Shown piece by piece: positions 1 to 41,589 of a stretch of DNA of 41,589 bases. Location of the stretch: positions 1 to 41,589 of the forward strand of contig JADMJT010000007.1 in NCBI GenBank assembly GCA_018781585.1, given 5' to 3'. How positions within the stretch are numbered: the first letter of the stretch is position 1; every line of letters starts with the position of its first letter. Below the pieces are notes generated by a model. It was not told where the DNA came from. It made no database searches and saw only the letters and a program-made list of their open reading frames with translations. This DNA is from Burkholderiales bacterium (GTDB lineage Bacteria; Pseudomonadota; Gammaproteobacteria; Burkholderiales; Thiobacteraceae). The translations under genes and the position numbers were made by a program.

Positions 1-460
1 TGAGGCTTTGCATCGCCTCCATCATCGCGTCGGCGGAATCGAGGTTGAGCCGCGTACTCACCCATTCGATCGGCTTGCGCTTGAATTGACTGATGGTCTC
101 GTCGCGATAGCGGGTCTCGATCGGCAGCAGGCGAATGAAGGGCTCTTCGCGCGGATCGTAGAATAGTTCGGTCGGGCACATGGTGGTGCGCCCCGCATCG
201 GAGGGCAGCAAACGCTGCTTGAAGTCGGCGAAAAACAGCGCGTTGATCAGCTCGCTTTTACCGCGCGAAAATTCAGCCACAAAGGCGAGCGTAACGTGAT
301 CCTGTTTTAAACTCTCCAGCAGGTCATACAACTTGAGCGACTGTTGCGCCTCAAATTCTTGGTGATCGTCCAACCAATCTTGATAGACGGTAATGGCGGC
401 GGCCAGCTCGTCGCGCCATTGTTGGTAATCCCTGACCTGTTTTTCCAGCAGTGCGCTCAT
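1..460 (-). CDS. Dynamin-family GTPase, N-terminal part (partial)
   Basis: Only the first 153 codons are in the window; the gene runs off the left edge. The N-terminal 50 residues look helical and hydrophilic. They are followed by a P-loop-like segment VAEFSRGKSELINALFF at about residues 61-77, with the GKS of the G1 motif at 67-69, and a region with DAGRTTMCPTELFY that fits the switch I threonine region of dynamin-like proteins. Such bacterial proteins are large GTPases thought to act at membranes. The start ATG (458-460) overlaps the yggU stop as ATGA, so it is the last visible gene of the yggS-proC-yggT-yggU run. The family call is good; the exact role is unknown. Confidence 0.8.
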   Translation of the reverse strand, partial: MSALLEKQVRDYQQWRDELAAAITVYQDWLDDHQEFEAQQSLKLYDLLESLKQDHVTLAFVAEFSRGKSELINALFFADFKQRLLPSDAGRTTMCPTELFYDPREEPFIRLLPIETRYRDETISQFKRKPIEWVSTRLNLDSADAMMEAMQSL

Positions 461-753
461 GCGTTTGCCCACAATGATTCCGGTTGCACAGTGGAGTCGT
501 AAACCTCCACCACTTTGAGTCTGCCATGACTGCCTTGCTTCACGATCACTTGCGCGGCCGGCACTTTAAACGCCCGGCCCAAATATTTCACCAGCGCTGC
601 ATTGGCCTGGCCTTCGATTGGTGCAGCTTGAATCTGGATTTTTAAAGCCTCCGCAATGGGCCCGACCACGCGGGTCGTACGCGCGCCAGGTTGAATATGC
701 AGCGTCAGCACCAGGCAGCCTTTTTTGGCGTCGCGCCGGTACCAGCTTGCCAT
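457..753 (-). CDS. yggU: DUF167 / YggU family protein
   Basis: 98 residues, normal for the DUF167 (YggU) family. The family hallmark is visible: LHIQPGARTTRVVG near the N-terminus, the central segment IQIQAAPIEGQANAALVKYL (about residues 40-59), and a KQGSHGRLKVVEV strand near the C-terminus. These small alpha/beta proteins are widespread but have no settled biochemical role. It lies one base downstream of the yggT stop and overlaps the next gene by four bases, so it is translationally coupled in an operon. The yggT-yggU pairing next to proC and yggS is a very common proteobacterial arrangement, which supports the call. Confidence 0.9.
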   Translation of the reverse strand: MASWYRRDAKKGCLVLTLHIQPGARTTRVVGPIAEALKIQIQAAPIEGQANAALVKYLGRAFKVPAAQVIVKQGSHGRLKVVEVYDSTVQPESLWANA

Positions 754-754
754 C

Positions 755-1330
755 TCACATTAAGCCTGCATGAATTAGGCTAGCCAGCCACGGCAAAATG
801 AATTGCAAGAGCATCGAGCAAATCAACACCACGACCATTGGCGACAAATCGATATTGCCGATCGGCGGCAAAATTTTCTGGATCGGGCGCGCGAAAGGCC
901 GGTTCATGGCGTTGAGCAGGCTCATGTACGGGCTATACGGGTTGGCCAAGCTGATGACGAACAACATGAACTGCAACAGAATCACCATCCACAGCGCGAT
1001 CTTGATCAGCTCCATCAAGGCTGCCAGCGCGACGCCACCAGCCAATCCCAGCCCCATCTCCGCCCCGCGCCCGGACAAGGCCACCACGATCGCAATCAGT
1101 ATCAACTCGACTAGCCAGGCAACCGACAGCGTTGCAAGATCGAGCCCCCACAGACCGGGAATGATGCGGCGCATCGGCTTCACCGCGAAATCGGTGAGGG
1201 TCATGGCAAATTGCGACAGGGGATTGTTATAGGAGGCGCGCGTCGCCTGTAAATGAAACCGCAGCAGCAGCACTGCGACGAAGGCAGTGGCCACGCTGTC
1301 GAGAAGAAAGATTAAAGCGCTGATTAACAT
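755..1330 (-). CDS. yggT: YggT family integral membrane protein
   Basis: 191 residues with two copies of the YGGT repeat. Each copy has a hydrophobic segment followed by a short N-P-(L/Y)-S...P(M/I)(R/Q) motif: NNPLSQFAMTLTDFAVKP at about 35-52 and ANPYSPYMSLLNAMNRPF at about 128-145. About four to five membrane segments are predicted by eye. The family is linked to osmotic stress tolerance and membrane-protein homeostasis in some bacteria, without a defined mechanism. A short hairpin and an 11-bp tandem repeat lie just upstream, between it and proC. Confidence 0.9.
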   Translation of the reverse strand: MLISALIFLLDSVATAFVAVLLLRFHLQATRASYNNPLSQFAMTLTDFAVKPMRRIIPGLWGLDLATLSVAWLVELILIAIVVALSGRGAEMGLGLAGGVALAALMELIKIALWMVILLQFMLFVISLANPYSPYMSLLNAMNRPFARPIQKILPPIGNIDLSPMVVVLICSMLLQFILPWLASLIHAGLM

Positions 1331-1334
1331 GCAG

Positions 1335-1350
1335 CCTGCATTTTTGCAGG
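1335..1350 (-). other. Small hairpin in the proC-yggT gap
   Basis: CCTGCA and TGCAGG arms of 6 bp enclose a TTTT loop, starting five bases upstream of the yggT start codon. No U-tract follows in the gene direction, so it is not a standard terminator. It could influence yggT translation, but nothing beyond the fold supports that. Confidence 0.4.
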
Positions 1351-1357
1351 TAACCCC

Positions 1358-1379
1358 GGATAACTCAAGGATAACTCAA
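1358..1379. repeat. 11-bp tandem direct repeat, two copies
   Basis: GGATAACTCAA occurs twice head to tail in the 53-bp proC-yggT gap and is followed by GGA, the start of a third unit. It ends about five bases from the proC stop. Its function is unknown; slippage during replication would explain it. Confidence 0.7.
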
Positions 1380-1383
1380 GGAA

Positions 1384-2199
1384 TTAACCCAGTTTTCCTA
1401 ATTCATCACCTAATTCCCGGGAGCGCTCCGCCGCAGATAGCACCGCGCGCTGAATCAAGTTTTTAACATCCGCCTGCTCCAGGGATAAAATCGCCCGCTC
1501 CGTGGTACCGCCTTTTGAGGTCACTTTAGCGCGCAGCGTCGCGGGGTCATCGTGACTCTGGCGCGCAAGTTGCGCTGCGCCGAGGAAGGTGGCGAGCGCC
1601 AGTTCGCGCCCTTGCGCCGGGCTTAATCCCAACGCCAGCGCTGCCGCTTCCAGCGCCTCGATGAAATAAAACACATAGGCTGGGCCGCTGCCGGAGACCG
1701 CCGTCACCGCATCCATCTGCGCTTCTTCCTCCAGCCAGACGCAAGCGCCGACGGCTTCCATCACTTGCTGCGCTTGGCCGCGCTCGGCACTACTGACCTC
1801 CGGCAAGGCATACAGACCGGTCACCCCGGCGCGCACCAGCGCGGGCGTATTGGGCATGGCGCGCACCAGCCGCGCGTAATCGCCGAGCCAGCGCGCCAGA
1901 TCTTGCGCGCGCACCCCGGCGGCGATCGAGATTACCAACTGCTTACGCAGCAAGGGTTTCAACTCACCGGCTACCGCGCACAACTGCTGCGGCTTAACCG
2001 CCAGCACGATGAGATCGGTTTGCACCGCTTCGGCGCTGATGCCGGCATACGTTTTAAGTTTGAATGCGCGCGTCAGCGTGGCGCGCGCATCCGCATTGAT
2101 TTCCACAACATGAATGTCGCCGGGATGAAAGCCCCGCTGTATCAAGCCGCCGATCAAAGCGCCGGCCATATTGCCGCCGCCGATAAAAGTAATTTTCAT
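1384..2199 (-). CDS. proC: Pyrroline-5-carboxylate reductase
   Basis: 271 residues, the usual length. It catalyses the last step of proline synthesis, the NAD(P)H-dependent reduction of pyrroline-5-carboxylate. The Rossmann nucleotide-binding start FIGGGNMAGALIGGL is at residues 4-18. MPNTPALVRAGVTGLYAL and the conserved VSGSGPAYVFYFIEAL segment of the C-terminal dimerisation domain are present. The start codon overlaps the yggS stop by four bases, so the two are coupled. The yggS-proC pairing is standard in proteobacteria and supports both calls. Confidence 0.97.
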   Translation of the reverse strand: MKITFIGGGNMAGALIGGLIQRGFHPGDIHVVEINADARATLTRAFKLKTYAGISAEAVQTDLIVLAVKPQQLCAVAGELKPLLRKQLVISIAAGVRAQDLARWLGDYARLVRAMPNTPALVRAGVTGLYALPEVSSAERGQAQQVMEAVGACVWLEEEAQMDAVTAVSGSGPAYVFYFIEALEAAALALGLSPAQGRELALATFLGAAQLARQSHDDPATLRAKVTSKGGTTERAILSLEQADVKNLIQRAVLSAAERSRELGDELGKLG

Positions 2200-2888
2200 A
2201 ATGGTTTCCTTCTTTCCCCAAATATCGCCGACCCCACCCGCACAATGGTCGCGCCCTCTTGAATCGCCGCTTCCAAATCATGCGACATGCCCATCGACAG
2301 GGTATCCAGCGCGAAGCCTTGTCTATTCAGTTCCTCAAATAATTCGCGCACAACGTGAAACGCGGCACGCTGCTGCGCCATATCCTCGGTCGGCGCCGGA
2401 ATCGCCATCAAACCACGCAACTTGAGGCGCGGCAAAGCGGCGACCATGCGCACCAGCGCCGCGAGTTGCGTCGGCGCCACCCCGCTTTTGCTCGACTCGC
2501 CGCTCACATTCACTTGTAAGCATATATTCAGCGGCGGCAGCTCGGGGGGGCGCTGCTCGGATAAGCGCTGGGCGATTTTGGCGCGATCCACGCCGTGCAC
2601 CCAAGCGAAATGTTCCGCGATCGGTTTGGTCTTGTTGCTCTGCAGCGGGCCGATGCAATGCCATTCCAGATCCAGATCCGCCAGCGCCGCGATTTTAGGC
2701 AAGGCTTCCTGCGCGTAACTCTCGCCGAAGGCGCGCTGGCCTTCGGCATAGGCGGCACGGATCGCTTCGGGGCCACAGGTCTTAGTCACCGCCAGCAAGG
2801 CAATCGACGCCGGCGCCCTGCCGCACTGCACCGCGGCACGTGCTATACGCTCGCGCACGGCTTGCAATGCGTTTGAGATTGTTGTCAT
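2196..2888 (-). CDS. yggS: YggS family PLP homeostasis protein
   Basis: 230 residues from the ATG at 2888. A longer frame starts at 2930, but its extra 14 residues do not resemble the family, while MTTISNALQAVRERI is a typical YggS beginning. It is a PLP-binding alanine racemase-like TIM barrel without known catalysis, acting in vitamin B6 and amino acid homeostasis. The PLP lysine is K36 in LLAVTKT. HCIGPLQSNK, the substrate-pocket MGMSHDLEAAI and the terminal VRVGSAIFG motif are all visible. It is the first gene of the minus-strand operon and diverges from pilT. Confidence 0.95.
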   Translation of the reverse strand: MTTISNALQAVRERIARAAVQCGRAPASIALLAVTKTCGPEAIRAAYAEGQRAFGESYAQEALPKIAALADLDLEWHCIGPLQSNKTKPIAEHFAWVHGVDRAKIAQRLSEQRPPELPPLNICLQVNVSGESSKSGVAPTQLAALVRMVAALPRLKLRGLMAIPAPTEDMAQQRAAFHVVRELFEELNRQGFALDTLSMGMSHDLEAAIQEGATIVRVGSAIFGERRKPL

Positions 2889-2974
2889 AATGGGTTGGCA
2901 GCGGCATAAAGAAGGAAAATTGATTGCCAAAAATTCACCTTCGACGCCAATACCGCATAAATAGGGAATTATAA

Positions 2975-4012
2975 ATGGAAATCGCCGACCTGCTGGCCTT
3001 CTCGGTCAAGAACAAAGCCTCCGACTTGCATCTTTCGGCTGGGTTGCCGCCGCTGATCCGTGTCAATGGCGATATACGCCGCATCAATGTTGAGCCGCTC
3101 GATCATAAGGGCGTGCATAGCATGGTGTACGACATCATGAACGATGGCCAGCGTAAGAACTACGAAGAAAACCTGGAAGTCGATTTCTCGTTCGAGATCC
3201 CCAATCTGGCGCGCTTTCGCGTCAACGCCTTCAACCAAAATCGCGGCGCAGCGGCGGCTTTCCGCACCATTCCATCCAAGGTATTGACCTTGGAACAATT
3301 GAACTGCCCACCCATCTTTAAAGACTTATGCCAGCAACCGAATGGCATCGTGCTGGTAACCGGCCCGACCGGCTCCGGTAAATCCACCACCCTGGCCGCC
3401 ATGATCAATGAGGTGAACGAAAACGATTACGGCCATATTTTAACGCTCGAGGATCCGATCGAATTCGTACACGAAAGCAAAAAATGCCTCATTAACCAAC
3501 GGGAAGTCGGCCCGCACACCTTATCCTTCACCAACGCCTTGCGTTCCGCGCTACGCGAAGACCCGGATGTGATTCTAGTGGGTGAGTTGCGCGATTTGGA
3601 GACGATACGTTTAGCCTTAACCGCAGCCGAAACCGGCCACTTGGTATTCGGCACCTTGCACACCAGCTCTGCGGCAAAAACCGTGGATCGGATCGTGGAC
3701 GTGTTCCCGGCGGCGGAAAAAGAAATGATTCGCGCCATGCTGTCGGAAAGCTTGCGTTCCGTCATCGCGCAGACGCTGCTAAAAACCAAAGACGGCAGCG
3801 GCCGTGTCGCCGCGCACGAGATCATGATCGGCACCCCGGCGATTCGCAACCTGATCCGTGAAAACAAAGTTGCGCAAATGTATTCGTCAATTCAAACGGG
3901 GCAAGCGCTCGGGATGCAGACCATGGAACAATGCCTGCAAGACATGATTCGGCGCAATGTCATTTCCGAAGTGGAAGCGCGCAAAGCAGCGCGTAAAGAC
4001 GCGAAGCTCTAG
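2975..4012 (+). CDS. pilT: Type IV pilus retraction ATPase PilT
   Basis: 345 residues, the expected length. It is the cytoplasmic hexameric ATPase that powers pilus retraction and twitching. Walker A GPTGSGKST is at 130-138, the Asp box ILTLEDPIEFVH at about 155-166, Walker B VILVGELRD at about 199-207, and the His box ETGHLVFGTLHT at about 219-230. The PilT-specific AIRNLIRE motif at 289-296 separates it from PilB and PilU. A GGGAA-type ribosome-binding site sits about 8 bases upstream. The last two bases of its TAG stop are also the first two bases of the palindromic element that follows. Confidence 0.98.
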   Translation: MEIADLLAFSVKNKASDLHLSAGLPPLIRVNGDIRRINVEPLDHKGVHSMVYDIMNDGQRKNYEENLEVDFSFEIPNLARFRVNAFNQNRGAAAAFRTIPSKVLTLEQLNCPPIFKDLCQQPNGIVLVTGPTGSGKSTTLAAMINEVNENDYGHILTLEDPIEFVHESKKCLINQREVGPHTLSFTNALRSALREDPDVILVGELRDLETIRLALTAAETGHLVFGTLHTSSAAKTVDRIVDVFPAAEKEMIRAMLSESLRSVIAQTLLKTKDGSGRVAAHEIMIGTPAIRNLIRENKVAQMYSSIQTGQALGMQTMEQCLQDMIRRNVISEVEARKAARKDAKL

Positions 4013-4277
4013 TGTAGTGTTTCACGCTAAACGGTGCTTCCAGAGCCCCCCAAAAACGCCAGGACAAGGCGCGGCGCGCAGGCAATAGTCATTCTATTGC
4101 CAAGTGGCGCAACGCGGTCATGGCGTTTTTGGGGGGCTCCCTCCGGGCGATGCCCTGAGCGGCCATCCGCGGCGTTGCGCTTGCTTGAAATAGAATGGCT
4201 ATTCCTGCGCAAGCGCGCCTTGCGGCTGACCGCTCAGGGCCTCGCTGGAAGCGCCGTTTAGCGTGAAACACTACACT
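4011..4277. repeat. 267-bp palindromic element with three-arm cruciform potential (MITE/REP-like)
   Basis: Outer arms 4011-4043 and 4245-4277 are inverted copies of 33 bp with one mismatch; the first 24 bp are perfect, beginning AGTGTAGTGTTTCACGC. Inside lie two separate inverted repeats. One has 18-bp perfect arms at 4044-4061 and 4121-4138 (AGCCCCCCAAAAACGCCA) with a sub-hairpin at 4081-4101. The other has 11-bp perfect arms at 4152-4162 and 4230-4240 (GCCCTGAGCGG), enclosing GCGCTTGC/GCAAGCGC and AATAG/CTATT stems. Drawn out, it is one trunk with two branches. It has no coding capacity and fills almost the whole pilT-pilU gap. It may be a non-autonomous mobile element; no clear target duplication is visible. 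Confidence 0.9.
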
Positions 4278-4289
4278 TGGAGAGTCTGA

Positions 4290-5426
4290 ATGGATCGCGA
4301 ACAAGCACAGAAATTCATGAATGACTTGCTGCGCCTGATGGTGAGCAAGAAGGGCTCCGATCTTTTCCTGACCGCGGGCTTCCCACCCGCAATCAAGATC
4401 GATGGCCGCATCACCCCGGTTTCGAACCAGACGCTGACGCCGCAGCACACCATGGAGCTGGCGCGCGCCATCATGAACGACAAACAAGCGTACGAATTTG
4501 AATCCACCAAGGAATGCAATTTCGCCATCAGCCCGCCTGAGATCGGACGCTTTCGCGTCAACACTTTCATTCAGCAGGGTCGTACCGGGGTCGTCTGCCG
4601 CACCATCAACTCGGTAATTCCCAAATTTGAAGAGCTGGGCTTGCCCGAGGTGCTGCGCGATGTCTCCATGACCAAGCGCGGCTTGGTGATTTTTGTCGGC
4701 GGCACCGGCTCCGGCAAATCGACCTCGCTCGCCGCCATGGTCGGCTTCCGCAATGAAAACTCGCAAGGCCACATCATCACGATTGAAGACCCGATCGAGT
4801 ACGTGCATGAACACAACAAATGCATCATCACCCAGCGCGAAGTCGGCGTGGACACCGACGGCTGGTTCTCGGCGCTGAAAAACACCCTGCGCCAAGCACC
4901 AGACGTGATTTTGATCGGCGAGATTCGCGATCGCGAAACCATGGATTACGCCATCGCCTTCGCTGAGACCGGCCACTTGTGCCTCTCGACTCTGCACGCC
5001 AACAGCGCCAACCAGGCGCTGGATCGCATCATCAACTTCTTCCCGGAAGACCGGCGCGATCAATTATTGATGGACCTGTCGCTGAACCTGAAAGCCTTCA
5101 TCTCGCAGCGCCTGCTCCCGCGCCGCGAAGGCAAGGGTCGCGTCGCCGCGGTAGAAATCATGCTCAACTCCCCCCTCATCGCCGACCTCATCTTCAAAGG
5201 CGCGGTGCATGAGATCAAAGAAATCATGGCCAAATCGCGTGAACTGGGCATGCAAACCTTCGACCAGCATTTATTCACCTTGTATGAAGCCGGGCTCATC
5301 ACCTACGAAGATGCGCTCAGAAACGCCGACTCGCTCAACGACCTGCGCCTCAAAATCAAGCTGCACGGTCAGGAATCGAAAGATCGAGACATCATGTCGG
5401 GGATCGACCACCTCGATATTATTTGA
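4290..5426 (+). CDS. pilU: Type IV pilus retraction ATPase accessory protein PilU
   Basis: 378 residues, typical of PilU. It is a PilT paralogue that assists retraction as a PilT-dependent ATPase. Walker A GGTGSGKST is at 137-145, with EDPIEYVHEHNKC, Walker B VILIGEIRD and ETGHLCLSTLHANSANQALDR downstream. It lacks the AIRNLIRE box of PilT and has SPLIADLIFKG in the corresponding place, as expected for PilU. It would be co-transcribed with pilT unless the cruciform element between them interferes. Confidence 0.97.
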   Translation: MDREQAQKFMNDLLRLMVSKKGSDLFLTAGFPPAIKIDGRITPVSNQTLTPQHTMELARAIMNDKQAYEFESTKECNFAISPPEIGRFRVNTFIQQGRTGVVCRTINSVIPKFEELGLPEVLRDVSMTKRGLVIFVGGTGSGKSTSLAAMVGFRNENSQGHIITIEDPIEYVHEHNKCIITQREVGVDTDGWFSALKNTLRQAPDVILIGEIRDRETMDYAIAFAETGHLCLSTLHANSANQALDRIINFFPEDRRDQLLMDLSLNLKAFISQRLLPRREGKGRVAAVEIMLNSPLIADLIFKGAVHEIKEIMAKSRELGMQTFDQHLFTLYEAGLITYEDALRNADSLNDLRLKIKLHGQESKDRDIMSGIDHLDII

Positions 5427-5427
5427 C

Positions 5428-5649
5428 ATGAAAACTATTGGCCGCCGCACAGAACCACCTATAACGCTACACGCTTCCGGCGCCTTACTCGCGGCGGGCG
5501 CGCTGTTCAACGAAACCATCAGCCACCTGAATCCCAGCACCTTCATTCCAAAGGGTATCTACCGCTTTCACACGCATGAGGCCGCGAACCGGCACTGGCA
5601 AGACTGCTTAGCACGTGGCATGGCGGCACTTGCCGCGAAACGCGGGTAA
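5428..5649 (+). CDS. Small conserved hypothetical protein
   Basis: 73 residues starting three bases after the pilU stop codon. The recognisable stretch is FIPKGIYRFHTHEAANRHW followed by DCLARGMAALA. I recall similar short proteins encoded directly upstream of nucleotidyltransferase-like genes; that recollection is the only basis for linking it to the next ORF. Its TAA overlaps the ATG of the following fragment (TAATG), so the pair was probably translationally coupled. It has no signal peptide or membrane segment. Function unknown; it may be a leftover of a two-gene, possibly toxin-antitoxin-like, unit. Confidence 0.6.
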   Translation: MKTIGRRTEPPITLHASGALLAAGALFNETISHLNPSTFIPKGIYRFHTHEAANRHWQDCLARGMAALAAKRG

Positions 5650-5771
5650 TGGACGAATACGCGCGGTCTGCAACGCTGGATGATCTGAAGGCGCTGCTAA
5701 GCGCGCTCAATGAGCACGGCGGAATACATGTTCGGCGTCATCAGTCGGGCGCCTCAAATAGATCACAGTGA
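5649..5771 (+). pseudogene. Truncated remnant of the partner gene of the preceding ORF
   Basis: A 40-codon reading frame begins with MDEYARSATLDDLKALLSAL, which looks like the N-terminus of an AbiEii-like nucleotidyltransferase protein. It then loses resemblance after NEHG. A +1 frame continues as AEYMF, as expected after a one-base deletion. The expected GGYALFAHG-type nucleotidyltransferase core is absent and the IS element begins 55 bases after the stop. It is therefore read as the broken front of a larger gene whose rest was lost. The family assignment rests on a short N-terminal similarity from memory and is weak. Confidence 0.4.
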
Positions 5772-5890
5772 TGTCATGACGAAGCGAAAACTTAAAACAT
5801 GCACCGCATTGAGATGTGAGGAGTACGGTAATCCCCCCGCAAAAAGGTAGCGATCAGAAGTAGAATTTTCTCATTACGAGGAGATTCTGC

Positions 5891-6157
5891 ATGAAGAAGT
5901 CGAAATTCACGGATAGCCAGATCATGGAAGCGCTCAAGCGCGTCGAGTCGGGTCTGGCGGTATCGGAGTTGTGCCGGGACATAGGTGTCAGCTCGGCGAC
6001 GTTTTACAAATGGCGGGCGAAATACGGCGGTATGGACACCTCCATGATGGCTCGGATGAAGGAATTGGAGTTGGAGAACGCCCGACTCAAGAAGATGTAT
6101 GCCGAGGAACGGCTAAAGGCTGAGATACTCAAGGACGCGATGGCAAAAAAGTGGTGA
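5891..6157 (+). CDS. IS3-family transposase OrfA
   Basis: 88 residues. The start is a typical OrfA helix-turn-helix: MKKSKFTDSQIMEALKRVES, then SELCRDIGVSSATFYKWRAK. A leucine-zipper-like segment follows (MKELELENARLKKMYAEERL), as in the IS407-like and IS3 groups. A GAGGAGA ribosome-binding site precedes the ATG. It overlaps the orfB frame by a few bases, the usual arrangement for programmed -1 frameshifting. It appears full length but cannot transpose the element without a working OrfB. Confidence 0.9.
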   Translation: MKKSKFTDSQIMEALKRVESGLAVSELCRDIGVSSATFYKWRAKYGGMDTSMMARMKELELENARLKKMYAEERLKAEILKDAMAKKW

Positions 6158-6674
6158 GGCCATCTCGACGCCGTGAGATGGCCCAATGTGCCGTGGCGCA
6201 ACGAGGCGTTGCTATCCGCCTGGCCTGCGAGATATTCACTGTCAGCCAGACCTGCTACCGCTACGAAGCCAAGCGCAATGTTGAGAACGAGCTCATCGGC
6301 AATTGGCTGATCCGGCTGACCGACAGCCAGAGCGCATCATTCGGGCGCTCGATCAGATCATCGAATGGCGCGGAACGCCATCGGTGATTCGCTGCGATAA
6401 TGGGCCGGAGAACATCAGCGGACTGATTCAAGCATGGGCCGCACGTTGCGGAATCCAGCTTGATTACATCCAGCCCGGCAAGCCGCAACAGAATGCCTAT
6501 GTTGAGCGATTCAACCGAACAGTGCGTTACGAGTGGTTGTCGCAGTACTACTGGACGAACCTGGAAGAAGTACGGCTATTCGCCACGCAGTGGATGTACC
6601 ACTACAATCATTACCGCCCGAACATGGCCTTGGACGGGTTCACCCCGAAACAGCGGTTGGCCATGGCCGCATAG
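6151..6674 (+). pseudogene. IS3-family transposase OrfB, internal deletion and frameshift
   Basis: The N-terminal part (RREMAQCAVAQRGVAIRLAC ... NWLIRLTD) is in one frame. The C-terminal part (PERIIRALDQIIEWRGTPSV ... FTPKQRLAMAA) is in another, the junction being near 6318. Intact OrfB proteins have about 110 more residues there, including the first catalytic Asp of the DDE triad. The second Asp (CDNGPEN) and the Glu (NAYVERFNRT) remain. The protein is therefore inactive. Confidence 0.85.
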
Positions 6675-6707
6675 TTCTACTTCTGAAAACTGCTAAAAGC
6701 GGGGGGA

Positions 6708-6899
6708 TTACCGATGATAATGGTTGTCCATCAGGCAGTAGGCGTGGCAATACCAGTCATATCGCTCAACGGTATTTTGCAGCAAAGATAAAAACTGCTC
6801 ACGATCACTGTCGTCTGCGTATATGTCAGCTTGGACATTACCGCGCGCAGTGACATGATAGAGCGCACCAGCAAACTCGATACGTAGGGATCTTGCCAT
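6708..6899 (-). pseudogene. Truncated REP-associated tyrosine transposase (RAYT, IS200-like Y1 family)
   Basis: 63 codons remain. MARSLRIEFAGALYHVTARG at the N-terminus and CLMDNHYH at the end are the signature start and the HUH-type metal-binding histidines of RAYT/TnpA-REP proteins, which are normally 150-300 residues. The frame runs into the IS inverted repeat and ends there with a TAA supplied by the IS. The missing catalytic tyrosine region is not found on the other side of the IS. The sequence upstream of the start contains GTAAGGCCTGACCC, a kind of motif I associate with RAYT flanks. RAYTs mobilise REP palindromes in other bacteria. Confidence 0.85.
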
Positions 6900-7045
6900 T
6901 TCCGCCCGTCTGAAAAACCACAGTGGGCTGAGATTAGCGCAAGCTTGGAGGGGGTGTCAAATGTAAGGCCTGACCCTATCGGTCTTGATTGGGGGCGGCT
7001 AAGGGTGACCCCAAACGTGCTACTAATGCTACTAAAACGTGCTTG

Positions 7046-7531
7046 CTAATACAGATCAGCACACTGGGCTTGAACAAGATTCGCATATACATTTTTATCA
7101 GTGAAATAAAAAACCCAAATATTCATAACAATCCCAAGCCTCTGATGCTGATTGAGGTTCAACAATAATCTATGGGACATATACGGACGACTTAATCCCC
7201 CGTCGTTATAAATGGAAAAGAGCTTTGCCTGCTGCTTAAGCGATTCTGTTTCGATGGCAACTTTTATACTTGTTACCCCAGTGATTTTAGAACTTAAGAA
7301 CAAATTAACATATGTCGAGTTGTCGCAAGCGCTTATACCACGAGGAGATTTGACGTCATCTGGCGAAACTTTTATGCGAATATCCTCGGATATTTTATAA
7401 GTGCTTACACCAACCAATTTTAGCAATTCAGGTGACGGCTCAATTGCTCGATTAGCGCCGTAAGCTAAAAAAGGCAGAAGACACAACGATGCGCCTATGA
7501 GCCATGCTAGCAATAATTTTTTAACCATCAT
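7046..7531 (-). CDS. Exported protein of unknown function
   Basis: 161 residues from the ATG at 7531, which has AGGAAG just upstream; the longer frame from 7573 adds 14 unlikely residues. A clear signal peptide (KKLLLAWLIGASLCLLPFLAYGA) ends near residue 26. The rest has a few cysteines (SACDNS, QAQCADLY) and no family I recognise. The segment is clearly AT-richer than its neighbours, suggesting transfer. It lies just downstream of the HExxH fragment on the same strand, which would suit an immunity or accessory protein for an exported toxin. That role is inference. Confidence 0.6.
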   Translation of the reverse strand: MMVKKLLLAWLIGASLCLLPFLAYGANRAIEPSPELLKLVGVSTYKISEDIRIKVSPDDVKSPRGISACDNSTYVNLFLSSKITGVTSIKVAIETESLKQQAKLFSIYNDGGLSRPYMSHRLLLNLNQHQRLGIVMNIWVFYFTDKNVYANLVQAQCADLY

Positions 7532-7591
7532 TTTCTTCCTCGCATCAACCCTTATCCAGTTGCTGCAAAACACAATATATAGAAAACATTT

Positions 7592-7948
7592 TCAGCAACC
7601 CGTAGGATAACCAGACGGTAAGTAACAACCGGTTCGGTCTCTATATATGTTTACTGTATTACCCCGCCCGTTACGTTGTATATAGCGATTCGTTCGTGCG
7701 ACATTCCCGAGCGGTCCGGGATGACTGCCATTAATGTGATCGCGGTAAGAACCACCATATGGCGTGTGGCCTAATTCATGAAAAGCAACTACATCAAGAG
7801 GCTGTCCATTATGTTGGTTTCCATTCCAAAAAATTGCGTTGCCGCTAGCAAAAGGAGCGCGGGGTCGCGTCTTGTATTGCAACATTCTCGACAGCTTGAA
7901 AAGCCCACGCGCTTTTATATTCAACCCGCCTTGTTCACAAATGCACAA
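7592..7948 (-). pseudogene. HExxH metallopeptidase-like fragment, possible polymorphic-toxin C-terminus
   Basis: The reading frame has only a TTG as possible start and an in-frame stop a few codons upstream, so it looks like the detached C-terminal end of a larger protein. The striking part is LDVVAFHELGHTPYGGSYRD (about residues 51-70), a zinc-binding HExxH helix, followed by a Cys-containing tail (GCYLPSGYPTGC). Zinc-peptidase domains with this motif occur as toxin tips of RHS-like proteins, and orphan tips next to small exported genes are common. I cannot name the family. The DNA is AT-richer than the surroundings. Confidence 0.5.
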
Positions 7949-8019
7949 AAAATGGGGTTAGGTCTAGAAGCGTAGCATTCCCTACTTCACTGCCACACCC
8001 TAGCTGGTCGAAATCCCAA

Positions 8020-8442
8020 TCATTTATCAGTCTGCTTTTTCGTAGCAACAAACAGTTTCAGCTTCGGTTCGATCGATGCAAGCGTGTCAAAATTCCGATC
8101 ATCGTGCAGCAATCGCACGTTATGCTCAATGGCAATGCGTGCGATAAGGCAATCATGCGGGCTGCGCGGCGTATAGCCACGAAAGCGGCAATGCGCATAG
8201 AGTTCGGCTGCCTTTTCGTATGTTTTGATGGGGTGGGTGGGGAGCAAGAAGGGGAGTGTAGAAAAATATTTCCGCAACTTTATCAGCCGCTCGGCCGATG
8301 CCGCCCCTTGCAGTATTTCCTGATAGACAACGGGTGCGAGGGCGGCGGCGTTGTCTTCCAGGAGCTTTCGTAATACGGCAGTTTGAGGGGTGGATTGATT
8401 CCTGAGCAGGTCTATCCAGACCGAACTATCAACGAGTACCAC
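8020..8442 (-). CDS. vapC: VapC-type PIN-domain toxin (first module)
   Basis: 140 residues, typical VapC length. PIN ribonuclease acidic residues are visible: D5 in VLVDSSVWIDLL, E42 in YQEILQGA, D97 in SPHDCLIARIA and D114/D115 in LLHDDRNFD. VapC toxins cleave tRNA or rRNA and are held inactive by VapB. The start overlaps the end of the antitoxin frame by 14 bases, so it is coupled to vapB upstream. All key residues are present, so it should be active. Confidence 0.93.
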   Translation of the reverse strand: MVLVDSSVWIDLLRNQSTPQTAVLRKLLEDNAAALAPVVYQEILQGAASAERLIKLRKYFSTLPFLLPTHPIKTYEKAAELYAHCRFRGYTPRSPHDCLIARIAIEHNVRLLHDDRNFDTLASIEPKLKLFVATKKQTDK

Positions 8443-8644
8443 GATTCATGCTCGCACGCACTGCGCGCACGTCGTAATCCGGCGCGATCAAGTCTTGCCC
8501 GACCAAGTCGAGCACGTTTTTGCGCTTTCGAAGCGCGACAATCTCACGTAGCGCGAGATCCACGACCTCACGTTTAGTTTTGGCGTGGGTTAGCTTCATT
8601 GCTTCAGTGACAAGCTTGTCGTCTAAAATAATATTGGTTCTCAT
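8429..8644 (-). CDS. vapB: VapB-type antitoxin (first module)
   Basis: 71 residues from the ATG at 8644, preceded by the ribosome-binding site GGAGGTGTAT; a longer frame to 8713 has no such support. RTNIILDDKLVTEAMKL and KTKREVVDLALREIVALRKR form the ribbon-helix-helix/VapB_antitoxin pattern. The C-terminal tail (LIAPDYDVRAVRASMNRG) is the usual toxin-binding part. It forms a module with the downstream vapC and probably represses its own promoter. Confidence 0.9.
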   Translation of the reverse strand: MRTNIILDDKLVTEAMKLTHAKTKREVVDLALREIVALRKRKNVLDLVGQDLIAPDYDVRAVRASMNRGTR

Positions 8645-8662
8645 ATACACCTCCGAGTGTGT

Positions 8663-8691
8663 ATTGTATTGCCCGGATAGCGAATCTGCAA
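8663..8691 (-). promoter_or_regulatory. Candidate sigma-70 promoter of vapBC
   Basis: On the minus strand TTGCAG (8691-8686) and TACAAT (8668-8663) are separated by 17 bp, just upstream of the vapB ribosome-binding site. A 7-bp inverted repeat TGCCCGG/CCGGGCA (8670-8676 and 8699-8705) straddles the -35 region and could be the VapBC operator. Pattern match only. Confidence 0.5.
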
Positions 8692-8713
8692 TGCGAAACC
8701 GGGCATCTGGCAA

Positions 8714-10429
8714 TTAATGCGCGTGCAGCTTGCCATAAGCAGCGAGCAGCCGCTGATGCATGTCGCAACCCTGTAGCGCGAGCCCCGGCGAGTGTAGACC
8801 AAAGAAGCGTTGCTCTTTATCGAGCAGCGCTTTTGCTTGTTGTAGCGTGTCCGTGCCGTAGAGTTGTTTCAGCGCGTCGGTGTACGGAGCGGCATCGCCC
8901 AGATTCAGCAAGTTCTCAATGCACAGGTAAACGCGTCGGCGCTGTTCGTTCAACTGGGCGAAATGGCGCGCCCAGTCGCAGCCTTCGCGCGTGGCTTCTT
9001 CATCACCGATGGCCAGCGCCAGCAGGGTTTTTAACTCGCCCACGCGCAAGTCTTTCCACAAGGAGCCTGCATCGGGTGCGAGGCCGATCAGCGCCGCGAC
9101 CGGGCGCTGGTCGGCGAGGCCGAGTTCGTTCAAGGTTTCCAACAAGTCTTTGCATTCGTCGTCGTCCAGATCCGATAGATGCAGAATCGGGGAACGGATG
9201 TCGTTGCCGACGCTGTTGTTTTCATATTCCAAATCGTCGACCGGATAGATCTCGGACATGCCGGGTACGAAGATGCGGCAGGCGTAGACGCCCAGATGGG
9301 TGTAGTCGGCGACGTAAATATCGCGCCCTTCGGCGTGGATGCGCTCGACCGACCAGGTATAGTCTTCTTCGGTGGTGTTGCTGAAATTCCAATCGCTGAA
9401 GGCGAAATCGGGCTTATCGCCGAGGAAGTTCCAACTGATGATGCCGCTGGAGTCGACGAAGTGAATTTCCAGATTCTGTGCATGGGCGATTTCATCCAGA
9501 TCAAATCCCGGTTCGGGAAAGCCGCTCAGCGCATCCAGCGCACGGCCTTGCAGCAGCTCGGTCAAGGCGCGCTCCAGGGCGATTTCAAAGCGCGGGTGTG
9601 CGCCGAAGCTGGAGAAACAACCCTGGTCGTGCGGGTTGAGCAAGGTCACGTTCATCACCGGATACTGCCCACCCAGCGATGCGTCTTTGACCAGGATGCC
9701 GAAGCCAGCGGCGCGCAGGGCGCTGACCCCCGCTGCGATGCGCGGATAGCGCGCGATCACGTCCTCCGGCACATCCGGCAGGCATAGGCCTTCGGCAATG
9801 ATGCGGAACTTGACGTAACGCTCGAAGATTTCCGATAACGCTTGTGTACGCGCTTCGTTGCGCGTGTTGCCCGCCGACATGCCGTTGCTCACATACAGGT
9901 TGCCGATGATGTTGACCGGGAACCACACACTAGCGCCATCACGTTCGCGGATGTAGGGCAGCGCGCAAATGCCGCGCTCGGCGTTGCCGGAGTTGAGGTC
10001 CACCAGCGCGCTGGCATCTACCGCGCCTTCCGGGTTGTAGAACCGGTGCAGTTCTGGCGTGAGCAATGCTTCTGGCCAATGGCCGTCCTCGTCATGTTTA
10101 AACCATTGTTCGCGCGGGTAGTGCGTGAAGTCGCGATTGGCAATCGCCTCGCCCAGATAATAATGCGTCCAGAAATAGTTGCAGGAGAGGCGCTCGAAAA
10201 ACTCGCCCAGTGCGCTCGCCAGTGCCGCAAGCCGGGTGGCGCCCTTGCCGTTGGTGAACATCAGCGGACAATCGCGCTCGCTGATATGCACCGACCAGAT
10301 GCCTTCTACCGGGTTGAGCCAGGTGCGCTCTTCAACATGGAAGCCCAAGGCTGCAAGCTTGCCAGTCATAGAGGCGATAGAGGATTCGAGCGAGGCGTCT
10401 TTGCCTGTGATAAAGGTTTCTGTTTGCAT
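8714..10429 (-). CDS. ycaO: YcaO protein (ribosomal protein S12 methylthiotransferase accessory factor)
   Basis: 571 residues from the ATG at 10429, close to the E. coli YcaO length. Start choice: a strong CCTCC/AGGA region precedes MQTETFITGKDASLESSIAS, which matches the family start; a TTG five codons earlier is unlikely. YcaO proteins use ATP to activate backbone amides. The E. coli member enhances RimO-dependent methylthiolation of S12. ATP-site segments ALASALGEFFERLSCNYFW, TRNEARTQALSEIFERYVKF and ERALTELLQGRALD, each with conserved acidic or Arg residues, are present. No azole-peptide precursor or dehydrogenase gene is nearby, favouring the housekeeping role. Confidence 0.93.
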   Translation of the reverse strand: MQTETFITGKDASLESSIASMTGKLAALGFHVEERTWLNPVEGIWSVHISERDCPLMFTNGKGATRLAALASALGEFFERLSCNYFWTHYYLGEAIANRDFTHYPREQWFKHDEDGHWPEALLTPELHRFYNPEGAVDASALVDLNSGNAERGICALPYIRERDGASVWFPVNIIGNLYVSNGMSAGNTRNEARTQALSEIFERYVKFRIIAEGLCLPDVPEDVIARYPRIAAGVSALRAAGFGILVKDASLGGQYPVMNVTLLNPHDQGCFSSFGAHPRFEIALERALTELLQGRALDALSGFPEPGFDLDEIAHAQNLEIHFVDSSGIISWNFLGDKPDFAFSDWNFSNTTEEDYTWSVERIHAEGRDIYVADYTHLGVYACRIFVPGMSEIYPVDDLEYENNSVGNDIRSPILHLSDLDDDECKDLLETLNELGLADQRPVAALIGLAPDAGSLWKDLRVGELKTLLALAIGDEEATREGCDWARHFAQLNEQRRRVYLCIENLLNLGDAAPYTDALKQLYGTDTLQQAKALLDKEQRFFGLHSPGLALQGCDMHQRLLAAYGKLHAH

Positions 10430-10548
10430 GGAGGGTCCTGCCAAGAAGGGGTGGGGTTATCAAAAAAATCGGTGCGATAAAGCTAAAGTCACCCATTATC
10501 GTTTAAATTCTGGTGGACATGACGCTTTAAGCCCTTGGGAGCCCTTGT

Positions 10549-11256
10549 ATGACTTTTCCGCTTTTTATCACTTTACTAATATTAACCGCCACGCTGATCG
10601 TGATGTGGAACAAGCTGCGCAAAGCGCGCCGCGCGGAATACATTCGCACCTACTCTCTGCCCGATGGGCTTTTCGAGCGTCTGCGCAAGCGGCGGCCTGA
10701 GTTGAGCTTAAAAGAATGCCAACTTGTCAGTCATGCACTCAGGCAATTCTTCCTGGCTTACTTGAAAAGTGGCTGTAAGTTTGTCGCGATGCCTTCGCAG
10801 GTCGCTGATGATCTTTGGCATGAGTTCATCTTGTACACAAAAAACTACGATCTCTTTTGCAAGCACGCTTTCGGTGGTTTTTTGCATCACTCCCCAGCCG
10901 TGGTGCTGAGCACTGCGCAACAAAACAATACTGGATTGCGCCGCTGTTGGTGGCACACCTGCCGCGAAGAAAACATTAACCCGCGCGACCCCACTCGCCT
11001 GCCGCTGCTGTTTGCCTTGGATGCCAAGCTCAAGGTGGCGGATGGTTTCCACTATGTTGCTGACTGCAGCTCGGTGCGTAGAAAATCAACAGGTAATGAT
11101 TCTGGCGGCGCTGTCTATTGCGGCGGCGATTTTTCCAGTTCAGGTTTTGATGGTGGCACCGATGGGTTTGGTGATGCGTCATCCGCAGACGGCGGCGGCT
11201 TGGGGGATGGTGGGAGCGGCTGCGGTGGCGGGGGTTGTGGTGGGGGTGGCGACTAA
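10549..11256 (+). CDS. Glycine/cysteine-rich membrane-anchored protein with GRDP-like domain
   Basis: 235 residues. One N-terminal membrane segment (FPLFITLLILTATLIVMW, residues 3-20) is followed by a helical domain. This contains ADDLWHEFILYTKNYDLFCK, a motif of the glycine-rich domain-containing (DUF1399-like) family, then AFGGFLHHSP. The last 60 residues are a low-complexity Gly/Ser/Asp tail ending in repeated GCGGGG with several cysteines, a tail common in such bacterial proteins. The cysteines could bind metal or form disulfides, but this is not known. Its stop overlaps the ATG of the next gene (TAATG), so it begins a three-gene operon. Confidence 0.75.
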   Translation: MTFPLFITLLILTATLIVMWNKLRKARRAEYIRTYSLPDGLFERLRKRRPELSLKECQLVSHALRQFFLAYLKSGCKFVAMPSQVADDLWHEFILYTKNYDLFCKHAFGGFLHHSPAVVLSTAQQNNTGLRRCWWHTCREENINPRDPTRLPLLFALDAKLKVADGFHYVADCSSVRRKSTGNDSGGAVYCGGDFSSSGFDGGTDGFGDASSADGGGLGDGGSGCGGGGCGGGGD

Positions 11257-12122
11257 TGCCGCACAGGCTATCTGCTGTATGGCGCGCCAAGTTGCAGGGG
11301 ATTTCTCTACTCTTGTTAGCGGCCTTGCTCGCGCTCCCAGCTACTGCGCAGATGGGCGGCTTTGGCCGCAAAGGGATGGGGGGCGAGCGGCCCGCAGGTA
11401 TGCAAGACAATTCGTCCGTCTCGTCCGATGGCGTTGAACGGCTCGAACACGAGATTACTGCAACGGGTCTGTCCGTTGCTTTCCCAACTGAGTTCGAGTG
11501 CGCACCGATTGCCTCCCCCTTTGCTTCGCCCGACCGTTTTGATGGCAGCACACGCCGTGGTGACCGCAATAGCGGCTTGCACGGCGGCATGGATCTCAGC
11601 TTGAAGGAAGGCACGCCTTTGCTGGCGATTTCATCTGGCGAAGTCATTGCACGCGGTGAAGGCGGTCGCTTGGAAGGCATTTACCTGTGGCTGCGGCACG
11701 CACCGGCGGATACTGGGTTGCCGTTTTGGGTGTTTATCAAATATCAGCATCTTGCTGCGCTCCCTGTCCCCAATGTGGGTGATCGTGTGCAAGTCGGCCA
11801 GGTCATCGGGCTATCGGGCAACACGGGCACAACGGGGGGGGCCTTTGGTGCGGCAGGCTACCCGCACTTGCATTTGAGCGCCTTCTACGGGCCCCGTTCG
11901 GAATACATCAAAAAGGGAATGTTTAACTCAATGGTTCAGGGGCAAGGCGCGGCGCTCGATGATCCGCTGATCCTCTATCTACAAGGGGTTAGCGATTTGA
12001 AACAAGTCCGCAATGTATCGAATGAACACAGACAAATCAGCATTGCCGTGGTGGGTGAGGATGGCGCTGTTTATCCCACAGGCAGCAAATCGGTCTGGCC
12101 GGTTCGTTGCAAGCGCAAATAG
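11256..12122 (+). CDS. Exported M23-family metallopeptidase
   Basis: 288 residues from the ATG overlapping the previous stop. A signal peptide (RAKLQGISLLLLAALLALPA) would be cut after about residue 31. The M23 (LytM/lysostaphin-like) zinc ligands are complete: H109 and D113 in LHGGMDLS, and the HxH pair H204/H206 in YPHLHLS, with VGDRVQVGQVIGLSGNTGT before it. Active members cut peptidoglycan cross-bridges in the periplasm; here all ligands are present, so activity is likely. The exact substrate is unknown. It is co-transcribed with the Gly/Cys-rich protein and a predicted amidohydrolase. Confidence 0.88.
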   Translation: MPHRLSAVWRAKLQGISLLLLAALLALPATAQMGGFGRKGMGGERPAGMQDNSSVSSDGVERLEHEITATGLSVAFPTEFECAPIASPFASPDRFDGSTRRGDRNSGLHGGMDLSLKEGTPLLAISSGEVIARGEGGRLEGIYLWLRHAPADTGLPFWVFIKYQHLAALPVPNVGDRVQVGQVIGLSGNTGTTGGAFGAAGYPHLHLSAFYGPRSEYIKKGMFNSMVQGQGAALDDPLILYLQGVSDLKQVRNVSNEHRQISIAVVGEDGAVYPTGSKSVWPVRCKRK

Positions 12123-12134
12123 ACGGTTTAGATC

Positions 12135-13187
12135 ATGAAAAGCATGCCGCAACGCTTCGCCTTGAAGCACGCGCTGTTTGCGTGTTTGTTCTGGCTCGCG
12201 CCCTCGCCCACTCTCGCCTATGACGGCCCGATTGTTGACGCCCACAAGCACTGGGCTGAGGGCATGAACGTCGATGACGTTCGCTTGCGCGCCAAAAATA
12301 ATAACGTCACCCGATTTGTGATCTTTCCGCGCCACTTTGGCCGTGACGGCATCACCGAGGAAGTGGCCGATCGGCTCGCCCGAGAGCATGGGGATATTTT
12401 TTGGGTGTTGATCGGCCTGCAAAAGAGTGAATTGATAGGAATAGCCGTCAGGGGATCTAGCCTCTGGGATTGGCATCATCCGCCCTCAGAGTGGAAGTCG
12501 TTTCTTGCATGGGCTCGCGATGAGCTATTGTCTGGGCGTCGGCATGGCCTAGGAGAATTGACGGCCAAGCACTACGCCTATACTCAGGGGCTGGGGGCCG
12601 AACGTGACCTTCCACTGGATAGCGTTATATTTAACGACCTGTTACGCCTTTCCGCCGAAACCAAGCGCCCTTTTGTGTTACATGCCGAGGCGGAAAAACA
12701 CGTAATGGCGGCGCTTGAAAAGCAATTAACCGAAGTGCCCGGTGCGATCCTGATCTGGGCGCACGCTTGTGGCCGGACAGCACCCGGCGAAGCTCGGCGA
12801 TTGCTGAGGCGCTTTCCTAATTTGCACTGCGATCTGGCGAACATGACCGACACGGGACAGTACGGCAGCCTTTGGCCCAGGGCCGGTTCCTGGACTTATC
12901 AGTTTGAGAAAGCGGGACAAATCATCCCGGAGTGGAAGGCAGTGGTGCTTGAGTTTCCCGGCAGATTCGTGCTCGGAATGGACAACAACGAGCAGAAGGG
13001 CTGGGTAAATGGCGGGTGGAACCGCCGCCTGAATCGTTTCCGCAGCTTGCTGGACCAACTCCCGGCCAGTGTCGCCAGCGCTTTAGCGCACGAGAATGCC
13101 GTCAGATTATTTGGGCCAACTTTTACCCCCGATTCGACCCCGCTACCATTTCAAACAGATACAAACGGCACTCAAGCGGGCCATTGA
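12135..13187 (+). CDS. Exported amidohydrolase-family (TIM-barrel) protein
   Basis: 350 residues. A signal peptide (ALKHALFACLFWLAPSPTLA) precedes YDGPIVDAHKHW, where the HxH pair of the amidohydrolase superfamily sits. RPFVLHAEAE, ILIWAHACG and FVLGMDNNE fit the later metal-ligand strands of the amidohydrolase-2 type, and HENAVRLFG is the usual barrel end. After that a 21-residue tail overlaps the convergent methyltransferase gene by 65 bp. It may hydrolyse a small cyclic amide, lactone or decarboxylate; the substrate is not deducible. It is third in the operon with the Gly/Cys-rich and M23 genes. Confidence 0.8.
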   Translation: MKSMPQRFALKHALFACLFWLAPSPTLAYDGPIVDAHKHWAEGMNVDDVRLRAKNNNVTRFVIFPRHFGRDGITEEVADRLAREHGDIFWVLIGLQKSELIGIAVRGSSLWDWHHPPSEWKSFLAWARDELLSGRRHGLGELTAKHYAYTQGLGAERDLPLDSVIFNDLLRLSAETKRPFVLHAEAEKHVMAALEKQLTEVPGAILIWAHACGRTAPGEARRLLRRFPNLHCDLANMTDTGQYGSLWPRAGSWTYQFEKAGQIIPEWKAVVLEFPGRFVLGMDNNEQKGWVNGGWNRRLNRFRSLLDQLPASVASALAHENAVRLFGPTFTPDSTPLPFQTDTNGTQAGH

Positions 13188-14262
13188 ATAGCGGAATTTT
13201 GCGCGAAGGCTTGAGCCGCATCAGTTTGGGTAGCCGCGTATCAGCGGTGAGGATGCCGACTTTCCACCCCGCGAAGCGCTGCTTCAACACGCTGCCCAAT
13301 TTGGGATACAACTCGGCCAACTCGTCTGCCTCGCCGATACGTTCGCCATAGGGCGGGTTCATCACCAGCACGCCGCTTGGCGCAGGCGCGGTGATGTCGA
13401 GGATGTCTTGCTCGACGACCGCCGCCACTTTGCTCAAGCCGGCATTCTCTAAATTTTTGTTGGCGTCGATCACCGCCCACTTATCGATATCGCTGCCGTA
13501 GATGGGCAAAGCCGTCGCGGACAAAACTTTGCTCGCCGCTTCGGCGCGCATTTGCTCCCACACGCTACGCTCGAAATTTTTCAGGCGTTCGAAACCAAAC
13601 GGCCGGTTGATGCCGGGTGCGATGTGCTGCGCCATCAGCGCCGCCTCCAAGACGAAGGTGCCGCTGCCGCACATGGGATCGAGCAGCGGCATGCCCGGCT
13701 CCCAGCCGCTGAGTTTGAGAATGCCGGCGGCGAGATTCTCGCGCAGCGGCGCTTCGCCGGTGAATTGGCGGTAGCCGCGCTTGAACAGCGTTTCACCCGA
13801 GGTGTCGAGATAGAGGGTGAATTGCTGCGCATCGAAATAAGCGTGAATGCGCACATCCGGTTGCTTTGTATCGACGCTGGGGCGAATGCCGGTGAGATCG
13901 CGAAAGTGATCGCACGCCGCATCTTTGATGCGCAAGGTAATAAACTCCAAGCTTTTCAACTGGCAGCGCTGGGCGGTAACTTTGACCGCGATGGTGTCGT
14001 GTGGCGTGAACCAATTTTCCCACGGCAGGCTGCGCGCGCGCTGGTACACATCCTCTTCGATGCGATAAGGCGCACTGTCGATTTGCCACAGCACGCGGCT
14101 GGCGACGCGGCTTTCCAGATTGACGCGATAGCACAGCGCCATGGGGCCTGCGAAACTCGCACCGCCATCGGTGGCTTTGGCGTGCGCTGCGCCGAGTGTT
14201 ACTAGCTCTTGCGCGAGAACCGCTTCCAGGCCGCGCGGGCAGGTGGCGAAAAATTGATTCAT
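13123..14262 (-). CDS. rlmL: THUMP-domain 23S rRNA guanine-N2 methyltransferase (RlmL-type)
   Basis: 379 residues, equal to the RlmL half of E. coli RlmKL, so this is the unfused form. The N-terminal region MNQFFATCPRGLEAVLAQEL starts the ferredoxin-like/THUMP part. Then come the SAM-binding PLLDPMCGSGTFVLEAALMA, an acidic SDID loop and the catalytic NPPYGERIG motif for N2-guanine methylation. The 3' end overlaps the convergent amidohydrolase gene. Expected function is m2G2445 in 23S rRNA, from family knowledge; related RNA guanine methyltransferases cannot be fully excluded. Confidence 0.88.
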   Translation of the reverse strand: MNQFFATCPRGLEAVLAQELVTLGAAHAKATDGGASFAGPMALCYRVNLESRVASRVLWQIDSAPYRIEEDVYQRARSLPWENWFTPHDTIAVKVTAQRCQLKSLEFITLRIKDAACDHFRDLTGIRPSVDTKQPDVRIHAYFDAQQFTLYLDTSGETLFKRGYRQFTGEAPLRENLAAGILKLSGWEPGMPLLDPMCGSGTFVLEAALMAQHIAPGINRPFGFERLKNFERSVWEQMRAEAASKVLSATALPIYGSDIDKWAVIDANKNLENAGLSKVAAVVEQDILDITAPAPSGVLVMNPPYGERIGEADELAELYPKLGSVLKQRFAGWKVGILTADTRLPKLMRLKPSRKIPLFNGPLECRLYLFEMVAGSNRG

Positions 14263-14317
14263 GGCTTTTCCTATTGGGGGTGGTACTTGCCGGCAGGGAT
14301 GCCGGCGCTACAACTTT

Positions 14318-14728
14318 TTAAAAAGGTTTGACGACGACCAAGATGACGACGGCGAACAATATCAGCACCGGCAGCTCATTGAACCAGCGATACCAAACAT
14401 GGCTGTGCGTGTTGCTCCCCTGTTTAAAATCATCGAGCAACTTTCCGCAATAGAGATGATAGGCGATGAGGATGGCCACCAGCACCAGTTTCACCATCAA
14501 CCAGCCGCCGGTGATGCCATAACCCAGCCACAACCATAACCCCGTCGCGAGCGTTAACACGCCCAATGGCGTGATAAAGCGATAAAGTTTGCGCTCCATC
14601 ACCTGGAGCTGCGCGGCCACCGCAGCATCTTGTGTCATAGCGTGATTCACGAATAAGCGCGGCAGGTAAAATAGCCCGGCGAACCAGCTCACCATGAAAA
14701 TAATGTGGAACGCTTTGACCCAAAGCAT
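14318..14728 (-). CDS. hemJ: HemJ-type protoporphyrinogen IX oxidase
   Basis: 136 residues with four membrane helices. LWVKAFHIIFMVSWFAGLFY with H8 and the following LPRLFVNHA are the family hallmark (TIGR00701/UPF0093). GWLMVKLVLVAILIAYHLYC carries the conserved lysine and histidine region. HemJ oxidises protoporphyrinogen IX in haem synthesis in bacteria lacking HemG/HemY. The next 185 bp up to the tlpA-like gene is mostly a palindromic repeat. Confidence 0.93.
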   Translation of the reverse strand: MLWVKAFHIIFMVSWFAGLFYLPRLFVNHAMTQDAAVAAQLQVMERKLYRFITPLGVLTLATGLWLWLGYGITGGWLMVKLVLVAILIAYHLYCGKLLDDFKQGSNTHSHVWYRWFNELPVLILFAVVILVVVKPF

Positions 14729-14762
14729 GGTCTGTCCTTGCCCATTCCTAATGATTTTAAAA

Positions 14763-14901
14763 GGGTGCCTCTAAAAATTCGCTCAGGGCGCGAGGGTAAG
14801 GCGGAAGTGCGCGAAAAAGCGCAATGTACACGCAGTACTGAGCATTTTGAGCGCATTTCCAACGCCGCCATCGTGGCTTGAGCGATTTTTTAGAGGCGCC
14901 C
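14763..14901. repeat. 139-bp palindromic repeat between hemJ and the TlpA-like gene
   Basis: Inverted arms of 23 bp with two mismatches at 14763-14785 (GGGTGCCTCTAAAAATTCGC...) and 14879-14901 bracket a region with an inner hairpin TGCGC-GAAAAA-GCGCA (14808-14823) and a longer imperfect stem around GCGGAAGTGCGC/GCGCATTTCC. It has no coding capacity. The GCCTCTAAAAA end differs from the pilT-pilU element, so it is a separate family. Confidence 0.85.
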
Positions 14902-14913
14902 GGAAGAGTATCC

Positions 14914-15459
14914 ATGAATTTTACGCCCCGTATCAAGCAGCTTTTAAAACGCCATTGGGTCTCGCTGGCCTTGATCGGGCTGGTGGCCTTTATGTGGTTC
15001 CGCCCGCCGGCCTGGGTATCGGATCTGAATCAGCCGCTGCCGAACCTGACCTTCACCACGCTCGATGGCCGCATGGGCACGCTGGAAGGGCTGCGCGGCA
15101 AAGTCGTGCTGGTGAATTTCTGGGCTACCTGGTGCCCCTATTGCCGCCACGAAATGCCGGCGATGCAAGCGTTCTATCAAGCGTATCAAGCACAGGGCTT
15201 TGAGATTCTCGCCTTCAGCGTGGATGACGATCCGGCCAAGGTAGAAAGCTTCCTACGCGAAAACGGCTACACCTTTCCGGTACTGATGGCGAATGCAGAG
15301 CAAAGTCACGCATTCGGCGATACCACCCGCCTACCGACCTCTTTCATTATCGACAAGAATGGCCGCTTAAGGCATAAAATCAGCGGTCAGGTGCATTATG
15401 GGCGACTGCAAAATCTAGTCGATCCGCTGCTTACCCCCAAACCAGGAGTTCAAAAATGA
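14914..15459 (+). CDS. TlpA/ResA-like membrane-anchored thioredoxin
   Basis: 181 residues from the ATG at 14914, preceded by GGAAGAG. An earlier start at 14878 would place 12 codons in the palindromic repeat and is unlikely. One membrane anchor (WVSLALIGLVAFMWF, about 15-29) exports a thioredoxin fold with redox motif C74-P-Y-C77 in NFWATWCPYCRHEMPA and the cis-proline loop LPTSFIID. Such proteins reduce periplasmic disulfides, often for cytochrome c maturation. No ccm genes are in view. It overlaps the next gene by four bases. Confidence 0.92.
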   Translation: MNFTPRIKQLLKRHWVSLALIGLVAFMWFRPPAWVSDLNQPLPNLTFTTLDGRMGTLEGLRGKVVLVNFWATWCPYCRHEMPAMQAFYQAYQAQGFEILAFSVDDDPAKVESFLRENGYTFPVLMANAEQSHAFGDTTRLPTSFIIDKNGRLRHKISGQVHYGRLQNLVDPLLTPKPGVQK

Positions 15460-16196
15460 AAGCACTGTTCTTTGTGTTCGTGGTCATGCTATCTGGCGCG
15501 TCCTGGGCATTTAATTTAGGTGACGTACTCAAGGGTGTAGGGGAGGCAACCTCCAACAAAAGCAGCGCCCCCGCCAGCAACCTCTCCGACCAGGACGTGA
15601 CGCGCGGGCTAAAAGATGCACTGGTGGAAGGTGCGGGCAAAGCCGTGTCTTCACTCGGGCGCACCGATGGGTTTCTGCAAAACGACAAAGTGCGCATTCC
15701 CCTGCCCGAATCGCTGCAAAACGTGGAGTCGGTGATGAAGGCCCTGGGCCAAGGCAAGCGCATCGAGGAATTCAAAACCTCGCTCAACCGCGCCGCCGAA
15801 GCCGCGGTGCCAGAAGCGAAGACACTGCTGGTGGATGCCATCAAGAAGATGAGCGTGGCAGACGCAAAGGCGGTGTTGACCGGGGGCGAAGACGCCGCCA
15901 CCAAATACTTCCGTCAGGCGACCGAGACGAAACTGCACGAACGTTTCCTGCCGATCGTGGGCAAAACCGTGAACCGCTACAAACTCACCGATCAATACAA
16001 CCGTGTCGCCGGCACGGCTTCCAAAGCAGGCCTGCTCAACAAGGAACAAGCCAATATGTCGGAGTACGTCACCGGCAAAGCGCTGGACGGCCTGTTCTTC
16101 ATGATTGCGGAAGAGGAAAAAGCCATTCGCAAAGATCCGCTGGGCCGCAGCAGCGAATATGTGCGCAAGGTGTTTGGCAGCTTGCAGAAGAAATAA
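15456..16196 (+). CDS. DUF4197 family exported protein
   Basis: 246 residues with a signal peptide (MKALFFVFVVMLSGASWA). The rest is helical and matches the DUF4197 pattern: LSDQDVTRGLKDALVEGAGK, FLQNDKVRIPLPESL, AVPEAKTLLVDAIKKMSVAD and ATKYFRQATETKLHERFLPI. The family is common in proteobacteria and has no known biochemical function; localisation is periplasmic or lipid-free exported. The ATG overlaps the stop of the TlpA-like gene (ATGA), so the two are coupled. Confidence 0.9.
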   Translation: MKALFFVFVVMLSGASWAFNLGDVLKGVGEATSNKSSAPASNLSDQDVTRGLKDALVEGAGKAVSSLGRTDGFLQNDKVRIPLPESLQNVESVMKALGQGKRIEEFKTSLNRAAEAAVPEAKTLLVDAIKKMSVADAKAVLTGGEDAATKYFRQATETKLHERFLPIVGKTVNRYKLTDQYNRVAGTASKAGLLNKEQANMSEYVTGKALDGLFFMIAEEEKAIRKDPLGRSSEYVRKVFGSLQKK

Positions 16197-16207
16197 GCTT
16201 AAAACCC

Positions 16208-16328
16208 TTGAACCGCGAAGAACGCTAAGGAACGCAAAGGTTCTTTTCAATACCCCTTTGAGGGGTAAAGCCTAAAGCAAATGGGATGCAGTTCGCCTTC
16301 GCGTACTTTTGCGTCCTTCGCGGTGAAA
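16208..16328. repeat. Palindromic intergenic repeat, AACCGCGAAG family
   Basis: Imperfect 33-bp arms at 16208-16240 (TTGAACCGCGAAGAACGCTA...) and 16296-16328 are inverted copies with several mismatches. Between them is a small CCCCTTTGAGGGG hairpin. It lies just after the DUF4197 gene and may act as a 3' mRNA-end structure, but it has no T-tract. The ends differ from the other palindromes in the window. Confidence 0.75.
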
Positions 16329-16384
16329 TGCATTGCCCCGAGTAACGCGCACTGCCCTAAAAACCTGTCAACAGTACGGATATA

Positions 16385-16424
16385 GCGCACACCGGCTCGG
16401 CATCCGCCGTGCCGAGGCGTGCGC
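16385..16424. other. Strong bulged hairpin upstream of the FAD/Fe-S gene
   Basis: GCGCAC...CTCGGCA pairs with TGCCGAG...GTGCGC, a 13-bp stem with an internal bulge and a 7-base loop, followed after a few bases by TAAAAT (16432-16437), a possible -10 box. It may be an operator or the end of the preceding transcript. Function unknown. Confidence 0.45.
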
Positions 16425-16461
16425 AATGCGCTAAAATGTGTCTTTTGCCGCGTTCCCCGCC

Positions 16462-19400
16462 ATGTCTGCCCGCCTGCGCGAAATCCCTTACAACTACACC
16501 TCCTTCTCCGACCGCGAGATCGTGATCCGCCTGCTCGGGGCGGACATGTGGCACGTGCTCGGCGAGTTACGCGCCGAGCGCCGCACCGGGCGTTCGGCGC
16601 GCATGTTGTTCGAGGTGCTGGGCGATATCTGGGTGGTGACGCGCAATCCCTACTTGCAAGATGATTTGCTGGCGAACGACAAGCGACGCGCCGCTTTAAT
16701 CGGCGCGCTGCGGCATCGGCTGAATGCGATCGAGGCGCGGCGCCAGGGCAACGCAGCCGTGGCGCAACTGCTCGGCGCCGCGCATGAAGCGGTCAACGTA
16801 TTCGAAGCGGAATTCACCCACACCCAACTCCTGCGCAAGCGTGTCATGGCCCAACTGAGCCGGGTCACGCGCCGCGACAATATTCAATTCGATGGGCTCG
16901 CGCGCGTCTCGCATGTCACCGACGCGACCGACTGGCGCGTGGAATATCCGTTTGTGATCGTGAATCCTGATACTGAAGAAGAAGTCGCGCCCGTGGTGCG
17001 CACGCTGATTGAGCTGGGCCTCACCATCATCCCGCGCGGCGGCGGCACCGGCTATACCGGCGGCGCGATCCCGTTGACCAAGCTCTCCGCGGTGATCAAC
17101 ACCGAGAAACTCGACACTTTGGGCCGCGTAACGCAAAGCACGCTACCCGGATTAAGCCAGCCAGTGGCGACGATTCATTGCGGCGCGGGCGTGGTTACCA
17201 AACGCGTGATGGAAGCGGCAGATGAAGCAGACCGTGTTTTCGCGGTCGATCCGACCTCGGCCGATGCTTCGTGCATCGGCGGCAATGTAGCGATGAATGC
17301 CGGCGGCAAAAAAGCCGTGCTGTGGGGCACCGCGATCGACAATCTGGTGTCCTGGCGCATGGTGACGCCGGATGGTGATTGGATGTTGGTGGAGCGCCTC
17401 GATCACAACCTCGGCAAAATTCACGATGCGCCGCTTGCGCGCTTTCGCATCAGCCGCTTTACCGATGACGGCGCGCCCAAGGGCGAACCGACGCTGCTCG
17501 ACATTCCCGGCGCGCAATTTCGCAAAGCGGGGCTGGGCAAAGATGTCACGGATAAATTTCTGGCGGGCCTACCCGGCATTCAAAAAGAAGGATGCGACGG
17601 CATTATCACCTCCGCCACCTTTATCCTGCATAAAATGCCGACGCATGTACGCACCATCTGTCTGGAGTTTTTTGGCCAGACGCGCGAGGCGGTGCCCGCC
17701 ATTGTCGAGATTAAAGACTATCTCGACCAGCACCCGCTGACGCAACTGGCAGGGCTTGAGCATCTCGATGCGCGCTATGTAAAAGCCGTGGGTTATGCCA
17801 CGAAAGCCAATCGTCCGCAACGGCCGAATATGCTGCTGGTCGCCGATATCGCCTCGGATGATGAAAATGCGGTGGGCGAAGCTGCCTCGCATATTGTGCG
17901 CCTGGCCAATGCACGCGGCGGCGAAGGCTTCATCGCGGTGAGCGCAGAGTCGCGACGCAAATTTTGGCTTGACCGTGCGCGCACCGCGGCGATTGCCGCG
18001 CACACCAACGCCTTCAAAATCAATGAAGATGTGGTGATCCCGCTACCGCGTTTGGCTGATTACACCGAGGGCGTGGAGCGCATCAATATCGAACTTTCCA
18101 CGCGCAACAAATTACGTTTGCTGGATGCGCTGGAAGTTTTTTTAAAAGGCGAGCTGCCGCTGCTCCGCGACGAGGAAAGCACGCCTGATCCGACGCTTAC
18201 CGAAACGCGACGCACGCAAGCGTTGGCCATGATCGGCGCCGCGCGCGCGCGCTGGCAATGGCTGCTGGCGAATCTGGATGAAAACGCGCCGGACTTAGCA
18301 AACAAAACGGTGTTTCAAGCCCTGCAAGACCACACCCTGCGCGTGTCGTGGAAGCGCGAAATCCGTGGGGAGCTGCATCAACTGTTCATCGGGCGCGAAT
18401 ATCAAAAGGTGCTGGATAGACTCGACGAGATTCAGCGCGAAACATTGAAGGGCCGCGTGTTCATCGCGCTGCACATGCACGCCGGCGACGGCAATGTGCA
18501 CACCAATCTGCCGGTGAATTCCGACGACTACGCCATGCTGCAAGAGGCCAATCAAGCGGTGGAGCGCATCATGGCGCTCGCCACCCAGCTTGGCGGCGTG
18601 ATCTCGGGCGAGCACGGCATCGGCATTACCAAAATGCAATTTCTCTCGGCAGAGGCGATCGCGCCGTTCGCGGCGTATAAACACCGAGTCGATCCGCACG
18701 GCCACTTCAACCAAGGCAAGCTCTTGCCCGGCGCAGATCTCCACAACGCCTACACGCCCAGCTTCAATTTGCTGGAAGTGGAATCGCTGATCATGGAGCA
18801 ATCGGAAATCGGCGACATCGCCGACTCGATCAAAGACTGCCTGCGCTGCGGCAAGTGCAAGCCAGTGTGCAATACGCACATCCCGCGCGCCAATCTGCTG
18901 TATAGCCCGCGCAATAAAATCCTCGGCACCAGTCTTTTGATCGAGGCCTTCCTGTACGAAGAGCAAACCCGGCGCGGCATTTCACTCAAGCATTTCGACG
19001 AATTCAACGACGTAGCCGATCATTGCACGATCTGCCATAAGTGCCTGAACCCATGCCCGGTGGATATCGATTTTGGCGATGTGTCGATTGCCATGCGCAA
19101 CTTTTTGCGGCGGCGCGGGCAAAAGCAATTCAATCTCGGCAGCGCAGCGTCGATGCTGTTTCTCAACGCCACCGATGCCAGCGTGATTAAGCTCACGCGC
19201 AAGACCATGATCGAATGGGGCTATGCGGCACAGCGCGCGGGCCATGGCATTGCCAAACGTATGGGCTTACTGCGCGAACAAACTGCGCGGCCGCCCGCCA
19301 CGCATGGCCTGCCGCCGGTGACGGCGCAGGTGATTCATTTTTTCAACAAGCCGATGCCGGGCGGGCTGCCTAAAAAAACCTCGCGTGCGCTCTTGGGCTT

Positions 19401-20244
19401 GGAAGATCCGGCCATGGTGCCGGTGATCCGCGATCCGCAAAAATCGGCCGAAGATGCCGACGCGGTGTTTTATTTCCCCGGTTGCGGCTCTGAACGCTTG
19501 TTCTCGCAAGTGGGGATCGCCACCCAAGCCATGCTGTATCACGTCGGCGCGATCACCGTGCTGCCGCCGGGCTATTTGTGTTGCGGCTATCCGCAGACCG
19601 CTGCGGGTAATCACGATAAAGGCCAGCACATCAGCACCACGAACCAAGTGCTGTTTCACCGGGTGGCGAATACACTCAACTATCTCGACATCAAAACCGT
19701 GGTGGTGTCGTGCGGCACCTGCATGGATCAATTACAGAAGTACCAGTTCGACAAAATTTTCCCCGGTTCACGCCTGCTCGATATCCACGAATATCTGATG
19801 GAAAAAGGCGTGAAACTGGATGATGTGCCGGGCGTGAAATACCTCTACCACGATCCTTGCCACACCCCGATGAAGCAGCACGACCCGCTGCTAGTGGCGA
19901 ATACCCTGATGGGGAGCGAGGTGCAACTCTCCACGCGCTGTTGCGGCGAGGCCGGCACGCTCGCCGTTGCGCGCCCCGATATCTCGACCCAAGTACGCTT
20001 CCGCAAATTGGAAGAGCTGAATCTGGGCCTGGAAAAAATCCGGGGGGGCCAGCCTGAGATCCAGGTCAAAACCCTCACGTCCTGCCCATCGTGCCTGCAA
20101 GGCCTGCTGCGCTATCGCGATGACACCGGCTTAGATGCCGACTATATCGTGATCGAACTCGCGCGCCGCTTGCTGGGTGACTCCTGGATGGAGGATTACA
20201 TTGCCCACGCCAACCGGGGCGGCATCGAAAGGGTTTTGCTGTAA
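16462..20244 (+). CDS. Large FAD-linked oxidase / Fe-S / CCG-domain oxidoreductase (DUF3683)
   Basis: 1260 residues from the ATG at 16462, where [20 protein letters not shown] matches the DUF3683 beginning; eight residues further upstream are unlikely. Domain order: DUF3683; FAD-binding type 4 ([14 protein letters not shown] near residue 195); FAD-linked oxidase C-terminal part ending in GEHGIGITK. Two 4Fe-4S clusters follow ([11 protein letters not shown] from about 793, [12 protein letters not shown] from about 855), then two CCG domains (FPGCGSER near 1007, DPCHTP near 1132). It looks like a glycolate/D-lactate dehydrogenase system fused into one chain, passing electrons to quinone. The substrate is unknown. 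Its stop overlaps the HIT gene start. Confidence 0.9.
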
Positions 20245-20654
20245 TGCCGTGTGAACTGTGTGACACCCCCGGCGGCGATATACTCTGGCAAGACAAGCTT
20301 TGCCGCGTGGTATCGGTGGAAATGCCGGACTACCCCGGGTTTTGCCGCGTCATCCTAAACCGGCATGTGGCCGAGATGTCTGATTTGCCCGAGGCCGAGC
20401 AGCACAGGCTGATGCACGTGGTGTTCGCGCTGGAGACCGCCTTACGCCGCTTGATGCACCCGGACAAGGTCAATCTGGCTAGTTTGGGTAATGTCGTACC
20501 GCATGTGCATTGGCATGTGATTCCGCGCTTTGCCGACGATGCGCATTTTCCACAGCCGATTTGGGCCGTGCCGCTGCGGGCGGGGATGCGGCATAGTGCG
20601 CCGGATAGGGAAATGCTGCGCACGGCCTTGTCCGAGGCGCTGTCCCCAGCGTAG
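20244..20654 (+). CDS. HIT family hydrolase
   Basis: 136 residues. The histidine triad H87-V-H89-W-H91 in VPHVHWHVIPRF is intact, with the upstream LNRHVAEMSDL segment typical of bacterial HIT proteins. They hydrolyse nucleotide phosphoramidates or related dinucleotides. N-terminal CELC may bind zinc. It is translationally coupled to the FAD/Fe-S gene (TAATG), a pairing I recall from other betaproteobacteria; the functional link is unknown. Confidence 0.92.
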   Translation: MPCELCDTPGGDILWQDKLCRVVSVEMPDYPGFCRVILNRHVAEMSDLPEAEQHRLMHVVFALETALRRLMHPDKVNLASLGNVVPHVHWHVIPRFADDAHFPQPIWAVPLRAGMRHSAPDREMLRTALSEALSPA

Positions 20655-20744
20655 GGGTCTGTCGGCTATATTTACACCGGATTTGCTTGTGGAAATCCCT
20701 GCTTGGCTGCTAGCATTCGTCATATGAAAAACCGGCAGGGTGCT

Positions 20745-22382
20745 ATGCTTTCACTAGACGAGCCATCCGTCACCGGGTCACATCGACCCATCATTTCTGA
20801 CGCCAAATCTTGCCAGCATTGGCTTACCGCCCTGCCGCTGACCCAGGCTGCTGCCGCGCACAGCGAAATCCAACTTCAGCTTGACCTACTGAACCATACT
20901 TCCGCCTTATCCGGCATCGAACGCCTGCGCATCCAGGAGCTGCTGCGGGAATCAGTGGCCTTCGTCCAAGGTGAAATGGCCAAGAAATATATCGGCAAGG
21001 CGGTTCCCTTGGATGCCGTCGAGCTCGCGGTGTGGAAGAAGGTGATCGCGCTCTGGCAAGGGTTTACCCATGCCTATCAAATTTGCCTGCAAAATTATCA
21101 GGACAATGACCAAGCGCTCGCCCATTACGCACCGGTGATCCTGCAACGCATCCTCCGACTCACCAGCCAGCAGATGTTGGAATATTGGCGCGTTTATCAA
21201 AATGTGCCGGATGCGCTGTGGAAGCAGTTGCACAGGGCCTTTGCCACGGCCGAGGAGCTTGGGCTGGATAAAATTGCGGTCAAAGATCCGCTCAACCGCA
21301 TGATCGAGGGCACACGTCTTGAGTCCTCATACGTACAGGCGCTGCTGATCGATTTAGCCGACCCGTATCACCTAAATAGTAAGCAGTTGGATCAAATGGA
21401 TCGCTGGCTGGATAAATGGGCGGCGCGCATCAACCTCCTCAAAACGCCGGTCGCACCGTCCCATCCCGACCTGAAACTGCCGACCCAGGTTGTCGATTTC
21501 AGCCGCCCCACGGGTATTCAATTCGGCACGCCATTTGAGACCGGTGCAACGATTCGCCACCTGGATATCACGCCACTCGCCGCAACCCTGGTGAAGCGCA
21601 TCAAACATCTGCGCAAAGGCGGTGATCCCGGCGAACTGGACGTGGGCGAGGATTGCAAGCAGCCGGGGTGCGAAGCGCTGTTGTTTCGGCTTTTCCAGCA
21701 ATGGTGCGAGCCGCAGCAAAACCGAGCCTTTGAACGCCGCGCGGGCGGGCAGAAGGCGCAGGTCTCTTTCAGCCTGGCCGCAATCCATTTCTTTTGTAAC
21801 GGCGGCAAACCGTATCGTCAGCCCGGCGAGCGCAGCCACCAAGAGTTAAGTTGGCGTGAAGTGGAAGATTTTCAGATGTTCGGCCGCGTCACCAGCCAAA
21901 CCCAAAAGTTGCAAGCCTCGCAAATTGGTTTTGCAACCGAAAATTGGCAGATACAAGATGAATCGGCGCTCGGGTTTCGACTCGCCGCCGATGGACTGCA
22001 CGCCGCGCGGGTTGCACTGAATCAACTGATCGCAATCCGCCACCCACAAGCCAAGCATTTTGCTATCGGACAAGTGCGTTGGATGCGTTTCGATGCGAAT
22101 GGCGATTTAAATGCCGGTATCCACGCTTTTCCCGGCATTCCCATGGCGGTGGGCATCCGCGCGCCGGTGCTGATCCCCACGCTGCAAAACAAATTCATCC
22201 AGGCCTTCTTGCTGCCGGAAATTCCGACCATCAAGGAACCCGCCACCCTCGTCCTGCCGCATGGCTGGTTCGGCCTCAATAAACAATTGGAGCTGCACAT
22301 CGACGACACCCTCAAAGTGCGTATGACCCGGATGGTTGAACGCGGCGCCGATTTCGAGCGCGTGGCGTTTGAAGTGAAATAA
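20745..22382 (+). CDS. Conserved betaproteobacterial protein with PilZ-like C-terminus
   Basis: 545 residues from the ATG at 20745, which has AGGG 5 bases upstream; the frame is open from 20703. The N-terminal two thirds are helical (GIERLRIQELLRESVAFVQG, AVWKKVIALWQGFTHAYQIC), with no membrane segment. Around residue 400 the pattern WQIQDESALGFRL followed by IGQVRWMRFDANGDLNAGIH resembles the D/NxSxxG core of PilZ domains, but no clear RxxxR c-di-GMP motif precedes it. It is a recurring betaproteobacterial hypothetical; function is not known. A link to c-di-GMP signalling or type IV pili is inference only. Confidence 0.7.
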   Translation: MLSLDEPSVTGSHRPIISDAKSCQHWLTALPLTQAAAAHSEIQLQLDLLNHTSALSGIERLRIQELLRESVAFVQGEMAKKYIGKAVPLDAVELAVWKKVIALWQGFTHAYQICLQNYQDNDQALAHYAPVILQRILRLTSQQMLEYWRVYQNVPDALWKQLHRAFATAEELGLDKIAVKDPLNRMIEGTRLESSYVQALLIDLADPYHLNSKQLDQMDRWLDKWAARINLLKTPVAPSHPDLKLPTQVVDFSRPTGIQFGTPFETGATIRHLDITPLAATLVKRIKHLRKGGDPGELDVGEDCKQPGCEALLFRLFQQWCEPQQNRAFERRAGGQKAQVSFSLAAIHFFCNGGKPYRQPGERSHQELSWREVEDFQMFGRVTSQTQKLQASQIGFATENWQIQDESALGFRLAADGLHAARVALNQLIAIRHPQAKHFAIGQVRWMRFDANGDLNAGIHAFPGIPMAVGIRAPVLIPTLQNKFIQAFLLPEIPTIKEPATLVLPHGWFGLNKQLELHIDDTLKVRMTRMVERGADFERVAFEVK

Positions 22383-22472
22383 ATCCAGTTTTTCTCTTCT
22401 AACGGTCATGACAATGGCTGCTACTAAAAGATGAACGTCGTCATGCCCGTTTCCCTCTCTCCTAACTCTTTC

Positions 22473-22530
22473 CCCGCAAGGGGGACGCCGGTGGGGACCC
22501 CGCTGCTTCGCAGCGACCCTTCCGCAGTCA
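22473..22530. repeat. 58-bp dispersed repeat, copy A
   Basis: CCCGCAAGGGGGACGCCGGT up to CCTTCCGCAGTCA is repeated at 38869-38926 with about four to five mismatches. It contains the hairpin GCTGC-TTC-GCAGC. The flanks (TTTCCCTCTCTCC on the left, CGGGAGGGA on the right) look like arms of a C-rich palindrome that the unit has split, with CGCAAG on both sides. Confidence 0.85.
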
Positions 22531-22571
22531 CGCAAGCGGGAGGGATTCAGGCTCGCTTCGCGAGTTTCAAC

Positions 22572-23888
22572 TTACACTGCTACCGGCGCTTTCGCCCGCA
22601 GCACACGCGTTGCGGGGAAAATGACACTGAACGTGCTGCCTTGCCCCACTTCGCTTGCAATCTCCAACCGCGCTTGATGACGGGTGAGCACATGTTTCAC
22701 GATGGAGAGCCCGAGGCCGGTGCCGCCAGTTTCGCGTGAGCGGCTGCGATCGACGCGGTAGAAGCGCTCAGTGAGCCGCGGAATGTGCTGCGGCTCGATG
22801 CCAATGCCGCTGTCTTTTACCGAAAACCGTACTTCGCCGCCGCAGTCTTCCCAGCGCACCACGATCTCCTCGCCCTGCGGCGTATAGCGCACGGCATTGC
22901 TGATTAAGTTGCCCAAGGCGCTGCGCAATTCGCTTTCCGCTCCCTGTAGGCAGGCGCTGCTTTCCAGCTCCAGCCGAATGGGATGCCGGCCATGGCTCAA
23001 GCCCTGTGCATCCTGGTGCAGTTGTCGCAACAATGCGGGCACATCGACTGTTTCATCTTGCAAAGGATTGGCTGCGCTTTCCAAGCGTGACAAGGTGAGC
23101 AAGTCTTCGACTAGGCGCTGCATGCGCAAGGTTTGGTCACGCATCAAGCCAAAGAAATGGGAACGGTTTTCCTCGCTCAAATCGGTGTAATCCTGCAGCG
23201 ATTCCAAGAAGCCGCCAATCACCGTGAGCGGTGTGCGCAGCTCATGCGATACATTGGCGATGAAGTCGCGGCGCATGGTTTCCACTTGCTCGAAGCGGGT
23301 GATATCGCGTGCCAGTAATAGTTTCAAATCATCGCCGAAAGGCACTAATTGCACCGAGAGCGTGATCTCCGGGTTGCGCGCCGATTTCATAATCAGCGGT
23401 TCGCTGTAATTGTGCGCGGAGATATATTCGTGGAACTGGCTTTGGCGCAGTAGATAGGTGATGGGGTGGCCGATATCGGTTTCGAGATTGAGGCCAAACT
23501 GTTGGGCGGCAATCGGGTTGAACCACTCGATTTGATCGCGTGCATCGAGCATCACCACGCCATCGGGCATGGCCTCGCCCGCGCGCTGAAAACGCTCCAA
23601 TGCCTTGGATAACTGATGCTGGCTCGCCGACTGGCGCCGTGCGAGCTGATATAACAAAACGAAAGTTTCCTCCCACAGCCCCTCGCCTTCCGGCACGGTG
23701 CGCAATTGCGGATTGGCGAGCCAGCGATTGAGTGCTTTTAATTCACGCAAATTGAAAAGTATGTAGCCCAGCAGAAACAGGCTGAATCCGAGCAGCGCCC
23801 ACACTGCACCCGCGATCGGCCACATGATCAGCGCGAGTAAGGCGATCAAACCAAGGTTAGTAAGCGGTCGCAACCAGAATCCGGGCAT
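22572..23888 (-). CDS. phoR: Phosphate regulon sensor histidine kinase PhoR
   Basis: 438 residues. Two N-terminal membrane helices (about 10-46) are followed by a PAS domain (GVVMLDARDQIEWFNPIAAQ). The HisKA box has phospho-acceptor H215 in RRDFIANVSHELRTPLTVIG. The ATPase domain has the N box LGNLISNAVRYTPQG, G1 KDSGIGIEP and G2 GGTGLGLSIVKHVL. With PhoB it controls the phosphate-starvation response, normally through PstSCAB-PhoU, which are not in the window. It lies 103 bp downstream of phoB on the same strand. Confidence 0.95.
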   Translation of the reverse strand: MPGFWLRPLTNLGLIALLALIMWPIAGAVWALLGFSLFLLGYILFNLRELKALNRWLANPQLRTVPEGEGLWEETFVLLYQLARRQSASQHQLSKALERFQRAGEAMPDGVVMLDARDQIEWFNPIAAQQFGLNLETDIGHPITYLLRQSQFHEYISAHNYSEPLIMKSARNPEITLSVQLVPFGDDLKLLLARDITRFEQVETMRRDFIANVSHELRTPLTVIGGFLESLQDYTDLSEENRSHFFGLMRDQTLRMQRLVEDLLTLSRLESAANPLQDETVDVPALLRQLHQDAQGLSHGRHPIRLELESSACLQGAESELRSALGNLISNAVRYTPQGEEIVVRWEDCGGEVRFSVKDSGIGIEPQHIPRLTERFYRVDRSRSRETGGTGLGLSIVKHVLTRHQARLEIASEVGQGSTFSVIFPATRVLRAKAPVAV

Positions 23889-23991
23889 GAACGGGTAAAC
23901 GGAAATGAATGGCGGTAATTATGGCACGACGCAAGCGGCAAAGGCACGCCCGCTATCAGCGCCTGTCCCCACTTAGCTTAGCCAGTTGAAT

Positions 23992-24678
23992 TTAGCGCTG
24001 TGAGAGGCGGTAGCCCGCGCCGCGCACGGTTTGTACCAGCGCATTGTGCCGCGTCGGCTCCAGTGCCTGGCGCAGACGGCGGATGTGCACGTCCACGGTG
24101 CGTTCTTCCACAAAGACTTGGTTGCCCCATACGCGGTCGAGCAGTTGTGCACGCGAGTGCACGCGCTCCGGATGCGTCATTAAAAAATGCAGTAGGCGGA
24201 ATTCGGTTGGCCCGAGCTCGACTGGCGCACCGTTGCCGGTGACGCGGTGGGTGACGGGATCCAGCGCCAAGCCCGCGATATCCACCAACTCGTCGGTCAT
24301 TTGCGGCGCGCGCCGGCGCAGCACGGCCTTGATGCGTGCATTCAATTCGCGTGGCGAGAACGGCTTGGTGACATAGTCGTCGGCGCCGGTCTCCAGGCCT
24401 TTCACCTTATCCTGCTCTTCGCCACGCGCAGTGAGCATGATCAAGGGTATGGCTTTGGTATAGCTATCATTCTTGAGCTTGCGCGCGAAATCGATGCCGC
24501 TCATGCCGGGCAACATCCAATCGAGCAATATTAAATCCGGTAGCGTCTCTTTGATAAGGTGCTGGGCTGACTCGGCACTGGGTGCTGCCATCACGATGTG
24601 GCCAGCCTGCTTGAGATTAAACGCGATGAGTTCTTGGATCGCGGGTTCGTCTTCCACTACCAATACAGTTGCCGGCAT
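23992..24678 (-). CDS. phoB: Phosphate regulon response regulator PhoB
   Basis: 228 residues from the ATG at 24678 ([20 protein letters not shown]); a longer frame to 24741 adds residues not found in the family. The receiver domain has phospho-acceptor D53 in [11 protein letters not shown] and the conserved Lys in [11 protein letters not shown]. The OmpR/PhoB winged-helix domain ends with [20 protein letters not shown] and VRGAGYRL. It activates phosphate-starvation genes by binding 11-bp Pho box repeats, and such repeats lie just upstream of this gene, so autoregulation is likely. Confidence 0.96.
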
Positions 24679-24745
24679 GGCTTTACTCCTAAGTGATGTG
24701 AGGAAGAGGCATTTCTCTCCCCTACAGTGAAAGCCGGTCATATTA

Positions 24746-24772
24746 TGACGCTATTGTGACGTTTACGTGACA
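24746..24772 (-). promoter_or_regulatory. Pho box upstream of phoB (three 11-bp direct repeats)
   Basis: On the minus strand TGTCA (24772-24768), CGTCA (24761-24757) and CGTCA (24750-24746) recur with an exact 11-bp period, each followed by an A/T-rich hexamer (CGTAAA, CAATAG, TAATAT). This matches the PhoB-binding half-site pattern (GTCA repeated every 11 bp). It is 68-94 bp upstream of the phoB start. Predicted autoregulation by PhoB. Confidence 0.8.
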
Positions 24773-24834
24773 TCCCCCGGCAGCGTGCTAAGACCCTGCT
24801 GTTTATAGCAATTTCGGCTAGCCCCGGTCTCGGG

Positions 24835-24840
24835 TATGAT
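24835..24840 (+). promoter_or_regulatory. Candidate -10 box of the DUF971-ubi operon
   Basis: TATGAT lies 28 bp upstream of the DUF971 start codon; the sequence at -35 (TTCGGC region) is a poor match. Weak support. Confidence 0.3.
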
Positions 24841-24867
24841 CTTGTTTTTTAAGCGTAAGGAATTGCC

Positions 24868-25281
24868 ATGGCTGAATCAGTAACCCCAACTCCGACCGAG
24901 ATCAAGCTGCACCAGAAGTCGCGTACCTTGGAGATCGCCTTTGCCGATGGCAGCCGCTTCAACCTGCCGTGTGAATTTCTGCGCGTGTATTCGCCCTCCG
25001 CCGAAGTGCGTGGCCATGGCCCTGGCCAGGAAGTGTTGCAAGTGGGCAAGATCAATGCAGAAATTACCGGCATCGAGCCAGTCGGCACCTATGCGGTCAA
25101 CCTCGCGTTTGCCGATGGCCACAATTCGGGCATCTATTCTTGGGATTATCTATATGACTTAGGCAGTCATCAGGAAGAGATGTGGGCGCGCTACTTGGCG
25201 CGCATGCAAGAAGCCGGCGCAAGCCGTGAGCCGACCTCCGCCATGCCGGCCGCGTTTGAACAGCGCCCAAAATCGAAATAG
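24868..25281 (+). CDS. DUF971 family protein
   Basis: 137 residues. The DUF971 (gamma-butyrobetaine hydroxylase N-terminal-like) pattern is clear: [40 protein letters not shown] and [19 protein letters not shown]. This fold occurs alone in many proteobacteria, possibly linked to iron-sulfur metabolism, and its role is not settled. It sits 5 bp upstream of ubiE and should be co-transcribed with it; the DUF971-ubiE-ubiJ-ubiB order is common in betaproteobacteria. An AAGGAA ribosome-binding site precedes the ATG. Confidence 0.92.
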
Positions 25282-25286
25282 ACACC

Positions 25287-26015
25287 ATGACCACTCATTT
25301 CGGCTATCAACAAGTCGAGGAGCAAGAAAAAGCGCGCAAAGTAGCGGAGGTATTCCACTCTGTCGCCAATCGCTACGACGTGATGAACGACCTGATGTCA
25401 GCCGGCATGCATCGGCTGTGGAAGGCATTCACGATTGAGCAAAGCGCGGTGCGCCCCGGCAACCGCGTGCTGGACGTGGCGGGCGGCACGGCCGATCTGG
25501 CCAGCGCTTTTGCCAAACGGGTCGGCGCCAGCGGTCAGGTCGTGCTCACCGACATCAACGGCTCCATGCTGGGTGTGGGCCGCGACCGGATGCTGGATCA
25601 AGGTTTCACCCCGCTCGCAGCGCAATGCGATGGCGAGAAGCTGCCTTTCCCCAGCAATTATTTCGATATCGTCACGGTGGCTTTTGGGCTGCGCAACATG
25701 ACGCACAAAGACGCAGCACTGGCGGAAATGCACCGTGTGCTGCGCCCAGGCGGACGCTTGCTGGTGCTGGAATTTTCCAAGGTATGGAAACCGCTCGCAC
25801 CGCTCTATGATTTCTATTCGTTCAAGATTTTGCCGGTCATGGGCAAACTCGTCGCCAAGGACGAAGCCAGTTACCGCTACCTGGCTGAATCGATCCGCAT
25901 GCACCCGAGCCAAGAAGAATTAAAGAAGATGATGCAAGACGCCGGCTTGGAGCGCGTGGACTATTTCAATCTGACTGGCGGCGTCGTGGCGCTGCATAAG
26001 GGGTACAAGCTTTGA
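25287..26015 (+). CDS. ubiE: Ubiquinone/menaquinone C-methyltransferase UbiE
   Basis: 242 residues. SAM-dependent C-methylation step of ubiquinone (and, where present, menaquinone) synthesis. Family signatures: [20 protein letters not shown], the SAM-binding motif [15 protein letters not shown] at about 62-76, and [20 protein letters not shown] and [19 protein letters not shown] further on. It begins the ubiE-ubiJ-ubiB run. A GC-rich palindrome starts 10 bp after its stop codon and lies between it and ubiJ. Confidence 0.97.
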
Positions 26016-26024
26016 TACGGTGGC

Positions 26025-26121
26025 GAAATCCCCCCTGCCCCCCTTTTGCCAAAGGGGGGAACCTGCTGCTGAAGTCGGTTAGTAGCTCCCCCTTTTGGCA
26101 AAGGGGGGCAGGGGGGATTTC
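26025..26121. repeat. Palindromic repeat in the ubiE-ubiJ gap (AAATCCCCCC family)
   Basis: Perfect 22-bp outer arms at 26025-26046 and 26100-26121 begin GAAATCCCCCCTGCCC. Each side also folds on itself: CCCCCCTTTTGCCAAAGGGGGG on the left and a near copy on the right. So the unit can be one long hairpin or two short ones. A related unit lies at 38843-39005. It may stabilise or attenuate the ubi transcript. Confidence 0.9.
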
Positions 26122-26149
26122 TGCCGTGGCATCGAGCCGCCAATAACCC

Positions 26150-26716
26150 ATGTTCCTCACCGCCCCCGCCCTCAACCACCTGCTCGCGCAAAATGCCTGG
26201 GCGCGGGTAAAGCTGGCGCCCTTCGCGGGCAAGCTGTTTCAACTTAGGCTTCCGCCGGCAGTGTTGAATTTTTCACTCGATGCATCTGGCTTCGTACAAC
26301 AAGCGACGGGCGGCACTCCCGACGCTACACTCGTCGCCACCCCCACAGGATTTTTGCGCTACCTCGCCGTCGAGCCGCGCGATCCGAATCTCATCACCAT
26401 CGAGGGCGATGCCGAATTCGGCGCCGCGCTGCGCGAGATTCTGAGCCAGCTCACTTGGGAAGCAGAAGAAGATTTATCCCGCCTGTTCGGCGACGTACTC
26501 GCGCACCGCATCGCGGGCTTTGCCAGAAGTTGGTTCACCTGGCGTGAGCAATCTTTCAAGAATCTAGCATTAGGGGCCAGCGAATATTTCACCGAAGAAC
26601 AGCCGCTGCTGGCCAAGCCGCGCCACTTGGTGCAGTTCACGCAAGAAGTGGCGGCGGTAGAAGTCGCGGTGAATGATTTGGACAAACGAATTCAAAACCT
26701 GTTTAACCACGAATGA
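26150..26716 (+). CDS. ubiJ: Ubiquinone biosynthesis accessory factor UbiJ (SCP2-like)
   Basis: 188 residues, with an SCP2-type lipid-binding domain first (NHLLAQNAWARVKLAPFAGK, FSLDASGFVQQA, TLVATPTGFLRYLAVEPRDP) and helices with a coiled-coil-like C-terminus (AAVEVAVNDLDKRIQNLF). UbiJ helps assemble the aerobic ubiquinone complex with UbiK. The position between ubiE and ubiB is diagnostic. The last residues LFNHE and the TGA stop are encoded by the start of the ACCACGAATGAACACG repeat, so the native C-terminus may have been altered by repeat insertion. Confidence 0.92.
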   Translation: MFLTAPALNHLLAQNAWARVKLAPFAGKLFQLRLPPAVLNFSLDASGFVQQATGGTPDATLVATPTGFLRYLAVEPRDPNLITIEGDAEFGAALREILSQLTWEAEEDLSRLFGDVLAHRIAGFARSWFTWREQSFKNLALGASEYFTEEQPLLAKPRHLVQFTQEVAAVEVAVNDLDKRIQNLFNHE

Positions 26717-26818
26717 ACACGAATAAACAGCGCGCTGCCTACCCTCCGGGGTACGAAGGTTTCTTGGCCAAGCGTTCGGGTTTTTATTCGTGTTCATTCG
26801 TGTTCATTCGTGGTTAAA
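26702..26818. repeat. Palindromic repeat in the ubiJ-ubiB gap (ACCACGAATGAACACG family)
   Basis: The left arm 26702-26727 begins TTTAACCACGAATGAACACG. The right arm 26782-26818 is its inverted copy with one extra TTCATTCGTG unit, so the right side has two registers of pairing. The right end abuts the ubiB ATG with only two bases between. The left end codes for the UbiJ C-terminus. It is unlike the other palindromes here. Confidence 0.9.
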
Positions 26819-26820
26819 AA

Positions 26821-28338
26821 ATGCGAATTTTCCGCCTTCTCAAAATTCTCTACATCGCCGCCCTATACGGCCTGGATGAGTTTTTTCTCGCCCATGCGCG
26901 GTTGAAATGGTTGCGCACGACGGTCAAGATCGCTTTCTTCTGGCGCCGCTTACCCGAACCACGCGCGGTGCGCTTGCGCAAAGCACTGGAGCGTCTAGGC
27001 CCCATCTTCGTCAAATTTGGCCAGGTGCTGTCAACTCGGCGTGATTTATTGCCGTTCGACTTGGCCGATGAGCTGGCCAAACTGCAAGATCAGGTGCCGC
27101 CGTTTTCCGCCGACCTGGTGATCGCGACATTGAATCGCGTGTACGGCCAACGCTACGACGATGTGTTTCCCGAATTCGATTTAGTGCCGGTGGCCAGCGC
27201 CTCGGTGGCGCAAGTACATTTCGCGCGCCTGCCGGATGGGCGTGAAGCGGCGGTTAAAATTCTGCGCCCCGGTATTCTCCCGGTGATCGAGCACGACATC
27301 GCGCTGCTGGAAGTCGGTGCCGGCTTAATTGAACGTCTCTTTGAAGACGGGCAGCGCCTGCGCCCGCGCGAAGTGGTGGCGGAATTCGCCAAACATTTGC
27401 ACTACGAGCTCGACCTCATGCGTGAAGCAGCGAATGCCAGCCAGTTGCGGCGCAATTTCGTGGATGAGCGCCTGCTATTGGTGCCGGAAGTGTTTTGGGA
27501 TTTTTGCGACCGCGAAGTCATGGTCATGCAGCGCATGCGCGGCACGCCGGTGAGCCATGTGGAAAAGCTGCGCGAGCAGGGCGTAGACATCCCCAAGCTC
27601 GCTCGCCACGGCGTGGAAATTTTTTTCACGCAAGTATTCCGCGATGCGTTTTTCCACGCGGATATGCACCCCGGCAACATTTTTGTCGCACCAGATGGCC
27701 GTTACATCGGCCTCGATTTCGGCATCATGGGCACGCTTACAGAGGTGGATAAAAATTATCTGGCGCAGAATTTTCTCGCCTTCTTCCGCCGTGATTACAA
27801 GCATGTGGCGCGCGCCCACATTGAAGCCGGCTGGGCGCCGGCGGATACGCGCATGGATGAATTCGAAGCCGCGATCCGCACCGTATGCGAGCCGATATTT
27901 GACAAGCCATTGAAGGAAATCTCCTTTGGCAAAGTGCTGCTGCGGCTATTTGAAACCTCGCGTGAATTCAATATGCAAATTCAACCGCAATTGGTGCTGC
28001 TGCAAAAAACTCTGCTTAACATCGAGGGCCTGGGACGGCAGCTCGATCCTGATCTCGATTTATGGAAGACCGCCAAGCCGTTTCTGGAGCGCTGGATGAG
28101 CGAGCAAATGGGCATGCGCGGCTTGGCGAAAAGCTTGCGCGAAGAAGCACCGCGCTGGGCCGTGATTCTGCCGCAACTGCCGCGCTTGGTATTCGACGCA
28201 CTTAACCGCCAAGACCAGAGCCCGCTGCCTGCATCGCTCAGCAAAGTATCGCGCCAGTTGGCCTGGCAAAATGGTCTGCTCAGCCTCGCAGCAGTGCTAC
28301 TCGGTGTGATCGCACTCACGCTCTGGCTCAAGCCCTAG
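26821..28338 (+). CDS. ubiB: Ubiquinone biosynthesis protein kinase/ATPase UbiB
   Basis: 505 residues. Atypical kinase of the ABC1/ADCK family needed for ubiquinone synthesis. Key parts: the KxGQ motif K65-F-G-Q in [20 protein letters not shown], the Ala-rich nucleotide loop [12 protein letters not shown], the lysine of [10 protein letters not shown], catalytic [10 protein letters not shown] and the DFG aspartate in GLDFGIMGT. The C-terminus has one or two membrane helices ([18 protein letters not shown]). The usual Shine-Dalgarno is missing: the ATG directly follows the AT-rich end of a palindromic repeat. Translation may depend on coupling or on the repeat. Confidence 0.96.
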
Positions 28339-28365
28339 CCCGGTTTTCATTGACACAATCTTCGC

Positions 28366-28371
28366 TATAAT
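28366..28371 (+). promoter_or_regulatory. Candidate -10 box of the symporter gene
   Basis: A perfect TATAAT lies 45 bp upstream of the symporter ATG. A TTGACA is only 10 bp upstream of it, too close for a sigma-70 pair; the sequence at the right distance is GTTTTC. A 6-bp hairpin GCCGCA-TGC-TGCGGC (28382-28396) follows in the leader. Confidence 0.4.
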
Positions 28372-28416
28372 CGCCGCATTCGCCGCATGCTGCGGCATTG
28401 ATAAAGGCGCTTCATC

Positions 28417-29859
28417 ATGCTCGTCGGCTTCGTCGTTCTATATCTGGTCGTGTCCATCGGCATCGGCATGTACGCCGCGACCAAGGTGCACAACGCACGC
28501 GACTACATCACCGCAGGACGTTCACTGCCGTTGTATATCGTGATGGCCATGGTGTTCGCGACTTGGTTTGGCGCGGAGACGGTGCTGGGTATTCCCGCCA
28601 CCTTTCTCAAAGAAGATATGGGCGGGCTGATCTCCGATCCCTTCGGCGCATCGCTGTGCCTGGTGCTGTTCGGCTTATTTTTCGCGCGCAAGCTGTACCG
28701 CATGAATTTGCTGACCATCGGCGATTTCTACCGCCAGCGCTTCGGGCGCAAGGTGGAGGTGATCGCCGGTGTCGCCATCGCCTTGTCTTATCTCGGCTGG
28801 GTCTCGGCGCAAATCACCGCACTCGGCCTGGTATTCAGCATGCTCTCCGGCGGTGACATTACCCAAGCACAAGGCATCCTGATCGGCGCGGCGGTAGTGC
28901 TGATGTATACGCTGTACGGCGGCATGTGGTCGGTGGCGCTGACCACATTTTTCCAGATGATCATTATCGTCATCGGCTTGTTTTACATCGCCTGGCTGGT
29001 CGCGGACATGGCCGGCGGCGTAGCGCCGGTGATCCAGCATGCGGCCGCCAACAACAAATTCCATTTTTGGCCCGAGCTGAATGCAGTCGCCATGGTCGCC
29101 TTTATCTCGGGGCTGCTCACCATGGGCTTCGGCTCGATTCCGCAACAAGACGTATTCCAACGCGCCAACTCCTCGAAAAATGAAAATGTTGCGGTCTGGG
29201 GCACCGTGCTGGGGGGCGTGGCTTACTTCATATTCGCCGCGGTACCACTTTTCCTGGCCTATTCCGCGAATCTGATCGACCCGGCGCTGACCGCGAAGCT
29301 ATTGAGCGACGACGCGCAGAAAATTCTGCCCGCCTTGGTGGCCGGCCATCTGCCACTGCTGGCACAGGTGATTTTTTATGGTGCGCTGCTTGCGGTCATC
29401 ATGAGTACAGCGTCCGGAACCTTGCTCGCGCCCTCGGTCACGATTTCCGAAAATATCCTTAAGGGCTGGCTCATCCGGCGCAATTTGTCCGATCACAAAA
29501 TGCTGGTGCTGACGCGCTGGGTGGTGGCCAGCTTCGCCGTGTGCGTAACGCTCTACGCCCTATGGGCGCTAGGCACGAACACCGGCATTCATAAAATGGT
29601 AGAGAGCGCCTACAAAGTCACGCTGGTTGTCGCCTTCACTCCCCTCGTGGCGGGCTTATATTGGTCGCGCGCCACGACCCAGGGGGCTTATTTCGCCATT
29701 GGCCTGGGGTTAGCGACTTGGCTACCATTGGAATGGCTAGCCACAGAAGGCGGCATCCCGCCCCAATTCGCGGGATTTTTGATGAGTGTGGCGGGGATGT
29801 TCATTGGATCGCTTTTGCCGCAGGTTACCGGGGCGCAACGACAGCATCAGGCGCATTGA
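28417..29859 (+). CDS. Sodium:solute symporter family transporter
   Basis: 480 residues and about 12-13 membrane helices, normal for the SSS family. Supported by NARDYITAGRSLPLYIVMAM with MVFATWFGAETVLGIPA in the N-terminal helices, YTLYGGMWSVALTTFFQMII, and FGSIPQQDVFQRANSSKNE, a family signature. Likely moves a small organic solute with sodium across the inner membrane. The substrate cannot be told from sequence; proline, pantothenate and sugar porters share these motifs. Monocistronic, with its own promoter region downstream of ubiB. Confidence 0.9.
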   Translation: MLVGFVVLYLVVSIGIGMYAATKVHNARDYITAGRSLPLYIVMAMVFATWFGAETVLGIPATFLKEDMGGLISDPFGASLCLVLFGLFFARKLYRMNLLTIGDFYRQRFGRKVEVIAGVAIALSYLGWVSAQITALGLVFSMLSGGDITQAQGILIGAAVVLMYTLYGGMWSVALTTFFQMIIIVIGLFYIAWLVADMAGGVAPVIQHAAANNKFHFWPELNAVAMVAFISGLLTMGFGSIPQQDVFQRANSSKNENVAVWGTVLGGVAYFIFAAVPLFLAYSANLIDPALTAKLLSDDAQKILPALVAGHLPLLAQVIFYGALLAVIMSTASGTLLAPSVTISENILKGWLIRRNLSDHKMLVLTRWVVASFAVCVTLYALWALGTNTGIHKMVESAYKVTLVVAFTPLVAGLYWSRATTQGAYFAIGLGLATWLPLEWLATEGGIPPQFAGFLMSVAGMFIGSLLPQVTGAQRQHQAH

Positions 29860-29901
29860 CTTGAGCGATCGAGGGTAAAGCACCCAATCTAAAGGGCTGA
29901 A

Positions 29902-29918
29902 TGTCGTGATTTTTTACA
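29902..29918. promoter_or_regulatory. Candidate activator site of the first PEP-CTERM gene
   Basis: TGTCGTGATTTTTTACA shares TGTCG-N6-TTTACA, at the same 17-bp length, with the site upstream of the second PEP-CTERM gene. The match is partly palindromic (TGT...ACA). It lies 95 bp upstream of the sigma-54 promoter, a suitable distance for an enhancer-binding activator of the PrsR type. Confidence 0.55.
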
Positions 29919-30013
29919 TTCCCCTTTCAACATCTCGGCCTAACCGTTTCTTCCCATAACAATCTTGTTTTAACATCAAGCAGTTAAAGGTAATTCTACT
30001 TAATTTTAATTTA

Positions 30014-30029
30014 TGGCATATATTATGCT
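30014..30029 (+). promoter_or_regulatory. Sigma-54 promoter of the first PEP-CTERM gene
   Basis: TGGCATATATTATGCT has the invariant GG and GC separated by exactly 10 bases and fits TGGCAC-N5-TTGCT with two mismatches. It is 115 bp upstream of the ATG. A near-identical element precedes the second PEP-CTERM gene. Confidence 0.75.
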
Positions 30030-30143
30030 TAATATTTCATGAAAGGCCGAACAAAGTTGATTCGAAAAAATTTAGCGCATTTTGTCCGGGCTCCCTTTAG
30101 TTCTATTTTTTAATTTTAAAAACATTTATAGCAGGAGCAAAAC

Positions 30144-30830
30144 ATGAAATCGAAAATGAAATTCGTACCGGCCATGTTGTTGGGAGGCGTCTTAGCGCTA
30201 GCTGGAGCCACGAACAACGCGGCGGCGGCCGTGATTCTGAGTCCGGTAGCAGTCGTTAACACCGTGCCAGAATTCTTCCCTGGGTGCTGCGCCATCGGAC
30301 GAACCATCGATCAGTCTGGTCTCAGCGCAGGCTTTACGAGCGGGGTCACTGACTTCGATACCTACACAGGTACAAGCCCTTTGCACAGCATAAGCTTCGG
30401 TTTGGAATGGTTTGCTCCCTCAGGCACATTTGTCCAGACCATTGACTATGATCTGGGAGCATCCTATTTGGTGGATCGGGCAGCAGTGTGGAATGAGGAA
30501 TCATGGGGCGCCAGCACAGTAGATATTTTCACTTCCGCTGACAATATCACGTACGCATCGGTAGGCACGTTTGGACTCACCAATCATCTCGTTGCCAGCT
30601 ATGGTGCGGACATACTAAATGTATCCGACAGCACCGCCCGATACGTTCGCTTCGTGGTCACAGGTATTCCCGGCCCTGACGGTGATGGGTCCGACAACAC
30701 ATCTGTTTCCCTGGGTGAGGTAGCATTCTCAGTCGGTGGGGCACGACAGGTTCCCGAGCCTGCCTCCCTGGCGCTGATGGGCTTAGGGCTCGCTGGTCTT
30801 GCGGCGTTTCGCCGTCGCAAACTCGACTAA
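30144..30830 (+). CDS. PEP-CTERM sorting-domain protein with discoidin-like core
   Basis: 228 residues. A signal peptide (FVPAMLLGGVLALAGATNNA) leads into a beta-rich domain. YLVDRAAVWNEESWGASTVD followed by IFTSADNITYASVGTF and ARYVRFVVTG resembles an F5/8-type (discoidin, galactose-binding-like) module. The C-terminus VPEPASLALMGLGLAGLAA plus RRRK is a classic PEP-CTERM signal: the PEP motif, a hydrophobic helix and a basic tail, cut by exosortase (EpsH/XrtA). The protein would be exported and released or attached at the surface in exopolysaccharide/floc formation. No exosortase gene lies in the window. Confidence 0.92.
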   Translation: MKSKMKFVPAMLLGGVLALAGATNNAAAAVILSPVAVVNTVPEFFPGCCAIGRTIDQSGLSAGFTSGVTDFDTYTGTSPLHSISFGLEWFAPSGTFVQTIDYDLGASYLVDRAAVWNEESWGASTVDIFTSADNITYASVGTFGLTNHLVASYGADILNVSDSTARYVRFVVTGIPGPDGDGSDNTSVSLGEVAFSVGGARQVPEPASLALMGLGLAGLAAFRRRKLD

Positions 30831-30848
30831 GCATCCGCACGCACCCCC

Positions 30849-30882
30849 AAAAGCCCGACGGTAAAACCGTCGGGCTTTTTTA
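30849..30882 (+). terminator. Rho-independent terminator after the first PEP-CTERM gene
   Basis: AAAAGCCCGACGGT pairs perfectly with ACCGTCGGGCTTTT around an AAA loop and runs into TTTTTT. It is 18 bp past the stop codon. Confidence 0.93.
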
Positions 30883-30990
30883 TTAGTTCGACGGGGTAAT
30901 GGCCGGCCACCCTCTTAACCAATTCATATGGTGACGACGAACCTGCCTTTTGTCGCCTAAGCGCGCGCATTCAATAAAATCTCTAAAAAT

Positions 30991-31007
30991 TGTCGGATAA
31001 ATTTACA
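30991..31007. promoter_or_regulatory. Candidate activator site of the second PEP-CTERM gene
   Basis: TGTCGGATAAATTTACA has the same TGTCG-N6-TTTACA form as the site at 29902 and lies 63 bp upstream of the sigma-54 promoter at 31071. The rest of the 348-bp gap holds only AT-rich DNA and the preceding terminator. Confidence 0.55.
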
Positions 31008-31070
31008 TAGTTCATTTTAAAATTTCAAATAAAAACAAAATAACAAAAAAAATCAATGCATTAATACGGC

Positions 31071-31086
31071 TGGCATAATTCATGCT
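31071..31086 (+). promoter_or_regulatory. Sigma-54 promoter of the second PEP-CTERM gene
   Basis: TGGCATAATTCATGCT again has GG-N10-GC and shares TGGCAT-N5-ATGCT with the site at 30014. It is 93 bp upstream of the ATG. Confidence 0.75.
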
Positions 31087-31178
31087 ATTTATCTAGCACA
31101 ATGCAATCAACACGGTGTGCGATTTCCCGTTAGATTCATCTAATCCCAGCCTGCTATCAAATACTAAAGGAGAAAAAC

Positions 31179-32318
31179 ATGACTAAACCCAACTTCAAAC
31201 TAGCCATTATGGCGGGCGGGGTTGCGATGGCCCTTGCCGGTACTGCGGCAGAAGCTTCCCACTTCCGTGGCGGCGCACTGATTCCTACCGTATCCGCCGG
31301 TGGGGTGCTTACTGTTAGTTCCACGACTTTTTGGCGCCCTTCCGCGGTTAACCAACTAGCTGTTTCGGTCGGCGGAGTAGGCAGCAACGCGGGTATCTAT
31401 GCGGCTGACGACACCAGCGACAGCCGGTTTACCAAAGCTAGCGGGACGCATACCTTTCAATTGACTGGCGCGGGTACTTACGCTATTTCGATGTCAAGTT
31501 GCTGCCGGGTGAGCGGGATTCAAAACTTTGTTGGCAGCAGTTCCACGAGTTGGACCATGAATTCCAGCATCTTCTGGAACGGTAGCAGTGCCAGCGCCCC
31601 GATCCTGTTCAACTTCTCCAACGTGCAACCGGAAGTGCTGCGCGGCGCCAATTACAATGGCAACCTGGGTGCACTGGGCGGCGCAGGACTCACCCTGAGC
31701 TACGATCAGGCACTCAATGCGCCGATCGCTTCTCAACCCCCCGGCTTCACTATCAACGCTGCAACCGGCGCCCTGAATATTTCTGCCGCCAACACCGCCA
31801 CCTATGTGGACAACCCCACCAGCAATATCGGTGCGGACTACAGCTTTAGTGGCAACATCTTCGCCCGGGACGGCAGCGGCGCACTGCAGGGCCAAGTGGA
31901 GTTCGAGTGGCTGTTTGATGCGGTAAACACCTCGTCCAACAACGCGCCCACCGTCAACGACCTCATTATTAATGCGCTGATTGGCGATACGGTGAACGCG
32001 ACCGTCACCGCCACCGACGATGGCCTGCCCTCTGGCTTGATTAATTGGGTCGATATTGGCCTGCTCGGCGGACTGGGCACTTGCACCAACGCACCTAGCT
32101 TTAATACCGGAACCCAGGCCTTCAGTTGGAATACCGCAGGCTGCACAGCGGGAACGTATATTTACCAGGTGCAGGCATCCGACACGTTATTGACTGACTT
32201 CGGCACCATTACGGTAAATCTGGGGCAGCGTCAGGGTGTACCTGAGCCTGCCACGCTTTCACTATTTGGTTTGGGCGTATTAGCGCTGGGTGCATTTGCC
32301 CGTCGCCGCAAGTCTTAA
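31179..32318 (+). CDS. PEP-CTERM sorting-domain protein, second
   Basis: 379 residues with a signal peptide (LAIMAGGVAMALAGTAAEAS). SHFRGGALIPTVSAGGVLTV begins the mature protein. The middle is beta-rich and Ser/Thr/Asn-rich (TLSYDQALNAPIASQPPG, GDTVNATVTATDDGLPSGLI) and reads like cadherin/Ig-like repeats. The C-terminus VPEPATLSLFGLGVLALGAF followed by ARRRKS is a PEP-CTERM exosortase signal. An AAGGAG ribosome-binding site precedes the ATG. It is expected to be exported and processed at the surface. Its promoter architecture matches the first PEP-CTERM gene, so the two are probably one regulon. Confidence 0.92.
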   Translation: MTKPNFKLAIMAGGVAMALAGTAAEASHFRGGALIPTVSAGGVLTVSSTTFWRPSAVNQLAVSVGGVGSNAGIYAADDTSDSRFTKASGTHTFQLTGAGTYAISMSSCCRVSGIQNFVGSSSTSWTMNSSIFWNGSSASAPILFNFSNVQPEVLRGANYNGNLGALGGAGLTLSYDQALNAPIASQPPGFTINAATGALNISAANTATYVDNPTSNIGADYSFSGNIFARDGSGALQGQVEFEWLFDAVNTSSNNAPTVNDLIINALIGDTVNATVTATDDGLPSGLINWVDIGLLGGLGTCTNAPSFNTGTQAFSWNTAGCTAGTYIYQVQASDTLLTDFGTITVNLGQRQGVPEPATLSLFGLGVLALGAFARRRKS

Positions 32319-32344
32319 TAATAAGCATCTCTCGACTGACCTTG

Positions 32345-32374
32345 AAACTCCCCCCTTGAGGGGGAGTTTTTTTT
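32345..32374 (+). terminator. Rho-independent terminator after the second PEP-CTERM gene
   Basis: AAACTCCCCC pairs with GGGGGAGTTT around CTTGA and is followed by more Ts. It is 27 bp past the stop codon. Confidence 0.93.
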
Positions 32375-32424
32375 GCTATTGCCGCGCTACAATCCGCCCA
32401 CCCGGCCAGGATTCCCAATAGACC

Positions 32425-34248
32425 ATGCCCACCGCTGAACCAGGACGAAATACACTTTGCCCCTGTGGCAGTGGCAAGAAATTCAAACGCTGTTGCGGTG
32501 CGGCCCAAGCCGCGTCTCCCCCAGCCAACGGCGGGGGCTTGACTCAAGCACTTGCGCTTATTCAACAAGGACAATTATTGCAAGCAGAAACGCTGCTCGC
32601 CGACCTGGTGAAAGCGCAGCCGCGAAATCCCACCTATCATTACTTGTCGGGTTATGCCGCGCTTCAGGGCGGACGCCACGCTGAAGCCGCTGTGGCTATG
32701 GGCAAGGCAATCGACCTAGGGCTCACCGATCCTGCTGCTTTTTACCATTATGGCTGCACGCTCGCTGCGTTGGGCCGATATCCTGAAGCCGCGAACGCTT
32801 TCGAGCAGTCGTTGGCGCTAAAGCCGGATTTTTTGCCCGCGCGCACCAATCTGGCAAGCTGCCGTTTTGAGCTGCGCGATTTCGCACAAGCGGAACAGCA
32901 TTATCGGCAAACGTTGGCAAGCGATCCGAGTAATCTTGCGGCCTGCCATAACCTCGGCCAAGTTTTCTACCTCACCCAGCGCATCGGCGAGGCGATCGAA
33001 TATTTCAAGCGCGCCGCTGAGGCAGCGCCGAATGTGGCGGAGTTCCGAGCCAGCTTGGCGACCATGCAAGAAGCCGATAATCAATTGGATGCGGCCGAAT
33101 CTTCCGCGCGTACGGCCTTAGCCTCCGAGCCGTACAACGTGACCGCTGCCGTCGCCTTGGCCCGGGTATTGCGCAGACGTGAGCAAACGACAGAAGCCCT
33201 CACCGCGCTTACCGCCGCCGATCTCCGCACCAGCATGCCACGCACCGCAATCGCCTACTGGTCCGAGCGTGGTCAGACGCTGGAAGTGCTTGGCCGTTAC
33301 CGTGAAGCATTTGACGCGTATGCCCAAAGCAAGGCGCTCCTTGCCGAAACACGTACTCAGCGTTATGACTGGCAGGCGACGGAACAAGCGCTTGCGAGCG
33401 AGCGCTCCATTTTGACGCCGGAACGGGTAACGGCCTGGGCGCTTAAGCCGGAACCGAGTACGCCGGCGCCCTTGTTCATTGTGGGTTTCCCACGCTCCGG
33501 CACCACGCTACTGGAACAGATGCTCGGTTGCCACTCGCTGATCGTGCCTTGCGGCGAGCTGGAAACCGCTATTGAGCGCGAGACCAGCTCGTCCGACTAT
33601 TTCGACAACCTCGCCAAGTTAAACGAAAACGATCGTCAAGCCAGGCTACAGGCTTTGCGCATGGACTATCTGGCTGTGCTGCGAAGCCATGCCGAGCATG
33701 CCCCGGAAGCGCGCTACGCCAGCAACAAACTGCCGCTTAACCTGATGCGAATTGGCATCATCCGCCTGCTCTTTCCCGAGGCTCGAATTATCCACGTGCT
33801 GCGCCACCCGCTTGACGCAGTGCTCTCGGCTTATTTCACGCCTTTCCTGTTCGGCAACGAGTGGTCACTGCGGCTAACTGATACAGCCCACCTGTTTTCC
33901 CAATCGTGGCGGCACGCTGAAACAATGCAACGACTGCCGGGTACGCACTTTTTACGTGTACGTTACGAAGATCTGGTTACCCATCCGGAACCCGTCCTGA
34001 AGGAGGTATTGGCCTTCCTCGATCTACCTTGGGAACCGGCATGCCTGGACTTCCACCAGAGCCGACGCATTGCACGCACAGCGAGCTATGCCCAAGTCAC
34101 GCGCACCCTGTACCAGACTTCTAAAAAGCGGTATCGTCATTACCTAGATTACATCGATGTGGAAACGCTGGCGCTGTTACAGCCAGTCATCGCGGAAGCG
34201 GGCTACGAAGTGGAATACCTAAACTCTCTCCAAATCGCCCCCGTTTAG
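32425..34248 (+). CDS. SEC-C / TPR / sulfotransferase fusion protein
   Basis: 607 residues. Domain order: an N-terminal SEC-C zinc motif (C12, C14, C23, C24 in LCPCGSGKKFKRCCG); about eight TPR repeats (for example GYAALQGGRHAEAAVAMGKA, FFERALALKPD-like units, AACHNLGQVFYLTQRIGEAI); and a sulfotransferase domain with the PAPS 5'-phosphosulfate loop F355-P-R-S-G-T-T361. Its 3'-phosphate region reads IIHVLRHPLDAVLSAY. TPR-sulfotransferases of this type resemble protein-tyrosine sulfotransferases, but the acceptor is unknown. Lack of a signal peptide means it acts in the cytosol. It sits between two PEP-CTERM genes and an exported TPR gene. Confidence 0.88.
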   Translation: MPTAEPGRNTLCPCGSGKKFKRCCGAAQAASPPANGGGLTQALALIQQGQLLQAETLLADLVKAQPRNPTYHYLSGYAALQGGRHAEAAVAMGKAIDLGLTDPAAFYHYGCTLAALGRYPEAANAFEQSLALKPDFLPARTNLASCRFELRDFAQAEQHYRQTLASDPSNLAACHNLGQVFYLTQRIGEAIEYFKRAAEAAPNVAEFRASLATMQEADNQLDAAESSARTALASEPYNVTAAVALARVLRRREQTTEALTALTAADLRTSMPRTAIAYWSERGQTLEVLGRYREAFDAYAQSKALLAETRTQRYDWQATEQALASERSILTPERVTAWALKPEPSTPAPLFIVGFPRSGTTLLEQMLGCHSLIVPCGELETAIERETSSSDYFDNLAKLNENDRQARLQALRMDYLAVLRSHAEHAPEARYASNKLPLNLMRIGIIRLLFPEARIIHVLRHPLDAVLSAYFTPFLFGNEWSLRLTDTAHLFSQSWRHAETMQRLPGTHFLRVRYEDLVTHPEPVLKEVLAFLDLPWEPACLDFHQSRRIARTASYAQVTRTLYQTSKKRYRHYLDYIDVETLALLQPVIAEAGYEVEYLNSLQIAPV

Positions 34249-34314
34249 GAAACCCCTCGAGACTTGCCGTTGCCTGTCCGCGAATTCTTATCTCGCATTT
34301 ATTAAGGAACCCCT

Positions 34315-36144
34315 ATGTCACGTGCGCTCTTCTCCTGTTTAATCACCTCGCTGTTGTGGGCTGCCGCTCCAGCAATTCAGGCCCTTCCGCTCAGCCCCAG
34401 CCAAGCGCCGCAAGCCAACCTGGGCCTCTCGGCAAATCAATGGAAAGAATCAGCTATCCTCATGGAGGCTGTGGAATTATTGAAACGGGGTGAGCCGCAA
34501 CAGGCTAAAACCAAGCTGGCGCAGTTCCTGAAGCGAAATCCCAACGACCCGCGCGGCCCGGAGTTGGCCGGCATGATCTTGATGGCGGAGAAGAATTACC
34601 AGGTCGCCGTTATTTCTTTTGAGCGTGCACTTACTTTGAGCCCGAATAATCCCGGCGTGCTCTCCAAGCTTGGCGTCTGTTTGCTGCTGCAAGATAAGAA
34701 AAAAGAAGGCGAGAGCATGCTGAATAAGGCCATCGCTTTACGCGCTGGCGAGCCACTGGCAAGACGCTATCTTGGCTGGCTGGATGAGGGGCGCGGCAAT
34801 CTAAATGGCGCCGGTTACCATTACATTGCAGCGCTCAAGGGAGGCGATTTACCGGCCGGGGTGCTGACGGAAATTCATGTTTCATTGGGGCGAATTTACA
34901 GTGCGCTCGGCAGACACGAACAGACAGTACGTCTACTCGCACCTTATATCGCTAAGGCCGATTCGGGAGAGATCGCACAGGTGGCGCGATTCCAACTCGC
35001 ATTCGCCTATATCGAACTCCAACGGGGAGCGGAAGCCACGCCGTTAATCCAGCGCCTGGAAAAAGAATTAAAACCCGATAATCCGGAATTACGCTTTCTT
35101 AAAGCTTATGCGCAGCTCGATTCAAATCCCACCAGCGCGCGTGAGAAATTGCAAGCACTGATCAAATCACATCCCACCTACACCGGTCGCGCCCGGTTGT
35201 TGATTGCTCGCAGTTATGCAGTTGAGGGAAAAACACCCCTTGCTGTGAAGGAACTTGAGGGACTCGCCGCGCAAGTGGAAAAAGGCGATCTGCCAGAAGT
35301 GCTAACCGCACTGGTCGCCTTACAACTTTCCGCCGGAAAAGCTACGGAGGCAGGAAACGTACTGGAAACTTATGCCAAAAAGCATCCGGATATTCCAGAA
35401 ATCACTTATCTCCTTATTGAAGCCCGTATCCAGGCGGGAGATATAGCCAATGCGCAGACCCAACTCAAACAATTGGTCTCCAAATACCCCAACTACGCGC
35501 AAGCGTATGCCCTGCTCGGCCAAATCGAACGCAGCCAAAATGCCTTACCCCAGGCTGAGGAGCACTTGAGAAAAGCCGTCACACTCGACAGTAACCTTGC
35601 GCCTGCCTGGGTCAACCTGGCAGGCGTTTACGTGAGCCGCAAGGACCTGGCAAAAGCCGAAGGTACGCTTAAACAAGGCTTAGAAACCAACCCTGGTAAT
35701 GCAGTTTTACAATACGAGTTGGCCAATATTTATGATGCGATGGGGCGAGGACAAGATGCCAATCCGCTCTACCGAACCATCCTCGCCGCCTACCCTAACT
35801 ATCTCCCCGCATTAAACAATATCGCTATCAATCTTGCAGAGGGCAATGATTTGGCCAACGCCAGACAGTATGCTGAAAAGGCCTATCAGATCGATAAACG
35901 CAATCCGGCGGTACAAGATACTTACGGTTGGATACTCATACTCAGCAACGATACCGGTAAAGGCTTACCCCTATTGGAACAAGCCGCCCGCGGCATGCCG
36001 AGCGACCCCACCGTCTTGTATCACTTAGGCGCGGCCTTGATAAAAGCCGGAAAAGCCGAAGAGGGGAAACGGTATGTACAACGCGCGCTTGCCTCCGGCC
36101 TGCCGGAAAATTTGCGCAAAAAGGCACAAGCACTCACGAACTGA
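34315..36144 (+). CDS. Exported TPR-repeat protein (PrsT-like)
   Basis: 609 residues with a signal peptide (SCLITSLLWAAAPAIQALP). The remainder is almost wholly TPR repeats, at least ten, for example LAGMILMAEKNYQVAVISFE, AYALLGQIERSQNALPQAEE and AWVNLAGVYVSRKDLAKAEG. This resembles TPR proteins of the PEP-CTERM/exopolysaccharide locus (PrsT type), though the usual PrsT is longer. It probably scaffolds surface polymer export in the periplasm. An AAGGAA ribosome-binding site precedes the ATG. A convergent APS-kinase remnant begins 7 bp after its stop. Confidence 0.8.
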   Translation: MSRALFSCLITSLLWAAAPAIQALPLSPSQAPQANLGLSANQWKESAILMEAVELLKRGEPQQAKTKLAQFLKRNPNDPRGPELAGMILMAEKNYQVAVISFERALTLSPNNPGVLSKLGVCLLLQDKKKEGESMLNKAIALRAGEPLARRYLGWLDEGRGNLNGAGYHYIAALKGGDLPAGVLTEIHVSLGRIYSALGRHEQTVRLLAPYIAKADSGEIAQVARFQLAFAYIELQRGAEATPLIQRLEKELKPDNPELRFLKAYAQLDSNPTSAREKLQALIKSHPTYTGRARLLIARSYAVEGKTPLAVKELEGLAAQVEKGDLPEVLTALVALQLSAGKATEAGNVLETYAKKHPDIPEITYLLIEARIQAGDIANAQTQLKQLVSKYPNYAQAYALLGQIERSQNALPQAEEHLRKAVTLDSNLAPAWVNLAGVYVSRKDLAKAEGTLKQGLETNPGNAVLQYELANIYDAMGRGQDANPLYRTILAAYPNYLPALNNIAINLAEGNDLANARQYAEKAYQIDKRNPAVQDTYGWILILSNDTGKGLPLLEQAARGMPSDPTVLYHLGAALIKAGKAEEGKRYVQRALASGLPENLRKKAQALTN

Positions 36145-36150
36145 GCGAGT

Positions 36151-36263
36151 TCAGCGTAAATAACCCTCGCGTTCCAATTTCAACAAAATCCGCTGCACCG
36201 CCTCATCCACGCCGATATCGGAAGTATTTATCGATAATTCTGGCGTGACGGGGATCTCATACC
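36151..36263 (-). pseudogene. Remnant of an APS kinase gene (C-terminal 36 codons)
   Basis: The minus strand reads YEIPVTPELSINTSDIGVDE and on to LEREGYLR followed by TGA. That is 32 of 36 residues identical to the end of the Sat-CysC protein at 37190. At DNA level I count 92 of 111 bases identical, with most differences synonymous. There is no start and the similarity ends abruptly at 36263 next to AAAAAAATGGGG. It is a decayed paralogue, not a recent copy, and it bounds the VapBC-like module on its left. Confidence 0.9.
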
Positions 36264-36378
36264 AAAAAAATGGGGCAGTTCAGTCTGCACCGTTACCGGT
36301 GCGTTACTAGTAACCCCGCTCTGCCATTCTGCCGTTCAAAACGCGAGCCATATCAACGTTAACGGTGTGCGCCAATCG

Positions 36379-36407
36379 TTGTATTTTAGAGATTGACGGC
36401 GTAGAAT
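36379..36407 (+). promoter_or_regulatory. Candidate sigma-70 promoter of the second TA module
   Basis: TTGTAT (36379-36384) and TAGAAT (36402-36407) are 17 bp apart and 45 bp upstream of the antitoxin start. Upstream there is a 6-bp hairpin GCACCG-TTAC-CGGTGC (36287-36302). Pattern match only. Confidence 0.45.
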
Positions 36408-36451
36408 CAAAACATCACAACATCTCTGCATCAATCATAAGGAGAAATGCA

Positions 36452-36709
36452 ATGAGAACAACGCTGGATATCGACGAAGATGTACTGTTGGCGGCAAAGG
36501 AACTCGCTAAGCGTCAAAATTTATCGGCTGGACAAGTGGTCTCTAAGATGTTGCGGAGGGTGCTGACTGGCCAGACTGAGCATGCCATGGCGCCAGAGGA
36601 TGTAAATTCTGGATCTCAAACTGTCGCGGGGTTCCGCCCTTTCCCGGCGGGTAGGGCGCTCGTCACGAACGATGCGGTCAATCGCCTGCGGGAAACTGAA
36701 GGCGTTTAA
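36452..36709 (+). CDS. VapB-like antitoxin (second module)
   Basis: 85 residues from the ATG at 36452, which has AAGGAG 8 bases upstream; the frame extends upstream to 36365 without support. MRTTLDIDEDVLLAAKELAK and NLSAGQVVSKMLRRVL form a ribbon-helix-helix type DNA-binding start. The C-terminal tail (GFRPFPAGRALVTNDAVNRL) is typical of antitoxins that pair with this VapC subgroup. Its stop overlaps the toxin ATG (TAATG). It is expected to neutralise the toxin and repress its own promoter. Confidence 0.88.
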   Translation: MRTTLDIDEDVLLAAKELAKRQNLSAGQVVSKMLRRVLTGQTEHAMAPEDVNSGSQTVAGFRPFPAGRALVTNDAVNRLRETEGV

Positions 36710-37140
36710 TGCGCGCCCTTTTGGATGTAAACGTCCTGATCGCGCTGCTTGATGGCAGCCACATACATCATGGCTCGGTAAGCGCTTGGCTGGCCAGCCA
36801 CATTGATCAGGGTTGGGCTTCGAGTCCAATCACCCAAAACGGATGTATCCGCATCCTTTCACAGCCGGGTTATCCTAACCCGGTTCCCGCGGCACAAGTG
36901 GCCGAGCGGCTTACAGAAGCAACCCGGCACCCGTCGCACGTATTCTGGGCTGATTCCATCAGCTTGCTGCATCCTGGATGCCTGATGTGGAGCCGGGTTC
37001 TAAGTTCTCGGCATGTAACCGATGCCTATCTGTTGGCACTCGCCGTTCAGCAAGGCGGGCGTTTTGTCACCTTGGATCGAGGCATCCCCCTTGATGCCGT
37101 TGGCGGGGCATTGCCTGAGCATCTCGCGATCCTCTCGTAA
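36709..37140 (+). CDS. VapC-like PIN-domain toxin (second module)
   Basis: 143 residues. PIN acidic residues D6 (ALLDVNVLIALLDG), D105 (HVTDAYLLALAV) and D123 (FVTLDRGI) are in place. SPITQNGCIRILSQPGYPNP marks the subgroup often annotated as TA-system VapC ribonuclease. It is translationally coupled to the antitoxin. Only about 50 bp separate it from the convergent Sat-CysC gene, and the remnant of that gene's paralogue lies on the other side of the module. Confidence 0.9.
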   Translation: MRALLDVNVLIALLDGSHIHHGSVSAWLASHIDQGWASSPITQNGCIRILSQPGYPNPVPAAQVAERLTEATRHPSHVFWADSISLLHPGCLMWSRVLSSRHVTDAYLLALAVQQGGRFVTLDRGIPLDAVGGALPEHLAILS

Positions 37141-37189
37141 TCCATTCCACACCAGATTTAAATCAAATCGCTCCAAACAAAAACCCCAG

Positions 37190-38770
37190 CTAGCGCAAAT
37201 ATCCTTCCCGCTCCAGCTTCAACAAAATCCGCTGCACCGCCTCATCCACGCCGATATCCGAGGTATCGATCGATAATTCTGGCGATGCCGGAACCTCATA
37301 CGGATCGGACACGCCGGTGAATTCCTTCACAATGCCGGCGCGCGCCTTGGCATAGAGCCCCTTGCGGTCGCGCGATTCACACACCTCGATCGGTGTGGCG
37401 ACGTGAATTTCGAAGAACCCGCCGTATTGCTCGATCATGTGGCGCACGGCTTGACGCGTGGCGGTATAGGGCGCGATCGGCGCGCAAATCGCCACGCCGC
37501 GATGCTTGACGATTTCACTCGCGACATAGCCGATGCGTCGGATATTGAGATCGCGGTGCTCGCGTGAAAAGCCAAGCTCGCTCGACAAATGCTTGCGCAC
37601 GATATCGCCATCGAGCAAGGTGACTTGGCGACCGCCCAACTCCAACAAACGCACCATCAAAGCCTTGGCTAGCGTGGATTTACCCGAACCAGAAAACCCG
37701 GTAAAGAAAATGCAGATCCCCTGCATAGACCGGGTCGGATAGGCGCGGCGTAATGCTGCCGTCACCTCGGGAAAAGCAAACCACTCGGGTATGTCTTGGC
37801 CGCGTTCAAGCCGACGATGCACTTCTTCGGCGGAGAGAATCTCCTTCGTCACCTGGCCGTTGGTTTTTGTGATTTGCAAGTGCTTACCTTCGGCTTCTAC
37901 GTACACCATCGCGGGCAAGCCGATCAGATGCAGGCCCAAACCAGCACCGTAAGGCGCGAGCTCAGACTCGGCAACACCATCCAGCACCACATGGGTACAG
38001 CCGTAATTGCGCGCGACGATTGCCTTCAACAACGCTGCGCGCAAGCCGCCGCCATGATCCGGCAAAGGCAACAAGGCCAGTGCAGTGCTAGCTGCTGTGG
38101 AGCGCGCCAATACCGCTTCATAGCCGTGAATGCGCGCAAAGTACTCCACCTCATCGGCCGGCATCTCGCCCGCCACCGGGAGCAGCAGCAAGCTTGCCTC
38201 GTGACTGCGCGCGCACTCGACAATGAAATCGTACTGCGGGCGAAACAACGCATGCTCAGGTTGATAAGCCAGAATGCGGCGCCAACCACGGCGCGCGAAC
38301 TGGCGGCGCATTTCCTCCGGCGTTTGGCGCAGCTCGGTGAAATCGTGGTGTTGCGGCAAGCCCGCACCCTCTAGTGCACCGCCTATACGAACCTTGCCAT
38401 CGACCGGCCACACATCACCCACGGTCAGTACCGCAAGCATGAAACCTTCCGCGTCGCGGAGTGCTAACCGCACCCCCGGTGTCAAGTTAGCGCCGATTTT
38501 CTCGGACACTTCGAGCGCAATCGGCACTGGCCAAAACACGCCATTGGCCAGCCGCATCGAGGCCGCCACGCTATCGTAATCGGCGCGGTTCATATAGCCC
38601 GTCAAAGGCGAATAGCCGCCATTGATCAGCAGTTCCAAATCGGCGGTTTGGCGCGGGGTGAGATCAATCGAAACCAAATCACGCGCTTCCAGTTTCAGCG
38701 CGGTTTGGCGTTCTGGCGTGCCAAGCAAAGCACTGAGCTTGCCGGTATAGGGGGCGATGAGATTATTCAT
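37190..38770 (-). CDS. Sat-CysC fusion: degenerate ATP sulfurylase plus intact APS kinase
   Basis: 526 residues in Sat-then-CysC order. The Sat part keeps the PUA-like start (LINGGYSPLTGYMNRADYDS) and the end of the domain (GQDIPEWFAFPEV). At residues 166-176, however, it reads ILAYQPEHALF where active enzymes have Q-x-R-N-P-x-H-x-x-H; and at 258-268 it has CTHVVLDGVAE instead of GRDHAG. The sulfurylase reaction is thus doubtful. The APS kinase part is complete: P-loop GFSGSGKST at 358-366, LLDGDIVRKHLSSELGFSRE, PIAPY and DRKGLYAKARAGIVKEFTGV. It should phosphorylate APS to PAPS in the cytosol. It was probably recruited for PAPS supply to sulfotransferases. Confidence 0.9.
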   Translation of the reverse strand: MNNLIAPYTGKLSALLGTPERQTALKLEARDLVSIDLTPRQTADLELLINGGYSPLTGYMNRADYDSVAASMRLANGVFWPVPIALEVSEKIGANLTPGVRLALRDAEGFMLAVLTVGDVWPVDGKVRIGGALEGAGLPQHHDFTELRQTPEEMRRQFARRGWRRILAYQPEHALFRPQYDFIVECARSHEASLLLLPVAGEMPADEVEYFARIHGYEAVLARSTAASTALALLPLPDHGGGLRAALLKAIVARNYGCTHVVLDGVAESELAPYGAGLGLHLIGLPAMVYVEAEGKHLQITKTNGQVTKEILSAEEVHRRLERGQDIPEWFAFPEVTAALRRAYPTRSMQGICIFFTGFSGSGKSTLAKALMVRLLELGGRQVTLLDGDIVRKHLSSELGFSREHRDLNIRRIGYVASEIVKHRGVAICAPIAPYTATRQAVRHMIEQYGGFFEIHVATPIEVCESRDRKGLYAKARAGIVKEFTGVSDPYEVPASPELSIDTSDIGVDEAVQRILLKLEREGYLR

Positions 38771-38842
38771 GATTTGGAACAGTCCTTTTGTTCTTATCCG
38801 GCAAAGCGAATTTTATTCTGAAGGGGTTGCTTGTTATTCATT

Positions 38843-39005
38843 TAAATCCCCCCTACCCCCCTTTTTTACCCGCAAGGGGTACGCCGGTGGGTGCCCCGCT
38901 GCTACGCAGCGACCCTTCCGCAGTCAAAAGGGGGAACCCACTGAATAGGCGCCAATAACTTTGTTAGAAGGTTTTTCTTTTTTCAAAGAGGGACAGGGGG
39001 ATTTA
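38843..39005. repeat. AAATCCCCCC-family palindrome split by a 58-bp insert
   Basis: The left arm TTAAATCCCCCCTACCCCCC (from 38842) is matched by the right arm near 38985-39005 (ACAGGGGGATTTAC). The left half has the same AAATCCCCCCT-CCCCCCTTTT order as the unit at 26025, but the GCC loop is replaced by the 58-bp unit at 38869, after which AAAAGGGGGAACC resumes. The right end supplies the TAA stop of the DHH gene. Confidence 0.75.
38869..38926. repeat. 58-bp dispersed repeat, copy B
   Basis: Second copy of the unit at 22473-22530: CCCGCAAGGGGTACGCC up to CCTTCCGCAGTCA, same length. It has the hairpin GCTGC-TAC-GCAGC. It sits in the loop of the AAATCCCCCC palindrome. Confidence 0.85.
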
Positions 39006-39962
39006 CAACGCACGAAAAGTCTCATCGAACAACTTCAAGAAACGCGGCAATTCGCTCTCCGGCAAATGATTAATACCTGCCGCCCCTTTGCGCCCACCCC
39101 CTGTTTCAAATTGGGCGCACAACGTATCCGCGCCCTGTCGAACGGAAACGGGGGCGCGCACGCTCACCAGATAGCCGCTGTTTTTTTGCGTCAACACCGC
39201 ATGCGCAAGGTGGGGGGCGCCCACTGCCAGGTCATTCCCAAATACGCCAGACACCCGGCGCGCCCACGGTGCGTTGGGCAGCAGATACACCACGCCAACA
39301 TCGTTCGTTTGCATCGGCTGAATGGTGCGCACACGCTCCATATCTTGCGCGTAGCCACGGCTCAGCATTTGAAACGTTTCCGTTTCGCGAATGAAGCTAA
39401 AGGGATCAGCATGCTGATGCAGCTCGCGATATAGCTCAGCCGGATGAAAAAATAAATCATCAGGCGACTCGCCATAGCCATTGTAGTTGAGGCACTCGCC
39501 CAAGGTTTGCAATTCACTTAAGGCAGAATCACCCAGCCCCAGCGGCGCTGCTTCGCGCCGCGCCACATCGGCGAGATTATCCCCAAACGCCGCCACCACC
39601 GCCCAAACCAGATGCCGGCCAGCCAGAAAACGATTCACCAATAGGCTAGTACAGACTTCGGCGCTGGTATCGATATGCGCATGCAGATTCGGATGCGCGG
39701 GAATATCCCCAGCCTGATGATGATCGAAATACGCCACGTGCGCACCCGCATCCAACAAGCGCACCAACGCAGCATGGTTTGTTTTGAGCGAGACATCCAG
39801 CACTGTCACGCGATCACCCTCACCCGCATCAACACGATCGAGCAGCGCGATATCGCGTTTCACGCCCGTCACCAGCGTTGCCTCGCGCGGCTCGCAGAGG
39901 CGTAATTGATGCAATGCACAAATGCCATCCGCATCGCCGTTGAATGTATCAAAATCTGCCAA
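39003..39962 (-). CDS. DHH-family phosphoesterase
   Basis: 319 residues. DHH metal ligands: N8-G-D-A-D-G near the N-terminus (D10, D12), VTVLDVS with the next Asp, and FDHHQAG for the DHH motif; the DHHA1-like end has GGGRKGAAGINHLPES. Such enzymes include NrnA-type nanoRNases and pAp phosphatases, as well as other phosphoesterases. Because PAPS-dependent sulfotransferases leave pAp, and an APS kinase and a sulfotransferase lie nearby, pAp removal is an attractive but unproven role. The last codon and stop lie within the palindromic repeat. It diverges from galE. Confidence 0.82.
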   Translation of the reverse strand: MADFDTFNGDADGICALHQLRLCEPREATLVTGVKRDIALLDRVDAGEGDRVTVLDVSLKTNHAALVRLLDAGAHVAYFDHHQAGDIPAHPNLHAHIDTSAEVCTSLLVNRFLAGRHLVWAVVAAFGDNLADVARREAAPLGLGDSALSELQTLGECLNYNGYGESPDDLFFHPAELYRELHQHADPFSFIRETETFQMLSRGYAQDMERVRTIQPMQTNDVGVVYLLPNAPWARRVSGVFGNDLAVGAPHLAHAVLTQKNSGYLVSVRAPVSVRQGADTLCAQFETGGGRKGAAGINHLPESELPRFLKLFDETFRAL

Positions 39963-40078
39963 AGCGTCCTCGCAACGTTATCTCGTCTGTAGACGGGGAA
40001 ACAAAACTAGAAGAATACCGGAACTTCCTCTATCCTATCCAGCAAAGAAATCCTGTAAATATTTCAAAGATAAGCCCC

Positions 40079-41068
40079 ATGCCCACTCCTCTCGTGCTCG
40101 TCGTTGGCGGCGCCGGTTATATCGGCTCGCACATGGTCAAATTATTGCTCCAGCAGGGTTGCAACGTCGTCACCCTGGACAATCTTTCCACCGGTTATCG
40201 CGATGCAGTCGTCGGGGGCGAATTTAGACTCGCCGATCTGGCCGATCAGCCTGCGTTAGGACGTCTGTTCACCCAACACCGATTTGATGCGGTCATGCAT
40301 TTCGCCTCTTTTATTCAGGTCGGCGAATCGGTGAAGGAACCGGCGAAATATTACGAGAATAACGTCACCAATACGCTTAACTTGCTCAATGCGATGGTAG
40401 CCAACGGCGTGAAGCGTTTCATCTTTTCTTCCAGCGCTGCCGTTTATGGCAACCCGCACAGCGTTCCGATACCAGAAGATCATCCGAAAAACCCCATCAA
40501 CCCCTATGGCCGTACCAAATGGATGGTGGAGCAGATTTTGGAAGACTACGACCACGCCTACGGCCTGAAATCCGTTTCGCTGCGCTACTTCAACGCTGCT
40601 GGCGCCGACCCCGAAGGGCAATTAGGCGAGCGACATGAACCCGAAACGCATTTGATTCCGCTGATCCTGCGCGCAGCGTCTGGCCGTGCGCAGGATATCA
40701 AGATTTTTGGCCGCGATTACGACACGCCCGACGGCACCTGTATTCGCGATTACGTCCATGTCACCGACCTGTGTGAGGCGCATCGTCTGGCACTGGATCA
40801 CTTGCTAGAGGGCGGAGCCAGCGCGGCGCACAACTTGGGCAATGGAAATGGCTTCTCGGTCGCAGAAGTGGTCAACGCTGCAAAGCGCATAACGGGACGC
40901 GACATCAAAATCACAGAGGCGCCCCGCCGTGAGGGTGATCCACCACGACTGGTAGCTGACGCGACACGCGCGCGCAAAGAACTTGGCTGGCAGCCGCGCC
41001 TCAATGACCTAGACGCCATCATCAACCATGCCTGGGCGTGGGAGCGGCGCAGCTTAGGCACCTCATGA
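40079..41068 (+). CDS. galE: UDP-glucose 4-epimerase
   Basis: 329 residues from the ATG at 40079; the frame is open further upstream to 39944, but MPTPLVLVVGGAGYIGSHMV is the normal beginning. Rossmann motif GGAGYIGSH at 10-18; SSSAAVYG and YGRTKWMVE supply the catalytic Ser-Tyr-Lys set; YFNAAGADPEGQLGE and PDGTCIRDYVHVTDL are GalE signatures. It interconverts UDP-glucose and UDP-galactose for sugar polymers. Next to PEP-CTERM genes it probably feeds exopolysaccharide synthesis. It is divergent from the DHH gene, with a 116-bp gap. Confidence 0.95.
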   Translation: MPTPLVLVVGGAGYIGSHMVKLLLQQGCNVVTLDNLSTGYRDAVVGGEFRLADLADQPALGRLFTQHRFDAVMHFASFIQVGESVKEPAKYYENNVTNTLNLLNAMVANGVKRFIFSSSAAVYGNPHSVPIPEDHPKNPINPYGRTKWMVEQILEDYDHAYGLKSVSLRYFNAAGADPEGQLGERHEPETHLIPLILRAASGRAQDIKIFGRDYDTPDGTCIRDYVHVTDLCEAHRLALDHLLEGGASAAHNLGNGNGFSVAEVVNAAKRITGRDIKITEAPRREGDPPRLVADATRARKELGWQPRLNDLDAIINHAWAWERRSLGTS

Positions 41069-41121
41069 CCCCTTCGCCGACCTTCCTTCAACTAGGCGTC
41101 TGACAGGCTGCGCTCGTCACC

Positions 41122-41589
41122 ATGGATAATCTGGCAACGGTGCAGCTGACAATTTTGTTCTGGTACTACAAAGAACCAGCCATCTGCGCCAACCGCTTGC
41201 AATTGCTGCGGCGCCTCAATCCGGGGGTTCGTATTTATGGCCTCTATGGCGGTGAGATTTCGCACTTCGCCGAATACGATGCCACGCTGAAGCCCTGGCT
41301 CGACGACAACTGGGCATTCCCGGAAGATAAAGACACCGAATGGAAATGGCGCCATGGCGACCTGATGATCAGCGCCTGGCATCGGTCACGGGGCCACACG
41401 CTGCCTTGGGAGACGCTAGTGATCATGCAATGGGACATGATTGCACTGGCGCCGATCCCGCGCATTTTCGGACCGATGCAAAACGGCACGCTATACCTGC
41501 CGGGTTTACGCCCCATGACACAACTCGAGGCGCGGGCTACCCGATCGGCTACAGCGTTCAGGGCGGGTGCTACGCCGTCAGCGGCCCCT
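41122..41589 (+). CDS. Conserved hypothetical protein, partial (right edge)
   Basis: The frame opens with an ATG at 41122 and runs to the window end (156 codons). ILFWYYKEPAICANRLQLLR, NPGVRIYGLYGGEISHF and ETLVIMQWDMIALAPI give it a glycosyltransferase-like, GT-A-type feel: a nucleotide-sugar-binding pattern with acidic WDM. I do not recognise a named family. From about 41525 the codon choice looks unusual, and the +1 frame (GYPIGYSVQGGCYAVSGP) looks more like coding sequence, so a frameshift is possible. Downstream of galE on the same strand, it may belong to a polysaccharide locus. Confidence 0.5.
   Translation, partial: MDNLATVQLTILFWYYKEPAICANRLQLLRRLNPGVRIYGLYGGEISHFAEYDATLKPWLDDNWAFPEDKDTEWKWRHGDLMISAWHRSRGHTLPWETLVIMQWDMIALAPIPRIFGPMQNGTLYLPGLRPMTQLEARATRSATAFRAGATPSAAP

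Follow-up and report, generated by a model that had tools for sequence, protein, structure and literature searches.

What is sulfated by a sulfotransferase whose gene lies between genes for exported PEP-CTERM proteins and a gene for an APS kinase? The locus described here raises this question, and the original prediction, made for positions 32425-39962, had proposed a surface protein or polymer as the target. We analysed the window, i.e., the whole 41,589-nucleotide stretch of DNA, together with its source genome and genomes of the same order. On balance, we consider it somewhat probable that the locus encodes a module for PAPS-dependent sulfation of exosortase-sorted surface proteins, a new variant of bacterial protein sulfation.

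Gene Content of the Locus

Family-profile annotation recovered all genes named in the original prediction, with PEP1 and PEP2 both sitting just 5' of the range that it quoted, as well as two features that it had missed, namely a VapBC pair (36365-37140) and a displaced 3' fragment of Sat-CysC. The features are as follows.

30014-30028, + strand: sigma-54-type -24/-12 site upstream of PEP1, TGGCATATATTATGC
30144-30830, + strand: PEP1, exported PEP-CTERM protein (PF07589, 36.8 bits; hydrophobic N-terminus)
30849-30879, + strand: terminator-like (intrinsic) hairpin after PEP1, 14 pairs
31071-31085, + strand: sigma-54-type -24/-12 site upstream of PEP2, TGGCATAATTCATGC
31179-32318, + strand: PEP2, exported PEP-CTERM protein and candidate ST substrate (PF07589, 27.9 bits)
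32344-32370, + strand: terminator-like (intrinsic) hairpin between PEP2 and ST, 11 pairs
32425-34248, + strand: ST, SEC-C/TPR/sulfotransferase protein (SEC-C, 36.3 bits; TPR; Sulfotransfer_3, 138.9 bits)
34315-36144, + strand: exported TPR protein, PrsT-related but below the PrsT cut-off
36154-36261, - strand: displaced 3' Sat-CysC fragment (codons 491-526)
36365-36709, + strand: VapB-like antitoxin (no family above cut-off; named from its position before VapC)
36709-37140, + strand: VapC toxin, PIN domain (TIGR00028, 97.3 bits; cut-off 73.6)
37190-38770, - strand: Sat-CysC, two-domain APS kinase (APS_kinase, 193.5 bits; best PDB match 3cr8)
39003-39962, - strand: DHH-family phosphoesterase (PF01368, 20.2 bits, under its cut-off of 28.1)

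A single-operon arrangement was not borne out, as Sat-CysC and the DHH gene, which lies upstream of it on the same strand, are convergent to the other genes and since PEP2 and ST have a terminator-like hairpin between them. The VapBC pair is outside the proposed sulfation function. The exported TPR protein scores 249.9 bits against PrsT (TIGR02917; cut-off 312.2), its translation has no lipoprotein cysteine at the end of the signal segment, and an orthologue with 87% identity stands behind ST in the related locus L009. The Sat-CysC fragment is 84.5% identical in DNA to the window's own Sat-CysC and 85.7% to that of genome G007; as these are its closest relatives, co-import of the ST island and the fragment from an L009-like donor was not supported.

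Both PEP1 and PEP2 combine an exported N-terminus with a C-terminal tag above the PF07589 cut-off of 20.7 bits, as expected of PEP-CTERM proteins (PF07589/TIGR02595). PEP1 additionally has a NedA-like/F5-F8 type C-like region that scores below the Pfam cut-off. An exosortase is encoded elsewhere in the genome, on contig C120 (PF09721, 30.9 bits, cut-off 25.7; TIGR04178, 42.3, cut-off 23); its nearest named families are XrtM and XrtH, each below its own cut-off.

Sites upstream of these genes were scored against the sigma-54 -24/-12 consensus. A sigma-54-type site was present within 350 bp of 19 of 24 PEP-type genes versus 1 of 16 control genes; such a site also precedes the PEP2 orthologues in L009 and L010, and the stricter form was found at four of six other PEP genes of the window's own genome. 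A loose pattern allowing two mismatches showed no excess over the whole window (55 observed, 64.6 expected), and the pattern carries information only in its stricter form, applied upstream of PEP genes. The available text of Haft et al. 2006 (PMC1569441) reports GG/GC-spaced sites upstream of PEP-CTERM genes, a spacing that the window sites match.

ST Resembles Protein Tyrosine Sulfotransferases

ST consists of a SEC-C motif (residues 8-25), a TPR superhelix (approximately 34-310) and a TPST-like sulfotransferase domain (approximately 342-600), and its sequence has no hydrophobic N-terminus. SEC-C is a SecB-binding motif. In the AF2 model (pLDDT 90) the superhelix is joined to the TPST-like domain, of which residues 342-599 align with human TPST1 (5wrj) with a Z score of 24.6 (2.5 Å, 249 residues, 22% identity). 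The top seven structure matches are all TPSTs (Z 23.7-24.6), followed by polyketide-type sulfotransferases at Z ~20, and TPSTs are also the best solved relatives by sequence (E 2.8e-14). The PAPS-binding 5'-PSB motif reads GFPRSGTTL; both fold and motif are those of the TPST type (Sulfotransfer_3). Among 27 homologues, R357, G359, E378 and S554 are invariant and K435 nearly so. K435 and S554 line up with the catalytic Lys and Ser of TPSTs, and E378 is one position away from the TPST catalytic Glu in the phmmer alignment. ST thus shares the catalytic fold, the PRSGTT motif and the aligned Lys and Ser with metazoan TPST1/TPST2 but, in contrast to these Golgi membrane enzymes, which are not known to have TPR or SEC-C domains, carries both. 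ST probably sulfates proteins. The genome's second sulfotransferase, on contig C79, lies among genes without an evident link to sulfation.

The nearest candidate substrate is PEP2. ST adjoins PEP2 in all three genomes in which PEP2 was found (ST identity 77%-82%; the PEP2 orthologues in L009 and L010 are 78% identical), and in L010 the pair itself is unbroken although the genes upstream of it differ. Across the 398 other genomes that we searched in this order, PEP2 gave no match (E 1e-6). Only seven of its tyrosines are conserved, and no strongly acidic patch surrounds them.

Sat-CysC as a Probable APS Kinase

The original prediction relied on Sat-CysC for PAPS supply, which holds for the APS kinase part but not for a full PAPS synthase: the ATP-sulfurylase half lacks the QTRNPxHRxH motif, and we therefore read the protein as an APS kinase. 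The same genome's standalone Sat retains the motif intact (QTRNPMHRSHE). Against the bifunctional Sat/CysC equivalog NF004040 (PRK05537), Sat-CysC scores 657 bits, below the curated 669. Its best PDB match, 3cr8 (588 bits), has an identical domain order. By sequence, it fits a 3cr8-type two-domain APS kinase, i.e., a Sat-like domain without the motif followed by an APS kinase domain, and its sulfurylase half is probably dead. The title of Gay et al. 2009 on the Thiobacillus denitrificans 3cr8 enzyme states that ATP sulfurylase activity is absent; our literature search turned up nothing that connects this enzyme with surface proteins.

The genome has sat-aprBA, sulfur-oxidation-type genes that offer a route to APS, and Sat-CysC is the sole APS kinase found in it. 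PAPS reductase (CysH) gave no match, with 14 of 14 controls positive, in this 98.7% complete assembly of 134 contigs, whose absences are uncertain for that reason; as no PAPS reductase was found, the PAPS is probably not for cysteine. Across 60 relatives, true CysH occurs in 1 of 15 genomes with a Sat-CysC fusion (G025) versus 30 of 45 others (P 5e-5; this and all other P values are nominal, as the loci are related). Taken at face value, CysH matches above the cut-off are found in 2 of 15 fusion genomes (P 6e-4), and a threshold of E 0.001 gives 3 of 15 (P 0.002); those not counted as CysH are in G004 (39.7 bits, above the cut-off, in a 628-aa frame) and in G037 (21.2 bits, below it). We therefore rejected housekeeping sulfur assimilation as the role of Sat-CysC, given the lack of a CysH match in its own genome and the inverse distribution in relatives.

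The sulfotransferase family PF00685 shows the opposite trend, with matches in 10 of 15 fusion genomes versus 7 of 45 others (P 4e-4); the fusion genomes G001, G009 and G054, each at least 91% complete, have none. The genus comprises eight genomes, five of which (G001, G002, G004, G006 and G007) gave no match to the TPR-sulfotransferase, so Sat-CysC must serve other sulfotransferases too.

The DHH Phosphoesterase

A dedicated role of the DHH protein in removing pAp was not supported, as 68 of 93 DHH loci examined lack Sat-CysC (the initial set plus the best 80 further matches; G167, on a short contig, and lower matches were omitted). Five genomes (G014, G021, G027, G055 and G056) have the DHH gene with neither an APS kinase match nor CysH, and within the order as a whole 139 of the 399 genomes contain the gene (E 1e-20). 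NCBIfam gave no match; the DHH profile matched RecJ (E 0.099) and the pAp phosphatase/nanoRNase NrnA (E 0.48) in the PDB weakly, each over one stretch only, and the AF2 model, made from two sequences, was too poor for a structure search (pLDDT 62.6). A natural DHH::Sat-CysC fusion in G187 may nevertheless reflect a functional link between the two proteins.

Association with PEP-CTERM Genes in Relatives

The proposed placement of PAPS supply beside a sulfotransferase and PEP-CTERM proteins proved to be a recurring association in relatives, and the co-occurrence with PEP-CTERM genes elsewhere held when tested as gene neighbourhood. A PEP-CTERM gene lies on the 3' side of Sat-CysC at 11 of 22 Sat-CysC/DHH loci (L158, L160 and L164, which have no room for one, are excluded) and at none of the 68 DHH loci without Sat-CysC, 26 of which are stretches shorter than 15 kb (P 1.7e-8); the other 11 Sat-CysC loci have room but no such gene. 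Within genomes that have PF07589 matches the contrast is 11 of 20 versus 0 of 38 (P 7e-7). These PEP-CTERM genes are convergent to Sat-CysC and mostly belong to unrelated families. At 10 of 21 loci the gene is no more than 6.4 kb away from the 3' end of Sat-CysC, compared with 0.35 expected from genome sizes and PF07589 counts (available for 80 of 91 genomes). The nominal P (2e-13) overstates this excess, since the loci are related to one another and searching genomes with PF07589 gives counts that are too low, PEP2 having been missed in its own genome.

As the initial PEP profile had been built from Sat-linked tails, we repeated the search with a profile of nine tails that are not Sat-linked. 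It returned the same 11 loci plus L215, where the tag gene is 7.7 kb away beyond the DHH gene; among the 68 controls nothing reached 10 bits, L266 having a match of 8.7 bits. Tag proteins unconfirmed by Pfam pass TIGR02595 or TIGR03370, except the partner in L332, whose 25.0 bits are slightly under the VPLPA-CTERM cut-off of 25.35.

TPR-sulfotransferases were then considered in their own right, leaving out the loci of G078, G258 and G284. For ten of 33 frames an exosortase-tag gene lies no more than 1.3 kb away, the partners belonging to six unrelated families, and for 23 there is none within the stretches examined. On the ST tree the tag-partner trait requires six gains or losses, four of them forced by well-supported branches. 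Our literature search found no publication joining sulfation to PEP-CTERM proteins.

Alternative Explanations

An alternative, though an unlikely one, is that the target of the module is an exopolysaccharide or a surface glycan, free or protein-bound, with the PEP-CTERM proteins being co-regulated matrix partners only. Other Sat-CysC or CysC copies do lie with sulfotransferases in polysaccharide-type clusters (C15 of G037, C95 of G005 and C28 of G008), Wzy-like and VanZ-like genes are found beyond the DHH gene in several relatives, and PEP-CTERM systems accompany EPS in the available text of PMC1569441. However, those clusters contain Sulfotransfer_1 enzymes and an APS kinase copy to go with them, which makes the DHH-linked copy beside PEP-CTERM genes look separate, and in the observed pairs ST is next to a tag protein, not a glycosyltransferase. 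Because ST is predicted to fold like a TPST, and because the APS kinase copies in polysaccharide-type clusters accompany Sulfotransfer_1 enzymes, a protein is favoured over a polysaccharide as the target.

It is improbable that the 3' end of Sat-CysC is a hot spot collecting unrelated cargo (PEP-CTERM genes, VapBC, a sulfotransferase) with no shared function. In favour of this reading, displaced Sat-CysC 3' fragments flank the cargo in the window, in G004 (two) and in G005, VapBC is part of the cargo, and at each of the 11 PEP-Sat junctions examined the two genes meet tail to tail, 61-81 bp apart and with a hairpin. Yet the cargo is non-random, with PEP-CTERM genes in half of the 22 loci and TPR-sulfotransferases of two kinds in the slot: that of the window and L009, and a different one (28% identical) in G005, which immediately follows Sat-CysC at the equivalent chromosomal position and precedes a displaced fragment. 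TPR-sulfotransferases also adjoin exosortase-tag genes away from Sat-CysC, in G003, G037, G086, G260 and G317. Finally, it is very improbable that ST acts on a small molecule, or on a peptide that has nothing to do with PEP-CTERM proteins, and uses its TPRs for oligomerization: bacterial TPR-sulfotransferases are diverse, most frames lack a tag partner and polyketide-pathway enzymes also match ST, but TPSTs match it better and the PEP2-ST pair stays intact despite the differing upstream genes in L010.

Comparison with Known Systems

In the excerpted literature (PMC6637879, PMC4216712), bacterial protein tyrosine sulfation is best known from RaxST. As described there for RaxX-RaxST of Xanthomonas, the sulfotransferase gene of the window lies beside that of an exported candidate substrate, and PAPS derives from ATP sulfurylase and APS kinase genes (RaxP/RaxQ). 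The RaxX substrate is, however, a 60-residue precursor (PMC4216712), whereas here it would be a large Sec/PEP-CTERM protein; ST differs from RaxST in carrying SEC-C and TPR domains; and in place of RaxP/RaxQ there is an APS kinase with a degenerate sulfurylase domain, with sat-aprBA elsewhere in the genome. According to the same text (PMC4216712), Rax export is predicted to run through a type I system that includes a C39 peptidase; no such exporter was found among the ten genes annotated at 28417-41068. With the PEP-CTERM/exosortase system the locus shares the tags, the sigma-54-type sites and an exosortase-family gene in the genome; the available text on that system (PMC1569441) describes no sulfation component, but speculates on TPR-guided covalent modification and glycosylation.

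Proposed Mechanism and Significance

In the protein sulfation that we favour, APS would arise in the cell's sulfur metabolism through sat-aprBA and be turned into PAPS by Sat-CysC. In the cytoplasm, ST would use this PAPS to sulfate the unfolded PEP2 preprotein before Sec export, probably on tyrosine, and perhaps other PEP-CTERM preproteins too. The substrate would be held by the TPR superhelix of ST, and the SEC-C motif, which resembles the SecA tail, may recruit the enzyme to secretory preproteins. PEP2 would then be exported, processed by the XrtM/XrtH-like exosortase and displayed. The exported TPR protein may help assembly, and the DHH protein may clear pAp or another nucleotide. The Sat-CysC 3' end would be an apparent insertion hot spot that gathers PEP-CTERM genes and sulfotransferase cassettes. 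It is tempting to speculate further, although we hold this only tentatively and rather doubt it as yet, that there is an order-wide cytoplasmic protein (tyrosine) sulfation pathway for exosortase-sorted surface proteins, in which TPR/TPST-like enzymes are each matched to their own PEP-CTERM partner, some delivered by SEC-C, and PAPS is drawn from sulfur-oxidation APS by an APS kinase that travels with PEP-CTERM genes.

Environmental bacteria have PEP-CTERM proteins as a large surface-protein class, about the chemistry of which little has been learned, and the pairing with unrelated surface proteins in relatives suggests that bacteria decorate such proteins in a way not described so far. If the proposal is correct, it would account for the retention of an APS kinase in a genome that gave no PAPS reductase match, and many uncharacterized TPR-sulfotransferases would gain a substrate open to testing, namely the exported protein of the neighbouring gene. 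Biofilm matrices would gain strongly acidic proteins, and sulfur energy metabolism would be tied to the cell surface.

Gene order and proposed growth of the locus

The window is contig C134 of a 2.84 Mb genome (98.7% complete), and its annotation bears out the gene content named in the original prediction. The right part runs from ubiE-ubiJ-ubiB-like genes, so named by reading translations, and a sodium:solute symporter gene through the following features to galE:

30144-30830, + strand, PEP-CTERM protein PEP1
31179-32318, + strand, PEP-CTERM protein PEP2
32425-34248, + strand, SEC-C/TPR/sulfotransferase protein ST
34315-36144, + strand, exported TPR protein
36154-36261, displaced Sat-CysC 3'-end fragment, behind the cargo
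36365-37140, + strand, VapBC pair
37190-38770, - strand, Sat-CysC, with Sat-like and APS kinase domains
39003-39962, - strand, DHH-family phosphoesterase (DHH)

Two displaced Sat-CysC 3'-end fragments occur in the relative G004 (L151), each behind a PEP gene, and in G005 (L152) a fragment of 33 residues (E 2.5e-5) has a PEP gene on one side and a TPR-sulfotransferase on the other. The window, G005 and G037 share the site from ubiB-symporter to Sat-CysC, and the PEP genes there differ among the three. This arrangement suggests that the locus grew by repeated insertions at the 3' end of Sat-CysC. The displaced 3' copy and the complete Sat-CysC flank the VapBC pair, as would follow from insertion of a cassette that regenerates the gene end.

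PEP-CTERM genes recur beside Sat-CysC

Of the 399 genomes of the order, 139 gave a DHH match, and 93 DHH loci were examined (the window, L009, L151-L160, L164 and L208-L287). Sat-CysC adjoins DHH in 25 of these, with at least 3 kb beyond its 3' end in 22. The predicted association with PEP-CTERM genes recurs elsewhere: such a gene lies on the Sat-CysC 3' side in 11 of the 22 loci, convergent every time, versus 0 of 68 DHH loci without Sat-CysC (P 1.7e-8), the control stretches reaching up to ~9.4 kb on each side and 26 of the 68 being shorter than 15 kb. Because the profile used for this count had been built from Sat-linked tails, we repeated the count with a profile from nine other tails, which gave the same 11 loci and 0/68 controls at 10 bits, with one control match at 8.7 bits. 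Restricting both groups to genomes with matches to PF07589, the PEP-CTERM tag family, gave 11/20 versus 0/38 (P 7e-7), L009 being retained without a PF07589 count. A PEP-CTERM gene was seen in 10 of 21 Sat-CysC loci versus 0.35 expected, and G008 and G009, with two PF07589 matches each genome-wide, both have a PEP-CTERM gene immediately adjoining Sat-CysC.

The PEP proteins beside Sat-CysC have little in common except the tag. One family comprises those of the window, L009 and L010, a second those of G005, G007 and G025, and a third those of G373, G347 and G288; by eye, a remnant in L009 also appears related to this third family. The G009 protein gave a single weak match to that of G288, and the remaining ones have no relatives in the set. 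PEP and Sat ends meet tail to tail at all 11 PEP-Sat junctions examined (counting the displaced ones), with a spacing of 61-81 bp and a hairpin.

PAPS supply and possible removal of pAp

Among PDB entries Sat-CysC is closest, at 588 bits, to 3cr8, a two-domain APS kinase from Thiobacillus denitrificans. The Sat half of Sat-CysC has YQPEHALFRPQ versus QTRNPMHRSHE in the standalone Sat of the genome, and, given the loss of this motif, we read Sat-CysC solely as a kinase. A sat-aprB-aprA group contains the standalone Sat, which makes APS an intermediate of sulfur metabolism; the organism probably oxidises sulfur. A search for PAPS reductase, positive in 14/14 control genomes, gave no match in the genome. 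Among 60 relatives, 15 have the fusion; true CysH (PAPS reductase) occurs in 1 of these versus 30 of the 45 others (Fisher P 5e-5; 2/15 when matches over the Pfam cut-off are taken at face value, P 6e-4), and PF00685 sulfotransferases occur in 10/15 versus 7/45 (P 4e-4). PAPS is therefore most likely used for sulfation in this organism. Standalone APS kinases on G005 C95 (L173) and G008 C28 (L174) lie near Sulfotransfer_1 enzymes and DegT-type aminotransferases, in L173 also near a PPDK_N-domain protein; these clusters probably represent a sulfated-polymer pathway separate from the system in the window.

DHH is the same-strand upstream neighbour of Sat-CysC in 25 loci, and in the one-contig genome G187 the two form a single open frame of 904 codons (L213 9344-12058). 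The DHH motifs are conserved, and no known subfamily was matched in NCBIfam or by profile against the PDB. Sixty-eight of the 93 DHH loci are without an adjoining Sat-CysC, many with a VanZ-like gene nearby, and five genomes have DHH and neither APS kinase nor CysH. Disposal of pAp by DHH is possible.

ST resembles tyrosylprotein sulfotransferases

ST has 607 residues, with no hydrophobic N-terminus, and comprises a SEC-C motif, TPRs and a Sulfotransfer_3 domain. The SEC-C motif of the SecA-tail kind binds SecB. In the AlphaFold2 model (pLDDT 90; alignment of 27 homologues), residues 342-599 superpose on human TPST1 with Z 24.6 and 2.5 A over 249 residues (VIA-align). The best seven structural matches are all tyrosylprotein sulfotransferases, followed by polyketide-pathway sulfotransferases at ~Z 20, and the TPR half matches designed TPR arrays, SPINDLY and O-GlcNAc transferase; the predicted fold and these matches thus favour a protein substrate. 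Contig C44 of the same genome (L177 8521-14083) encodes adjoining TPR proteins, two with SEC-C, one of which also has a glycosyltransferase-41 domain, so that protein-modifying enzymes may share SEC-C with TPR as a reusable targeting module. A second sulfotransferase, on C79 (L172 2410-3315; Sulfotransfer_1, 171 bits, no NCBIfam name), adjoins a pyruvate-dehydrogenase-type E1 pair.

Exosortase-tag partners and regulation

The ST domain occurs in 27/399 genomes (E 1e-15). We examined 29 loci with 33 ST frames (26 from the order, including the window, plus L009 and L010; some genomes give a second locus, and three further genomes were left out). A PEP- or VPLPA-type tag gene lies within 1.3 kb of 10 frames (window, L009, L010, G005, G037, G003, two in G086, G260 and G317), and none was found for the other 23 within the stretches examined. 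The tag gene is upstream on the same strand for 8 of the 10, at 58-280 bp in seven; the G260 frame is interrupted by a stop and has a longer gap. Partner tags score above curated cut-offs except in L332 (25.0 versus 25.35). The partners fall into six families, and on the ST-domain tree explaining the trait takes 6 gains or losses, of which well-supported branches force 4, and it shows some clustering (11/500 shuffles equally low). PEP2 was found in 1/399 genomes, that of the window, plus L009 and L010, with ST 58-113 bp downstream in 3/3. The only exosortase-family gene detected in the genome is a short XrtM/XrtH-like gene on C120 (L338 864-2022), with a PEP-CTERM-type gene close by at the end of the contig; a PF09721 search gave no full-length EpsH.

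Sigma-54-type sites lie upstream of PEP1, of PEP2 and of its orthologues in L009 and L010, and within 350 bp upstream of 19/24 PEP-type genes versus 1/16 other window genes, in agreement with PMC1569441. ST has no such site upstream, and a terminator-like hairpin separates it from PEP2, which fits production of an abundant structural protein and a low-level enzyme at different levels.

Proposed mechanism and meaning

The sequence analysis shows gene content, predicted fold, motif loss and distribution; the mechanism itself is a proposal. APS would be phosphorylated to PAPS; the TPR coil of soluble ST would grip the unfolded preprotein, which ST would then sulfate before Sec export, exosortase processing and display. 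In this scheme we infer the substrate, which residue is sulfated, the succession of steps and what SEC-C does. The SecA tail is the subject of PMC6620043. Literature searches covering few subscription papers returned nothing linking PEP-CTERM with sulfotransferases, as judged from the record, or with APS kinase. Nothing on the subject was found for TPR, sulfotransferase and sulfation, nothing on the link of sulfated proteins with exosortases by title and start of abstract (including a term check of PMC8205485), and nothing on sulfation by title among the matches listed for exosortase and modification. From its sequence, the module most likely serves sulfation of exosortase-sorted proteins, which would add a new variant to the protein sulfation known in bacteria.
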